A DNA stretch of 52,901 nucleotides from an uncultured Bacteroidota bacterium. GTDB lineage: Bacteria > Bacteroidota > Bacteroidia > 2-12-FULL-35-15. A program made the position numbers and the translations under genes. This document shows positions 1 to 52,901 of the stretch, one piece after another; position 1 is the stretch's first letter; the number at the start of each line of letters is the position of its first letter. Under the pieces are notes generated by a model. It searched no databases. It was not told the DNA's origin and was given only the letters and a program-made list of their open reading frames with translations. Location: assembly GCA_903926385.1 (NCBI GenBank), contig CAIYIS010000040.1, positions 1 through 52,901 on the forward strand. Direction: 5' to 3'.

Positions 1-1
1 A

Positions 2-742
2 GTCGCTGGTGCCTCAGGATATAACTGGACTATAACAGGAGCTGGTAACAGCATCAGTGGATCTAACACAGGAACCACGGCTACTGCAATTCTTGCTGGA
101 CCTGGAACAATTTCTGTTGCAGCTACCAACCTTTGCGGAACCGGTGCTTACAGAGCAATAAACCTTGTGACAACAGCATTACAACCGGGAGTAATCAGTG
201 GTCCACTTAACACTTGCGGATTGACAACAGCAACCTATTCTGTTGCACCAGTTGCCAATGCATCGACCTATAACTGGACCTTAGCGTCAGGAATGACATG
301 GGGAACAGGTCAAGGAACCAATGTAATATCAGTTAACATTGCCCCATCAGTAGGAACGGTAACAGCAACGTCAACATTGAAATTGACTGAAACCAATACC
401 TGTGGAAACACATCATTGTTCAGAACAACAACAATTACACGTTGTTTAACACCGGATGCAATGGCAACAACTGAAGAAGGAGGAAACACCTACTCAAACA
501 TTTATCCAAATCCAACCGCATCCGACTTTACAATGGATGTAACAATGGATAAAGATCAGGACATCATATTAGAAGTGTTTGATATCTTAGGAAATGTTGT
601 AATCAGTGAAAAACACAACTTGGTAAGTGGAACATCAACAATGAAAACAAGCTTAGAGCAATTCAACAGCGGAATTTATTTCGTAAGATTGATCGATGCT
701 AATTCAAATGTGTTGCACACCGAAAGAGTGATAAAACAGTAA
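2..742 (+). CDS. Secreted PKD/Ig-like repeat protein with T9SS C-terminal sorting domain (5' end missing)
   Basis: The reading frame is open from base 2, so this is only the C-terminal part of a larger secreted protein that begins before the window. Two Ig/PKD-like beta-sandwich modules are visible, each with a Y-N-W-T core (translated around bases 20-60 and 240-290) and an N-T/L-C-G pair that looks like a conserved disulfide or turn. The last 80 residues form a type A sorting domain: an IYPNPT motif, then V-F-D-I-L-G, then N-S-G-I-Y-F-V-R-L and a basic end. Family knowledge says such domains send the protein through the type IX secretion system to the cell surface. The actual ligand or function cannot be told. 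A strong terminator follows directly. Confidence 0.9.
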   Translation, partial: VAGASGYNWTITGAGNSISGSNTGTTATAILAGPGTISVAATNLCGTGAYRAINLVTTALQPGVISGPLNTCGLTTATYSVAPVANASTYNWTLASGMTWGTGQGTNVISVNIAPSVGTVTATSTLKLTETNTCGNTSLFRTTTITRCLTPDAMATTEEGGNTYSNIYPNPTASDFTMDVTMDKDQDIILEVFDILGNVVISEKHNLVSGTSTMKTSLEQFNSGIYFVRLIDANSNVLHTERVIKQ

Positions 743-762
743 GACTATAATAAGTCAAAAAG

Positions 763-800
763 AAATCCCGCTTCGTTAATTCGGAGCGGGATTTTTTATT
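763..800 (+). terminator. Rho-independent terminator of the T9SS gene
   Basis: A perfect 10 bp stem (763-772 with 785-794) is followed by a T-rich run. It lies 20 bases after the stop codon at 742. Confidence 0.85.
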
Positions 801-825
801 TGCAGAATTATGATGTAATATTCTT

Positions 826-866
826 GTCAAAACAAAAGCCCTTCAAACTGATGTTTGAAGGGCTTT
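826..866 (-). terminator. Terminator downstream of tRNA-Arg
   Basis: A 14 bp stem (835-848 with 853-866) reads on the minus strand into TTTTGTTTTG. It lies just after the 3' end of the minus-strand tRNA-Arg, so it probably ends the tRNA transcript. Confidence 0.75.
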
Positions 867-883
867 GTTAATTTTTAAATTTG

Positions 884-957
884 TGATCCCATTTGGATTC
901 GAACCAAAGGCCTACGGTTTAGAAAACCGTTGCTCTATCCAGCTGAGCTATGGGATC
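884..957 (-). tRNA. tRNA-Arg (anticodon TCT)
   Basis: The minus strand folds as a 74-base cloverleaf: acceptor GATCCCA/TGGGATC with discriminator A, D-arm AGCTCAGCTGGATAGAGC, anticodon stem ACGGT/ACCGT around loop TTTCTAA (anticodon TCT), and T-loop GGTTCGAATCC. CCA is not encoded. Confidence 0.95.
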
Positions 958-1044
958 AAAACAAAAAAAGCCAATTAACCAATTTGAAAATTTAGTCTTC
1001 ATTGAAGAAAAAATTACGAATTAACTAATTAGCTAATTGATGTG

Positions 1045-1119
1045 TCGGGGCGGCAAGATTCGAACTTGCGACCTCCTGGTCCCAAACCAGGCGCGATGAC
1101 CGGACTACGCTACGCCCCG
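1045..1119 (-). tRNA. tRNA-Pro (anticodon TGG)
   Basis: A 75-base cloverleaf on the minus strand. The acceptor is CGGGGCG/CGCCCCG with discriminator A, the anticodon stem CCTGG/CCAGG encloses TTTGGGA (anticodon TGG), and the T-loop reads AGTTCGAATCT. CCA is not encoded. Confidence 0.95.
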
Positions 1120-1156
1120 AACTGTAATATTGAAAGAACTATTTTTTTAGAGGTTG

Positions 1157-1164
1157 CAAATGTA
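1157..1164 (-). promoter_or_regulatory. Bacteroidota-type promoter (-7 box TACATTTG) for tRNA-Pro
   Basis: TACATTTG on the minus strand matches the -7 consensus TAnnTTTG and is preceded 18 bases upstream by a TTTTTG -33-like element. The box lies 37 bases before the mature tRNA 5' end. Confidence 0.65.
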
Positions 1165-1233
1165 CTATAATTTTCAACCCGTCAAAAAGAAATTTTATAA
1201 AATACAATTTAAATAGAATTTCTTTAAACCTCG

Positions 1234-1322
1234 CGGAGAGAGAGGGATTCGAACCCTCGGTACCAGTTTCCCAGTACGACAGTTTAGCAAACTGTTCCTT
1301 TCGGCCACTCAGGCATCTCTCC
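1234..1322 (-). tRNA. tRNA-Ser (anticodon GCT)
   Basis: An 89-base class II tRNA on the minus strand: acceptor GGAGAGA/TCTCTCC with discriminator G, anticodon stem ACAGT/ACTGT around TTGCTAA (anticodon GCT), a long variable arm (GTACTGGGAAACTGGTAC) and T-loop GGTTCGAATCC. Confidence 0.95.
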
Positions 1323-1343
1323 GTATCCCTTTTTTTGGGAGTG

Positions 1344-1351
1344 CAAATGTA
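1344..1351 (-). promoter_or_regulatory. Bacteroidota-type promoter (-7 box TACATTTG) for tRNA-Ser
   Basis: Exact TAnnTTTG match on the minus strand, 21 bases upstream of the tRNA-Ser 5' end. The same box occurs before tRNA-Pro. Confidence 0.65.
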
Positions 1352-1408
1352 GAAAAAGATTTTATATCTGAGTTAACCAAACTCAGATTTCTGAAATAAA
1401 AGAATTTT

Positions 1409-1990
1409 TTAATGGTTATCCGACAATTTAATTTCGGGTACAAAAGTTTTTTGAAAGTCTTCGTACTTCTGATTTTTATACTGCGAGCTCCCGAAATACT
1501 TCATTATTGGTTCAAATTGGTCTGGTTTTAAATACCCTTGTAAAACTTGAATTCTCTGAATATGTTCATCCAAAAATACAATAGAAGGATACATTAATTT
1601 AGAGTCGAGAATAGAAACAGCAAAGTCGTGAACAGGACGAGCCGTTCCCTCCGGATTTTTATTTTTAAATACTACACCATTAAAGGCAACCGAATCTCTA
1701 GTTTCGGCATTGAATTTTACAGGATAAAAATTAGTGTTCAGATAGTTTGCTATGAGTTCATTTCCAAAAGTGTTAGCCGACATCATTTTGCAAGGACCGC
1801 ACCAGCTGGTGTACACATCCACCATAATAGGTTTGGGTTGCTTTTTCTGCATTTCCACAGCATCGTGAAATGTGTACCAATGCACAGGGCCTTTTAATTC
1901 ATCGGCCGGAGCCTGAAAATAATTAATAAATCCTTCGGCAACGGCTATCATGGTAGCTATACATAATACGATTAAAGCCTTTTTAAACAT
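1409..1990 (-). CDS. Membrane-anchored or exported thioredoxin-fold protein (CGPC)
   Basis: A thioredoxin-like protein of about 193 residues. An N-terminal hydrophobic segment (MFKKALIVLCIATMIAVAEG) is a signal peptide or anchor, so the fold should act outside the cytoplasm. The redox motif W-C-G-P-C is at residues 63-67, followed by the usual N-T-F-G helix and a later Y-P-S-I-V-F-L strand with the cis-Pro. I chose the ATG at 1990. The ATG at 2032 would put the first codons on top of the terminator hairpin at 2019-2052, and its extra 14 residues look like untranslated sequence. Such proteins are usually periplasmic disulfide reductases in Bacteroidota. The substrate is not known. Confidence 0.85.
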   Translation of the reverse strand: MFKKALIVLCIATMIAVAEGFINYFQAPADELKGPVHWYTFHDAVEMQKKQPKPIMVDVYTSWCGPCKMMSANTFGNELIANYLNTNFYPVKFNAETRDSVAFNGVVFKNKNPEGTARPVHDFAVSILDSKLMYPSIVFLDEHIQRIQVLQGYLKPDQFEPIMKYFGSSQYKNQKYEDFQKTFVPEIKLSDNH

Positions 1991-2011
1991 TGGTAATAAT
2001 AAATAGTTATT

Positions 2012-2052
2012 AAAAAAAGACAGGTCAAACAATTCATATTGTTTGACCTGTC
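2012..2052 (-). terminator. Terminator of the POT transporter gene
   Basis: A perfect 12 bp stem (2019-2030 with 2041-2052) reads on the minus strand into TTTTTTTAA. It is placed between the transporter stop codon and the thioredoxin start. Confidence 0.85.
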
Positions 2053-2068
2053 CTGGAAATGAAATGGA

Positions 2069-3787
2069 TTACCTTACTCCATTCATCATTTGTACTAATT
2101 TTTTAGATAAAATGAATAAGATAACGGAAGCTATTCCTGCCATTACAACAAATAGCATAAAGAATGAATACAAACTATTAATAGTGTATCCCGCGAAAGA
2201 TTTTTCTTTTATCATCGAGCCTTTAAAAATGTTGCTCACAATAGAAGCTTTTTCTTCTTTAGTTTTTACTTCTGCAAAAGAAACTAAATCGATACTCACG
2301 TATTTGGTTCCGTTTATTTCTTCCGCTTTATCCAGTTTAGGGCATAAAGTAACCGCATGAGCTGTTTGTTCAGCTTCTACAGCAGCAACAGTAATCATGG
2401 TTTCAGGATAAAATGAACTTAATGTACCTGCAAATTTATTGGCTGATGCGGTTGATAAAAACCAAACACCCATTAATAAAGATGCAAATTTTACAGGAGC
2501 TAATTTGTTAACCATAGATAATCCGATAGGAGATAGACACAACTCACCGAATGTGTGAATTAAATACAAACTAACCAACCATATCATACCAACTTTGGTT
2601 TCCGGAGCAATACCTTTTACACCAAATGCAATTACTAAATATCCGATTGCAAGTAAAAATAAACCTATCGATTGTTTATAAGGAGAAGCAGGTTCCATTC
2701 CTCTTTTTCCGAGGAAGCCCCAAAGAGCCACAAATACACTAGCAAAAATTACAATAGCAACTGCGTTGATAGATTGAAAATAACTAGCGGGAATTTCTTT
2801 GCCAAATAAGTTACGATTGGTTTGTTCTTCAGCAAAGAAGGTCAGTGCAGCACCTGCCTGTTCGAATGCAGCCCAGAAGAAAATTACGAAGAAAGCGGCA
2901 ATGTAAATAACCCAGATACGTTCGCGTTCTACTTTTGTTAGGCTCTTATCTGAAATAATAAAACCTGGAGCTGCAATAGAAAGTGAGAAAATGAAACATC
3001 CTATAATTCCTTGCCCTAAAGCGAAGAATAAAGAGAACAAACCTACTTCAATACATAGCCAGGTAATAATTTGTGTACTCGAAAATTCCGATTTAGCTTC
3101 AGGAGCTGAATTAACATCTGTGTGCTCACGCTTACTGTTTGCTATTTTACCGATAGGTTGCCCATCCGGAGTTACAATGTACTTATCCTTTAACGTTAAA
3201 AATAAAATTAAACTTAATATCATACCACTACAAGCAGCAAGGAAACCCCATTTAAAATCCGCAGGATTACCGGTATCGCCCAAAAATCCGCACAAAAGGG
3301 GAGCGATGAATGCTCCTAAATTGATCCCCATATAAAAGATAGTGAAGGCAGAGTCTATTCGTTTATCTCCTTTTGGATAAAGTTGACCAACCATTGTAGA
3401 AATGTTTGGTTTGAAAAAACCATTACCTATAATTAATGATGTCAACCCAACCAACATTAAAACTCTTGCTAAGTCAATATTTTGAAAAAACGAACCACTC
3501 ATGAACATAAAAAATTGTCCAATAGCCATCATGATTCCCCCAATTATGATTGATTTGCGGTTACCCCAGTATCTGTCGGCCATATAACCGCCTATCAATG
3601 GAGTTAAGTATACCAAACCTGTGTAGCTTCCATATATTTCGCTACCAAAGGCTTTATCATAAAGCAATGCTTTGGTTAAAAACAATACAAAAATGGCACG
3701 CATTCCATAATAACTGAAGCGTTCCCACATTTCTGTAACAAACAATACATATAATCCTTTTGGGTGACTTTGCTTTACTTCTGACAT
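2069..3787 (-). CDS. POT/PTR2-family proton-dependent oligopeptide transporter
   Basis: A 572-residue inner-membrane transporter. The N-terminus has the POT signature E-M-W-E-R-F-S-Y-Y-G (from about residue 19), and the second family signature A-F-T-I-F-Y-M-G-I-N-L-G follows in TM5. Many hydrophobic segments fit the 12-14 TM major facilitator plan, with a soluble insert before the last TM pair (around residues 465-530), as often seen in Bacteroidota members. The family imports di- and tripeptides with protons. The next gene in the same direction upstream is a dipeptidyl peptidase IV, which would supply dipeptides, so a shared role in peptide use is a reasonable inference. Each gene has its own terminator. 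Confidence 0.93.
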   Translation of the reverse strand: MSEVKQSHPKGLYVLFVTEMWERFSYYGMRAIFVLFLTKALLYDKAFGSEIYGSYTGLVYLTPLIGGYMADRYWGNRKSIIIGGIMMAIGQFFMFMSGSFFQNIDLARVLMLVGLTSLIIGNGFFKPNISTMVGQLYPKGDKRIDSAFTIFYMGINLGAFIAPLLCGFLGDTGNPADFKWGFLAACSGMILSLILFLTLKDKYIVTPDGQPIGKIANSKREHTDVNSAPEAKSEFSSTQIITWLCIEVGLFSLFFALGQGIIGCFIFSLSIAAPGFIISDKSLTKVERERIWVIYIAAFFVIFFWAAFEQAGAALTFFAEEQTNRNLFGKEIPASYFQSINAVAIVIFASVFVALWGFLGKRGMEPASPYKQSIGLFLLAIGYLVIAFGVKGIAPETKVGMIWLVSLYLIHTFGELCLSPIGLSMVNKLAPVKFASLLMGVWFLSTASANKFAGTLSSFYPETMITVAAVEAEQTAHAVTLCPKLDKAEEINGTKYVSIDLVSFAEVKTKEEKASIVSNIFKGSMIKEKSFAGYTINSLYSFFMLFVVMAGIASVILFILSKKLVQMMNGVR

Positions 3788-3823
3788 ATTTATTTTTTTT
3801 AGTTAATTTAATATTTGAATTGG

Positions 3824-3831
3824 CGAATATA
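3824..3831 (-). promoter_or_regulatory. Probable promoter for the POT transporter (TATATTCG)
   Basis: TATATTCG on the minus strand differs from TAnnTTTG at one base and lies 36 bases before the start codon, after the DPP-IV terminator. Confidence 0.4.
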
Positions 3832-3853
3832 TATAAAATATCATTCTTGATAA

Positions 3854-3892
3854 AAAAAAAGTACTTTCCAGTTGGCTTGTTTTGGAAAGTAG
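3854..3892 (-). terminator. Terminator of the DPP-IV gene
   Basis: Stem ACTTTCCA/TGGAAAGT (3863-3870 with 3883-3890) reads on the minus strand into a run of nine T. It lies directly after the peptidase stop codon. Confidence 0.8.
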
Positions 3893-3894
3893 TG

Positions 3895-6075
3895 TTATAA
3901 ATTATTCAAAATAAAATCCGTCATTTTAGTGTACAGATGAAGACGAGTGTTTCCTCCGCTTATTCCATGATTCTTGTCGGGATAAACAAATAAGTCAAAC
4001 TGTTTGTTTTCTTTCACCAATGCGCTTATCATTTCCATGGTGTTTTGAAAGTGTACATTGTCGTCTCCGCTTCCATGAATAAGAAGGTATTTTCCTTTTA
4101 AGTTTTTTACATAATTAATAGGGGAGTTGTCGTCATATCCGCTGGCATTTTCCTGAGGCAATTGCATATATCGTTCGGTGTAGATGTTGTCGTAATAACG
4201 CCAATTGGTAACAGGAGCTACAGCGATAGCAGCTTTGAAATAGTCGGCTCCTTTGGTAATGCACAATGAACTTAAATACCCCCCGAAACTCCAGCCAAAC
4301 GTTCCGATACGAGTTTTGTCTACATAAGGTAGAGTGCCCAAATATTTGGCTGTCTCTATTTGGTCGGCTACTTCCAGTTTTCCCAGTTGTTTATAGGTCG
4401 ATTTTTTAAATGCAGCACCTCTGTACATGGTTCCTCTGTTGTCCACACACATTATTATATAACCTTTTTCCGAAAGCAATTGATGCCAGAAATATCCTCT
4501 TCCATCAAAACTATTGTTTACCATATTACTTCCCGGACCACCATAGAACACAAGAAATACAGGATATTTTTTTGTAGCGTCAAAGTTTTGCGGTTTAATC
4601 ATCCAGGCGTTCAGCTCAATATTTTCAGTAGTTTTAAACGTGAAGAACTCTTTTTTTGTAATTGAATATTCTTCCATTTTTTTTGCCAAGGTGGCATTAT
4701 CTTCTAGTATTCTTATTTGTTTTCCTTCCGCACTGTTAATGGTTATCAGTTCAGGAGTATTGGCATTTGAATAATGACCAAGATAATATTTCATGCCGGA
4801 GCTAAATTCAGGGGTATTGAAGCCTTTTGATGATGATATTTTTTTCTTCCCAGTGCCATCTGTTTTTATACAATAAATATCTCTTTCGGTGGCGGTAGTT
4901 TCGGAGGCGATATAATATATCATTTTATTCTTTTCGTCAAATCCGGAGTAGCTTACTACATCCCAGTTTCCTTTTGTTATTTGATTAACTAATTTGCCCG
5001 AAATGTCGAATAAATACAGGTGATTAAATCCGTCCTTCTCACTTTGAATAATAAAGTTTTTATTGTCAGCAGTAAAATCAACATAGTCGCCTTGCCCACC
5101 ATGAATATCCAAATAGGTGTCTGACGATTCGGAGTAAACAGTTTTCGATTCTCCTGTTGAAGCATTGGTCAGCATCAAGTCGAGTTGGTTTTGATGGCGG
5201 TTCATGCGAAGTATCGAAAGCACATTGGCATCGGCAGTCCATTTTATTCGCGGAATGTATTGATTGGTTTCTTTCCCAATGTCCATTAATTTATCACTTC
5301 CCGAAACTAAATCGTACACATGAATGGTAACAATGGAATAATCTTCGCCTGCTTTAGGGTATTTAAATTTATATTCTGAAGGATAAAGCTGATTGTTGAA
5401 TTCGTTAAACGAAAACTCTTTTACTTTACTCTCATCAAATTTATAATAAGCTATTTTTTTATCATCCTTGCTCCAGAAATAGGCTACCGAAAAGGCAAAT
5501 TCTTCTTCATGCACCCAGTCGGTAGCACCGTTGATTATTTTGTTTTGCAAACCATCAGAGGTTACCTGAGTTTCCTTATTCGAAATTAAATCTTTTATGA
5601 AAATATTATTTCCTCTTACAAAAGCCACCTTGTTTCCGTCATGCGAAAAGTGGGCATATTGCTGCTTTTCGCCACTAGTAAGTAATGTTAATTGTTGAGT
5701 TTTTCGATTGTATATATAATAGCTTTCGCGGGTAGAACGTCTGTAAATATGTTCTGTGGCTGTCGAAATAAGTATTTTTGTTTCATCTTCGCTGAATTGA
5801 TAACCATCAATGGCCACGGGTTTACCATCGTCCATCAGATTATTTTTAGAAATAATAATTTCGGGTTTCGAGACTTTTGCATATTCATAGCAAAATATAG
5901 TATCGTTTTTCAGAGTAGTGTAATGCAATCCATCCTTCATTGAAGACAGTCCATAAATGGCTTTTGACGTAAATGTTCCGTTTTTCCAGATATCTTCGTT
6001 GGTTATTGTTTTGTTTTGGGCTGTGGCGGTTAATACCAGCAGCATTGCCATAGGAATAATGATTGCCTTTTTCAT
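3895..6075 (-). CDS. S9-family dipeptidyl peptidase IV
   Basis: A 726-residue exported serine peptidase. It begins with a signal peptide (MKKAIIIPMAMLLVLTATAQ). Residues ~30-470 form the DPP-IV beta-propeller, including the D-W-V-H-E-E-E-F motif, whose Glu pair binds the substrate N-terminus in known DPP-IV enzymes. The C-terminal alpha/beta hydrolase has the nucleophile Ser596 in G-W-S-F-G-G-Y, an Asp at 671/672 in G-S-G-D-D-N-V-H, and His703 in D-K-N-H-G. The full length and the Glu motif support a true DPP-IV (release of X-Pro dipeptides) rather than a general prolyl oligopeptidase. The downstream peptide transporter fits with this. A TACATTCG box at 6100-6107 is the likely promoter. Confidence 0.93.
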   Translation of the reverse strand: MKKAIIIPMAMLLVLTATAQNKTITNEDIWKNGTFTSKAIYGLSSMKDGLHYTTLKNDTIFCYEYAKVSKPEIIISKNNLMDDGKPVAIDGYQFSEDETKILISTATEHIYRRSTRESYYIYNRKTQQLTLLTSGEKQQYAHFSHDGNKVAFVRGNNIFIKDLISNKETQVTSDGLQNKIINGATDWVHEEEFAFSVAYFWSKDDKKIAYYKFDESKVKEFSFNEFNNQLYPSEYKFKYPKAGEDYSIVTIHVYDLVSGSDKLMDIGKETNQYIPRIKWTADANVLSILRMNRHQNQLDLMLTNASTGESKTVYSESSDTYLDIHGGQGDYVDFTADNKNFIIQSEKDGFNHLYLFDISGKLVNQITKGNWDVVSYSGFDEKNKMIYYIASETTATERDIYCIKTDGTGKKKISSSKGFNTPEFSSGMKYYLGHYSNANTPELITINSAEGKQIRILEDNATLAKKMEEYSITKKEFFTFKTTENIELNAWMIKPQNFDATKKYPVFLVFYGGPGSNMVNNSFDGRGYFWHQLLSEKGYIIMCVDNRGTMYRGAAFKKSTYKQLGKLEVADQIETAKYLGTLPYVDKTRIGTFGWSFGGYLSSLCITKGADYFKAAIAVAPVTNWRYYDNIYTERYMQLPQENASGYDDNSPINYVKNLKGKYLLIHGSGDDNVHFQNTMEMISALVKENKQFDLFVYPDKNHGISGGNTRLHLYTKMTDFILNNL

Positions 6076-6284
6076 ACTATACTTCTTAAATTTTTTTCAC
6101 GAATGTAGAAAAAAATGAATTACCAAATAAGTTAACATTAATTTCAAAAAAGTGATGACCAATTTGTCGCCTCTATTTTATTTTTCATTTTCTCTTGCAT
6201 TCTTGTTCAAAGTCATTTCCTTATCCTGAAATTCTATAAATAAATATTTCTCTTACATATAACTTCTATTTCATATCAAATATC

Positions 6285-6292
6285 TATTTTTG
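6285..6292 (+). promoter_or_regulatory. Promoter -7 box (TATTTTTG) of the rhomboid operon
   Basis: An exact TAnnTTTG match ending only five bases before the ATG at 6298. Transcription would start at or beside the start codon, so the mRNA may be leaderless. Confidence 0.55.
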
Positions 6293-6297
6293 CAAAC

Positions 6298-6918
6298 ATG
6301 ATTACCTACATCATCATTGCAGTTACCGTCTTTATTTCCATCACAGCCATGGGGAATGATACATTGAAGAATAAAATGATGTTTAATGCCTACATGATTC
6401 ACAACAGGAAAGAATGGTGGAGGTTTTTTACCAATGGCTTTATTCATGCTGATTTCATACATCTCGGTTTTAATATGTATGCGCTGTATCTTTTTGGACG
6501 AAGTTTGGAAACCGCTTTTTGTTATGATGAAATTTATGGAAGTAAAGGAACGTTCTTTTTTGTTCTTTTATACATCGGTGGATTAGTAATGTCTTCGCTT
6601 TACTCTTACGAAAAGAACAAAAACAATATCTATTATAATGCACTCGGAGCTTCGGGCGCTGTTTCGGCCGTTATCTTTTCCTTCATCGTTTTAGCACCTA
6701 CCGCACGATTAGGGTTTATGTTTATTCCTGTTCCCATTCCTGCCTATCTTTTTGGATTAATTATGCTCGGAATAGAGCACTACCTTAGTAAACGAGGAAA
6801 TACCGGCATAGCTCATGATGCGCATTTCTGGGGAGCTATTTTTGGTGCTGTTTTCACCATCGCTCTTAAACCAGAACTTGCTATGGATTTTATTCATAAA
6901 ATAATGGGAACTTACTAA
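6298..6918 (+). CDS. Rhomboid-family intramembrane serine protease
   Basis: A 206-residue membrane protein with about six hydrophobic segments, the basic bacterial rhomboid size. Ser119 sits in G-A-S-G-A (GxSG) and His176 in A-H-F-W-G-A-I-F-G, which form the catalytic dyad. The upstream H-A-D-F-I-H-L-G-F-N-M block (His50, His55, Asn59) matches the conserved TM2 residues of the oxyanion region. It cleaves transmembrane segments of other proteins; the substrate cannot be predicted. The stop codon touches the next ATG, so it is the first gene of a four-gene operon ending in pdxH. Confidence 0.93.
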   Translation: MITYIIIAVTVFISITAMGNDTLKNKMMFNAYMIHNRKEWWRFFTNGFIHADFIHLGFNMYALYLFGRSLETAFCYDEIYGSKGTFFFVLLYIGGLVMSSLYSYEKNKNNIYYNALGASGAVSAVIFSFIVLAPTARLGFMFIPVPIPAYLFGLIMLGIEHYLSKRGNTGIAHDAHFWGAIFGAVFTIALKPELAMDFIHKIMGTY

Positions 6919-7398
6919 ATGACAAAAGCTATAATTCTTGACCGAGACGGTGTGATTAATGTTGAAAGAGGCTATACACATAGGTTGGAAGATTTTGTTA
7001 TTCTTCCTGACTTAGTTGAAGTGTTGCAGACTTTTGTTCAGAAAGGATATTTATTAATCATCATCTCTAATCAAAGTGGTATTGCTAAAGGGTTGTATTT
7101 GCAAAGCGAAACGGAATTACTTCATCAATATCTGACAGATGAAATGACTAAGAATAATATCTTTTTTTCGGAAATTTATTATTGTGTTCATCATCCTGAT
7201 GTTTGCAATTGTATTTGTCGAAAACCAAATTCTTTATTTGTAGAAAAAGCAATTGCACGATTTAATATAGATCCGTCAAAATCTTTTTTTATTGGGGATA
7301 AAGAAAGAGATACCGAGGCAGGGGAGAAGGCAGGAGTTAAAGGCATTTTGATAGAGGCAAATTCATCTTTAAAAAACATTTTGAATTATATACCTTAA
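6919..7398 (+). CDS. HAD-IIIA phosphatase, D,D-heptose 1,7-bisphosphate phosphatase-like (GmhB-like)
   Basis: A 159-residue HAD hydrolase. The nucleophile motif L-D-R-D-G-V-I-N (Asp8, Asp10) opens the protein, I-I-S-N-Q-S-G is motif II, and F-I-G-D-K-E-R-D-T-E-A-G is motif IV. The His/Cys cluster C-x-H-H-P-D-V-C-N-C-x-C-R-K-P is the zinc-binding loop typical of GmhB and histidinol-phosphate phosphatases. GmhB removes a phosphate during heptose synthesis for LPS. The similar family size and zinc loop make this the best guess, but no other heptose gene is near. It starts directly after the rhomboid stop codon, so the two are translationally coupled. Confidence 0.85.
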   Translation: MTKAIILDRDGVINVERGYTHRLEDFVILPDLVEVLQTFVQKGYLLIIISNQSGIAKGLYLQSETELLHQYLTDEMTKNNIFFSEIYYCVHHPDVCNCICRKPNSLFVEKAIARFNIDPSKSFFIGDKERDTEAGEKAGVKGILIEANSSLKNILNYIP

Positions 7399-7399
7399 A

Positions 7400-8251
7400 A
7401 TGGAGCAATATATCAACAACAACGGTAAACTATTGTCGGAAGACGAGCCGGTGGTAAAAGCCGGTAACCGTTCCTTCCGATATGGTGACGGCTTATTCGA
7501 AACGATAAGGATAACTTACAACCGACCTCAATTTTTAGCCGAACATCTCAAACGATTATTCAACGGTATGAAAGTACTGAAGATGGAAATCAATCCCGAT
7601 TTTACAGAATCTTTTTTTGAAAAGGCAATAATGGAATTGGCCGAAAAAAATTCCATTACTTCGGATGGCCGTGTACGACTATCTATTTACCGAAATGAAG
7701 GTGGTTTTTATGCTCCCGAAACTAATTCAGTGTCTTATCTTATTGAGGCAACTCCGATGGAAGAAGTCGGGTATGTGCTCAATCAGAAAGGTTATACAGT
7801 TGATTTGTTCAACGATTTTAAAAAACAACAAAACACATTATCTTCCATTAAGTCAGCCAATAGTTTGGTGTACGTGCTTGCTGGTATAACTAAGAGGCAA
7901 ATGCAATTAGATGAATGCATAATATTGAATGACAAGAGTCATATCATCGAAACTATTAGTTCCAATATCTTTGCTGTGAAAAACGGAGTACTATACACAC
8001 CTCCTGTTTCCGATGGCTGTGTAGACGGAGTGATGCGTAAAAAAATAATTGAAATAGCTCAAGCCAATAAAATAGCGGTGTATGAAATTTCGGTAATGCA
8101 AAATGTGTTGCTTGGCGCTGACGAATTATTTCTTACCAACTCCTTCAATGGCATCAGATGGGTGGTGGCATACAAGCAGAAACGCTATTTCAATAACACC
8201 TCTAAAAAATTAATTGAAAAACTGAATCAGCATACGGCCAATATGGTATAA
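7400..8251 (+). CDS. Class IV PLP-dependent aminotransferase / aminodeoxychorismate lyase-like
   Basis: A 283-residue fold-type IV PLP enzyme. The N-terminal R-S-F-R-Y-G-D-G-L-F-E-T-I-R block is the family hallmark, Lys151 in S-S-I-K-S-A-N is the expected Schiff-base lysine, and the later E-T-I-S-S-N-I-F and the C-terminal D-E-L-F-L-T-N-S motif help bind the cofactor phosphate. Length and motif fit either 4-amino-4-deoxychorismate lyase (PabC) or a branched-chain/D-amino acid aminotransferase. No pab or ilv gene is near to decide. The next gene makes PLP, the cofactor. Spacing to the previous gene is one base. Confidence 0.85.
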   Translation: MEQYINNNGKLLSEDEPVVKAGNRSFRYGDGLFETIRITYNRPQFLAEHLKRLFNGMKVLKMEINPDFTESFFEKAIMELAEKNSITSDGRVRLSIYRNEGGFYAPETNSVSYLIEATPMEEVGYVLNQKGYTVDLFNDFKKQQNTLSSIKSANSLVYVLAGITKRQMQLDECIILNDKSHIIETISSNIFAVKNGVLYTPPVSDGCVDGVMRKKIIEIAQANKIAVYEISVMQNVLLGADELFLTNSFNGIRWVVAYKQKRYFNNTSKKLIEKLNQHTANMV

Positions 8252-8256
8252 ATATT

Positions 8257-8877
8257 ATGAGAAAAGAATATATAAAACACAAACTCGAAGAAAAGGATGT
8301 AAATAAAAATCCAATTTTGCAGTTCGAAGAATGGTTTAATGCCGCTGGCGATAGCAACTTAGTAGAGCATTATATCATGACCTTGGCCACTGCCGATAAA
8401 CAAGGAAGGCCATCGGCCAGAATAGTACTAATGCGAAATTTTGATGAAAATGGTTTTGTGTTTTTTACTAATTACGCCAGCCGTAAAGGTCAAGATATAT
8501 TAGAAAATCCAAACGCCTGCTTACTATTTTTCTGGCAGGAATTAGAGCGTCAGGTAAGAATAGAAGGTCAATTAGAGAAAATTACTGATAAGGAATCGGA
8601 CTTGTATTTTGAATCGCGCCCTTACGAAAGTAGGCTGGGAGCATGGACATCTGAGCAAAGCAAGGTGATAGATGGAAGACATATTCTCGATACTCGATTC
8701 GAAGAGTTTTCAAAAAAATATGCTGACGGATATGTACCTCGTCCTCCTCATTGGGGAGGTTATCGTTTAAAACCGGCTCATATTGAGTTTTGGCAGGGGC
8801 GACCAAGTCGCTTGCACGACCGTATATTATTTACTCTTGAAAATAGAGAGTGGAAAATGGAAAGGCTAGCTCCATAG
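8257..8877 (+). CDS. pdxH: Pyridoxamine/pyridoxine 5'-phosphate oxidase
   Basis: A 206-residue FMN-dependent oxidase of the usual PdxH length. It shows P-S-A-R-I-V-L-M-R (FMN and phosphate contacts), F-F-T-N-Y-x-S-R-K-G, the S-R-P-Y-E-S-R-L-G-A-W block, and the C-terminal diagnostic P-x-H-W-G-G-Y-R-L and E-F-W-Q-G-R-P-S-R-L-H-D-R motifs. The C-terminal R-P-S-R-L-H-D-R separates true PdxH from other split-barrel proteins. It oxidises PNP or PMP to PLP in the cytoplasm. It is the last gene of the rhomboid operon, five bases after the PLP-dependent enzyme. Confidence 0.97.
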   Translation: MRKEYIKHKLEEKDVNKNPILQFEEWFNAAGDSNLVEHYIMTLATADKQGRPSARIVLMRNFDENGFVFFTNYASRKGQDILENPNACLLFFWQELERQVRIEGQLEKITDKESDLYFESRPYESRLGAWTSEQSKVIDGRHILDTRFEEFSKKYADGYVPRPPHWGGYRLKPAHIEFWQGRPSRLHDRILFTLENREWKMERLAP

Positions 8878-8890
8878 CTAATATTAACTA

Positions 8891-9700
8891 TTACATATTT
8901 CCGTCTACTGGTTTCTTTCTTTCCCTGTATGGGAGCATAATTCCGAGCGTTCCTATTACTTCGTAAGTAAAGAAGCTTTGCTTGGCTTTTCCTTCGTAAA
9001 CATTCAATCCCCAGTAATTGGCATAATCTACTTTCTGGGATAAATCAAGAAATACATAATTGGATATCTCAAGGCGATAAGAAGCTTCGATACCTGCATT
9101 CAAACCTCCAAACTGAAATCCTGCATTATTCTGGTGTCCCATAATGGTGTTTTCGGTGTGAGGAACCAATGGGCCAATACCTATTTTATAGAGGTTAAAA
9201 AATTTAAGAAATCCATTTTTAGTCCCGCAGATGTAAAAACGTTTCATCACATTAAATAGAAAGAAATTTGCTCCATTATTAAGTTTCCAGAAATTCACAC
9301 TGTCCACTATAACCATATTGGTATCTAAATTTCTTCCTCCTAATGTACCAGTTATATGTGCATACTGCCCAGGAGTCATTTGATATTTAGTATGATCAAA
9401 ATTAAACTCAAAACCCCAGCTTGGATGTTTCTTAAGGAAAAATCCGAAACGATAGTTGTATTGAGGAATGCTCAGTTCATGCTGAAATAACTTATCCCAT
9501 CCTATTCTGTCATTACCAGCCACATTGTTGAACTGAAAATTATTTCCCTGCGAGGGTTGCGAAACTTTAATGGTACTGCTGCCGTACCACTCTTTATTGT
9601 ATCCCCACGAAAAATACATTCGCGAAGTATAAGGATTGGTTATTTGAGCATTTCCAGTTAAGGTTAATGCAGTAATAAGGATGGTTAATGCCTTTTTCAT
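8891..9700 (-). CDS. Secreted or outer-membrane protein of unknown function
   Basis: A 269-residue protein with a signal peptide (MKKALTILITALTLTGNAQ). The mature part is rich in Tyr, Phe, Trp and Asn with alternating polar/nonpolar strands (for example Y-N-Y-R-F-G-F-F-L and W-G-F-E-F-N-F-D-H). It ends in strand-like blocks such as Y-R-L-E-I-S-N-Y-V-F-L-D-L-S, so an outer-membrane beta-barrel is likely. I do not recognise the family. It converges on pdxH with only 13 bases between the stop codons. Confidence 0.7.
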   Translation of the reverse strand: MKKALTILITALTLTGNAQITNPYTSRMYFSWGYNKEWYGSSTIKVSQPSQGNNFQFNNVAGNDRIGWDKLFQHELSIPQYNYRFGFFLKKHPSWGFEFNFDHTKYQMTPGQYAHITGTLGGRNLDTNMVIVDSVNFWKLNNGANFFLFNVMKRFYICGTKNGFLKFFNLYKIGIGPLVPHTENTIMGHQNNAGFQFGGLNAGIEASYRLEISNYVFLDLSQKVDYANYWGLNVYEGKAKQSFFTYEVIGTLGIMLPYRERKKPVDGNM

Positions 9701-9719
9701 TTGGTTGGTTTTAGGGCGG

Positions 9720-9727
9720 CAAAAATA
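9720..9727 (-). promoter_or_regulatory. Promoter -7 box (TATTTTTG) of the 8891-9700 gene
   Basis: Exact TAnnTTTG match on the minus strand, 19 bases upstream of the start codon. Confidence 0.5.
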
Positions 9728-9883
9728 ATTATTATTTAAAAGCTACCACATGGATAGTCTGATGAATATTGATAAATAAACATAAAATACCAGGCAGTTA
9801 AAGGAACTAAAATTGATTTTCATTCTTCAAAATACAAATTAATACGGATATTTGTTTCCTGAAATAAACCTGAACACCAACAA

Positions 9884-11491
9884 ATGACAACCGAAGATAT
9901 AGCCAAACACCTTAAACTAACAGCACAACTGCTCGAACTGCATGAGCAGAACCCTTTCAAGATAAAATCAATTGCTAATGCGGCTTTCAAGCTAGGGAAA
10001 ACCGATATTGATTTATCGGGTAAAACAATTGATGAACTCGAGAAAATAGAAGGAATAGGGAAGGGGATAGCCGGAAAGATAATGGAACTTCAAACAACCG
10101 GAGGGCTTAAAGAACTCACGGAAATGACGGAGATTACTCCTGAGGGTGTGATGGAGATGCTCAAAATTAAAGGCATTGGCCCTAAGAAAGTGGGTCAACT
10201 TTGGCGTGAACTTGAAATTGAAAGTATTGGCGAATTGCTATATGCTTGTAACGAAAACAGGTTGCTTTTGTTAAAAGGTTTTGGAGTAAAAACTCAGGCT
10301 GAAGTAAAAAAACAAATCGAGTTTTTTCAATCGAGTGTTGGTTGGTTTCATTATGCTTCTATAGAACAGTCCGCTACAGAACTGGTAAATGATATAAAGA
10401 AGCAACTGGAAACGGAATTAGTTTCGCTTACCGGAGCCATGCGCAGAAAGTGCGAAGTGGTTGATAAAATAGAAATACTTATTGGCAGAGATGATAAAAG
10501 TTACATAATTCCTGATGGGGGCCGCAACACGATTCATGTTGAATTAATTTATAGCAATCCTCAAGAGTTTTATTCCCGATTATTCGAAACCACAGCGGGC
10601 AATGATTTTAATCCTTCACCGTTTGTGCTTCAAAATGTAAATTCTGAAGAAGAACTTTTTGCTTTGAATCAAATGCAATATATACAACCTGAACTAAGGG
10701 AGATGAATGATTATGTAGCTTTAGCCAAAGAGAATAAAATTCCGGACTTATTACAAGTTACCGATTTAAAAGGCATTTTGCACAACCATAGCACTTATAG
10801 CGATGGGATTAATACACTTGAGGAAATGGCCCTATACTGCAAAGAACTCGGTTATGAATACCTTGGTATGTGCGACCATTCTCAATCGGCTTTTTATGCC
10901 GAAGGAATGAAGGTGGATAAAATACTTCGTCAACATGCAGAGATTGATGCGTTGAATAAAAAACTATTTCCGTTTCGGATTTTTAAAGGTGTAGAAAGTG
11001 ATATATTAAACGATGGCTCTCTCGATTATCCAGAAGAAATTCTAAAATCCTTTGATTTTATTGTGGCTTCTGTGCATTCTAATTTAAAAATGAATGAAGA
11101 AAAAGCCACAGCCCGATTAATTAAAGCTGTGGAGAACCCTTATACCACTATATTAGGACATCCCACTGCTCGTCTGTTATTATCACGAGCTGGTTATCCT
11201 ATTGACCATAAAAAAGTAATAGATGCTTGTTCAGCAAACGGAGTGATTATCGAACTCAATGCTCATCCGTATCGTCTGGATATCGACTGGAGGTGGATTC
11301 CGTATTGTATTGAAAAAGGAGTCAGGATATCTATCAATCCCGATGCTCATGAACTAAGCGGTTATCATGATATGTATTTCGGAACTTGTGTAGCTCGCAA
11401 AGGAATGCTCACTAAAGAAATGTGTTTTAATTCACTTTCGTTATCCGAAATCGACAGTTATTTTATGTCTAGAAAGAAACTAAACTCTTAA
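9884..11491 (+). CDS. PolX-like protein: degenerate DNA polymerase X domain plus PHP phosphoesterase
   Basis: A 535-residue protein with bacterial PolX architecture. Residues ~1-150 carry helix-hairpin-helix motifs (E-G-I-G-K-G-I-A and K-G-I-G-P-K-K-V). Residues ~155-290 are the nucleotidyltransferase region, and residues ~293-535 a PHP domain with metal ligands in H-N-H-S-T-Y-S-D-G (300-308), C-D-H-S, G-V-E-S-D, A-S-V-H-S-N, G-H-P-T and N-P-D-A-H-E. The polymerase carboxylates seem changed: the usual G-D-I-D-I is D-K-I-E-I (194-198), and the third Asp position appears as Glu220 in H-V-E-L-I. So the PHP nuclease is probably active while DNA synthesis is doubtful. The GH3 gene follows 9 bases later. 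Confidence 0.85.
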   Translation: MTTEDIAKHLKLTAQLLELHEQNPFKIKSIANAAFKLGKTDIDLSGKTIDELEKIEGIGKGIAGKIMELQTTGGLKELTEMTEITPEGVMEMLKIKGIGPKKVGQLWRELEIESIGELLYACNENRLLLLKGFGVKTQAEVKKQIEFFQSSVGWFHYASIEQSATELVNDIKKQLETELVSLTGAMRRKCEVVDKIEILIGRDDKSYIIPDGGRNTIHVELIYSNPQEFYSRLFETTAGNDFNPSPFVLQNVNSEEELFALNQMQYIQPELREMNDYVALAKENKIPDLLQVTDLKGILHNHSTYSDGINTLEEMALYCKELGYEYLGMCDHSQSAFYAEGMKVDKILRQHAEIDALNKKLFPFRIFKGVESDILNDGSLDYPEEILKSFDFIVASVHSNLKMNEEKATARLIKAVENPYTTILGHPTARLLLSRAGYPIDHKKVIDACSANGVIIELNAHPYRLDIDWRWIPYCIEKGVRISINPDAHELSGYHDMYFGTCVARKGMLTKEMCFNSLSLSEIDSYFMSRKKLNS

Positions 11492-11500
11492 TCTCGCATC

Positions 11501-13018
11501 ATGCCCATATTAAACAGCATTGCCAGTTGGTGGATGAGAAAACGAATGCATCAGATTGAGCTTTTTATGAAGTATCCGGATGATGTGCAGGAGGAGAGTT
11601 TGCGCAAATTAATAACTGCTGCCAAAGACACAGAGTGGGGGAGGAGATACGATTACAGAAACATTTCTTCTGTGGAGCAATTCAGAAACAATGTTCCTCT
11701 TCAGGATTACGACTCTCTGAAACCCATTATCGACAGAGTGCGCAGAGGGGAGCAAAATGTTTTATGGCATTCCGAAATTAAGTATTTTGCCAAATCATCG
11801 GGCACAACCAATGATAGAAGTAAGTTTATTCCCGTAAGTCAGGAAAGTCTGGACACCTGTCATTACAACGGAGGGCGCGATATGATAGCTATTCATTGTT
11901 CCCTCAATCCCGAAACGCAATTGTTTACCGGAAAAAATCTGGCTCTTGCCGGAAGCATGGTTACAGATAATTTCGGGAGTTACGAATCTCAAAATGGAGA
12001 TTTATCCGCCATTGTAATCAATAACCTTCCCGTATGGGCAGAGTTTTTTAGAGCTCCTGATTTGTCCATTGCCTTGCTCGACAAATGGGACGAAAAACTC
12101 GAAAAACTTGCCAAAGCCACCATGCAGGAAAATATGGTAAGTTTGGCTGGTGTGCCATCTTGGATGCTTATCATATTAAAAAAAGTGCTTGAAGAAACTG
12201 GAAAATCATGCATAACCGAAGTGTGGCCCAATTTGGAAGTGTATTTTCATGGTGGTGTAAATTTTAGTCCTTATAAAGAACAATTCAAGAGTATTATCAA
12301 CAAGGAAGAACTGCAGTATCTCGAATTATACAATGCCACCGAAGGTTTTTTCGGAATTCAAGACCAACGTCATTCCGAAGAACTCTTGCTGATGCTCGAT
12401 TACGGGATATTTTATGAGTTTATAAAAGCTGACGAAAGCGAACTTGAAAACCCCAAGATGTATTCATTATCAGAAGTAGATCTGTTTACTAATTACGCCC
12501 TCGTTATTTCAACCAGTGCTGGCATTTGGCGATACAAACTAGGCGATACAATTCGGTTTACTTCAGTATATCCTTTTCGATTTAAAATTACTGGACGTAC
12601 CAAACATTTTATGAATGCGTTTGGTGAAGAAATTATAATGGATAATGCAGATAAAGCTATGCTCATTGCTTGCGAAAAATCAGCGGCACTTATTCGCGAA
12701 TACACAGCCGCCCCTGTATATATGGATGATAATGGAAACGGAGCTCACGAGTGGCTTATAGAGTTTGAAACCGAACCCGAAAATTTGGAATATTTTACAG
12801 AAATGCTCGACAATGCACTCAAATCAATTAATTCGGATTATGAAGCCAAACGGTACAGAGATTTGGCATTAAAAAAACCTATTGTATTGTCCTTGCCAAA
12901 AGGCACTTTTTACAGATGGTTCGAACGAAAAAATAAACTCGGAGGGCAGCATAAAGTACCTCGCCTAAGTAACGATAGAAAATGTGTGGACGAGATTCTT
13001 GATATCCTCAAAAAATAA
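11501..13018 (+). CDS. GH3-superfamily acyl-adenylate-forming protein
   Basis: A 505-residue protein of the GH3 auxin-responsive-promoter superfamily. The AMP/phosphate loop F-A-K-S-S-G-T-T-N-D-R-S-K-F-I-P is at residues ~96-111, Y-N-A-T-E-G-F-F-G is the adenylate-binding motif, and W-R-Y-K-L-G-D and I-T-G-R-T-K-H are also present. Plant members join amino acids to jasmonate or auxin; the bacterial substrates are mostly unknown, so no substrate is proposed. It lies 9 bases after the PolX-like gene and is probably cotranscribed with it. Confidence 0.88.
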   Translation: MPILNSIASWWMRKRMHQIELFMKYPDDVQEESLRKLITAAKDTEWGRRYDYRNISSVEQFRNNVPLQDYDSLKPIIDRVRRGEQNVLWHSEIKYFAKSSGTTNDRSKFIPVSQESLDTCHYNGGRDMIAIHCSLNPETQLFTGKNLALAGSMVTDNFGSYESQNGDLSAIVINNLPVWAEFFRAPDLSIALLDKWDEKLEKLAKATMQENMVSLAGVPSWMLIILKKVLEETGKSCITEVWPNLEVYFHGGVNFSPYKEQFKSIINKEELQYLELYNATEGFFGIQDQRHSEELLLMLDYGIFYEFIKADESELENPKMYSLSEVDLFTNYALVISTSAGIWRYKLGDTIRFTSVYPFRFKITGRTKHFMNAFGEEIIMDNADKAMLIACEKSAALIREYTAAPVYMDDNGNGAHEWLIEFETEPENLEYFTEMLDNALKSINSDYEAKRYRDLALKKPIVLSLPKGTFYRWFERKNKLGGQHKVPRLSNDRKCVDEILDILKK

Positions 13019-13084
13019 AACATCATCATTCATGCTGTACGCATTTCGAGTATATTCATTTTTTAAATTAATTTTACATCATCA

Positions 13085-13876
13085 ATGAAATACATCACTT
13101 CCATATTATTGTTGCTTTTCTCTGCCAGTTGTTTTTCGCAAAACAATTTCAACTTGATGGCTACCATCAATACCGAATCCGATTTTTTTACAACCGACAA
13201 TTTATGTAATGTATATGTTGTAAAAAAAAACGAACTCACTAAATACGATAAAACCGGAAAACTGCTTTACAAATACAGCAACAATAGTTTTGGAAACATA
13301 ACCTCTGTAGATGTTTCGAACATGCTTCGCATTATGGTTTTTTACCGCGATTTTTTACAGGTTGTTTTTTTAGACAATACACTAAGTGTAACTGGAGATG
13401 CCATAAGCTTGGAACAACTCGGTTTTCAGCAAACTCAGTTAGCTTGTGCATCTCACAATTCGGGCTGGTGGATTTACGATCAACAAAATTTCGAACTCAT
13501 TCGTTTAGATCAGAATCTTGCCAAAACACAACAAACAGGCAATCTCAGCACTACTTTATTTACCACCATACAACCTAACCGACTAGTAGAATACGACAAT
13601 AAAATATTTCTTAACAATCCTTCTTCAGGCGTATTGATTTTCGATGTCTATGGAACTTACAATAAAACCATAGCACTCAAAGGCGCTCTGCAGTTTCAAC
13701 CCATTGGCGACTGGATATATTTTATGTCGGATAATGGAGTAAAAGCCTATAATTATATTACCACCGACCAAAAACAATTCGATATGCCTGCCGTTCCTTA
13801 CGATGCTTTTCGTCTCGAATTTGGCACATTGGCTTTGCATACACCTAGAGCCATTTATCTGTACGCTTCAGAATAG
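13085..13876 (+). CDS. Exported protein of unknown function, beta-propeller-like
   Basis: A 263-residue protein with a short signal peptide (MKYITSILLLLFSASCFSQ). The mature chain has repeated strand-turn blocks of about 40 residues such as N-L-C-N-V-Y-V-V-K-K-N-E-L-T-K-Y-D and N-K-I-F-L-N-N-P-S-S-G-V-L-I-F-D, which resemble blades of a beta-propeller. No enzyme motif is visible. It follows the GH3 gene by 66 bases in the same direction and may belong to that transcript. Confidence 0.75.
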   Translation: MKYITSILLLLFSASCFSQNNFNLMATINTESDFFTTDNLCNVYVVKKNELTKYDKTGKLLYKYSNNSFGNITSVDVSNMLRIMVFYRDFLQVVFLDNTLSVTGDAISLEQLGFQQTQLACASHNSGWWIYDQQNFELIRLDQNLAKTQQTGNLSTTLFTTIQPNRLVEYDNKIFLNNPSSGVLIFDVYGTYNKTIALKGALQFQPIGDWIYFMSDNGVKAYNYITTDQKQFDMPAVPYDAFRLEFGTLALHTPRAIYLYASE

Positions 13877-14017
13877 TATATTCTTAATTCATTTTTTTGG
13901 CTTTTACATATCTTGAAATCATTTTACGAAAAAACTTATTCACAATTTGCACTTTTTTTCTTGTCAGGATTCAAGAATTAGTATTTTCGTTTCGATTTTT
14001 AAAAACAATATTTTTTT

Positions 14018-14644
14018 ATGCATATAGCAATAGCAGGAAACATAGGTGCGGGTAAAACTACACTCACTACTTTACTCGCCAAACACTTTAAATGGCAGCC
14101 TCATTTCGAAGACGCGGATGACAATCCTTACCTAAACGATTTTTATGAAGATATGCAACGCTGGTCGTTCAATTTGCAGGTATATTTCCTTAACTCTCGT
14201 TTCGGGCAAGTACAGAAAATAAGAAACAGCGGCAAAACAGTTATTCAGGACCGTACCATTTACGAAGATGCTTATATATTTGCTCCCAACCTTCATGCAA
14301 TGGGATTAATGACTACTCGCGATTACAATAATTATTTCGCACTTTTTAAATTGATGGAGTCGTTTATTTCTCCTCCCGATTTGCTTATTTACCTTCGAGC
14401 TTCGGTACCTACCCTTGTTCGTCAAATCGAAAAAAGAGGACGAGAATACGAAAACTCTATTAATATTGAATATCTAAAACGATTGAACGAACGTTACGAA
14501 GCTTTTATTTCTTCTTATGAAGAAGACCATAAAGATGCTAAACTAATTATCATCGATGTAGACCATAACGAATTTAATGAAAACCAGGAAGATCTTGGTA
14601 TCATTATCAATAAAATCAATGCCGAAATTAATGGGTTGTTTTAA
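14018..14644 (+). CDS. Deoxynucleoside kinase
   Basis: A 208-residue kinase of the dNK/dGK/dCK family. The P-loop G-N-I-G-A-G-K-T is at residues 7-14. E-D-A-D-D-N-P-Y-L and W-S-F-N-L-Q-V-Y-F-L form the nucleoside-binding part, Q-D-R-T-I-Y-E-D is the DRS/DRT-like catalytic motif, and R-G-R-E-Y-E is the lid. It phosphorylates deoxynucleosides for salvage, most likely purines, as in related Bacteroidota proteins; the exact preference is inference. TATTTTCG at 13982-13989 is a possible promoter and a strong terminator follows. Confidence 0.92.
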   Translation: MHIAIAGNIGAGKTTLTTLLAKHFKWQPHFEDADDNPYLNDFYEDMQRWSFNLQVYFLNSRFGQVQKIRNSGKTVIQDRTIYEDAYIFAPNLHAMGLMTTRDYNNYFALFKLMESFISPPDLLIYLRASVPTLVRQIEKRGREYENSINIEYLKRLNERYEAFISSYEEDHKDAKLIIIDVDHNEFNENQEDLGIIINKINAEINGLF

Positions 14645-14663
14645 TTTTCCTTCCTTTAACTTC

Positions 14664-14704
14664 TAATCACAAAAAAGGCTGCATCCGCAGCCTTTTTTGT
14701 GATT
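14664..14704. terminator. Bidirectional terminator between the dNK and VF530 genes
   Basis: AATCACAAAAAAGGCTGC pairs with GCAGCCTTTTTTGTGATT around a short loop. The T-run on either strand can end the dNK transcript (+) and possibly minus-strand transcripts. Confidence 0.85.
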
Positions 14705-14804
14705 CAGTTCTTCAATCTTGCATTGCGTCAAACGGAATTAAATCAAATTAGAAAGTGAATGAGGTGAATTGATAGTAAGGTTTCACCACTTAGGAGCTAA
14801 GATT

Positions 14805-15044
14805 TTACAACTTTTTATTTTGATTTTCTTTACGGATAACGTAGAGATACAAACTTTCCACCTTTTCTCTAGCCCACGGTGTTTTGCGCAAAAACTTTAA
14901 ACTCGAATTTATACTTGGGTCTTTTGTAAAACAATTAATTTTTACTTGTTCCCCTAAATATCCCCAACCTTTGGTTTCTACCAGATACGTTACGATTTGC
15001 TCAAGTGTAATTCCGTGAAGTGGATTGTTTTTTTGAACTGTCAT
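14805..15044 (-). CDS. VF530-family (DUF2132) DNA-binding protein
   Basis: A 79-residue protein that matches the VF530 family through most of its length: [48 protein letters not shown]. The family is a small helical fold with reported resemblance to DNA-binding proteins; its cell role is not known. It stands alone. Confidence 0.9.
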
Positions 15045-15119
15045 TTTGTTTAATTTTTAGTGAATGGGTGATTGATTTAGGCGGGTGTGGAAGTTTATAA
15101 TTCTTAATTGTAATTCCCT

Positions 15120-15446
15120 CTACACGTTCCTTTCAAATTTCATTTCCCATTTGCTTCCTTTGCCTGTTTGACCCGGAACTTTAAACTCTCCAAATACCAT
15201 TTCAATTTGATTAGCCGATTTAATGTAAAACTTCGAATCAGCTTTAAAACAAAGATAATCTCCATCCCAGTCGGCTGTGGCATCAAAGGAGAGTTTGTAT
15301 TTCCTTTCATCGTTTACAAACAACAGCAATGTAACTTCTTTGGTTGTTAAAGTTACTTTTCCATTGTAATTCGGAAACAGCTTTGTTGGCATGCTTTTCC
15401 ACGAGCCCTGACAGTTTTCGTTGGTGAGTGCTTTTAGTTTGTCCAT
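15120..15446 (-). CDS. Hypothetical protein, 108 residues
   Basis: A 108-residue cytoplasmic protein without a signal peptide. It looks mainly beta: alternating strands such as G-K-V-T-L-T-T-K-E-V-T-L-L-L-F-V and D-Y-L-C-F-K-A-D-S-K-F-Y-I-K, ending in W-E-M-K-F-E-R. No known family is recognised. A TAATTTTG promoter lies 34 bases upstream, which supports it as a real gene. Confidence 0.65.
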   Translation of the reverse strand: MDKLKALTNENCQGSWKSMPTKLFPNYNGKVTLTTKEVTLLLFVNDERKYKLSFDATADWDGDYLCFKADSKFYIKSANQIEMVFGEFKVPGQTGKGSKWEMKFERNV

Positions 15447-15480
15447 TTTTTATTATTAATCAAACGTGCTTTTGCTAATA

Positions 15481-15488
15481 CAAAATTA
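15481..15488 (-). promoter_or_regulatory. Promoter -7 box (TAATTTTG) of the 15120-15446 gene
   Basis: Exact TAnnTTTG match on the minus strand, 34 bases before the start codon. Confidence 0.5.
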
Positions 15489-15586
15489 ATATTTTATTTC
15501 GAAAATTTGTAACTGTTTTTTATTGCACTGCACATACTGATTTTTAGAAGCCAATAGGGGAGTTTACACTCCGCAGAGGTAAACAA

Positions 15587-17425
15587 CTATTTATTTTTAT
15601 TTTTTATTAATTGCCTGTAATAGTTTCTTCTTTCCGAATCATGAAAAATAGATTCATTCCATTTTTCGGCCTCCTTGAAGTTTCCTTCGTTTATAAATAT
15701 AGCTGTAAGGTTTAGCTTTGGTTCATCAAAACGAGGATTAATAGTGGCCGATTCTAAATAATATAACTTAGCAGTGTCAATGGAGTTATTCATAAAATAT
15801 GCGCTTCCTAAATCGTTTAACACGTAATGATTAAATGGATGAAGACGGAGAGCAGATTTAAAATCAGATAAGGCAGAGGAATAGTTAGTAAGGTTTGCAT
15901 TTGCATTGCCTCTGTACCAATATATAGGCATGGTGGTGGGATCGACTGTATAGCAAAAGGACATGGCCGAGTTGCATAAACTAATTACATTCGTATCATT
16001 CTTCTTTAATCTTTCTACATACATCTTTTTTGTAAAATATTCCCCTTTAAAATTTAATAGTGAAAAGTATAAAATAGCGACAACAGGCAAGAATGCGATT
16101 TTCGAAACAAAAGAGGGCAATTTGAACTGTGTAAAATGAATTGCAACTTCATCCTTTTTAATGTAAAAAATAGAAATGCCTAATAATAGTGCATATAATA
16201 CATTGTGTTCTATTCGTTCTCCCGGAAAATCGAAAAAGGAGATAATTAAAAACCCTGTTATTCCTGAAATCAGAATCAGGTAATAAATACGGTATTGATT
16301 AATTAACCTATAGTAAAGCATAAAAATAATGCTCAACGTAAAAATGAGGAAGAGGTTAAAACCTATTATCCCGTATTGCGAAAAATTCCATAGGAAATCA
16401 TTATGTGGCCTCTGAAAAGTTACATTCAAATCCTGTAAAGGATATATTTTCGGAAGTGATGTTGCAGGGAATTCTATTTGCCAGTTATTAGCACCCACTC
16501 CAAACCAAAAATATTCATTAATCATATCGTAGGTTTTTTCCCAGATAAGCACACGCTCCGAAACGGTGGCTAAATCAGTCACGTTTTCAGAATTATAAAT
16601 TCCGGGTTTATTCTTATTATATACGCTTAAAAAGCGGGGACAGGCATAAATGAAAAAAATATTGAGAATCACTAATGTCGAAGCAGCAAAAAGAATTGTT
16701 CGTTTAAAAGTAATGGATTTGATTTTTGTTTTTAAAAAATAAAGTATGGCTGTTGAAATAAAAAATCCCGTAAAGCCCAGCCAAACAGCCCTTGTTTGTA
16801 AAATCACTACTAATGCCATTTGAATAACAATTGCAATTGCAGAAATATATTTCCATTTTGTTTCGAGGTAGAACAAGCCAATAAACGAAAATACAGAGCA
16901 AAGAAAAATGAAGGATGAGTATAAATTTTTGTGACCACTGCTTCCTGTCAGATTATACAAATAGGTATGCGATAGCTCGGGCAGGTCGATGAGCTGAAGG
17001 GTAATTTGAATGACAGAAATTAAAAAAATCACAAGGATTATTTTAAGAAGATCTGCCAAAAAAAACTCTTTATAATGGCAGAGCAAATAATTGGCAAGAA
17101 TAAATACCAAAAAGAACAACACAATTTTTGAAGATTCGATTATAGCCAACGAAACATTAACCGACCAAAGAGAGGACAACACACAGAAAGTAACAAAACC
17201 CAAATAAATAATGGAAAAGAAATCAATATAAAAGTTGAATTTCTTTAAAAAGAAGCTAGTATAGAATATAAAAACTGCAAGAAAAAAAGAAAGGAAAACA
17301 AAGCGAGTGCTCAGGGTGCTATCCAGCGCAGTATCTGTAAAAACAAGGCAACTAAGTAATACCCCTAATGAAAATAAATCAATAGAAAAACGTGTTGATT
17401 TATTTTCCAGTGGTGCAACGGGCAT
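15587..17425 (-). CDS. O-antigen ligase/polymerase (Wzy_C) family membrane protein with C-terminal TPR
   Basis: A 612-residue protein. About 11-12 hydrophobic segments fill residues 15-450, then a soluble C-terminus carries two or three TPR units (A-L-S-D-F-K-S-A-L-R-L-H-P-F-N and A-K-L-Y-Y-L-E-S-A-T-I-N-P). The large periplasmic loop has the Wzy_C/WaaL hallmarks: Q-T-R-A-V-W-L-G, S-E-R-V-L-I-W, G-V-G-A-N-N-W and R-P-H-N-D-F-L-W. Family members join or polymerise surface glycans on lipid carriers. In Bacteroidota some act in protein O-glycosylation. No glycan gene cluster is near, so the substrate is open. It lies 10 bases after a secreted-protein gene on the same strand. Confidence 0.85.
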   Translation of the reverse strand: MPVAPLENKSTRFSIDLFSLGVLLSCLVFTDTALDSTLSTRFVFLSFFLAVFIFYTSFFLKKFNFYIDFFSIIYLGFVTFCVLSSLWSVNVSLAIIESSKIVLFFLVFILANYLLCHYKEFFLADLLKIILVIFLISVIQITLQLIDLPELSHTYLYNLTGSSGHKNLYSSFIFLCSVFSFIGLFYLETKWKYISAIAIVIQMALVVILQTRAVWLGFTGFFISTAILYFLKTKIKSITFKRTILFAASTLVILNIFFIYACPRFLSVYNKNKPGIYNSENVTDLATVSERVLIWEKTYDMINEYFWFGVGANNWQIEFPATSLPKIYPLQDLNVTFQRPHNDFLWNFSQYGIIGFNLFLIFTLSIIFMLYYRLINQYRIYYLILISGITGFLIISFFDFPGERIEHNVLYALLLGISIFYIKKDEVAIHFTQFKLPSFVSKIAFLPVVAILYFSLLNFKGEYFTKKMYVERLKKNDTNVISLCNSAMSFCYTVDPTTMPIYWYRGNANANLTNYSSALSDFKSALRLHPFNHYVLNDLGSAYFMNNSIDTAKLYYLESATINPRFDEPKLNLTAIFINEGNFKEAEKWNESIFHDSERRNYYRQLIKNKNK

Positions 17426-17435
17426 TCATTAAAAA

Positions 17436-18170
17436 CTAATGAATCTTAAACGAAGAATTCATTTGAAATGGACATGAAGTGGCCGGAGCTACAATGATAT
17501 TGTATAATCCGGGAGGAGCATAAGCAGGAATATCAAATATTGCATCAAACCTTTTTGGGTTTATGTAATATTCGTCTACCGGATTAATGGTGATTGTATT
17601 CGTTCCCTGAGTAAATGTTAAAATGGCATGAGCATATAAATTGGGGCAAGTAGACGATGATTGCGAAAAGTTAGTGTAGCTACCTCCGGAAAATGAAACA
17701 GATAATATTTGTCCGGCAGCTGCAATTCTTGGCATTGCACTTAAAGGAATACTGTCGGATAATGACTCTGCGGTTTTTGCATGTAAGGCATAAGGTACAC
17801 TTAAAAACTGTGTAGTACCCATGGTTAAAAAGTTAGTGCCTCCTGTAGCATCCATTCCTACTTTTATAAAGTAGCTATCAGCGTTCCAGGCTATGCTGTC
17901 GAAATAACCTGTCTGCACAGCTCCTCCACCTATTATCAGGTTAAACAATCCGTAAGCATCAGTCATTACCGAATGATTTTCCTTATATTTTAATAAACCT
18001 GTAGACGATCCTTTTAAAATACTTATTTGTATACCAACAGTTGTTAAGGCAATTGGATTACCCTGAGGATTACGTGCCACAGCGCTATAATTAAATGCTT
18101 GAGGGGGAACCTGTGCGCTTGCAAAACTTACAATAACTACAAGCGCTAAAAGAGTGAGAATGTTTTTCAT
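17436..18170 (-). CDS. Secreted protein with Bacteroidota N-terminal carboxypeptidase/fibre-like beta domain
   Basis: A 244-residue protein with a signal peptide (MKNILTLLALVVIVSFASA). Residues ~20-135 match a module common at the N-terminus of Bacteroidota surface proteins: P-P-Q-A-F-N-Y-S-A-V-A-R-N-P-Q-G-N-P-I, then T-V-G-I-Q-I-S-I-L-K, then F-L-S-V-P-Y-A-L-H-A-K-T-A. The rest is a beta-rich domain with three cysteines. No YPNP sorting domain is present, so its surface export route is unclear. It lies 12 bases after the T9SS gene below, so the two are one operon, with the ligase gene probably third. Confidence 0.75.
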   Translation of the reverse strand: MKNILTLLALVVIVSFASAQVPPQAFNYSAVARNPQGNPIALTTVGIQISILKGSSTGLLKYKENHSVMTDAYGLFNLIIGGGAVQTGYFDSIAWNADSYFIKVGMDATGGTNFLTMGTTQFLSVPYALHAKTAESLSDSIPLSAMPRIAAAGQILSVSFSGGSYTNFSQSSSTCPNLYAHAILTFTQGTNTITINPVDEYYINPKRFDAIFDIPAYAPPGLYNIIVAPATSCPFQMNSSFKIH

Positions 18171-18182
18171 TATGTTTTGTTT

Positions 18183-18695
18183 TTAGTGTTTAACGATTTT
18201 ATAATTTCCTATTGTATTATTTGCCGAATCTTTAAGGTTTAAAAAATAAACTCCGCCTTTCCAGTTAGAAGAATTAAGGCCTATACGATTGGTCATACCT
18301 GCAAATTTTTCAGATAAAACAAGCTTTCCTTGTTCATCCATAATTTCGGCATATACCCATTCAAGTTTGGTAGTTACTATGTCCACATAAAGCATATCGC
18401 TGGTGGGGTTAGGATAAACTTTTACATTAAGGACAGCAGCATCAGGTTCCTGAATAGCTGTAACAACACTGGCTGCCGAAGAAGTAAAACCACTTCCTAA
18501 GGTATTGCCGTTATTATCTGCTTCAGATAGCACTAATAATTCGCCTACCGTAAATGTTAAACTTCCGTTCGTTTGCTGACCGGCTAACCCGGCATTATTA
18601 ATAGATTGAGGGGAGATGCTTTGAGACTTTACGTTAGTTACCAGCGAAAGCCCAATAAGGATAACCAAAATTTGTTTTAGAAAAAGTGTTTTCAT
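18183..18695 (-). CDS. Small secreted protein with T9SS type A sorting domain
   Basis: A 170-residue protein: signal peptide (MKTLFLKQILVILIGLSLVTNVKSQ), a short mature part with L-T-F-T-V-G-E-L and a G-S-G-F-T-S-S block common in short Bacteroidota cargo proteins, and a C-terminal type A sorting domain (V-Y-P-N-P-T, V-Y-A-E-I-M-D-E-Q-G-K, G-G-V-Y-F-L-N-L, Y-K-I-V-K-H). It should be exported by T9SS. It is first in an operon with the 17436 and 15587 genes, driven by the TAATTTTG box at 18721. Confidence 0.85.
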   Translation of the reverse strand: MKTLFLKQILVILIGLSLVTNVKSQSISPQSINNAGLAGQQTNGSLTFTVGELLVLSEADNNGNTLGSGFTSSAASVVTAIQEPDAAVLNVKVYPNPTSDMLYVDIVTTKLEWVYAEIMDEQGKLVLSEKFAGMTNRIGLNSSNWKGGVYFLNLKDSANNTIGNYKIVKH

Positions 18696-18720
18696 TTTTA
18701 TTGGTTTTACAATTGATGCA

Positions 18721-18728
18721 CAAAATTA
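18721..18728 (-). promoter_or_regulatory. Promoter -7 box (TAATTTTG) of the 18.7-15.6 kb operon
   Basis: Exact TAnnTTTG on the minus strand, 25 bases before the start codon at 18695. Confidence 0.55.
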
Positions 18729-18786
18729 CGATTTAAATAATACGAACTGCAATTATTTACATAAATATCGATTAATTATGAACAAT

Positions 18787-18849
18787 TTAGAATTTTAGAT
18801 TTCGGATTAGCCAATAGCTAAAATTCGTAAATCCGTATTATTCGTATTA
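18787..18849. repeat. Heptad-phased intergenic sequence (nine 7-base words)
   Basis: Nine successive 7-base words of related composition, for example TTAGAAT, TTTAGAT, TTCGGAT, later TAGCCAA and TAGCTAA. The spacer 18729-18977 holds nothing else that I can identify. Confidence 0.45.
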
Positions 18850-18977
18850 CGTGAAGTTGACTAATCAATCTACAATATCGAATTGGCAGTAGGGTATGGG
18901 AAATAAGCAAACGTTAATCGACAATAAACTAAGGCTACTGAGGACTCTTAACTCCTTATGGAAATAAGATTATCAAA

Positions 18978-21089
18978 TTATTCTTCCCCATCCGGAACAT
19001 CATGAATAAGTGTGTTTTTATCTTTCAGCATTGAATAGACTTCGCTAAGGGTTGCTTTTGAAGAAAAATGATGTTTAATGCCAAGTTGATTCGCGAGGCG
19101 GTTTGCATCAAGCGCATTCATAGCTTTAAATTCTTTGCGAGCTATTAACCTTCCCGGGCGAAGTAAAGCTTTATCAAGTTGTTTCAGATGAACGTTGAAG
19201 GTACAAACTATCTGAAGATTGAGCATATCGTTTAGCAATCCATCCGTCATGTTCAGCAAATTTGTAATTCCTTGTATCCTCGACCCTGAATCTCGCTGTG
19301 CCAGCAAAGGTTCTGCATCTTCAATCAATAGCACACAAAAATTTCCGTCAGATGAATGTGAAGCAATTTCATTCGATAGGAAAGTCATAAAACTCGGCTC
19401 CACCAAATGGTCTACCAGGTTAGGGGGCATATAAATTACAATTTTATTATTGGCAGGCATTTTTCGTAACAAATGCCTGATGTAATATGTTTTACCTGTG
19501 CCAGGTTCTCCATGAAAAAGCACCAGACCCTTTGTTTCATGTTTAAAACGGTTCATCAGGTCGTTATGGAATTTTTCGAAGCCATAACCATAATGGATAT
19601 CCAGGTTTTTAATTTCAAAATTATCATCAACTGAATGTTCCTGCAAATGAAAACCAGTATTATTTACCTCTATCATATAAATAACAGGCTTTTCTTCTAC
19701 TTCAATTTCCTTAAGTGTGCATTTGTAAATATATTCTTTAAGCCTATCTTCAAATTCTCTGTCGCGCCTACCTGAAGCTATACTAGGAAGAAACAAAGAG
19801 AACTGACTTAAGTAGACATAATAAGGTTCATCATTGTCTTCTTTCATAAATTCAGGCACTTTGTAATTATCGGCATCGCGTGGTGATATTTGAACTGCAT
19901 GGAGTAAATAGGCATCATTAGGGAAACCTAATGTATAACGAATCAATTTATGAACACCATCTCTATTTTCCAATTTGGTTGAATGAAGCACCTTTGCATC
20001 CAAACCTGCCATCAATTCTTTCATCAAAACAATGGCTTCTATATCCATATTTACATAAGTGTCCTGCGATGGAACTTCATTGTTCTTGATTGCATAGTAG
20101 CGGAGAATAGAAAAAGGTTCGTTAAGACTACCTGCTTCGGCCAGCCATTGTGCTTCGTTAATTGTTAAGTCTGTTGCTTTTATTTTTGCTTTGGCATTTT
20201 GATCAATATATACTGGTCTTTCAAAATCGAGAGGAATAACATTAAAGTCCTCGCCATAATAAATGATTTCGCGAATCGTAATAAAATTCACTAGTTTATC
20301 ATACATTTCCGTTTTCTTTACCCAGTTTCCATGCTTATCGTTTTCGAAAAGGCAAGAAACATTTTTATCTATTTTCTTTTTAGGAGGTTCGTATTTTCTG
20401 GGATATCCATTGGCATCTGTGATAGGTTTATGATCTTGGGACAAAACTACTTTTCCGTCTTTATCCAGCTTATGCACTCTTATTATATTTCCTTTTGCAT
20501 CCAAATCATACTTCGACCAGTTTTTTAAATCGCCTTCGGAGATGTATTTCGTTTCTATCAGGATATTGTTTTCATTATAAACAGAAGTGTGTTCAACGAA
20601 TGAATCGAGATGTGACCCTTCAGTCCTGTAAGAAATTGTATTTCCTCTTTCATCATATTCATAGGTTGTCCTTCTCCAAGTATTAACATATTTATAATAA
20701 TGGTACTCTTCTATCAACTGCCCCTTTTCATCATAAGTGCTATTGGTAGGGTTGTACTGCTCCCAAGCACCTGGCAAATTATAAGATGTCCATTTAGATG
20801 TATTGTTTCCATTTTCATCAAATACAAAATGCTCAGAATGCCCTTCCTTATCAAAAAACAATTCTTTTGTTTTATGCCCCTTTTCATCAAAGGAAATAAT
20901 AAAATTTTTCTTGTCAAGATAATGATCACCGAAAATTTTTTCTTGCAACAGTTCGCCCTCATTTGTGGGTTTATAGCAGGTTTCTTTTAGTTGTTTTACC
21001 TGCCCTTTCAAACCGGATTTTTCAACATCGCTTTGAGTTGCTGTTGCGTTTGCTCCTTCTTTTGGAGTTGTTTCTTTTTTCTTAGCCAT
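18978..21089 (-). CDS. AAA-family ATPase fused to N-terminal YD/RHS-like repeats
   Basis: A 703-residue protein without a signal peptide. After a Lys/Thr-rich start, residues ~28-290 hold repeated Y/F-D-E-x-G-x blocks (S-F-D-E-K-G-H, V-F-D-E-N-G-N, T-Y-D-E-K-G-Q, E-Y-D-E-R-G-N), typical of YD/RHS-type beta repeats. A middle region of ~200 residues is unrecognised. The C-terminus is an AAA ATPase: Walker A G-E-P-G-T-G-K-T at 527-534, Walker B L-L-I-E-D-A-E at 587-593, sensor-1 F-N near 630, and L-L-R-P-G-R-L at ~642-648 (Cdc48/proteasome-like). YD repeats are normally extracellular, so joining them to a cytoplasmic ATPase is unusual. Function unknown. Confidence 0.8.
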   Translation of the reverse strand: MAKKKETTPKEGANATATQSDVEKSGLKGQVKQLKETCYKPTNEGELLQEKIFGDHYLDKKNFIISFDEKGHKTKELFFDKEGHSEHFVFDENGNNTSKWTSYNLPGAWEQYNPTNSTYDEKGQLIEEYHYYKYVNTWRRTTYEYDERGNTISYRTEGSHLDSFVEHTSVYNENNILIETKYISEGDLKNWSKYDLDAKGNIIRVHKLDKDGKVVLSQDHKPITDANGYPRKYEPPKKKIDKNVSCLFENDKHGNWVKKTEMYDKLVNFITIREIIYYGEDFNVIPLDFERPVYIDQNAKAKIKATDLTINEAQWLAEAGSLNEPFSILRYYAIKNNEVPSQDTYVNMDIEAIVLMKELMAGLDAKVLHSTKLENRDGVHKLIRYTLGFPNDAYLLHAVQISPRDADNYKVPEFMKEDNDEPYYVYLSQFSLFLPSIASGRRDREFEDRLKEYIYKCTLKEIEVEEKPVIYMIEVNNTGFHLQEHSVDDNFEIKNLDIHYGYGFEKFHNDLMNRFKHETKGLVLFHGEPGTGKTYYIRHLLRKMPANNKIVIYMPPNLVDHLVEPSFMTFLSNEIASHSSDGNFCVLLIEDAEPLLAQRDSGSRIQGITNLLNMTDGLLNDMLNLQIVCTFNVHLKQLDKALLRPGRLIARKEFKAMNALDANRLANQLGIKHHFSSKATLSEVYSMLKDKNTLIHDVPDGEE

Positions 21090-21229
21090 ACTATTTATAA
21101 ATTTAATTTGTTTAAACCTATATGAGAATTATTTTAAAAGTTCCGGGTGTCAAGTTTTAATTGATTCGTAGGGTGTCGTATCACTACTTAATATCAAAAC
21201 GAGCGAAACAAACTTGCTCCGGCCGAGCA

Positions 21230-21862
21230 TTAACTTAGATATAGTTTTTTGTTTTTCATCTTTTTTGCAGCGTCTTCCATTATTTTGGCAAACTCAACCG
21301 TAAGTTTCTTGTATGTTTTATACAAATTGCCTTTTGCAGGCACTGTCACATATATATTCCCATACAAACTATCATCGATAATGAGTTTTTCAAAATCCGT
21401 TTTATAATTTAATTTTTTTGCCAGTTCAAAAAATAGAGTCATTTGTTTAAACGGATTTATATCCATATCGAATATTAATTCATTGGTTAAACTAAAGAAA
21501 AAATCGAACTCAATGTTATTTTTATCCCGCCAAACATCTACCACAAAAGGGTCTTTACCATTTTCTTCTTCATTTGAATGCGAATAATGCATCATTTCTG
21601 GAAATAAGGATGCATCAAAATATAAAACCTGCTTTATTTTAGTTTCTGACATCATAAAGTTTACTCTATTGCTATTATGAGGCACTCCATAGGTACCTCT
21701 CGTATCAATTATTTTACCATTACACCAAAGAGTGTAATAATAGTTGTTTGATTTTGATGCTCTGATTTCAAAAACGCTGTTTTTGAATTTCACTTTATTT
21801 GAATTCTCCTTTCTGGATTCTAAAAATAATTTGTCTGCTTTTGTCGAAAATACTTTTGCCAT
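21230..21862 (-). CDS. Unknown protein, member A of a local divergent family
   Basis: A 210-residue cytoplasmic protein, Lys/Phe/Asn-rich. It begins with a Y-Y-Y-T-L-W-C-N-G-K hairpin (residues ~37-46), has a central beta part (N-N-I-E-F-D-F-F-F-S-L), a helix (P-F-K-Q-M-T-L-F-F-E-L-A-K-K-L), a late strand (Y-G-N-I-Y-V-T-V-P) and a C-terminal amphipathic helix. The same order of elements appears in the proteins at 26226, 26828 and 27638. I do not recognise the family. It sits 140 bases downstream of the AAA/YD gene on the same strand, so a joint role is possible. Confidence 0.65.
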   Translation of the reverse strand: MAKVFSTKADKLFLESRKENSNKVKFKNSVFEIRASKSNNYYYTLWCNGKIIDTRGTYGVPHNSNRVNFMMSETKIKQVLYFDASLFPEMMHYSHSNEEENGKDPFVVDVWRDKNNIEFDFFFSLTNELIFDMDINPFKQMTLFFELAKKLNYKTDFEKLIIDDSLYGNIYVTVPAKGNLYKTYKKLTVEFAKIMEDAAKKMKNKKLYLS

Positions 21863-22204
21863 TTTTCTATTTTTAGTTAGTTAATAATTTTTATGATTAG
21901 GTTTACAAGGTGCTATATATAGTTAAATGCGGGTAACAACTATTTTCAAAAAATTGAGAAGCTACGGGTGTTCTTTCAATCCTTTTTAATTCCATTTGTT
22001 TTTTCATAACAGCGAAATTTTTGATTACAATTCGAGACCAAAATTAAAAAATATTTATTTTTTCCAAAAGTTTTTGGATGTTTTTTTACATTGAACAGGT
22101 AATTTGGTTTTTGGGTAGGCAATAGAGGAGGGGGATTTCAAATTTTAAATTAGTTAAGCTGCTCACGACATTTATAATTCATAATCTATAATTCATAATT
22201 TCCA
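21863..22204. other. Intergenic spacer with heptad words
   Basis: No gene seen. Bases 22172-22199 are four exact-phase heptads (TTATAAT, TCATAAT, CTATAAT, TCATAAT). A G-rich GGCAATAGAGG piece at about 22119-22130 resembles the spacers at 24.7 and 25.9 kb. Confidence 0.5.
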
Positions 22205-22606
22205 TCACCCTTCTTCTTCCGTTATGGTAATATCTGTAACAAAAACCTTTTTGAGGTGGTGGAGCAACTTAGTTCTGAATTCATCCTGGTCGCCAAGGCG
22301 TTCTTGTTCTCCATCTGCTTCGTAACGGAAACAATACTTCTGAAATGTTTCGTTGGAGTGGATGTGTACATAACACGAAAGCTCTATTTTGATATCCGAA
22401 AAAACCACCTGATAGGTTTCATCGTCTGCTTCGAACTTTATACAATAATTACGTGGGGGCAATTCCGGAAACTTATGTAAGGAAGCCAAGGCTTCCGGTA
22501 TACAGCGGGCCGGAGCATAACCTATGGTTTTTTGCTTTACTTGTTCCAAAAATTCCTGCAACAGGGCCAGTGTTTCTTTATCAACATGGGGGTAGGTTTC
22601 TTTCAA
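22205..22606 (-). CDS. Hypothetical protein, 133 residues
   Basis: A 133-residue acidic protein: an N-terminal helix (D-K-E-T-L-A-L-L-Q-E-F-L-E-Q-V), then beta strands Y-C-I-K-F-E-A-D-D-E-T-Y and Y-C-F-R-Y-E-A-D, and an E-E-E-G end. Three cysteines are spaced without a clear metal motif. No family recognised. It starts four bases after the 5'(3')-deoxyribonucleotidase-like gene, so it is cotranscribed with it. Confidence 0.65.
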   Translation of the reverse strand: MKETYPHVDKETLALLQEFLEQVKQKTIGYAPARCIPEALASLHKFPELPPRNYCIKFEADDETYQVVFSDIKIELSCYVHIHSNETFQKYCFRYEADGEQERLGDQDEFRTKLLHHLKKVFVTDITITEEEG

Positions 22607-22610
22607 TTTT

Positions 22611-23057
22611 TTATTGGTTTAATAAATAGTCCGTAACAGCTGCCCAATCGGGAAAACGGGACTGACCAAAGTGAATGTGTTCTCCTGTAAATTTATCTGC
22701 TCCGTTTGCTGTGCGGTCGTCTATTAAAAAATCTCCGTGATTCAAATGTTTGTGATGCGATAATATCAAGCGTTTGTAAGCCGCCTGACCAAGGTGCTTT
22801 TTTACCCAGCCAAGCTTATCCGATGAGGCCGTGTGGTTTTCCCAGGGCGAAGTAGAAAGTATATAGGTATCATATTTTTCTGCAAGCAGGTTATAGGCTT
22901 CTATGGCTCCTGCTATTGGCTCCATCAGCGCAAATATTCCCGGCACTTCATCCAGCCGGCCTATGTATTGGTTTTTTATTTCGGGTGATAACCTATTAAT
23001 GCCACTCTCAAAATCTACCAACACATTATCCATATCTACATACAGTATCTTTTTCAT
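22611..23057 (-). CDS. HAD-family 5' nucleotidase (NT5C-like deoxyribonucleotidase)
   Basis: A 148-residue HAD hydrolase. D-M-D-N-V-L-V-D-F (Asp7, Asp9) is motif I. The following helix region with P-G-I-F-A-L-M-E-P-I-x-G-A matches the 5' nucleotidase, deoxy (type C) family, L-S-T-S-P-W is motif II, and the late K-R-L-I-L-S-H-H-K and D-F-L-I-D-D-R blocks are motifs III and IV. It should remove the 5' phosphate from (deoxy)nucleotides. It is at the lower end of the usual size. The gene downstream is unknown. Confidence 0.85.
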   Translation of the reverse strand: MKKILYVDMDNVLVDFESGINRLSPEIKNQYIGRLDEVPGIFALMEPIAGAIEAYNLLAEKYDTYILSTSPWENHTASSDKLGWVKKHLGQAAYKRLILSHHKHLNHGDFLIDDRTANGADKFTGEHIHFGQSRFPDWAAVTDYLLNQ

Positions 23058-23134
23058 TTGGTTTATATTTTTAGCGTTTCAGTCGTTACTTTCAAACACC
23101 CTCGTTGCAATGGAGTAGGAGAGGAAGTATGTCG

Positions 23135-24541
23135 CTAATTACTTACTATTATTTTTTTGTACGTTATGTTCTTCTGTTGTGTTGCTGAGCCTGTCGAATT
23201 ATCGGTTATCTGTACGAAATAGATACCTGCTTTCATATCTCCTTTTTCAATTACTACCTGCCTGCCACATACGTTCGGAATTGTTTTAATTTCTTTTCCT
23301 GCTAGGTCTGTTATTTTTATTGTGTGGTTGCCTGTTTGGCTCCCACCAGATTCTTTGCTGAAAGTAATGGTAGTGGAAGATGTGAATGGATTTGGAAATA
23401 CATTTATTTCGCTTGTCTGGCTTGTTTCATTAATGCCTGCTGAATTGATTGCGCTTACTCTGTAAGTAACAAAATTAAAAGTGGTGGTGTCCATTCCATA
23501 ACCAGCAATGTACAGCCCGTTTGACGACATACAATTGGCTGCCGAAACCTGTATGGCCCCTGTGGATAAGCCCCAAACCGTATGTATGTAAGTATTCAGA
23601 TTTTGCAGACCTCCTGAAGAAGTCCAGATAAAAGGTGTTTGAGGGTCTCCAAACATGGCACCATCAAACCAGCCAACTACAATGCTTCCGTCAAAATTTA
23701 TACCCGACACAAATCCCTGCCCGGTATTGGGTAAGCTCCCTAAATTAATAACCCCGGTGGGTCTGCTCCATATCCAGGGTTGGTTATTGTTGGCATAATC
23801 GCCATATCCTCCTACCCAAATTCCGTCACCTGAAACCACACTGCATTCTCCCAACTGGTTAAATTCGTCTGATGCACTTGCAGTGGTATCAATGAGTAAA
23901 TACTGGTTTGGAAAATATCCGCCAGCCGAATTTTTCCGCCATACTGCCGATTTCCAAGGACCATTAAAATCCTGCCAACCTACCACCACTTTTCCGTCAT
24001 AGCTGGCAGCATTGGCTCGCGTGCTAGCATGAATACTATCGTGCAGGCTTCCCAAATCTATTATGCCTTCTGCCTGATTCCAAGCCACTGCATGGGCGTA
24101 GGCTACATTGCCGGCTGTATCAGCCCACGAAAGACCCACAACGGTATTACCATCGCCTGATATTCCAAAACCACCACCTGCTGTACTGTCTACCACAAAA
24201 CCCAGAGAACCTAACACCGACCATTGATTCAGAGTGCGGTTATAAATGGAAACTTCGGCACCCAATGCACCATAACTGGTTCCTGATAAAAAATTACCAT
24301 CATCCGAAAAATGTGCCTGACTGCCTATTCCATTGCCCGGTGCAAGTCCTCCGATAGAGGTGGTAATGGTTGAATCGGGGTTCCAAATTGAATACGGACC
24401 TGCCTGCGCCTGGTAATACACCACCAAGCCCTGGTTAGACACACCTGTAGGCTGGGTAAGTACATTGTTTACAATAAACTGCCCGTAACTACTATTAACG
24501 GAAAGCAAGCAAACAGGGATAATAAGTAGTAATTTTTTCAT
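23135..24541 (-). CDS. Secreted HAF-repeat beta-propeller protein with T9SS sorting domain
   Basis: A 468-residue protein with a signal peptide (MKKLLLIIPVCLLSVNSSYG). The mature part has repeats of the extracellular HAF type: A-V-A-W-N-Q-A-E-G-I-I-D-L-G-S-L, then G-K-V-V-V-G-W, and similar P-W-I-W-S-R-P-T-G-V-I-N-L-G-S-L and F-I-W-T-S-S-G-G-L-Q-N-L-N. The C-terminus is a type A sorting domain (V-F-P-N-P-F, I-K-I-T-D-L-A-G-K, A-G-I-Y-F-V-Q-I). Its ligand is unknown. Near the end (about 23185-23200) the coding strand includes TTCGACAGGCTCAGC, a short sequence also seen as a spacer-type repeat at 41225. Confidence 0.85.
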   Translation of the reverse strand: MKKLLLIIPVCLLSVNSSYGQFIVNNVLTQPTGVSNQGLVVYYQAQAGPYSIWNPDSTITTSIGGLAPGNGIGSQAHFSDDGNFLSGTSYGALGAEVSIYNRTLNQWSVLGSLGFVVDSTAGGGFGISGDGNTVVGLSWADTAGNVAYAHAVAWNQAEGIIDLGSLHDSIHASTRANAASYDGKVVVGWQDFNGPWKSAVWRKNSAGGYFPNQYLLIDTTASASDEFNQLGECSVVSGDGIWVGGYGDYANNNQPWIWSRPTGVINLGSLPNTGQGFVSGINFDGSIVVGWFDGAMFGDPQTPFIWTSSGGLQNLNTYIHTVWGLSTGAIQVSAANCMSSNGLYIAGYGMDTTTFNFVTYRVSAINSAGINETSQTSEINVFPNPFTSSTTITFSKESGGSQTGNHTIKITDLAGKEIKTIPNVCGRQVVIEKGDMKAGIYFVQITDNSTGSATQQKNITYKKIIVSN

Positions 24542-24673
24542 CTTAATTTTGTTATTTATTTTATTTTTATTTTATTTTATGATTACCAGTTCTGTATTGG
24601 GGTAAAGGTAAGTAGTATTATTCTTTTATTTGTCATAACTAAGTTTACCACCATCGAGGGATTCAAATTTAAT

Positions 24674-24729
24674 TAGCCAAAAGCTATTAGCCAATAGGCA
24701 ATAGGGGAGGGGATTTCAAATTTCAAATT
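24674..24729. repeat. Eight successive heptads in one register
   Basis: Bases 24674-24729 read as eight 7-base words, including TAGCCAA (twice), TAGGCAA, TAGGGGA and TCAAATT (twice), with no slip. The rest of spacer 24542-24816 has nothing I can name. Confidence 0.6.
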
Positions 24730-24816
24730 AGTTTCGCCATAAAGGCACTAATCAGTAAACGATAATCACTAATCGGTTAAAGATGTAAAACCTATGTGGG
24801 ACAACTGATTTAAAGA

Positions 24817-25608
24817 TTATTGTTTTCTATTTTTGTTTAAATAATATTTTTTGAACCATTCAGGAAAATCATCTTGTTTTATATTGCTCCAGTTTTTCTT
24901 ACCATCAACTATTTTAAATCTTGCAAACAATTTAAATTCTTTTCCTGTTTCGGAGTTATCAAAAAAGAATGTTTGATAGGATAATTGTGAGGCTTTATAT
25001 AGCAAGTCCAGCGAACGGTAATATCGGCTTTCTATTTTGTCGGGTGGCACATTATGTCCTCCTTTTTTCTCTCGTAATATTACTCTGCCTTTATTTATTT
25101 CGGGACTTTCAGTTGACACAAAATACAGATATACTTTATATCCGGCATCCTTTGCTTCCTGCATGATGTCTAATTTAGAAGGGTGGGAGAAAACGGTTTC
25201 GAACGAAAATTTTTTCTTTTCGGCTAATAATTTCTTTCTTAAAAAATCGGCAAGAAGCTGGGCAAACTGTTCAACTATGCTAGTATCGGTAAGTTTAATT
25301 TTATTGTTACTGAGCACGTATCCGGAAGTGAATTTTTGTTCCGAAAAGTCTGTATTAATCAGTCCTGAATGAAGAACAATGTGTTTAAATTCATCATTGG
25401 TTGTAGTTATGGAATAATCCGAAAAATTAAATTTGTTCTTCAAAAGTAGTTGTACGATGTCGTCTGCATTTATATATATTCCGAAATCGAGTGGAATCGA
25501 TTTTATTTTATAATCTCTTACTGCCTGTATTATCGTGCTTTTGCCTGAACCGTTAGGGCCGGCAAACACACGCATTCGTAAAGCAGTTGTTGATTTAACC
25601 GAGGTCAA
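24817..25608 (-). CDS. Zeta-toxin-like P-loop kinase
   Basis: A 263-residue P-loop protein. G-P-N-G-S-G-K-S-T is at residues 17-25. The downstream I-N-A-D-D-I (substrate Asp region), F-E-T-V-F-S-H-P-S-K and the later E-S-P-E-I-N-K-G-R-V-I-L-R block are typical of zeta-toxin/predicted ABC-type ATPase proteins. Zeta toxins phosphorylate UDP-activated sugars and block wall synthesis; in this chromosomal group the target is not proven. Met12 (M-R-V-F-A-G-P-N-G) is an alternative start. It overlaps the small gene upstream by 14 bases, as in toxin-antitoxin pairs. Confidence 0.82.
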   Translation of the reverse strand: MTSVKSTTALRMRVFAGPNGSGKSTIIQAVRDYKIKSIPLDFGIYINADDIVQLLLKNKFNFSDYSITTTNDEFKHIVLHSGLINTDFSEQKFTSGYVLSNNKIKLTDTSIVEQFAQLLADFLRKKLLAEKKKFSFETVFSHPSKLDIMQEAKDAGYKVYLYFVSTESPEINKGRVILREKKGGHNVPPDKIESRYYRSLDLLYKASQLSYQTFFFDNSETGKEFKLFARFKIVDGKKNWSNIKQDDFPEWFKKYYLNKNRKQ

Positions 25609-25843
25609 TGTTTTTAGAGAGTTTTACCTTTTTTATTTTTTCTATTTTTTCCACACTCCCATCTTTAAACTTCTTTACCACCCAACCATCTTCAGTGGTT
25701 ACTATATAACCCATTAGTTCCATTGCTTCTTCAGTAAGGTTGCGGGTGGCTTTGCTTAATGCTCGTTCCAGTGCACGGGTGGTTAAGTAAGCTGTTTGTG
25801 GCTCTTCAGCAGTTTTGGTTTTATGTTTTGCCCCCTTTTTCAT
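25595..25843 (-). CDS. Probable antitoxin partner of the zeta-toxin-like protein
   Basis: An 82-residue basic protein: lysine-rich start, a helical core (L-T-T-R-A-L-E-R-A-L-S-K-A-T-R-N-L-T-E-E), then G-Y-I-V-T-T-E-D-G-W-V-V-K. It has no epsilon-antitoxin signature that I can see. The reasons to call it an antitoxin are its small size, its place upstream of the toxin and the 14-base overlap. The start codon lies four bases after a perfect TAATTTTG box, so the mRNA is probably leaderless. Confidence 0.65.
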   Translation of the reverse strand: MKKGAKHKTKTAEEPQTAYLTTRALERALSKATRNLTEEAMELMGYIVTTEDGWVVKKFKDGSVEKIEKIKKVKLSKNIDLG

Positions 25844-25847
25844 TCTG

Positions 25848-25855
25848 CAAAATTA
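25848..25855 (-). promoter_or_regulatory. Promoter -7 box (TAATTTTG) of the zeta toxin-antitoxin pair
   Basis: Exact TAnnTTTG on the minus strand, followed by CAGA and then the ATG. Transcription would begin at or within the start codon. Confidence 0.6.
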
Positions 25856-25893
25856 CACATTTTTTTTGTTGTTAGGCAATGGGGGAGGGGAGG

Positions 25894-25995
25894 GGATTTC
25901 AAATTTCAGATTAGCCAATGGCGAATAGGCAATAGGGAATAGGGAGGGGGATGGGATTTCAGATTTCAGATTATCCAATAGCCAATAGCGAATAG
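25894..25995. repeat. Two heptad blocks (8 and 6 words)
   Basis: Bases 25894-25949 are eight 7-base words and 25954-25995 six more, with a register shift only inside the G-rich run. Words include GGATTTC, AGATTAG or AGATTAT, CCAATAG, CGAATAG and GCAATAG. Word order is nearly the same in both blocks. Confidence 0.65.
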
Positions 25996-26013
25996 GATTC
26001 ACACACGCTGGCG

Positions 26014-26123
26014 CGAGTTTTCAACTCGTGACATTTATTATGTGGCGTCTCGCCACAACAAAGACCTCATTCCAAAACCAAAAGACCTCACCCCCGGCCC
26101 CTCTCCGAAGGAGAGGGGAGGTG
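26014..26123. repeat. Cluster of three REP-like palindromes
   Basis: Three hairpins: CGAGTT-TTC-AACTCG (26014-26028), TGTGGCG-TCT-CGCCACA (26041-26057), and CCCCTCTCC-GAA-GGAGAGGGG (26098-26118) inside a longer C/G-rich unit from 26086. They are GC-rich in an AT-rich spacer. The last one resembles the element inside hsdM at 32696. The rest of spacer 25844-26225 is heptad sequence. Confidence 0.7.
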
Positions 26124-26225
26124 CTTCGTAAATAAAAACAATCATTTTTTCAACAACCAACAACTAACAACTAAATAGCCAATAGGCAATAGTGAATAGG
26201 GAGGGGAAGTGATTTTATCCATCAT

Positions 26226-26819
26226 CTATTTCTTACCATTTTTAATACCCATTAGCATTTTGTTTATCATTTTATTTTCCAACTCCTTCAATATCCCGCT
26301 TACTAAAATCACTACTTCTTCTATGGTCATATTAAGGGAGGTAGTGAATTCAAACATCAATTCATACATTTCACTCCATTCTTTATCATAAGTTCCCTCA
26401 AAACTGCCTTGCCGGCATTTCAGTTTTTTCAATTCATCTTCAATACCAAACGCGATTTTTAAATAATTCAAATTATAATCAATTGATTTATCTTCATCAA
26501 ACTGACAACCAAACTCTATTTTTCTTTGATTAGAATCTCCTCTGATATAAAAATGGTCGAGCGAAAAGTATTGAAAATGTTTCTTAATACCTATCACCAC
26601 ATCTATATGATCAGGCAGGTCATAGAGGTTTACTTTTTTTATTATCCTGTAACTATTAGTATCCAGTGCATCATACCTGTTTTCAAAATCAATATACTTT
26701 GAACCGGTGTTTTTACCATTAATAAATAACATACTAAAGGAATTGCCAGTATTGGGTTCGGGCTCACAGGGAACAAATTCTACTAGGTAGGGTTTGATTT
26801 TTGAATTATTCTTTTTCAT
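26226..26819 (-). CDS. Unknown protein, member B of the local divergent family
   Basis: A 197-residue cytoplasmic protein. Residues ~24-34 give the N-terminal hairpin S-F-S-M-L-F-I-N-G-K. Then come Y-D-L-P-D-H-I-D-V-V-I-G, a central strand (K-I-E-F-G-C-Q-F-D), a helix (Y-L-K-I-A-F-G-I-E-D-E-L-K-K-L), the late strand M-F-E-F-T-T-S-L-N-M-T-I-E-E-V and a C-terminal helix with a Lys-rich end. The match to member D (L-P-D-N-M and T-T-T-V-E-E-I) is the clearest. Function unknown. It lies 8 bases after member C and is cotranscribed with it. Confidence 0.68.
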   Translation of the reverse strand: MKKNNSKIKPYLVEFVPCEPEPNTGNSFSMLFINGKNTGSKYIDFENRYDALDTNSYRIIKKVNLYDLPDHIDVVIGIKKHFQYFSLDHFYIRGDSNQRKIEFGCQFDEDKSIDYNLNYLKIAFGIEDELKKLKCRQGSFEGTYDKEWSEMYELMFEFTTSLNMTIEEVVILVSGILKELENKMINKMLMGIKNGKK

Positions 26820-26827
26820 TTTTTTTA

Positions 26828-27409
26828 TTATCTTTTAGTGTTTCTGTTTTGTTTACTTACTTCTATTATCAATTTATTTTCAGCTTCCTTCATCCCTGCT
26901 TCTATTATGTTTATTCCTTTTTCTATATCTGCTTGTATTGTTTGCCCGACAGGGAAATGAATATATACACTGCCTAAATAAGTATAAAATCCACCTTCTT
27001 CTAGTAAGGTGTCCAAGTCTTTTTTTATTTTATGTCCTTGCATTTTTAGTACATCCAAAACTCTTTCTATATATAGAATCACATTCCAATAATAAACTCT
27101 TTTTTCAAACCTTGCTCCCGGTGAAAATGGAAATTCAATTATTATTTCCTTATTATTTCTCGTAAGGGTAACTGTTGAGATAAGGTTTGAAATCAATTCT
27201 TTTTTAAGAAGAACACAAATGCTGACTTTGTTCGGTAAAATTTCAGTGTTTGATTTATAAATATCTTTTAATAAAGTGCGATGAAAATGATCTGATTTAT
27301 ACATACCTTTTTTAAATTCGAGATAAGGCACTGCATCATCTGTTTTACCATCATAGTGCAAATGATATATTCCATTTTTACCTGTTGATTTCAATTCTAT
27401 TTTTTTCAT
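26828..27409 (-). CDS. Unknown protein, member C of the local divergent family
   Basis: A 193-residue protein with the same plan: hairpin G-I-Y-H-L-H-Y-D-G-K (residues ~13-22), E-I-L-P-N-K-V-S-I-C-V, central strand K-E-I-I-I-E-F-P-F, a long helix, the late strand G-S-V-Y-I-H-F-P-V-G-Q-T-I, and a C-terminal helix. The last ~9 codons (Q-N-R-N-T-K-R end) lie in a 26-base stretch identical to part of the hsdS 3' end, read in another frame, so the C-terminus was probably altered by recombination. Function unknown. Confidence 0.68.
   Translation of the reverse strand: MKKIELKSTGKNGIYHLHYDGKTDDAVPYLEFKKGMYKSDHFHRTLLKDIYKSNTEILPNKVSICVLLKKELISNLISTVTLTRNNKEIIIEFPFSPGARFEKRVYYWNVILYIERVLDVLKMQGHKIKKDLDTLLEEGGFYTYLGSVYIHFPVGQTIQADIEKGINIIEAGMKEAENKLIIEVSKQNRNTKR
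26832..26857. repeat. 26-base copy of an hsdS 3'-end segment
   Basis: Bases 26832-26857 are identical to 31426-31451 within hsdS. The copy forms the stop-proximal part of the 26828 gene. Confidence 0.75.
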
Positions 27410-27412
27410 TCT

Positions 27413-27457
27413 TAATTCCTAATTTATAATTCCTAATTCATTTTTAACTCCCCCTTA
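27413..27457. repeat. Four heptads plus hsdS stop-end stub
   Basis: 27413-27440 is TAATTCC, TAATTTA, TAATTCC, TAATTCA in phase. It continues to 27457 with AACTCCCCCTTAA, which is the minus-strand end of hsdS (the K-G-E-L codons). The same 38-base combination is at 30814-30851. Confidence 0.65.
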
Positions 27458-27465
27458 ACTACTCC

Positions 27466-27591
27466 GTTAAGCGTAGCGTCCCGCCACGTTTCATTTAACA
27501 AGTCCTCATGACTTATTTCGGCCGCCCACTTTTGTTTTCGGCAAGATGCCGGTTAAGCCGGACGTAGCGAAACCCTACGCCCAGCGGGGTA
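27466..27591. repeat. Modular palindromic repeat, copy R1
   Basis: Starts GTTAAGCGTAGCGTCCC and ends in ACGTAGCGAAACCCTACGC plus CCAGCGGGG. Inside are small hairpins: AAGTCCTCATGACTT-like, CGGCAAGATGCCG, and CGTAG-n-CTACG. The same start, middle and end occur in R2 at 28268, on the other side of the 27638 gene. Confidence 0.8.
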
Positions 27592-27637
27592 CTATTTTGT
27601 TGTTCATGGTTTTGGTTTTTTAAAGATTCTTTTCAGT

Positions 27638-28234
27638 TTATTTACGTTCCTCCTCGTTAAGCCAGTCTTCTCCTTCTTTCAATATTTCTCTGACTACTTC
27701 TTCATAATAAGGTTTTACAACGGCTTTCATTTGAACCACTATTTCCTCAACTGTGGTGGTTTCGTTATATTCAGAGGAGAAAAGAAGTGACATGGACAAA
27801 CTTTCGCCAAAATCTACTTCGGGGTCTCCGCAGATTTCTGTTTTCAACTGTTCAGTAATCTTTATTTTTTTAATAAGCAATTTGATAAATCTATTATAAT
27901 TAAAAAAAGAATTCGCAAAATCATATTCAGCTATCGAAATTTTTAAAGTTAAAACATTGTTTGCTTTTATTATCACGAATAATTGCAGTTCCCTATACAC
28001 AGACAAATCAAAATAACCGAGACGCATATTATCCGGTAGTTGTTTTATTTGCAATGGTAAAATTAAATTATAATCTAAGTAGCTGTGTTCCGAATCATAT
28101 ATCCCATCACTATATATTACATTTTCGGTCAATAATTCATCATTAATATAAAGGGAATGAGTAAAGTGTCCTTTCTTATGCGGAACCAATTTTAACGGGC
28201 TTTCATTTGTTGTGTTCATTGTTTTTTTACTCAT
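27638..28234 (-). CDS. Unknown protein, member D of the local divergent family
   Basis: A 198-residue protein: hairpin H-F-T-H-S-L-Y-I-N-D-E-L (residues ~23-34), K-Q-L-P-D-N-M-R-L-G-Y, central strand V-L-T-L-K-I-S-I, helix Y-N-R-F-I-K-L-L-I-K-K-I, late strand M-S-L-L-F-S-S-E-Y-N-E-T-T-T-V-E-E-I, and a C-terminal helix with an acidic/basic end. No enzyme motif is visible. The gene lies exactly between the direct repeats R1 and R2, like a movable cassette. Confidence 0.68.
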   Translation of the reverse strand: MSKKTMNTTNESPLKLVPHKKGHFTHSLYINDELLTENVIYSDGIYDSEHSYLDYNLILPLQIKQLPDNMRLGYFDLSVYRELQLFVIIKANNVLTLKISIAEYDFANSFFNYNRFIKLLIKKIKITEQLKTEICGDPEVDFGESLSMSLLFSSEYNETTTVEEIVVQMKAVVKPYYEEVVREILKEGEDWLNEEERK

Positions 28235-28267
28235 TCCTGTTTCTTTTTTTAAATAAATGCTGCCCCT

Positions 28268-28408
28268 GTTAAGCGTAGCGTCCCACTACGCTTGCTTTAT
28301 CAAGTCCTCCGGACTTATAATCTTTTATTCCTTTTCTTCACCAATTGCTTAATGCGGCAGGATGCCGTGTTAAGCCGGACGTAGCGAAACCCTACGCCCA
28401 GTGGGGGA
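28268..28408. repeat. Modular palindromic repeat, copy R2
   Basis: Same orientation and ends as R1 (GTTAAGCGTAGCGTCCC to CCTACGCCCAGTGGGGG), with a different length in the middle and some changed stems (AAGTCCTCCGGACTT, CGGCAGGATGCCG). Stem changes keep the pairing, which points to conserved structure. Confidence 0.8.
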
Positions 28409-28415
28409 GAAAATT

Positions 28416-29144
28416 TCAAATAAAATACAAAGTTAGAATAATAATAATTACAACTATTAACAGACCCTTGAAAACACATCCGTTAAATTTGTCAGCTATA
28501 TTTTTTTGTGGATGTGGGGTTTTGGATACTTTTTCTTCAAGCAATTTTATTTTATTTCTTACCCTCTTTTGTGTGTCATTTGTTACGACTGCTTTTGGGG
28601 TTAATTTTTTACTATTCCTGAGTTGCTTGAGGTGTGCAATAAAATCGCTGTTAATTGAATTCTTATTAAATTCTATATTTAATGGAGGTTGGAAATGATT
28701 GATTAATTCCAATTCTATTTTATTAAATTCATCAGTAGGATAATAATACATCAACAAGTTTTCATGCATCAATTGCGATATTTTCTTTTCATCACTTGGT
28801 TTGAATTTTGTTTTTGAATTGTTGGGTGAGTTGTCTCTATAAATTTGAGGATAACCAAACAAAACACCCAAGCTTTTACGTAAAGTAGATTTACCAGCAT
28901 TGCCGCTTTTGAAATGTTGTTTGTAATCTCTTTTAAACAAACTGGTACCTGCTTTGCCAGCATAAATTACTTTAACACCGTTAAAGGATTTGAATATGGG
29001 AACTACATTTGTGGAAGGTAAGGTCGATTTCTTTTTCAAACAAAAGAGATAAACTCCAGCTCTGTCAGGAATTGTGGTTTCAATATCCTTTACAGGATTA
29101 AAACAGTTATTTGCTAGATGTTTTAATACAGTTTGAAGAGCCAT
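28416..29144 (-). CDS. GIY-YIG nuclease-family protein with C-terminal membrane segment
   Basis: A 242-residue protein. Residues ~28-150 fit the GIY-YIG fold: A-G-V-Y-L-F (GIY strand), V-I-Y-A-G-K-A-G (YIG strand), the Lys/Arg-rich F-K-R-D-Y-K-Q-H-F helix with a catalytic-type Arg, and E-L-E-L-I-N-H-F-Q-P-P-L-N with the metal-binding Glu. Then come a Lys/Arg-rich linker and one hydrophobic segment at the very end (G-L-L-I-V-V-I-I-I-I-L-T-L-Y-F-I), which would anchor it to the membrane. It is probably a nuclease in a defence or mobile context; the target is unknown. It is downstream of the NucS-like gene on the same strand. Confidence 0.78.
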   Translation of the reverse strand: MALQTVLKHLANNCFNPVKDIETTIPDRAGVYLFCLKKKSTLPSTNVVPIFKSFNGVKVIYAGKAGTSLFKRDYKQHFKSGNAGKSTLRKSLGVLFGYPQIYRDNSPNNSKTKFKPSDEKKISQLMHENLLMYYYPTDEFNKIELELINHFQPPLNIEFNKNSINSDFIAHLKQLRNSKKLTPKAVVTNDTQKRVRNKIKLLEEKVSKTPHPQKNIADKFNGCVFKGLLIVVIIIILTLYFI

Positions 29145-29169
29145 TTACTTTCCAAATCCAATCAGTTTA

Positions 29170-30096
29170 TTATCCTTTAAACAATCTAAAACTTACTTGG
29201 TACCTGTAAAATTCAATATTAGTAGTTACAGACAAAGCTCGTTTAATTCTTAAATCATCTTCCTGTGCAATGATAATCCCTTTTACGTTTTGGTTTTCTT
29301 CTGCCAGTTCTTCTTTTACATAACCCATATAACGTTGGATTTGTCCAACTACATTATCGCTTGCCCTTCCTTTTTTTAATTCTACCACTACCAATGTTTT
29401 TTTGTCTTTGCTTATGGCAAGTATATCAAGCGGACCTGTATCGGTTTGATATTGCTTTCCTACTAATTCCCCGTCTTCTTCATAAATATCATATAGTTTA
29501 CTAAGTTCGGTTTGCTTCCAGTTTTGAACTAAAAAATCTTCAAGGTGTTTTTCAATTGCAAATTCGGAAACATTTTCTACGGTATCATCAGACGAAGAAA
29601 TAACTGTCGGTCTGTCTCCTCCAATTAATTTCTCTATTTCTTCGGCATATCTTGAAATGGTACTCACCGTACCTATGGAGCCAGAAGAGTTCCGTAATGA
29701 TTCACTCATTAAATTTCTTTCGATGGTAGCGGTGTACCATTTTACCTTTCTGCGATGAGGCAATACGGAGTCCTGAACATAATAGTAACTCTCTGTTACT
29801 TCACCTACATAATAAGTGCCTGTGCCAATGGGACACAACACAATATCTCCTTTTTTAATTCCTTTGGCTATTGTCCATAATGCACCGCAAGCCAAACCTG
29901 CTGATACCTTACTTTTGCCGGGATGTTTGTTTATCCAGACAGGAATAAATTTTAAATTAAAATCTCTCCAATTATCTGGTAAGCTATTGGATAAATTAAT
30001 ATCTATATCAAAATTACATCCTATATAATTTCCTTTAAAACATTCTTCTGCAAAAGCGCTTTTAGGACCAAGCATTATTCTGTAATAGTTTTTCAT
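29170..30096 (-). CDS. Two-domain nuclease: EVE/PUA-like N-terminus plus NucS-like PD-(D/E)XK
   Basis: A 308-residue protein. Residues ~70-130 have K-G-D-I-V-L-C-P-I-G-T-G-T-Y-Y-V-G-E-V and L-P-H-R-R-K-V-K-W-Y, seen at the N-terminus of several restriction proteins and probably sensing a modified base. The C-terminus (~185-308) is NucS/DUF91-like: E-K-H-L-E-D-F-L-V-Q-N-W, G-P-L-D-I-L-A (catalytic Asp), V-V-V-E-L-K-K-G (E-x-K), and Q-I-Q-R-Y-M-G-Y-V. This fits a modification-dependent or mismatch-type endonuclease; that specificity is inference. The ATG overlaps the stop codon of the AP2 gene by four bases, so the two are translationally coupled. Confidence 0.85.
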   Translation of the reverse strand: MKNYYRIMLGPKSAFAEECFKGNYIGCNFDIDINLSNSLPDNWRDFNLKFIPVWINKHPGKSKVSAGLACGALWTIAKGIKKGDIVLCPIGTGTYYVGEVTESYYYVQDSVLPHRRKVKWYTATIERNLMSESLRNSSGSIGTVSTISRYAEEIEKLIGGDRPTVISSSDDTVENVSEFAIEKHLEDFLVQNWKQTELSKLYDIYEEDGELVGKQYQTDTGPLDILAISKDKKTLVVVELKKGRASDNVVGQIQRYMGYVKEELAEENQNVKGIIIAQEDDLRIKRALSVTTNIEFYRYQVSFRLFKG

Positions 30097-30611
30097 TTTA
30101 TTTTATTTATAAAAGCATTTTCACCGAAATATGTTTTTGCTGCCTGGTTATATGCTTCGGCTGCTTCCTGTTCATCGCCATAATAACCCAAATGAATATG
30201 CTTTTTGTTTACATAAATTTTTGCAGCCCATTTATTAGATTCTTTTCGCCACGAAACACCTTTGTATTTGGATGTAAATTTTTGTTTTGATTTTGGTCGC
30301 ATCCTTTCTTTTTCCTGGCGGCTGCAAACAATTAAATTTGATTTGCGAAAATCAAGTACCGAAAAATTTCTTCGTATTACTACATTATCACCTTTTTCCT
30401 GCATTACTTCGCGGGGTAAATAGATGCTTGTAATTTTTGAATTGTCTGCATTCCAGGTCATACTTATTACCTGCGGCTCATCTTCCGCTTTTTTCCTTTT
30501 TCTTAAAATCCATATTTTTTTATTTAACCTTTCGTAATCTTCTGCATCCACCATTACCTGCTCACCTGTTTTTAAGGTTAACCATTTCCAGAATGTGTCT
30601 TCGATTTCCAT
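30093..30611 (-). CDS. AP2-domain DNA-binding protein
   Basis: A 172-residue protein. The last ~60 residues are an AP2/ERF-like domain: S-K-Y-K-G-V-S-W-R-K-E-S-N-K-W-A-A-K-I, H-L-G-Y-Y-G-D-E-Q-E-A-A-E-A-Y-N-Q-A-A. In bacteria this domain usually follows an HNH homing nuclease. Here the N-terminal half (W-K-W-L-T-L-K-T-G-E-Q-V-M-V-D-A-E-D-Y-E-R-L) resembles that architecture, but no complete H-N-H catalytic set is seen. So it is a DNA-binding protein or a nuclease that lost its active site. Coupled with the nuclease gene, it may guide or control it. Confidence 0.82.
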   Translation of the reverse strand: MEIEDTFWKWLTLKTGEQVMVDAEDYERLNKKIWILRKRKKAEDEPQVISMTWNADNSKITSIYLPREVMQEKGDNVVIRRNFSVLDFRKSNLIVCSRQEKERMRPKSKQKFTSKYKGVSWRKESNKWAAKIYVNKKHIHLGYYGDEQEAAEAYNQAAKTYFGENAFINKIK

Positions 30612-30616
30612 TTTTT

Positions 30617-30805
30617 TTATTTTTCCGAATCTCCCTTTTTTGTTTGGACGTTTTCTTCCTTCTCTTTTTTCAACCTTTGCTTGTGTTCTTTTATATACTT
30701 GTCAATAGCATCATTTAATACTGTTGTCATATCAGTATTATTCATCACACAGGCAACTTTAAAATCAGTATGCTTTTGTTTTTCTACTTTAAATAATAGT
30801 TTCAT
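30617..30805 (-). CDS. Small ribbon-helix-helix-like protein
   Basis: A 62-residue protein: a short strand (L-L-F-K-V-E-K-Q-K-H), D-F-K-V-A-C-V, then T-D-M-T-T-V-L-N-D-A-I-D-K-Y-I-K-E-H, the pattern of a ribbon-helix-helix or plasmid-partition regulator, and a charged tail. It lies five bases before the AP2 gene and may be the regulator of the three-gene unit (RHH, AP2, nuclease). Confidence 0.62.
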   Translation of the reverse strand: MKLLFKVEKQKHTDFKVACVMNNTDMTTVLNDAIDKYIKEHKQRLKKEKEENVQTKKGDSEK

Positions 30806-30826
30806 TTCACTCTTAATTTATAATTC

Positions 30827-30931
30827 CTAATTCATTTTCAACTCCCCCTTAAAAGCCCGTTTGCTCAAGCTTCCATACATCTTCTCCAATTCTGCCAAAC
30901 TCTTTTTATATTCTCCTTTTAGTGTTTCTTT
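30827..30931 (-). pseudogene. Orphan copy of the hsdS 3' end
   Basis: The minus strand encodes K-E-T-L-K-G-E-Y-K-K-S-L, then A-E-L-E-K-M-Y-G-S-L and S-K-R-A-F-K-G-E-L before a stop. It is nearly the same as the C-terminus of hsdS (K-T-E-T-L-K-G through K-G-E-L). It has no start codon and a stop codon directly before it, so it is a relic of a former hsdS or of a duplication. The S23-type gene lies between this relic and the intact hsdS. Confidence 0.85.
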
Positions 30932-30938
30932 TTAATCA

Positions 30939-30966
30939 ATTACGAATTTCAAATTACGAATTACGT
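30939..30966. repeat. Four heptads at the 3' end of the S23 gene
   Basis: ATTACGA, ATTTCAA, ATTACGA, ATTACGT in phase. The last word overlaps the stop codon of the S23-family gene. Confidence 0.6.
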
Positions 30967-31314
30967 TTGTTTAGAAGATATTTGAATTTTACCTATTATC
31001 TTGCAAATTTCTTCAGCGTCCGATAATAAACTGTCCGACATTTCTTTGTTCAAATAATCTGTTGCGGCTAATAATTTTATCCAATATAATGTTTCTCTAG
31101 CTTCTTTGTAGGCGATTGAAAGTTTGGAAATAAAATCCGCCTTTGATTGTCCGCCTATTGATTCTTCTACATTTGCTCCTATAGATGTTCCACTTCTTAA
31201 CATTTGTTTTGATAATACAAATTCCTGTTTTTCTTTAATCAAATATTTATAAGCGTTAACTATTCTAATAGCAAATGCAAAACTTTTTTGCTGTATCACA
31301 TTATCACTTTTCAT
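30961..31314 (-). CDS. Four-helix-bundle protein of the S23/IVP family
   Basis: A 117-residue all-helical protein. The hallmarks are F-A-I-R-I-V-N-A-Y-K-Y-L, L-S-K-Q-M-L-R-S-G-T-S-I-G-A-N-V-E-E, Q-S-K-A-D-F-I-S-K-L-S-I-A-Y-K-E-A-R-E-T and Y-W-I-K-L-L, as in proteins first named after 23S rRNA intervening sequences and related to Avd of diversity-generating retroelements. The molecular role is not settled; it is common near restriction-modification genes in Bacteroidota. No reverse transcriptase is present in this window. Confidence 0.9.
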   Translation of the reverse strand: MKSDNVIQQKSFAFAIRIVNAYKYLIKEKQEFVLSKQMLRSGTSIGANVEESIGGQSKADFISKLSIAYKEARETLYWIKLLAATDYLNKEMSDSLLSDAEEICKIIGKIQISSKQT

Positions 31315-31316
31315 TT

Positions 31317-31344
31317 CGTAATTTTTAATTCGTAATTCGTAATT
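31317..31344. repeat. Four heptads spanning the hsdS stop codon
   Basis: TCGTAAT, TTTTAAT, TCGTAAT, TCGTAAT. The last residues of HsdS (L-R-I-T-N and the stop) are encoded by these words. Confidence 0.65.
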
Positions 31345-32506
31345 GATTCAACTCCCCCTTAAAAGCCCGTTGGCTCAAGCTACCATACATCTTCTCCAAC
31401 TCTTCCAAACTCTTTTTATATTCCCCTTTTAGTGTTTCTGTTTTGTTTACTATGGTCGCGAATTGGGTTTGGAGAGAAAGCGGACACAATAAGAATGGAA
31501 GTTTTTTAATCGCTCCAGTAAATATATTTGATTGACTTGATGTTTTTGCCCCTTTCTTTATTTCATTTTGAAAAAATTTTGATTGCATCCAAAATTGTAC
31601 ATATAATGGATGTACTTTTAATTTGTCAACTTTTAGTATTGCAACACTTCTCACTAAAGACAATTTTTCATCAGTAGTTATTGTACAAACGCGTCCAACA
31701 GAACCTGAACAAGACATAAGAATATCTCCGTTTTCCGGTTTACATCTTTTTGCTATTCTTTCATATTCCGCTTCACCGATATAATCAAGTCCTGCATTAA
31801 AGTCTAAATAACCATCCTTAATATTTCTCGCTGACAATAATTTAATACCTTTTTCAATTCTAATTGGAGTAGTGTGTTCTCCATCTGTTATTTGAATTGA
31901 TATATCATTCATGGTAATCAATTTTAATCCCTTTTCATTCCTCACAGGGTCTCCAAACATCTCCAAAAAAGTGCTTTTCAAATATTCATCCAACAAGGTA
32001 ATGCTTTGTTTGCGTTGCTCTATTAGTGTTTCCGCTTTGCTTAATATATTCGCTATTTGTATTTGGTCGGAAAGGGAAATATCAGGAATATCAATTCTCT
32101 TAATTTGTGTTGTTGTAAGGTTTTGAAAAATTGCCCCAACAGCATCCTTCTTTGTTGCATTCTTAAAATAGAATAAGAAATAATATAAATATGGTTTATG
32201 TATTCTTTTTGTATCAAGATTTCTTAATCCAACAAAACCATCATGAATACAAGCATCCACATTCAATATGCAAACTCTGCCAGGGTCACCGCTAACAGCT
32301 ATTATTACATCCCCTTTTTTCATTGGTCTGCTTTTAAGAGCCCCTTCTTCAGTTAATGTATCAATATTAGGTGTAACAAACATCCCATCTCTTGTTGCAT
32401 CCCTAATCATTAACCTTGGAATTTTTCCTCCATAAAATCTAGGGTCACCTTGTGGTCTTGGACTGCTTCCTCTTACTACATCACATAAATCATCTATTTT
32501 CATCAC
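31325..32506 (-). CDS. hsdS: Type I restriction-modification specificity subunit
   Basis: A 393-residue HsdS with two target-recognition domains (~1-150 and ~190-365) split by a conserved helical region: L-S-K-A-E-T-L-I-E-Q-R-K-Q-S-I-T-L-L-D-E-Y-L-K-S-T-F-L-E-M-F-G-D-P. The C-terminal helix repeat is K-T-E-T-L-K-G-E-Y-K-K-S-L. The target sequence cannot be predicted. It overlaps hsdM by four bases. Its C-terminal end is unusual: the final residues come from heptad repeats, and parts of its 3' end are copied at 30827, 27440 and 26832. Confidence 0.95.
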   Translation of the reverse strand: MMKIDDLCDVVRGSSPRPQGDPRFYGGKIPRLMIRDATRDGMFVTPNIDTLTEEGALKSRPMKKGDVIIAVSGDPGRVCILNVDACIHDGFVGLRNLDTKRIHKPYLYYFLFYFKNATKKDAVGAIFQNLTTTQIKRIDIPDISLSDQIQIANILSKAETLIEQRKQSITLLDEYLKSTFLEMFGDPVRNEKGLKLITMNDISIQITDGEHTTPIRIEKGIKLLSARNIKDGYLDFNAGLDYIGEAEYERIAKRCKPENGDILMSCSGSVGRVCTITTDEKLSLVRSVAILKVDKLKVHPLYVQFWMQSKFFQNEIKKGAKTSSQSNIFTGAIKKLPFLLCPLSLQTQFATIVNKTETLKGEYKKSLEELEKMYGSLSQRAFKGELNQLRITN

Positions 32507-34077
32507 ATCAATTCTTTTAATTCAGCCAATCCTTTTTGAATATTACTTTCAATCTTTTCCAGCTTTTCAAAAATTACTTTAGGCTTTTCGTACACCACTT
32601 CTTCATACACTTCTTCTTTGTATTTACTTATGCTCAAATCGTAATCGTTGGTTTCTATTTCTTTGCGCGGTACGATGAAATGTTTGCCAATACGGCCTCC
32701 CCCTGCACCCTCCGAAGGAGGAGGTAGGATGCGTGACGTATATTGTTTAATAATATCGGGAATATCCGAGGTGTCTATTTTGTTTCGTTTATCGTCCAGT
32801 GTATATCCATCGGCTTGCATATCATAAAACCAAACATTGTTGGTTTCACCTCCTTTGGTAAATACCAAAATGGCGGTGCTTACTCCTGCATAAGGCTTAA
32901 ACACTCCACTAGGCAATGCTATCACTGCTTTCAGTTCAGCTTCGTCTATTATCTTTTTGCGCAACATGGTAAATGCTTTGCCACTGCCAAACAATACACC
33001 TTGCGGCACAATTACGGCTGCTGTGCCTCCCATGCGCAGCATGTTAAAGATGCGCTCTACAAACAGCAATTCGGTTTTGGTGGTGGGTAGTTTCAGGGTT
33101 TCGTTTATGTCGCCTTTGTCTATATTGCCCGTAAAAGGTGGGTTGGCAAGCACCAAATCGAATTGTGCTGCTTCGTTATAACTCTTGCTCAGGGTGTCTT
33201 TGTAATCGATGTGTGGATGCTCAATGCCATGCATCATCAGGTTCATCAATCCCAGGCGCACCATAGTGGTGTCTATGTCATATCCCCACAGGCTGCGCTC
33301 TACTATGTCTTTCAACTTATCGTTGAGCATAGCCGAAATGGTGGCACGCAGAAATCCGTCTTCGTCCATCTGCACTGCATCGGGGTTGTCTTTTAATGCC
33401 AGTTGGGTAAGTATGTATTGATAGGCTCCTAATAAAAATCCTCCTGTGCCGCAGGCAGGGTCGGCAATGGTTTGGCCCAACTGTGGGGCTACCAGTTCGG
33501 CCATCAATTTAATTATATGTCGCGGTGTGCGAAACTGCCCGTTCTTGCCTGCCGATGCTATTTCGCTCAACAACATCTCGTACACATCGCCTTGTATATC
33601 CTGAAATGCCTGCCCTCCATCGGTTGCATCTTTTTCTATTTCTACAAATATCTGGTCGATGGTTTTTACTGCCTCTACCAGCAAACTGGCTTTGGGCATA
33701 ATAAACACGGCATTGCTCATGGCTCGTACAAAGGCATCGCCACCATCTATCTCTTTCATAAACGGAAACACTTTTGTTTGCACATGCATCAACATATCAT
33801 CGGCAGGCATGTGTTTTATATTGCTCCAGCGCAAGGTGGCTTTGTCAATGGCTTTGTCGGCACCGGGAGGTTTGTAGGTTCCTGCAAATTTCGAAATATA
33901 GGTTTCTTCGTTCCACTCGGCATCGCGCTCGCGTTTGTTTTCAATCTCGTCCAACCGTTTCATAAAAATCAAATAGGTTATTTGTTCTATGGCGGTTAAC
34001 GGATTGGATATTCCTCCCGACCAGAAATTATTCCACAGACGGTCGATTAATGATTTTATTTGGTTGTTGTTTAACAT
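32503..34077 (-). CDS. hsdM: Type I restriction-modification methyltransferase subunit
   Basis: A 524-residue N6-adenine methyltransferase subunit. N-terminal helical domain (I-K-S-L-I-D-R-L-W-N-N-F-W-S-G-G), then G-Q-F-R-T-P-R-H-I-I, the SAM motif A-D-P-A-C-G-T-G-G-F-L and the catalytic A-N-P-P-F-T-G. It partners hsdS (4-base overlap) and hsdR. Codons near 32696-32724 give a foreign-looking P-P-P-S-E-G-A-G-G-G insert formed by a REP-like palindrome kept in frame in the linker just before G-K-H-F-I-V-P-R. Confidence 0.95.
   Translation of the reverse strand: MLNNNQIKSLIDRLWNNFWSGGISNPLTAIEQITYLIFMKRLDEIENKRERDAEWNEETYISKFAGTYKPPGADKAIDKATLRWSNIKHMPADDMLMHVQTKVFPFMKEIDGGDAFVRAMSNAVFIMPKASLLVEAVKTIDQIFVEIEKDATDGGQAFQDIQGDVYEMLLSEIASAGKNGQFRTPRHIIKLMAELVAPQLGQTIADPACGTGGFLLGAYQYILTQLALKDNPDAVQMDEDGFLRATISAMLNDKLKDIVERSLWGYDIDTTMVRLGLMNLMMHGIEHPHIDYKDTLSKSYNEAAQFDLVLANPPFTGNIDKGDINETLKLPTTKTELLFVERIFNMLRMGGTAAVIVPQGVLFGSGKAFTMLRKKIIDEAELKAVIALPSGVFKPYAGVSTAILVFTKGGETNNVWFYDMQADGYTLDDKRNKIDTSDIPDIIKQYTSRILPPPSEGAGGGRIGKHFIVPRKEIETNDYDLSISKYKEEVYEEVVYEKPKVIFEKLEKIESNIQKGLAELKELM
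32696..32724. repeat. REP-like palindrome inside hsdM
   Basis: C/T-rich arm, CCTCC-GAA-GGAGG core at 32709-32721, then GAGG. The core and arms resemble the element at 26086-26123. It is in frame with hsdM. Confidence 0.65.
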
Positions 34078-34114
34078 ATTTGTTTTTTTTAATGGGTAAC
34101 CACAAGGGTTACCC

Positions 34115-34780
34115 TTACCTTAATGTATCGTTATTCCAATTTTTTGGATTGTTGATTATATAATTCGAAATGGTATGGTACGATTGTTCATCACGAATGA
34201 TGTGTTCGTGGTAATTTCGTTGCCATAATTTACCCAATCGAATATTTTTTTGATTACAAATATCAATACACGCATTTGTTACCAATGATTTATATGCACC
34301 CACGATATTGCCAATCGTTGGGGCGACCCTTGCGGTCGCCCTATCGTTATCCCCCACGTTACGTAGGGGCAACCCTTGCGGTTGCCCTTTTTGAATATTC
34401 ATTTCATTTAGGGCAGGGGTAAACCCTGCCCCTACGGTATTGCCGGGGGTGTTATTGGGGGCGGGGGTAAACCCCGCCCGTACCCCCGCCCGTACATCGT
34501 GCAATAATATGATTCCGTGCATATGGTTGGGCATTATTTGAAATACATCCAATTCGAAATTCGGAAATCGTTCGGGTAATTTTGCCCATTCATTATATGC
34601 GATGGTTCCAAATTCATTTAAAATCATTTCATCGTTTTCGATTTGTCCAAAGGGCAACCGCGAGGGATTGCCCCTACGTTCACAACAAATGGTTATAAAA
34701 TACAATCCCGCCTGGGCGTAATCGTATCCTTTTAATCGGATGGATTTGCGGTGGTGAATATGTGGATTGTATCTATTCAT
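34115..34780 (-). CDS. REP-associated tyrosine transposase (Y1/HUH, RAYT)
   Basis: A ~222-residue transposase. The opening R-K-S-I-R-L-K-G-Y-D-Y, G-L-Y-F-I-T-I-C-C-E-R-R, the HUH motif M-P-N-H-M-H-G-I-I-L-L, and R-N-Y-H-E-H-I-I-R-D-E with the likely catalytic Tyr in a nearby S-Y-H-T-I-S-N-Y-I-I-N-N-P helix identify the family. It moves or copies short palindromic elements by single-strand cutting. I start at 34780; the longer frame to 34924 only translates repeat DNA. Residues such as R-G-N-P-S-R-L-P-F-G, A-R-V-A-P-T and Q-P-Q-G-L-P are translated REP palindromes in loops. It splits hsdR from hsdM. Confidence 0.9.
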   Translation of the reverse strand: MNRYNPHIHHRKSIRLKGYDYAQAGLYFITICCERRGNPSRLPFGQIENDEMILNEFGTIAYNEWAKLPERFPNFELDVFQIMPNHMHGIILLHDVRAGVRAGFTPAPNNTPGNTVGAGFTPALNEMNIQKGQPQGLPLRNVGDNDRATARVAPTIGNIVGAYKSLVTNACIDICNQKNIRLGKLWQRNYHEHIIRDEQSYHTISNYIINNPKNWNNDTLR

Positions 34781-34799
34781 TTTGTTTTTTGTTGTTAAC

Positions 34800-34889
34800 G
34801 ATGGACATCCGCAATGGGCATCCGTAATGGACATCCGTAATGGGCATCCGCAATGACATCCATATGGGCATCCACAATGACATCCATAT
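34800..34889. repeat. Tandem ~12-base repeats upstream of the RAYT gene
   Basis: About eight units alternating between GGGCATCCGTAAT-like and GACATCCGTAAT- or GACATCCATAT-like forms, leading into the palindrome at 34890. Each unit resembles half of that palindrome. Confidence 0.7.
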
Positions 34890-34916
34890 GGGCATCCACA
34901 AGGGATGCCCCTACGG

Positions 34917-37709
34917 TTACGCAACCAATTTATTTGTTAATTTTAATATTTCATCTATTTCGTGTTGATTAAACACACCGCGAATTCCTTCGGGGTGTAA
35001 TAATGTAAATGGCGATTGTATCAAATCGCGTTTTTGTAAATCGCCTTTTTCTAAAATATATTTTCGCAACAATTCCAAAAATTGCAATTGTCGGCTGGTT
35101 AAAAAACTATGTTGTGCTATAAATGTGCTGAATGCTTCCGACACTGTTTCGGGAAACGATTGTAATCGTTCTATTCCCAATATATGTCTGATGAATTGCA
35201 CAAATTCGGCTTTCCTGTGGTTGTAAACTCTGCGCAACAAATCGATGGTGATGTGCGGATGTTCGTTGTGCAGCTCTTCGGCCAGTTGTTCGGCTTCGGC
35301 TTTGGTTACCTCCTGTCCTTCTTTTATTTTTTGTAAAATAGGATTTGCCAACACCAGTTCTTTTACTTTTTGTTCCAACAATTCGCGGTATTTAGCCACA
35401 CTCAAGGCTTGATGTTCGGGCCCGAACTCAATGTATTCTTTTTCGTTTACTATATCTTTCAGGTTGAATTTCTCGATAGGCAATGGTGGCAACACCTCTC
35501 TGTATTTCATCAGTGGTGCCAGTTTCAATATCAATTCATCCATTTTTTCTTCGGTAATGGTAGCCCAATAGTTATTGGTTTGTGCCTGCCGTATCAATTG
35601 TTCGTGCACAGCCACCGTGTTTATCGTGAGGGGTAGTTCGCCTATTTCCTCCACAATGCTGTCTTTTAATGTTTCGAATTTTTCTTTCTCTTCCATCAAA
35701 TGTGCTACCGATAGTTCTACTATGTCTTTCTCGAATCGCATGGCTTTAAATTCGGCAAAAGGAACAGAAACAGTTCGGAACAGCGGTTTTACAATGCCTT
35801 CCAAAAATTCCATTTTATTGTCGGATAAACTTATCCAAAAATTTTCATCATCCAATCGTTGTAATGAGTTTTTCGCTTCCATTATTACAATCGAATTTTG
35901 TGGAAGCATAGCAATTTGTTGTTGGAGTTTTTTTGTTTCGCTTAGCGCAATATCATTTTTACTGTGTTCGTTTGCGGCTTTTATTTTTTCGAGGCGCACA
36001 CCAAACAAACGCACTGGCAAAGGTATTTGTGGCGATAGCTCTTTACCTCTTGGGTTTAATTTAAAATATTCGAAATTGTCCCAACAATCTAAAATCAAGA
36101 ATGAATCCTTTTTAGTACACCACGGTTTTATTTTTTCCTTTTCTAATAATCGTGTTCCTCGTCCTATCATTTGCCAAAACTTGGTGTAACTATATACTGG
36201 TTTTGCAAACACAAGGTTGGTAATTTCGCGGATGTCGATGCCTGTGTCGAGCATGTCGACACTAAGGGCTATGCGAGGCATATCGTTGTTGGTAAACTGG
36301 TCGAGCAGTCCACCTTTACCGTACACACGCGGGTCGTCACTCACTATTACTTTGGCAAGTTCGCCTTTGTATTGAGGATAAAGCGAATCGAATATTTCTT
36401 CCATTCGCCTTGCATGTGCTTTGGTGGTACAAAAGAAAATAGTTTTGCCGGGCAATACTCCATTTGCATCTTTTATGCACTCTTCCATGTATTCGCGCAC
36501 TATCAAGGCATTGGTGCCTTTGTTTATTACTTTCTTTTCTATCTCTGTGCCTTCGTAATTTATTTCTTCTATTTCCTTGCCTTCTAATATCAGGTGTTGC
36601 TGGTCTTCCAACGAAATGGTACGTTTGTTTATTCCTTCGTCCTGAAACTTCGTTTTAATTTTCATCACCTGAAAATTGCTCAAATAAGGAGGAATATGAT
36701 TCACCGCCTCGTCATACGAATAGGCATAAGTAGGCACACCATCTTCGGTTTCGAACAATCGGAAGGTGTTATGGTCAATCACATCAGTTGGTGTAGCAGT
36801 AAGGCCGAGGGCAATGGTATTAAAATAATCGAGCAGTTCGCCATAGGTATTATATATGCTTCGGTGACTTTCGTCTACCACTATCAAATCGAAAAAATGA
36901 GGCGATAAAGCATTTTTCTCATCACGTATAATATTGAGCATGGTAGGGTAGGTGGAAACATAAATTCTACGGTCGGTAGTAATTTCTTTTTCTATAGGCT
37001 TAGGCCATCGAGGCTCGTTGGGCAGGTATTCTTTAAACGCATCGAGCGTTTGATTTTGCAAGGCTATTCTATCCACCAAAAACAAAACTCTTTCTGCCCA
37101 TCCTGCCCGCATAAGTGTATCAACAAGAGCAATGCAAACACGTGTTTTGCCTGTGCCTGTTGCCATCACCAATAAAAATCTGCGTTTACGATTTTCTACT
37201 GCTTCCATCACTGCACGTATAGCACCTATTTGATAATCGCGTCCGGCAATATTGGTGTTTATCAATTCTCCTGTGAGCGATTTACGAGCTTTACGAATGT
37301 ACTTGTAGCGCTCTAAATCATCGCGAGTAGGAAAACCATGCACTTTTTTGGGAGGATAATTATCCAAATCCCAAAAATAAATTTCATGTCCGTTGGTATA
37401 AAAACAAAAAGGTAATTCGCCTCCTATTGTTTTTTGAATGTTGTAACAATATTGTTTGGCTTGTTCTCTGCCTATGGCAGCATCGGCAGCAGTTTTTTTT
37501 GCTTCCACCACAGCAAGCGGTTTTCCATCTTTACCAAGTAAAACGTAATCGCTGTACTGATGTCCTTCGTATGGTGTTTTGGGTTCTTCCACCACCGTGA
37601 GCTGAATGTCGAATTCTTCGATAACATGAGTGCGGTCAGTAACATTCCATCCTGCTTTTTTAAGTCGCAAGTCGATAATTTCTTTTCGAGTATGTTTTTC
37701 AGTTTTCAA
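34917..37709 (-). CDS. hsdR: Type I restriction endonuclease/translocase subunit
   Basis: About 930 residues in the form proposed. The N-terminal nuclease has Y-S-D-Y-V-L then A-V-V-E-A-K-K (PD-(D/E)XK). The SF2 motor has Walker A M-A-T-G-T-G-K-T, D-E-S-H (motif II), G-L-T-A-T-P (III) and M-I-G-R-G-T-R (VI), and the C-terminus is of the EcoEI-R type. Bacteroidota/EcoEI-type HsdR proteins begin close to the E-I-I-D-x-x-L-K-K-A-G-W block. The only nearby start is TTG at 37709; an ATG at 37811 would add residues that look untranslated and would lie upstream of the likely promoter. The start is therefore uncertain. Confidence 0.9.
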   Translation of the reverse strand: MKTEKHTRKEIIDLRLKKAGWNVTDRTHVIEEFDIQLTVVEEPKTPYEGHQYSDYVLLGKDGKPLAVVEAKKTAADAAIGREQAKQYCYNIQKTIGGELPFCFYTNGHEIYFWDLDNYPPKKVHGFPTRDDLERYKYIRKARKSLTGELINTNIAGRDYQIGAIRAVMEAVENRKRRFLLVMATGTGKTRVCIALVDTLMRAGWAERVLFLVDRIALQNQTLDAFKEYLPNEPRWPKPIEKEITTDRRIYVSTYPTMLNIIRDEKNALSPHFFDLIVVDESHRSIYNTYGELLDYFNTIALGLTATPTDVIDHNTFRLFETEDGVPTYAYSYDEAVNHIPPYLSNFQVMKIKTKFQDEGINKRTISLEDQQHLILEGKEIEEINYEGTEIEKKVINKGTNALIVREYMEECIKDANGVLPGKTIFFCTTKAHARRMEEIFDSLYPQYKGELAKVIVSDDPRVYGKGGLLDQFTNNDMPRIALSVDMLDTGIDIREITNLVFAKPVYSYTKFWQMIGRGTRLLEKEKIKPWCTKKDSFLILDCWDNFEYFKLNPRGKELSPQIPLPVRLFGVRLEKIKAANEHSKNDIALSETKKLQQQIAMLPQNSIVIMEAKNSLQRLDDENFWISLSDNKMEFLEGIVKPLFRTVSVPFAEFKAMRFEKDIVELSVAHLMEEKEKFETLKDSIVEEIGELPLTINTVAVHEQLIRQAQTNNYWATITEEKMDELILKLAPLMKYREVLPPLPIEKFNLKDIVNEKEYIEFGPEHQALSVAKYRELLEQKVKELVLANPILQKIKEGQEVTKAEAEQLAEELHNEHPHITIDLLRRVYNHRKAEFVQFIRHILGIERLQSFPETVSEAFSTFIAQHSFLTSRQLQFLELLRKYILEKGDLQKRDLIQSPFTLLHPEGIRGVFNQHEIDEILKLTNKLVA

Positions 37710-37714
37710 TCGTC

Positions 37715-37722
37715 CAAAAGTA
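37715..37722 (-). promoter_or_regulatory. Promoter -7 box (TACTTTTG) of the type I RM locus
   Basis: Exact TAnnTTTG on the minus strand, five bases before the TTG start at 37709. It falls inside the longer reading frame, which argues for the shorter protein. Confidence 0.45.
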
Positions 37723-37903
37723 GCACAATAAACATAAAAAGCAAAAACAAAATTCAATTTATACTCAACAGAAAAATCAACAACCCAAAACACAAAATCC
37801 CATCCCCACACTATATATTATAGTATACCCCAAAAAAATTTGGTTTACACATCACCCTAACAAAGCAACAAAGCAATAAAAACAATGTATGGTTTCGTGA
37901 AAT

Positions 37904-38239
37904 GGGTGTCTGTTTCAATAGAACGGGTGTCTGTTTCAATAGAACGGGTGTCTGTTTCAATAGAACGGGTGTCTGTTTCAATAGAACGGGTGTCTGTTTC
38001 AATAGAACGAGTGTCTGTTTCAATAGAACCGGTGTCTGTTTCAATAGAACGGGTGTCTGTTTCAATAGAACCGGTGTCTGTTTCAATAGAACGGGTGTCT
38101 GTTTCAATAGAACGGGTGTCTGTTTCAATAGAACCGGTGTCTGTTTCAATAGAACGGGTGTCTGATTCAATAGAACCGGTGTCTGTTTCAATTGAACGGG
38201 TGTCTGTTTCAATAGAACGGGTGTCTGTTTCAATTGAAT
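37904..38239. repeat. Minisatellite: 16 units of 21 bp
   Basis: Sixteen head-to-tail 21-base units beginning GGGTGTCTGTTTCAATAG, with few substitutions (unit junctions vary GAACGGG, GAACCGG, GAACGAG; one unit has TCTGATTC). The last unit changes to TCAATTGAA and forms a near-perfect palindrome with the following TCAGAC (38222-38243). Because 21 is a multiple of three, several frames stay open on both strands; I do not treat them as genes. There are no spacers, so it is not a CRISPR array. Confidence 0.95.
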
Positions 38240-38274
38240 CAGACAGGATAAAAATAGGGGAGGGGCAACAAATA

Positions 38275-38320
38275 AAAAACCCACCAACTCTGCTGAGCAG
38301 AGAGATGGGTTTTGGTAAGC
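38275..38320 (-). terminator. Terminator of the 38341 gene
   Basis: Nested hairpin: AAACCCA/TGGGTTT outer arms and CTCTGCTGAGCAGAG core (38288-38302). On the minus strand it runs into TTTTTTATTTG. Confidence 0.75.
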
Positions 38321-38340
38321 GGTTGATGTTAGAAAAAAAT

Positions 38341-38628
38341 CTAACTCGGTGTGTTAGCCGATGCTCTTGCTTTGGCTTCGTCTATTTCGCGAAGCTTAGC
38401 AATCACTTCATCAATGGGTAGTCCACTTACTTTCGAAAAAGATTGAGCGCTGAGGTATTTACCCACCACTCCTGCATCTTTCTTGAAATTGTTGTACATT
38501 TTCCTGGCAGTGTTTTGCACCACACCAAAGAAAATTACAATGTCACTCATGTAAACTACCAATCTGCCGACCGTTACTTTTTTCAAGTTCTGTCTTTTCA
38601 TTTTGATTGAATCTTTTAAGTTAAACAC
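38341..38628 (-). CDS. Hypothetical protein, 95 residues
   Basis: A 95-residue basic protein: K-R-Q-N-L-K-K-V-T-V-G-R-L-V-V-Y-M-S-D-I-V-I-F-F-G-V-V-Q (possibly one membrane-associated helix), then G-V-V-G-K-Y-L-S-A-Q-S-F-S-K-V and an Ala-rich charged tail. Met10 at 38601 is an alternative start. No family recognised. It has its own TAACTTTG promoter and terminator, so it is likely a real single-gene unit. Confidence 0.68.
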   Translation of the reverse strand: MFNLKDSIKMKRQNLKKVTVGRLVVYMSDIVIFFGVVQNTARKMYNNFKKDAGVVGKYLSAQSFSKVSGLPIDEVIAKLREIDEAKARASANTPS

Positions 38629-38663
38629 TCAGTTAATTATCATCCCTACTTATGTAGAGGGCA

Positions 38664-38671
38664 CAAAGTTA
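38664..38671 (-). promoter_or_regulatory. Promoter -7 box (TAACTTTG) of the 38341 gene
   Basis: Exact TAnnTTTG on the minus strand, 35 bases before the ATG. Confidence 0.5.
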
Positions 38672-39048
38672 AAAATATATTTTTACAAAATACCAACAAA
38701 ATCAATATTTTTAAAACAAATGCGCTCCGTATGTGCTGATATGAGTATATAGTTTATTATCATAAATTGAAAATATAGGAGGGGGTTGGTATGTAGAATT
38801 ACGAAGCTTGAAAAGCACATTCTTTATTGGTAGTTGGCGAATGGTAATTATTGGATAAAAAAAGGCAAGAAAATCAACTTATTTGTACTGCCTATTTTTT
38901 CAAGTTTAGGGTAAAAGTGAAATTTTTTTCCGAAAAATGCCTTTTTTTTGGGTGTCAAAAAGCATCAAATACTATCAATCCTGGTTTTTTCAACATTTTT
39001 TTCTTGGTCAGTTGTGGAGTGGGCTATAATTTTGCTAAAAAAAGGTCA
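38672..39048. other. Spacer without a recognisable gene
   Basis: AT-rich sequence. A plus-strand frame of 72 codons (38851-39069) has no promoter box or family match and runs into the repeat array, so I see no supported feature here. Confidence 0.5.
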
Positions 39049-39366
39049 TTACGAAATACGAAATATTGAAATTATAAATTATGAATCTTTACGAAATACG
39101 AATAATACGAATCTACGAACTAATGAACTTTACGAAATACGAAATATTGAAATTATAAATTATGAATCTTTACGAAATACGAATAATACGAATCTACGAA
39201 CTAATGAACTTTACGAAATACGAATAATACGAATCTACGAACTAAGGAACTTTACGAAATACGAAAAATACGAATTTACGAACTAAGGAACTTTACGAAA
39301 TACGAATAATACGAATCTACGAACTAATGAACTTTACGAAATACGAAAAATACGAATATACGAAAA
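39049..39366. repeat. Tandem array with 40/41 bp period, 8 units
   Basis: Units begin TTACGAAATACGAA at 39049, 39089, 39130, 39170, 39211, 39252, 39293 and 39334. The first four alternate between a 40-base form with ATTATAAATTATGAATC and a 41-base form with AATACGAATCTACGAAC; the last four are all of the second form. Single extra copies of the second form appear at 41307, 41417 and 41519. Confidence 0.92.
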
Positions 39367-39429
39367 CATTGAGCAACTTAGAGTCTTTGTGCCTTAGTGG
39401 CAAAAAATGAAGTTAAACTTTTAAAAAAA

Positions 39430-39588
39430 ATGAAAATGAAAAGAACCAAACGAAAAACTAGAAAAGCAAAAGCCATTATCAGAAAAATGACCAAGCGCAA
39501 CATTAATCCGGGCGAGGAAGTAATTCCGGCCGAAACAGTAAAGAAAAGTTATCTCGATTACTTTAAGAAGATTGGATACGCTATTTGA
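39430..39588 (+). CDS. Small very basic protein, 52 residues
   Basis: Starts MKMKRTKRKTRKAKAIIRKM, then T-K-R-N-I-N-P-G-E-E-V-I-P-A-E-T-V and Y-L-D-Y-F-K-K-I-G-Y-A-I. Composition (many Lys/Arg) would suit binding to nucleic acid. I chose the ATG at 39430, because the 11 codons from 39397 translate a dispersed repeat (the TTAGTGGCAAAAA word). It may be real, as its base composition is unlike the repeats around it. Family not recognised. Confidence 0.5.
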   Translation: MKMKRTKRKTRKAKAIIRKMTKRNINPGEEVIPAETVKKSYLDYFKKIGYAI

Positions 39589-39738
39589 AATTATGTATTA
39601 TAGATTATGAATCTATATGAAATTATGTATTTTAAATTATGAATTATAAATGCTTAGTGAATCTTAGTGCCTTAGTGGCAAAACTAATTTGAAATCTGAA
39701 ATCTAATATTTGAAATCTAATATCTGAAATTTGAAATT
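39586..39738. repeat. Heptad-phased spacer
   Basis: 39586-39613 and 39690-39738 are in-phase 7-base words. The second block is seven words: TGAAATC (three times), TAATATT, TAATATC, TGAAATT (twice). Between them sits the dispersed CTTAGTGAATCTTAGTGCC / TTAGTGGCAAAA element. 39739-39871 shows nothing clear. Confidence 0.65.
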
Positions 39739-39871
39739 CTCTGTACCAATGTGCCAGGCACCCATGTACTAATGACTAATGAACAAATAAGTCGCCATAA
39801 ATAACAATAATAATAACCGGTTTTGGATTGAAAAAACACAAAAACGAGCCAAAACCACAAAAAAAGTCATC

Positions 39872-40480
39872 ATGAAGTTAGTAAAAACACCCAAAATGAC
39901 CTCAACTGTTAGGCTTATAACAGATGGTCAGTCGATAATCGACAAGATGACAGCCACCACTAGCTACTTTTCGGGAGCTACTGCGTTGCTGACTGCGGCT
40001 CAAACCGCATTAGATAGTTTGAGAGCTGCGGCTGCTACAGCCGAGTATGGGAGTCCGGCCGATACACAAGCCATGTATCTGGCCAGAAACACATTCAAAA
40101 CCAAACTGATGGTACTGGTATTGTATGTGGATGTGGTAGCAATTACCAATCCCACCGAAGCGGGAGATATTATAGCATGTGCAGGGTTAAACCAAAAGAA
40201 AACCCCCACCATTAATATCCAAACCCTTAAAGTAAAAAACGGAACCACATCGGGTTCGGTTATAGTTAGGAGTAAAGCCAAACGCGGACATTCTTATCTG
40301 TTTCAGGAATCGAGCGATATAGCCAGTACTTCGGGTTGGACTACTGTTTCGGTAGCCACCTCGGCAGCTATATTGCTTACGGGCCGAACACCAGTAAAAA
40401 CTTACTGGTATCGAGTAGCGTTGATAAAAGGAAACGTTCAGCAACCTTTTACCGATCCCGTTTCGATAGTAGTTCTGTAA
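39872..40480 (+). CDS. Hypothetical protein with C-terminal fibronectin-III-like domain
   Basis: A 202-residue protein without a signal peptide. The N-terminal half is helical and Ala/Thr-rich (A-L-L-T-A-A-Q-T-A-L-D-S-L-R-A-A-A-A-T-A-E, then a helix ending L-V-L-Y-V-D-V-V-A). The C-terminal ~85 residues are beta (G-S-V-I-V-R-S-K-A-K-R-G-H-S-Y-L-F-Q-E-S and Y-W-Y-R-V-A-L-I), a fibronectin-type fold. Proteins of this layout are frequent in Bacteroidota but have no known role. GC content is higher than in the flanking repeats. Confidence 0.75.
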   Translation: MKLVKTPKMTSTVRLITDGQSIIDKMTATTSYFSGATALLTAAQTALDSLRAAAATAEYGSPADTQAMYLARNTFKTKLMVLVLYVDVVAITNPTEAGDIIACAGLNQKKTPTINIQTLKVKNGTTSGSVIVRSKAKRGHSYLFQESSDIASTSGWTTVSVATSAAILLTGRTPVKTYWYRVALIKGNVQQPFTDPVSIVVL

Positions 40481-40490
40481 TCCATCAAAA

Positions 40491-40518
40491 AGAATCCTGC
40501 GCAAGCGGGATTTTTTTT
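40491..40518 (+). terminator. Terminator of the 39872 gene
   Basis: AATCCTGC-GCAA-GCGGGATT stem with one G-T pair, followed by eight T, 10 bases after the stop codon. Confidence 0.8.
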
Positions 40519-41062
40519 AGTTCAAAGATTAAAGTTCAAAGTTTCGAGTTTAAAGTTCAAAGTTTAAAGTGACAGGTATAACGTTTAAAGTGCCAAGAAT
40601 AAAGTGAAAACTGCCGAGAATACCGTTAAAAGTTTGGGGAATAAAGTTTAAAGTTTCAGGATTCTGGAATACCGTTAATAATGCCAAGAATAAAGTGAAA
40701 ACTGCCGAGAATACCGTTAAAAAAGCCGAGTTTCAAGTTCAAAGTTTAAAGATTCAGGTATAACGTTTAAAGTTCAAAGTGATAGGTATAACGTTTAAAG
40801 TGCCAAGAATAAAGTGAAAACTGCCGAGAATACCGTTAAAATTGCCAGGTATAAAGTCAATAGTTTAAAGTTTCAGGTTTGGAGCATAACGTTAATAATG
40901 CCAAGAATAAAGTGGAAAGTGTGGAGAATACCGTTAAATAAGTTGAGTTCAAAGTTTAAAGTTTAAAGTTTCAGGATTCTAGAATAACGTTAAAAGGGCA
41001 GAGTAAAAAGTGAAAACTGCCGAGAATACCATTAAAATTGCCAGGTAAGGAGTTCATGGTTC
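40517..41062. repeat. Degenerate heptad array: 78 consecutive 7-base words
   Basis: The whole 546 bases divide into 78 seven-base words with no insertion or deletion. By hand count 67 of 78 have G at position 4. The common words are AAAGTTT, AAAGTGA, AAAGTTC, CAAGAAT, CGAGAAT, ACCGTTA, CAGGTAT and AACGTTT. Words come in higher-order groups of three (21 bases) that recur with changes. The tract is rich in stop codons on both strands, so it is not coding. It begins directly after the terminator of the 39872 gene. Confidence 0.9.
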
Positions 41063-41280
41063 TGCCTAAATTACCGTTTTCATAACAATTCCCAAAATCA
41101 CCAAAATACCCCAAAACTACCCTTTTTTGATTTGATATTATCTAACCATAATTAATATTATGTTAAATAGGTATTTCGTATACCCCAACCCTTTAGGAGT
41201 TAAATATGGATTATAAATTATACTTTCGACAAGCTCAGGGTGACAAACAAATTTACGAATTCTTAGTGAATCTTTGTGTC

Positions 41281-41564
41281 CTTGGTGTCTTAGTGGCAAA
41301 AAAAAACTTTACGAAATACGAATAATACGAATCTACGAACATCGTTAAATATGCATCCCTTCCTAATCTGAAATCTGAAATCCGCTTCTAGCCTTGGTGT
41401 CTTAGTGGCAAAAAAACTTTACGAAATACGAATAATACGAATCTACGAAAACGGAATCACTTCCCTTAATCTGAAATTTGAAATCCGCTTCTAGTCTTGG
41501 TATCTTAGTGGCAAATAAACTTTACGAAATACGAATAATACGAATCTACGAAAACGGAATCACT
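41281..41564. repeat. Three tandem copies of a ~103-112 bp dispersed-repeat unit
   Basis: Copies start with CTTGGTGTCTTAGTGGCAAA (or CTTGGTATCTTAGTGG) at 41281, 41393 and 41496; each goes on with ACTTTACGAAATACGAATAA. The first two also contain AATCTGAAATCTGAAATCC or a close form. A short AAGCTCAGGGTGACAAAC piece at about 41231-41248 is another dispersed word. 41063-41221 shows nothing clear. Confidence 0.85.
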
Positions 41565-41606
41565 TACCTAACAACCAACAACTATCAACCAACAACCAAA
41601 TTTCCT

Positions 41607-42314
41607 TTACGGTGTCGACATCGATACGGGAATAATCTTACCATTTAGATAATGCTGAGCATTTAATGCGAAATCAGCAATATATGCCGCCATTTGTCCC
41701 GCACTTACCGGTGCCTGATAACCCGGAAAAGCTTCTTCCAGCATCTCGGTTTGCACTGCACCCAAAGCCAAACAATTAAACGAAATACGGCTATCTTTGT
41801 ATTCCTCGGCCAGACATTCCGTAAGGCAAGCTATAGCAGCTTTGCTACTACTGTAAGCCGACAATCCCCCAAACTTTACACTTCCCTGAAACCCACCTAT
41901 ACTACTTATGTTTACCACATGAGCCCTCACGGTGTTATTAAGATGAGGCAAAACCGCCTGAATGATACGAGCAGCCGAAAACACATTAACCGAATATGCT
42001 TTGTTAAAATCGCTTAAGGTGAGTTCCATAAACGGCTTGTTTACAAGTGCTCCTGCATTGTTAATTAACACATCAATCGAACCTTCTGTTTGGGCAATAG
42101 CCCCCTTTAATTTGTCCAGGCTTCCCTCCTCTTGTAAATCCATTACCAAGGTAATCACTCTGGCATTAGAATTATTTAACAAGCACTCTTTTTGCAATTG
42201 GTTTAATTTTTGCTCATTTCTGGCCAAAGCAATTACGGTGTGCTTACCGGCCGAAAAGAGTTTGACCAGTTCATAACCTATTCCTCTGCTGGCACCTGTA
42301 ACAATTATATTCAT
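41607..42314 (-). CDS. Short-chain dehydrogenase/reductase (SDR)
   Basis: A 235-residue classical SDR. T-G-A-S-R-G-I-G-Y-E (NAD(P)-binding, residues 6-15), N-N-A-G-A, the active-site Ser in V-V-N-I-S-S-I-G-G, and Y-S-S-S-K-A-A (Tyr/Lys pair). It should reduce or oxidise a carbonyl or alcohol with NAD(P)H. The substrate is unknown. It is monocistronic, with the repeat region downstream. Confidence 0.93.
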   Translation of the reverse strand: MNIIVTGASRGIGYELVKLFSAGKHTVIALARNEQKLNQLQKECLLNNSNARVITLVMDLQEEGSLDKLKGAIAQTEGSIDVLINNAGALVNKPFMELTLSDFNKAYSVNVFSAARIIQAVLPHLNNTVRAHVVNISSIGGFQGSVKFGGLSAYSSSKAAIACLTECLAEEYKDSRISFNCLALGAVQTEMLEEAFPGYQAPVSAGQMAAYIADFALNAQHYLNGKIIPVSMSTP

Positions 42315-42573
42315 GTGTTTTATCTGTTTTAAACGATTCTGGCTTTATGAGTAAACAAAGAACCGTATTATTTATTAATTTTACAAAGATTTTTTTGCAC
42401 ATCAGGGGCTAATGTATATCAATTGCTCTGCATAAACAGCACAATATAACTAAATTAAACCATTGGGCTCGGGCCGAAAAAAGGATTTAAACAGCGATTA
42501 AACTTTAGTCCCATAAAAGAGTCAAATTACAGTATTACCCGTTATGTACGTTAAGTCAATAACACCAATATCA

Positions 42574-43125
42574 ATGAAAAAAGCAGCCTTCAGCATCGTT
42601 ATTCTTTTACTAATGGTTTCTGTTCATTCGTTTGCACAGATAGACGACAGTACCATGTTTAAAAAACACAAGCCCAAAGAACGATTTATTGACAGAATGT
42701 TTATAGGAGGAGGATTAGGCGCTCAGTTTGGCAGCAAAACAGCCATAAATATAGCTCCTGTGGTAGGCTATAAAATTACCGACCAGATTACCGCAGGTGT
42801 TGGCATTACTTACGAGTATTACCATTATGTGTATTCCAATTATAATTTCGAAACTAATATTTTCGGTGGCAGTGTGTTTGGGCGCTATTATTTCACCAAA
42901 TTTCTATTTGGTCAAGCCGAAGTAGAATACCTCAATCTGGATGCTTACGATACCTATCCTGTGCGAAGAGTTGGGGTAGAAAGTGTGCTGGCCGGAGGAG
43001 GATACATTCAGCGCTTTGGTCAAAATTCCGGAGTTGTGCTTATGTTGCTCTATAACCTCACCGAGTCGCAATACACCCCTTACCAAAATCCGATAATAAG
43101 GATGGGGGTTAACATAGGGCTTTAA
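42574..43125 (+). CDS. Outer-membrane beta-barrel protein, 183 residues
   Basis: I start at the ATG at 42574, which gives a signal peptide (MKKAAFSIVILLLMVSVHSFAQ); the 10 codons from 42544 do not look like a leader. The mature part shows G-G-G-L-G-A-Q-F-G, alternating strands such as I-T-A-G-V-G-I-T-Y-E-Y-Y-H-Y and F-G-R-Y-Y-F-T-K-F-L-F-G-Q-A-E-V-E-Y, and a C-terminal strand ending in R-M-G-V-N-I-G-L. A small barrel of OmpA/OmpW-like size is likely. Function unknown. Confidence 0.8.
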   Translation: MKKAAFSIVILLLMVSVHSFAQIDDSTMFKKHKPKERFIDRMFIGGGLGAQFGSKTAINIAPVVGYKITDQITAGVGITYEYYHYVYSNYNFETNIFGGSVFGRYYFTKFLFGQAEVEYLNLDAYDTYPVRRVGVESVLAGGGYIQRFGQNSGVVLMLLYNLTESQYTPYQNPIIRMGVNIGL

Positions 43126-43182
43126 TAGCAGTATGTAATTGTTCAGAATGCGAGCTGTTTAAGGAAATGTTTTTAAAACACA

Positions 43183-43222
43183 AAACCCTGTTCTGATAGT
43201 CAGAACAGGGTTTGTTTTTTTG
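43183..43222. terminator. Bidirectional terminator between the OM gene and dnaJ
   Basis: Perfect 14 bp stem AAACCCTGTTCTGA/TCAGAACAGGGTTT around TAG (43183-43213), followed on + by GTTTTTTTG and usable on minus for dnaJ. Confidence 0.85.
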
Positions 43223-43238
43223 ATTACTTACTCAGTAA

Positions 43239-44399
43239 TTATTCAAAATACTGCTTCATACGTTCGAAAAACCCTTTGTCCTTACGGTTAGGTTTTGGCT
43301 TAAAGTTCTCCGAATTTCTTAAGTCTTCCAGCATCTTCTTTTCTTCTTTAGTAAGATTCTGAGGAGTCCATACATTGATGTTTACCAAAATATCTCCTCT
43401 CTGATAACTATTTATATCAGGCAATCCTTTTGCTTTCAGACGAAGCACTTTACCGCTTTGGGTTCCGGCATCTATCTTAACTTTGGCTTTTCCGTCAATG
43501 GTTGGCACTTCTATTTGAGTTCCAAGAGTAGCATCTACAAAACTGATGTAGTGGTCGTAAAACAAGTGCATGCCATCGCGTTTTAGGAATTCGTGCTCAG
43601 TTTCTTCAATCACTACTATTAAATCGCCTGCCACACCACCTCTGGCACCCATATTACCTCTGCCTCCAACAGAAAGCTGCATACCTTCGCTCACTCCGGC
43701 AGGTATATTGATGCTGATTACTTCTTCATCCTTAACTATTCCGTCACCATGACATGAAGTACATTTATCTGTTATCGTTTGCCCTTCTCCTCCGCAACTG
43801 GGACAAGTGCTTGTGGTTTGCATTGCTCCTAATATAGTTTGCGACATACGGGTAATTTGTCCGCTTCCCTTACAGGTAGAACAGGTATTCATAGCCGAGC
43901 CATTTTTGGCACCGGTTCCGTTGCAGGGTTTACAAGCCACATACTTGTTTACCTTAATTTTTTTCTCTACCCCGTTTGCCACTTCTTCCAGCGTCATTTT
44001 AACTTTCACCCTCAAGTTCGAACCGCGGTTTACTCTGCGCGAGCGACCTCCTCCGCCTCCAAAACCACCTCCACCAAAGTGACCTCCGAAAATATCACCA
44101 AACTGAGAGAAGATATCTTCCATGTTCATACCACCAAATCCACCCTGACCTCCACCTCCAAAACCAGGGTTGTTGCCCAACCCGGCATGACCATATTGAT
44201 CATACTTTTGTTTTTTAGTTTGGTCGCTTAGTATTTCGTATGCTTCGGCAGCTTCCTTAAACTTTTCCTCCGATGCCTTATCTCCCGGGTTTTTGTCCGG
44301 GTGATATTTAATAGCCATCTTGCGGTAAGCCTTTTTTATTTCTTCAGCACTTGCCGTTTTGGGTACTTCCAGTATTTCGTAATAATCTCTTTTACTCAT
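43239..44399 (-). CDS. dnaJ: Chaperone DnaJ
   Basis: A 386-residue type I Hsp40. J-domain with Y-H-P-D-K-N at ~32-37, a Gly/Phe-rich stretch (~75-125), four zinc motifs ([32 protein letters not shown]), and the C-terminal substrate-binding domain. It delivers unfolded proteins to DnaK and stimulates its ATPase. It follows grpE by about 40 bases. dnaK is not in this window. Confidence 0.98.
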
Positions 44400-44439
44400 T
44401 TTCTAATTGATGATTTTATAATGGTTGATTCACCATTGC

Positions 44440-45018
44440 CTAATTACCTATAACTACTTTCGCAAATCGAATGATTTTGCCATTCAAACTGTAACCTTTT
44501 TCCATTTCTTCTATCACTTTCCCTTTCATTTCTTCTGATGGTGCAGGCAAATTGGTTATGGCTTCGTGAATATCGGCATTAAATACCTCCCCATGACTTT
44601 TCATTTCTTCCAGTCCACGGTTGGTTAAGGTCGATTTCAGTTTATTATAAATCAGACTTACCCCATCATTAACTGCAGTTATGTCAGTTGTGGCAGCATT
44701 CGATTTAATGGCTCTTTCAAAATCGTCCAAAATAGGAAGAATACTTTTAAAAATATCCTCTCCCCCCGACTGAATGAGTTCCAGTTTTTCTTTGGCTGTG
44801 CGTCTTTTAAAATTATCGAACTCTGAATAAAGGCGTAAAAACTTGTCGTTTTGTTCGGCTATCTTAATCTTAAGTTCTGCTATTTCTTTTTCTTTTTCAT
44901 CCACTGGTGGCTGAGCTGTTTCTTCAACCTTTGGTTCTTCGCTAGCGGTTGCTTCTTCTTTTGGTTTTTCGTTTTCTTCGGTATTCATTTTCTTAAAAAT
45001 ATGTTTAATTTTTTTCAT
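44440..45018 (-). CDS. grpE: Nucleotide exchange factor GrpE
   Basis: A 192-residue GrpE. A low-complexity Glu/Lys/Pro-rich start is followed by a long coiled coil (E-K-E-I-A-E-L-K-I-K-I-A-E-Q-N-D-K-F-L-R-L-Y-S-E with F-D-N-F-K-R-R-T), and the C-terminal beta-wing with I-L-D-D-F-E-R-A and G-Y-S-L-N-G-K-I-I-R-F-A-K-V. It releases ADP from DnaK. An ATG at 44985 (MNTEENEKPKEE) is an equally good start. No CIRCE operator is seen upstream. Confidence 0.96.
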   Translation of the reverse strand: MKKIKHIFKKMNTEENEKPKEEATASEEPKVEETAQPPVDEKEKEIAELKIKIAEQNDKFLRLYSEFDNFKRRTAKEKLELIQSGGEDIFKSILPILDDFERAIKSNAATTDITAVNDGVSLIYNKLKSTLTNRGLEEMKSHGEVFNADIHEAITNLPAPSEEMKGKVIEEMEKGYSLNGKIIRFAKVVIGN

Positions 45019-45176
45019 TTGGTTTTCAAAAGGCCAACTCTAAACATTGGATTAATTTTCCGGAAATCCATTATTGATATGTTGAGTTAAAATATCGGCC
45101 AATTTTGTTAACCACCTCTCTCAATTTTTTTGCCACCTGTCAAATCAAGACAAATTGACATTGAAATATCAAATAA

Positions 45177-45209
45177 AAAGACAGAACCCTTTCGAATTCT
45201 GTCTTTTTG
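45177..45209 (-). terminator. Terminator of the TlpA-like gene
   Basis: AAAGACAGAA/TTCTGTCTTT stem, then TTTTTATTTG on the minus strand. Confidence 0.75.
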
Positions 45210-45227
45210 TACGTTAAAAAGGATGTT

Positions 45228-45776
45228 TTATTTTTTTATCAATTTGTCGAGTGCTGCTTCAAGTCCCGGTCCGCGAATTTCCTGCCCTTTTGCAAGGATA
45301 ATTCCATTCTCATCAATTAAGAAAGGTGCCGGAATAGATTGTACTCCGTAAATAGCTGCCGTTTGCGACTGCCATCCTCCCAAATCGCTCATGTGGTTTC
45401 CCCAAACAAGTCCGTCTTTAGCTATAGCTGCTATCCATGCTTCTTTTTTCTGGTCAAGCGAAACGCTCATTACTGTAAAACCTTTTGCTGTTTTGCTGAA
45501 TTTAGTGTCTTTGTATTTACCGTAAGCTTTTACCACATTCGGGTTTTCCATACGACAAGGACCACACCATGATGCCCAAAAATCAAGTAATACAATTTTG
45601 CCTCTCAATGACGACAGAGTAATTTCTTTATCATCCGGATTTTTAAATTTAAGTTCAGGAGCAATGTTACCCACGTTAGTTCCCACCACAGCACCTGAAG
45701 TTTGGATTTTTTTTGAAAAACCGAAAGCCAGTACCGAAACGGCTGCAAGTACAATGATTACATTAGTTTTTTTCAT
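45228..45776 (-). CDS. TlpA-family exported thiol-disulfide reductase
   Basis: A 182-residue protein. N-terminal signal anchor (M-K-K-T-N-V-I-I-V-L-A-A-V-S-V-L-A-F-G-F), AhpC/TSA-like start (A-P-E-L-K-F-K-N-P-D-D-K-E-I-T-L-S-S-L), W-A-S-W-C-G-P-C with Cys71 and Cys74, and a late cis-Pro in S-I-P-A-P-F-L-I. It acts in the periplasm on disulfides, for example in cytochrome c maturation or T9SS cargo handling; that is not decided here. It stands alone between grpE and murA. Confidence 0.9.
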   Translation of the reverse strand: MKKTNVIIVLAAVSVLAFGFSKKIQTSGAVVGTNVGNIAPELKFKNPDDKEITLSSLRGKIVLLDFWASWCGPCRMENPNVVKAYGKYKDTKFSKTAKGFTVMSVSLDQKKEAWIAAIAKDGLVWGNHMSDLGGWQSQTAAIYGVQSIPAPFLIDENGIILAKGQEIRGPGLEAALDKLIKK

Positions 45777-45861
45777 TCGTTCGAATAGTTTATACAGTTA
45801 AATTGATGATTGATTTTCTAATATCTCTTCCTTTTCTTTTTGAAAAGAGGGACAAATATAC

Positions 45862-47166
45862 TTATTTTCTTACAATCTCCGCGCCAAGTTTCTGCAATCG
45901 TGTGTCAATGTTCTGATATCCTCTGTCTATCTGTTCGATATTGTGTATGGTGCTCTTTCCGCTTGCCGACAAAGCTGCTATCAGCAAGGATACTCCGGCA
46001 CGTATATCGGGCGATGTCATCGAAATTCCTTTTAACTTGTGTTCACGGTTAAGTCCTATAACGGTGGCACGATGCGGGTCGCAAAGAATAATTTGTGCTC
46101 CCATATCAATAAGTTTATCCACAAAGAACAAACGGCTTTCGAACATTTTCTGATGAATAAGCACAGTGCCTTTGGCCTGTGTGGCTACGACCAATACAAT
46201 ACTCAACAAATCGGGAGTAAACCCCGGCCAAATGGCATCGGAAATGGTAAGTATAGACCCATCAATAAATGTATCTATCTCGTATCTTTCCTGAGCAGGA
46301 ATAAAAATATCGTCTCCTCTAAGTTCCATTTGAATTCCCAAGCGTTGAAAAACCGAAGGAATAACTCCCAAAGCCTGAAAGTTGACATCCTTTATGGTTA
46401 TTTCCGACTGTGTCATGGCTGCCATTCCAATAAAACTTCCCACTTCAATCATGTCGGGCAACATGCGGTGTGTAGTTCCGGTTAAGTAATCTACCCCTTC
46501 TATAAATAGTAAATTAGACCCGATACCTGTTATTTTGGCTCCCATACGGTTCAGCATTTTGCATAACTGTTGAATATAAGGTTCGCAGGCAGCATTGTAA
46601 ATAGTGGTTATTCCTTCTGCCAGCACAGCTGCCATCAAGATATTGGCTGTACCGGTTACCGAAGCCTCGTCAAGCAACATATAGCAGCCTTTCAGATTCT
46701 CGGCCTCCACTTTATAGAAGTCGTTGCCCTCGTCATAAATAAACTTAGCACCCAAATTTTGAAAACCTATAAAGTGAGTATCCAACCTGCGTCTTCCTAT
46801 TTTATCTCCTCCTGGTTTTGGTATATATCCTTTACCAAAGCGCGAAAGTAATGGCCCTACAATCATGATGGAACCTCTCAGACTTCCTCCTTTTTTTCTA
46901 AACTCTTCAGAGTTGAGATAATCTACATTTACATCATCGGCCTGAAAAGTATATTCTTCGTGACCGGTTTTTTCAATCTTTACTCCTAAGTCGCGGAGCA
47001 AATCAATTAGTTTGTTTACATCCACAATATCTGGAATGTTACTTATCACCACTTTTTCGGGAGTAAGCAATACAGCACATAATATTTGTAATGCTTCATT
47101 TTTTGCTCCCTGAGGAATAATTTCTCCTTTGAGTTTTTTCCCTCCAATAATTTCAAATACGCTCAT
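45862..47166 (-). CDS. murA: UDP-N-acetylglucosamine 1-carboxyvinyltransferase
   Basis: A 434-residue MurA. The N-terminal G-G-x-K-L-K-G-E-I-I-P-Q-G-A-K-N-E-A loop carries the catalytic Lys/Asn pair; R-G-S-I-M-I-V-G-P-L-L, G-R-R-R-L-D-T-H and D-L-L-S-I-V-L-V-V-A-T-Q-A are typical. It adds enolpyruvate to UDP-GlcNAc, the first committed step of peptidoglycan synthesis. The active-site loop reads P-G-G-D-K-I-G, with Asp121 where E. coli has the fosfomycin-binding Cys115. By analogy with other Asp-type MurA enzymes it should be active and fosfomycin resistant. The DUF4290 gene is next upstream. Confidence 0.97.
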   Translation of the reverse strand: MSVFEIIGGKKLKGEIIPQGAKNEALQILCAVLLTPEKVVISNIPDIVDVNKLIDLLRDLGVKIEKTGHEEYTFQADDVNVDYLNSEEFRKKGGSLRGSIMIVGPLLSRFGKGYIPKPGGDKIGRRRLDTHFIGFQNLGAKFIYDEGNDFYKVEAENLKGCYMLLDEASVTGTANILMAAVLAEGITTIYNAACEPYIQQLCKMLNRMGAKITGIGSNLLFIEGVDYLTGTTHRMLPDMIEVGSFIGMAAMTQSEITIKDVNFQALGVIPSVFQRLGIQMELRGDDIFIPAQERYEIDTFIDGSILTISDAIWPGFTPDLLSIVLVVATQAKGTVLIHQKMFESRLFFVDKLIDMGAQIILCDPHRATVIGLNREHKLKGISMTSPDIRAGVSLLIAALSASGKSTIHNIEQIDRGYQNIDTRLQKLGAEIVRK

Positions 47167-47317
47167 GTTATTTATTTTTGATTAAGAATCTAAGAATTGC
47201 AGTACGATGGATTAGATTAAGAAAAATCTTATCCATGCAAAGTAAAAGGTTAATGAAACGTAAACAGGAAACAAATACAGTATTTTACTAACTTTAGATT
47301 GTTAATTGCTCTAAACA

Positions 47318-47349
47318 AAAACAGCCTCACCTGAATGGTGCGGCTGTTC
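47318..47349. terminator. Terminator between the DUF4290 gene and murA
   Basis: AACAGCC-TCACC-TGAA-TGGTG-CGGCTGTT hairpin directly after the DUF4290 stop codon. The T-run on the minus strand (TTTTGTTTAG) is moderate. Confidence 0.65.
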
Positions 47350-47371
47350 TATTATTACAGATAAATTTGGT

Positions 47372-48025
47372 TTAGAATTTTCGTTTAAATTTTGGGTTGT
47401 TTCCAGAGCCTCCTCCTGAGCCTTTCGGGCGGAAAGGATGATTCTGTTTCTTGGCTGCGGCCGGCACTTGACGAGCAACTGTAGCCGTTACGTTCTTTAA
47501 TACCAAATGGTCTTTCAGTCTTAATCTTCCACCTGACAACTCCTCCATCTGTTTTAAAATGGTTTCATCGCTTACTGTATCGCGATTCCAAGTAAGATAT
47601 GAGCGTTTCATTAAATTGGCAATCACTTCAGCCAATACATCTTTTTCTTCTCCTTCCGGATATTGAGATGCTTTGGCAATAACATCTTCGGTTATTTTAC
47701 CATAATGTTTGTAACGTATTTTCTGACTTGGTATTTTAATGCGATCAGGTTTGGTTTGAAAAGTGGCCGGTGTAGGCAACGGATAAGGAGAATCAACATC
47801 TAAATCGAAACCCGAAATGATGAACAAATGATCCCATAGTTTATGCTTAAAGTCGGTAATGTCGCGCAAGTGAGGATTTAATTGTCCCATTACATCAATA
47901 ATAGACATTGCTACTTTATTACGTTCGGAACGATCGGGAACTGTTTTTGCAAAATCAATCATTTTCTGAATATTTCTGCCGTATTCAGGAATGATAAGGT
48001 GAGGGAGACTGGTATTGTATTCCAT
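47372..48025 (-). CDS. DUF4290-family protein
   Basis: A 217-residue cytoplasmic protein. Matches the Bacteroidota family DUF4290: Y-N-T-S-L-P-H-L-I-I-P-E-Y-G-R-N-I-Q, H-L-R-D-I-x-D-F-K-H-K-L-W-D-H-L, and a Lys/Gly-rich tail (G-S-G-G-G-S-G-N-N-P-K-F-K-R-K-F). Function is not known. Such genes often lie next to murA, as here. Confidence 0.92.
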   Translation of the reverse strand: MEYNTSLPHLIIPEYGRNIQKMIDFAKTVPDRSERNKVAMSIIDVMGQLNPHLRDITDFKHKLWDHLFIISGFDLDVDSPYPLPTPATFQTKPDRIKIPSQKIRYKHYGKITEDVIAKASQYPEGEEKDVLAEVIANLMKRSYLTWNRDTVSDETILKQMEELSGGRLRLKDHLVLKNVTATVARQVPAAAKKQNHPFRPKGSGGGSGNNPKFKRKF

Positions 48026-48048
48026 TATTTTTATTGTGTTTTAGGCTG

Positions 48049-48056
48049 CAAATGTA
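48049..48056 (-). promoter_or_regulatory. Promoter -7 box (TACATTTG) of the DUF4290 gene
   Basis: Exact TAnnTTTG on the minus strand, 23 bases before the ATG. murA may also depend on it if the hairpin at 47318 is leaky. Confidence 0.6.
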
Positions 48057-48131
48057 TGAATATTTTTTTGAATAGAATTCTAGCTTTTGCCTGTATGTTT
48101 AAAAACAGAGATTCTCTCTTTTTAATTAAAA

Positions 48132-48359
48132 CTATTTGCCCTCTTCTTTTTTCTTTTTGTATTTGATGATATATATAATAGGTAATATACCGACAGTATT
48201 AATTAGTGCAATAAAAATAAACCACGCCAGATGATTGTTGCGAGCCGATTTCCACATGGCAATTACTTTCCATACGGCTTCCCAAAGCACCAAAAATATT
48301 AATAGAGGAAAAAGCCAAGATAAAGTATCGAGAAATCCGAGATTAGAAAAACTTTCCAT
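48132..48359 (-). CDS. Small membrane protein with PLDc_N/DUF5652-like region
   Basis: A 75-residue protein with two hydrophobic helices. W-K-V-I-A-M-W-K-S-A-R-N-N-H-L-A-W-F and L-I-N-T-V-G-I-L-P-I-I-Y fit the PLDc_N/DUF5652 pattern of small membrane proteins. No enzymatic role is expected. It lies 16 bases after the LytTR response regulator gene, so it is the third gene of that operon. Confidence 0.75.
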   Translation of the reverse strand: MESFSNLGFLDTLSWLFPLLIFLVLWEAVWKVIAMWKSARNNHLAWFIFIALINTVGILPIIYIIKYKKKKEEGK

Positions 48360-48375
48360 TGTTTCTAATTTTAGG

Positions 48376-49071
48376 TTATGCCTGTTTAATGATTTTGAAC
48401 AAATCTTCTTCGTATAACTGTCCTACCGGAATCTCTTTTCCTGATACCATAAGTGCTTTTCCTTTCAAATTTTCTATTCCTTTTATCGGAACTATAAACG
48501 ACCGGTGAACTCGAATAAACTCCTTCTGAGGCAATTTTTCAAGAATTGTTTTCATAGTCATCCTTGTGGTGACACGTTTATTGTTATCAATGTAAATACA
48601 AATATAATCACCGAGCGACTCGATATAATGTATTTCCGAAAACGAAATTTTTACCAAACTATAATCTGCGCGTACGTAAATATACTTTGGTTCTTCAGTG
48701 GTTTTCTGATTCTGAAACGCATGAAATTCTTTGGCTTTTAGCAAAGCTGCTTCAAATCGCTCGAATGAATAAGGTTTGAGCAAATAGTCTATTGCATTCA
48801 GATTAAACCCTTCGAGGGCATACTGACTATGAGCCGTGGTAAATATTACCATTGCCGATTGCTCCAACGATTTGTAAAAATCAATACCCGACATCTGAGG
48901 CATGTGAATATCCAGAAACAGTAAATCTACCGGAAATTTTCTCATGTGTTTTTGGGCATCTGCAATTTTTGTAAATGTTTTGTCAAGAATTACAGCATCT
49001 GTTCTGCTGCAGTATGCTTGTAAAATCTCGAGCGGCAATGGCTCGTCATCAATGGCTATAGCGTGTATCAT
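48376..49071 (-). CDS. LytTR-family response regulator
   Basis: A 231-residue regulator. Receiver domain 1-120 with acidic pocket I-D-D-E, phospho-Asp54 in L-F-L-D-I-H-M-P-Q-M-S-G and Lys in L-L-K-P-Y; LytTR DNA-binding domain ~130-231 (Y-I-Y-V-R-A-D-Y-S-L-V-K-I, Y-I-E-S-L-G-D-Y-I-C, F-I-R-V-H-R-S-F-I-V). It should bind direct repeats at target promoters after phosphorylation. It overlaps the kinase gene by four bases, so the two form a two-component pair. Confidence 0.95.
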   Translation of the reverse strand: MIHAIAIDDEPLPLEILQAYCSRTDAVILDKTFTKIADAQKHMRKFPVDLLFLDIHMPQMSGIDFYKSLEQSAMVIFTTAHSQYALEGFNLNAIDYLLKPYSFERFEAALLKAKEFHAFQNQKTTEEPKYIYVRADYSLVKISFSEIHYIESLGDYICIYIDNNKRVTTRMTMKTILEKLPQKEFIRVHRSFIVPIKGIENLKGKALMVSGKEIPVGQLYEEDLFKIIKQA

Positions 49072-50126
49072 TTCCAGAATAATATTAAGTGAACTTTATA
49101 ATAATGATCGTTTTGTGTTATTTTTAATTTATGTCTAGACGGGTAAAGCAAATTTAAACGGCTTTTGGTTATTTCAATTCCAAAGCCTGATTTCTCTTTA
49201 ACATCATTGGTTACCGATACTTTGTTATTTTCTACAATCATTTGCAAACTGCCCGGATTGATATCTATTTTTATATCGATATTAGATACCTCATCAGGAT
49301 TTACACCATACTTAAAGGCATTCTCGATAAAAGGAATTAAGATAACCGGTGCTATTTCCTCTTCTCCTGTACGCCCCGTAACCGTATAACTCAACTTTAC
49401 ATTTTTTGCCAATCTCAGCCTTTGCAGGTCTACATAATTATTAATGTAGGTAATCTCTTTTTCGAGGGGAACATAAACGTTAGCTGCATCGGTAACCACA
49501 TAACGCATCATTCCAGATAATTTTAACATTCCATCAGCTGTTTTTGGCGCATTTTCTCTCACAGCCAAGGCATAAATACTATTGAGTGTATTGAACAAAA
49601 AGTGTGGCTTAATCTGAGATTTTAGATACGAAAGCTCTACATTATGCTTTTCTTCTTCCGTCATTCTTAAATGGTAATTGGTACGAATGAACAAACCAAT
49701 AAAGAAAATAAGGAGAAACAAAAATACGTTTTCGGTGTATTCAATATTCAAATTGTCAGGAACGGAAGGGTTGCTTACTTCTAAAGGCGTTTGATTAGAA
49801 CCAGAAACAAAAAGTTCAAGATGAATTTTAAAGTAATAGGTAATGAATACAAAAAAAGAAAAGAAGAAAAAAGTAATGATAATATAAAGCCAATATTTTT
49901 TTAGAAAATAAATCTTTGGTAATAGCACATAGATGTTCAAAAAGAAATACCCCATCATTAAGATGTAAATTACAAATTCCGAACGGTCGTGAGGATTGCT
50001 AAATATGTCGGGTAAAACAAGCAAATTCCCAAAATTAAAAACATAAGGCAATGCTAGAAATGCTAAAATTCCGAGCACCCGAATGAAATTAAGAACAAAT
50101 TTGTTTTTTATTAAGAGTAAATTCAT
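49068..50126 (-). CDS. LytS/YehU-type sensor histidine kinase
   Basis: A 352-residue kinase. Four hydrophobic segments fill residues ~12-160, then Y-L-K-S-Q-I-K-P-H-F-L-F-N-T-L-N-S-I-Y with the phospho-His of the His_kinase (PF06580) family, and an HATPase region with I-P-F-I-E-N-A-F-K-Y-G and K-S-G-F-G-I-E-I-T-K-S-R-L. No extracellular sensor domain is present, so the signal is probably in or near the membrane. It is coupled with the LytTR regulator. Confidence 0.94.
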   Translation of the reverse strand: MNLLLIKNKFVLNFIRVLGILAFLALPYVFNFGNLLVLPDIFSNPHDRSEFVIYILMMGYFFLNIYVLLPKIYFLKKYWLYIIITFFFFSFFVFITYYFKIHLELFVSGSNQTPLEVSNPSVPDNLNIEYTENVFLFLLIFFIGLFIRTNYHLRMTEEEKHNVELSYLKSQIKPHFLFNTLNSIYALAVRENAPKTADGMLKLSGMMRYVVTDAANVYVPLEKEITYINNYVDLQRLRLAKNVKLSYTVTGRTGEEEIAPVILIPFIENAFKYGVNPDEVSNIDIKIDINPGSLQMIVENNKVSVTNDVKEKSGFGIEITKSRLNLLYPSRHKLKITQNDHYYKVHLILFWK

Positions 50127-50210
50127 TGCCCGAAATTAATAGCTTTTCAATAAATTTAAAAATTTATGAGATGAGTTTGTATATACTTGCGATAGCGGTT
50201 TGTTATACAT

Positions 50211-50247
50211 ATAAAAAAGAAAAAGAATACCGAATTCCGATATTCTC
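50211..50247 (-). terminator. Terminator of the 50280 lipoprotein gene
   Basis: GAATA-C/T-CG stem around AATT (about 50225-50245) reads on the minus strand into TTTTTCTTTTTT. Confidence 0.6.
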
Positions 50248-50279
50248 TTTCTTTCTTTATTTATTCCATACGTTTTTCA

Positions 50280-51284
50280 TTAATTAATGTAAGGTATTAA
50301 CCCACGCACACCCATATCTACCACCACATCTCCTATTTCCGGCTGATAGCAGCCATCCACTGTTCCGGCTTCGTGCCATTCAAAACTTTTGTTGATAGAA
50401 AGTGAAACGGTGATAATGATATCCTGAGTTTCCAGCCCGGTAACCACCAGTGGCGTAATCGAACTTCCAGTGTTGTTTACAAATTTACCTGTAACCACAC
50501 AGCTTCCTGCCGGTATTGGTGAATTGGCAAAATTAGGATTAGGCACAGTGGTAGCATTAGCTGGTGCTTGCCCGTCATAAAAATAATTACTACCCATTAC
50601 AGATGTTTCAAATCCCCAATATCCCTGCGCATGATTGCCCGGCCCTCCCGCTGTTGTGCTTGGCACATAATCATGTCCATTTATTTGATATCCGCTGATG
50701 TAAGTTTTATAACCTATAAACGAAGCCACTGTTCCGGTTGAGGTATGATTAGGAGTGGATAAATACTGCGATTTATAAATAATATTATAGGTTTGAAAAG
50801 CCAGCGACACACGAAGCCAGTTATACGAACCGGGTGCTATCTGACTCAAAGGCTTTGCAAAAAACACCTGATTATTTCCGGTGATGGTAGAAGCACAATA
50901 ATTAATAGCTGCTGTTCCCCCTCCTGCTGTGGTGGTAGGGCCAAGATACAATACTTGTCCATGCCCCAGCGAATCGAAATCGCCTGCAAGCTCTATGTAA
51001 TGCTGGCTGATGCGGAAAGAGGTTGGCGTTTGTGCAGAATTGCCTGCTCCCACTGCCACCGGATTGCCGAAATTATCTAACCTTACCTGAGCGGTGTCGA
51101 ACTTAAATTGAAATACAAGATTAGGACCTGCCGGAGGCGAATAAGATGATGCCGGAATACACGAAGCTGGTGCAGCTGGTGTTACCGGTGCTGGCTCTTC
51201 TTCCTGCGGGTGTTTGCACGAATAAAATGTAATGGTTATCCCCATAGTAAATGCTATGATGGAAAAAATGGTTTTAGATTTCAT
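50280..51284 (-). CDS. Lipoprotein of unknown function
   Basis: A 334-residue lipoprotein: signal sequence with lipobox F-Y-S-C (Cys23), then K-H-P-Q-E-E-E-P-A-P-V-T-P, a Pro/Glu spacer. The mature part is beta-rich with V-F-Q-F-K-F-D-T-A-Q-V-R-L-D, Y-N-W-L-R-V-S-L-A-F-Q-T-Y-N and a C-terminal D-G-C-Y-Q-P-E-I-G-D-V-V-V-D-M-G-V-R-G. It probably sits on the outer membrane. Similar proteins are annotated as hypothetical in Bacteroidota; I do not recognise an activity. Confidence 0.78.
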   Translation of the reverse strand: MKSKTIFSIIAFTMGITITFYSCKHPQEEEPAPVTPAAPASCIPASSYSPPAGPNLVFQFKFDTAQVRLDNFGNPVAVGAGNSAQTPTSFRISQHYIELAGDFDSLGHGQVLYLGPTTTAGGGTAAINYCASTITGNNQVFFAKPLSQIAPGSYNWLRVSLAFQTYNIIYKSQYLSTPNHTSTGTVASFIGYKTYISGYQINGHDYVPSTTAGGPGNHAQGYWGFETSVMGSNYFYDGQAPANATTVPNPNFANSPIPAGSCVVTGKFVNNTGSSITPLVVTGLETQDIIITVSLSINKSFEWHEAGTVDGCYQPEIGDVVVDMGVRGLIPYIN

Positions 51285-51333
51285 GTTGGTTTACTGTTTT
51301 TGGTTGGTTAATCTATTTTGTAAAATATTTACG

Positions 51334-51341
51334 CAAAATTA
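51334..51341 (-). promoter_or_regulatory. Promoter -7 box (TAATTTTG) of the lipoprotein gene
   Basis: Exact TAnnTTTG on the minus strand, 49 bases before the ATG. The divergent T9SS gene has only a weak TACATTCT on the plus strand. Confidence 0.5.
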
Positions 51342-51385
51342 GAAATTAAATTTAGATATTTACATTCTCAATTAATCTATCAACT

Positions 51386-52480
51386 ATGAAAAAAATTACT
51401 CTACTTACATTATTCGGCTTTGCTGCTGCTTTTGCAAATGCGCAAATTACCATTACACACACCGACATGCCTAATCCGGGCGATTCGGTTTTGGTTAGTA
51501 TTACCACTTCTACCAATGGAGTAGACCAAACTTTAACCGGGCCAAATTACAACTGGGACTACTCTACTTTAACTTATAATAGTCAGCAGGAGGTAAAGTT
51601 TGACAATCCGTTAACCTTTCCTCTTGTATTTGCCGTAATGTTTAATCCGTTTGTCACTTCTTACGGACGCGAAAACAGAAACATTACCAGCATTCCGGTT
51701 CCGGGAGTTACTCTATCGGCAGCTTACGATTTTCTGAAAGAATCTACCGGTAGTTTAAAACAAGTGGGCACAGGACTCACCATAAATTCTGTTCCTATTC
51801 CTGCTCAATACTCGCCAAACGATGTTATTTATAACTTTCCGATGAATTACTTAAACACCGACAGCTCCGATTATTCTTACCTATTATCCATTCCTACTAT
51901 TGGCGATTATGGCGAAACCGGACATCGCGTAAATGTAGTGGATGGCTGGGGAACATTAATTACTCCATTTAATACCTATCAAACCCTGCGTGTAAAATCG
52001 GTTATTACCAGCATCGATACATTATATGTTACCAATTTTGGCTTTGGAAGCAACATCCCCCGCCCTACCCGAGTTGAATACAAATGGCTGGCTACCGGCA
52101 AACAAATTCCCGTTTTAGAAGTAGATGCTAATATTGTAGGCGGAAACGAAGTGGTGTCTAACGTGCAATATCAGGATATTCACCATTCGGCTGCCGGTAT
52201 TGCCGAAAATTCTATTTCCGCGTTCAATGCCGCCTTGTATCCTAACCCATGCACCGATGGAGCTGTGCTTAATTACAACTTAACCTCTGCTGCCAAAGTA
52301 AAAATTACCATTACCGATGTTTTGGGCAAACAAATAGCCACTGTAGCTGACGAAAACCAAAGCAGCAGCATGTATTTCAAAACCATCAATACTAAAGAAC
52401 TTCACCTTACAAAAGGTATTTACTTTGTTACCATCCAGTCTAACGAAGCTAAAGAAGTAAAAAAACTAATTGTTCAATAA
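51386..52480 (+). CDS. Secreted protein with T9SS type A sorting domain
   Basis: A 364-residue protein with a signal peptide (MKKITLLTLFGFAAAFANAQ). The mature part is beta-rich without known catalytic motifs (N-Y-N-W-D-Y-S-T-L, G-D-Y-G-E-T-G-H-R-V-N, V-E-Y-K-W-L-A-T-G). The end has the sorting domain A-L-Y-P-N-P-C-T-D-G, I-T-I-T-D-V-L-G-K-Q, K-G-I-Y-F-V-T-I and K-K-L-I-V-Q. It is exported by T9SS; the role is unknown. Divergent from the lipoprotein gene. Confidence 0.88.
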   Translation: MKKITLLTLFGFAAAFANAQITITHTDMPNPGDSVLVSITTSTNGVDQTLTGPNYNWDYSTLTYNSQQEVKFDNPLTFPLVFAVMFNPFVTSYGRENRNITSIPVPGVTLSAAYDFLKESTGSLKQVGTGLTINSVPIPAQYSPNDVIYNFPMNYLNTDSSDYSYLLSIPTIGDYGETGHRVNVVDGWGTLITPFNTYQTLRVKSVITSIDTLYVTNFGFGSNIPRPTRVEYKWLATGKQIPVLEVDANIVGGNEVVSNVQYQDIHHSAAGIAENSISAFNAALYPNPCTDGAVLNYNLTSAAKVKITITDVLGKQIATVADENQSSSMYFKTINTKELHLTKGIYFVTIQSNEAKEVKKLIVQ

Positions 52481-52510
52481 CATCTTTTTCTTTCTTTATA
52501 ACAAATAAAG

Positions 52511-52545
52511 CCCCGAACATTTATGCTCGGGGCTTTTTGGTGAAA
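52511..52545 (+). terminator. Terminator of the 51386 gene
   Basis: AAAGCCCCGA-n-TCGGGGCTTT hairpin with a T-run about 30 bases after the stop codon. Confidence 0.85.
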
Positions 52546-52652
52546 TGGCAATTAACTTACTTTGTTCTGAAAGACAGAACACCTCCCCCAACCGTAAATT
52601 AACAAAATCAAAATTAGACATACTATTATTATAGTATTATCTCACCTCCAAA

Positions 52653-52901
52653 TACGAAAAACCGACCTTAAAATGTCAGGACATGATTTTAGGATAAAAT
52701 GACCGAACCTTCCCTAAAAGTTATCTAACTATCTGATAAAGTGATTTAACTTTCCGAAATGTTAACTAACTTTAAGATAAAGTGAGTCGACTTTAGGATA
52801 AAATGACCTAACTTTATGGAAAATGATCTAACTTTTCTATAAAGTGAGCTAACTTTATGGTAAAATGATTTCATTTTACGGAAAGTTAATTAACCACCCG
52901 A
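52653..52901. repeat. Degenerate tandem array with 20/21 bp period (cut by the window end)
   Basis: About 12 units of 21 bases (three of them 20) built from words like AACTTTA, GGATAAA, GTGAGCT. The array is still going when the window ends. GATAAAGTGA is shared with words of the 40517 array. 52546-52652 shows nothing clear. Confidence 0.8.

Follow-up and report, generated by a model that had tools for sequence, protein, structure and literature searches.

The short tandemly repeated heptamers of cyanobacteria are known under the name STRR. In most of the genomes surveyed, heptanucleotides furthermore outnumber every other class of long simple repeats, according to the available portions of PMC4679880 and PMC4692102, in which it is hypothesized that this abundance arises because seven nucleotides is the contact length of the polymerase. 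The original prediction for the locus treated here held that no equivalent had been described for this bacterial group, but heptamer arrays have already been reported in Bacteroidetes, since direct repeats of TAACTGA in up to 43 copies are listed for Beggiatoaceae, 15 cyanobacteria and five Bacteroidetes in the accessible part of PMC4679880. These repeats resemble our tract in being heptamer arrays from the same phylum but differ from it in their word, as TAACTGA occurs five times in the window, by which we mean the whole stretch of 52,901 nucleotides that was analysed, which is no more than chance, and not at all in the tract. The bacterial heptameric repeats GGGAATC of Xanthomonas and GGGGA(T/C)T of Nostoc likewise share with the tract a period of 7, an intergenic position, a word family occurring at many places and variation in length and words, but they are G-rich and potential formers of G-quadruplexes, and most of the Xanthomonas ones comprise about four units (PMC4692102, in the text available), whereas the tract is A+T-rich, contains 38 distinct words among 78 and has copies of 75% identity that are still in register. 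Heptamer arrays are in other words known in many bacteria including Bacteroidetes, and the tract is a long and diverged variant with an intact register.

The window corresponds to contig C40 in a genome of 4.27 Mb and 85 contigs, and the tract occupies positions 40517-41062 on its plus strand, where 546 bases divide into 78 seven-base words of consensus AAAGTTT in a single phase with no register slip. These coordinates and counts had been given correctly from the outset, and a recount agrees that G stands at word position 4 in 67 of the 78 words. The tract is found between two gene ends, since an open reading frame of 202 aa upstream of it (39872-40480, plus strand) and a short-chain dehydrogenase/reductase (SDR) gene on its other side (41607-42314, minus strand) are convergent, and it shares its non-coding position with heptamer repeats in general. 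The 202-aa frame has no Pfam match and a single relative among the loci examined, which is found in the genome G007 (28% over 143 aa). A strong terminator-like hairpin at 40487-40518 on the plus strand (RNA fold -17.1 kcal/mol, z -5.5), missing from the output of the consensus scan, carries a T run that ends at the start of the tract.

The periodicity of the tract is far above that of shuffled sequence, so that the outcome in which its signal at lag 7 is no higher than in shuffles is excluded. Lag-7 identity is 0.466 compared to 0.290 ± 0.019 in 500 dinucleotide shuffles (z 9.4), lag 14 reaches z 8.5 against such shuffles and lag 42 an identity of 0.556 (z 13.4), while the strongest of all lags from 1 to 63 is lag 21 with an identity of 0.600 (z 15.8). 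Every one of the 2107 pairs of tract-internal 30-mers that are at least 70% identical lies at a multiple of 7, yet these pairs are evenly spread over the lags modulo 21 (716 at 0, 683 at 7 and 708 at 14). The main internal lags include 21, 91, 98, 119, 196, 210, 217, 308, 315 and 406 bp, and the larger of them are without exception multiples of 7 but in the majority not of 21. The suggested grouping of words into 21-base triplets accordingly holds as a local preference, whereas the strict step is 7. Copies offset by 91 and 98 bp match at 75% only and nevertheless keep their register intact, and at word positions other than the fourth the commonest base is found in 37 to 58 of the 78 words, compared to 67 for the G, which is also present in 32 of the 38 distinct words. 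The tract thus has a tandem 7-bp period above chance in common with known heptamer repeats, but with so many distinct words and a lag-7 identity of 0.466 it does not consist of near-identical copies. When 280-bp windows (24064 in total, covering 853 kb of this genome) were each assigned the best of the periods 4-24 and the best 25 places were considered, 7 was the best period in three, namely the tract (z 45.8), L062 (29.8) and L066 (14.9), and among these 25 places the tract has the top score of those where 7 is best. Some 21-bp arrays equal or exceed its period-7 score (55.1 at L075 and 45.8 at L114), the best period there being 21, and in 33840 windows from relatives the highest score where 7 is the best period is 11.8.

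The tract is dispersed in the manner of heptamer repeats through its AAAGTTT and AAAGTTC parts only. These simple parts match at least 11 other places in the genome itself and at least one place in at least 21 of the 40 other genomes searched (E 0.001), both being lower bounds since candidates were scored only in part, and at the same threshold the diversified core (ACCGTTA, AAACTGC, CGAGAAT etc.) matches nothing but itself. Spacings between AAAGTT cores are multiples of 7 in 8 of 8 cases within the tract, in 26 of 59 in 800 kb of the same genome and in 60 of 106 in 800 kb of relatives, the slipped spacings (33 of 59 and 46 of 106 outside, 0 of 8 in the tract) including the values 8 and 15. 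At these outside rates, 8 of 8 would be seen with a probability of 0.0014 (own genome) or 0.011 (relatives). Strict phase is therefore not the norm for the word family, and copying in step is by itself no guarantee of register. Short runs of other heptamer-type words (TATAATT/CATAATC, CAATAGC, TGAAATC and CAACCAA) also occur in the window at 22173-22199, 25883-25996, 39686-39737 and 41568-41596, and the array of TGAAATC type at 39686-39737 has rows of period 7, 14 and 21.

The lack of small insertions and deletions can be compared with the genome's own rate. When the tract is cut into consecutive 21-bp blocks, the best earlier ungapped match is in register for 25 of 25 blocks, with 88 mismatches over 525 bases, and 25 pairs of noncoding dispersed repeats from the same genome show 56 indels per 486 substitutions. 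If the mismatches between blocks are separate events and the control ratio is valid for arrays, about 10 indels (10.1) are expected and none is observed (Poisson P(0) 4e-5). With an alternative control, a rough count by eye on part of the flank alignments that gives about one indel per 19 substitutions, the expectation falls to about 5 indels and P to about 0.01. According to the available text of PMC4060949, loops of 1-3 bp are corrected very efficiently by mismatch repair and longer ones less so, and such a bias would favor whole-word changes over small indels, but since the control comes from the same genome this effect is already inside the control ratio. Of the explanations originally offered for the fixed phase, we can thus retain that the register is kept beyond the genome's own indel rate and that copying proceeds by whole words, as all lags are multiples of 7, while a protein or structure reading the tract every 21 bp is unsupported, since the duplications within the tract keep no 21-bp phase.

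The hint that 21 bases, or two helical turns, might matter nonetheless bore fruit in other arrays of this genome, and indeed the 21-bp arrays around the tract are a larger surprise than the tract itself. About 1% of the sampled genome consists of arrays of mostly unrelated sequence, nearly all intergenic and with few register slips. Across L059-L078 and L099-L118 (800 kb) they have periods of 21, 42, 63, 84 and 105 bp, and the clearest member of the 21-bp class in the window, at 37904-38238, has 16 copies with 95% matches and 0% indels. Lag identities of noncoding sequence peak at 21, 7, 4, 42 and 63 (400 kb of this genome), and an array finder run at quanta from 17 to 25 bp returned 42 segments with 9691 bases in 853 kb at quantum 21, two of them pieces of the heptamer tract, compared to at most three segments at any other quantum. 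Tandem Repeats Finder (at least four copies, periods 12-130) likewise gives multiples of 21 in 21 of 25 arrays, with mean indels of 0.8% in those 21, and among arrays of fewer than 2.5 copies multiples of 21 make up 16 of 93 here, 7 of 41 in the congener G014 and 3 of 9 in the congener G013. The 40 arrays besides the tract fall into 35 sequence families at 75% identity, and 18378 of their 18606 similar 30-mer pairs (98.8%) lie at 0 modulo 21, off-register pairs being confined to 4 of the 40. They contain at least 691 substitution events, short arrays and untrimmed edges included, for which about 80 indels would be expected. A finder that favors in-register arrays partly builds in such a shortage of slips, and the quantum scan and the indel-tolerant Tandem Repeats Finder answer this bias in part. 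An assembly artefact at k = 21 was judged unlikely, as the units are diverged and three genomes show the pattern. Two arrays of the window lie one base off the rule, one of period 41 with 6.9 copies at 39049-39364 and one of 21/41/62 bp near the contig end at 52688-52894.

It is the length that recurs and not a 21-bp motif, since the 42-bp arrays in L060, L100, L109, L113 and L114:5693 have lag-21 identities of only 0.10-0.24. Furthermore, a 7-bp substructure in 25 consensus 21-bp units is not significant (z 1.3), and the notion that the 21-bp arrays are built from heptamers is thereby unsupported. Of the 42 segments, 23 have no overlap above 30% with an open reading frame of at least 100 aa, and in the remaining 19 the frame has 100-196 aa and extends at most about 270 bp past the array, with the exception of L112, where a 322-aa frame covers two adjoining arrays. 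The predicted curvature of the arrays, calculated with dinucleotide angles, has a mean of 0.613 compared to a background of 0.325, and 15 of 40 arrays are above the 95th percentile of the background, but this is mainly an effect of the 21-bp repetition, which makes any unit bend, and the units themselves fall on average at the 60th percentile compared to shuffled units. Whole-array RNA folding is confounded by strand composition and was left out of the evidence, and palindromes, present at p<0.05 in 4 of 42 segments (Fisher p 0.06), were rejected as something that the arrays have in common.

We consider it reasonably probable, at roughly 0.6, that in the tract we see a decayed, non-coding minisatellite of heptamers that grew by whole-word duplication. 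It may have started from a run of AAAGTTT-type words, belonging to the family that is scattered over the genome and its relatives, and would then have grown as single words and word blocks (91, 98, 119, 210 and 217 bp) were duplicated in tandem, either through replication slippage or through unequal exchange. Since copying needs words that are paired in step, gains and losses would be of whole words, and substitutions would be tolerated and copied onward, while indels of 1-6 bases are missing, perhaps because out-of-step units cannot join further copying or are selected against. Whole-word duplication as such leaves both the missing small indels and the 21-bp hold of the other arrays unexplained, and for the former either out-of-step units drop out of copying or the spacing is selected. 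Since the other arrays are held to a stricter 21-bp ruler, the order of the tract probably reflects a lineage-wide way of copying or maintaining intergenic arrays rather than a reader protein specific to the tract. It should also be mentioned that the G at position 4 is better kept than any other position, which counts against the minisatellite reading by hinting at a constraint on the words.

Such a constraint would be in agreement with a possible but less probable explanation, namely that the spacing is selected because a bound protein, a curved-DNA element or an RNA needs words every 7 bp, with indels being purged and substitutions outside the G tolerated. The missing indels of the tract, the conservation of the G in 67 of 78 words and in 32 of 38 distinct ones, the near-strict register of the 40 other arrays and the fact that slips do happen in the AAAGTT word family elsewhere all speak for this explanation, but a 21-bp helical phase is lost at lags of 91, 98 and 119 bp, and in predicted curvature the tract does not clearly exceed word-shuffled versions of itself (0.80 compared to 0.71 ± 0.14). 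It is likewise in poor agreement with the Rfam search, in which the gathering score is reached nowhere in the tract and elsewhere in the window by three tRNAs alone, which do not lie near it, and with the comparison of congeners, where in 22 of them the orthologous SDR gene has no period-7 tract on its 3' side (highest z7 6.9, in G014), as judged from about 1.5 kb in 21 congeners and 363 bp in one, a 23rd being without sequence there.

It is still more improbable that the tract is simply one of the 21-bp arrays of the genome in a more diverged state. Lag 21 is indeed the strongest of lags 1-63 and two pieces of the tract pass the 21-bp finder, but this notion is largely refuted by the distribution of lags, the pairs of the tract being even over 0, 7 and 14 modulo 21 where 98.8% of those in the 40 others are at 0, and the insignificant 7-bp substructure of the 25 consensus units is equally hard to reconcile with it. 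The tract shares with the 21-bp class an intergenic position and the scarcity of slips, in its case from a register of 7, but not the lags of 0 modulo 21, and with a quantum of 7 rather than 21 it is a neighbor of this class and not a clean member.

That the tract is a decayed or short-lived coding repeat, the 21-bp blocks of which would encode coiled-coil-like heptads (NTVKNAK, NKVKTAE, NTVKKAE) and keep their length for the sake of the frame, is very improbable and was rejected. Two such heptad runs do lack stops, over 51 and 55 codons of the plus strand, which speaks for this reading, but each frame is interrupted by stops somewhere in the tract, where at most 60 codons in a row (on the minus strand) are free of them, and copies offset by 91, 98 and 119 bp, none of which is a multiple of 3, change reading frame relative to each other.

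For the other 21-bp arrays of the genome the evidence on coding is mixed. Their open frames number 98 compared to 68.9 with columns permuted, one of 39 arrays has none open, and variants create fewer stops than when they are moved to columns with the same base (67 frames open compared to 54.9, z 3.0, and to 51.4, z 4.0), although one of eight control triplet sets, two of which are mutual mirror images, also reached z 3.3. The consensus units on the other hand have 154 open frames compared to 145.6 in GC-matched intergenic words (z 1.4), and a codon-position signal is absent from the variation (mean z -0.06, n 23). Coding is thus disfavored by the tests on consensus units and codon positions, while the variants that avoid stops still speak for it.

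Returning to the minisatellite reading and the ruler that the neighboring arrays obey, a whole number of B-DNA turns is first reached, in whole base pairs, at 21 (2 x 10.5). A helical ruler is therefore attractive for the 21-bp arrays, while the heptamer tract keeps no 21-bp helical phase. We tentatively suggest, as an idea that is rather doubtful at present, that the lineage may have a length ruler independent of sequence, by which intergenic units are amplified or kept only at multiples of 21 bp, so that an array would lie on one face of the helix as curved or coherently bound DNA and organise the chromosome in its intergenic regions. The heptamer tract (3 x 7 = 21) would then be a looser or younger product. 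The tract and some 40 sampled arrays keep their 7- and 21-bp registers through hundreds of substitutions, and if indels are truly excluded it is the period itself that matters. Whether the ruler is mutational, as a step of a polymerase or of recombination, or selective, through helical phasing or a bound protein, could then be tested.

The tandem repeats of Borg elements resemble the arrays of this genome in that many are intergenic and of independent origins, but their units are perfect and only 14-38% of the intergenic unit lengths are divisible by three in the accessible portion of PMC9879509, whereas here the period is a multiple of 21 in 21 of 25 arrays of at least four copies and the units are diverged. 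The prokaryotic satellites of Subirana and Messeguer are likewise locus-specific, non-coding and found in few species, and some of their families are derived from heptamers, but the available part of that paper (PMC6749651) makes no mention of a 21-bp ruler, nor do the parts available of PMC9426551 and PMC4060949 describe one. A literature search for a 21-bp ruler of arrays, to which most subscription papers were out of reach, found no description of one either.

The 21-bp pattern is also present in the two congeners G013 and G014. At quantum 21 there are 10 segments in 220 kb of G014 compared to 0-2 at other quanta, and 7 in 80 kb of G013 compared to 0, while the figures are 5 compared to 0-2 in 900 kb of other relatives and 8 compared to 3-5 in 1465 kb of other Bacteroidota. 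Tandem Repeats Finder (at least four copies) gives multiples of 21 in 10 of 11 arrays in G013 and G014 together, in 0 of 5 in other relatives and in 1 of 5 in other Bacteroidota. The 21-bp arrays are accordingly infrequent or absent in what was sampled from other relatives, including 100 kb of G009, the MurA of which appears to be 91% identical to that of the present genome. Two of the 10 segments in G014 are found in long stop-free runs (L223:5134-5273, 260 codons, and L224:10874-11023, 909 codons), and some arrays of this congener are therefore probably coding. An unrelated 42-bp array is found in G014 directly 3' of the orthologous SDR gene (L122:6888-7063), on the same side as the tract.

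A dispersed short repeat of CCCTCTCTTGCGGAGAGGG type, which by eye looks like a hairpin, is often found beside arrays of the present genome, its sites being L062:7680-7722, L075:11151-11193, L114:14579-14621, L071:14219-14262 and L116:15477-15512. L075:10662-11196 and L114:14174-14624 are dispersed copies of one 21-bp array with common flanks, and they differ in length by 84 bp, i.e. four units. Common flanks are likewise shared by L100:16887-17406, which has an array of 42-bp units, and L101:17711-17932, which has none (BLAST; MAFFT left the right flank unaligned), and the latter is a probable empty site for the L100 array.
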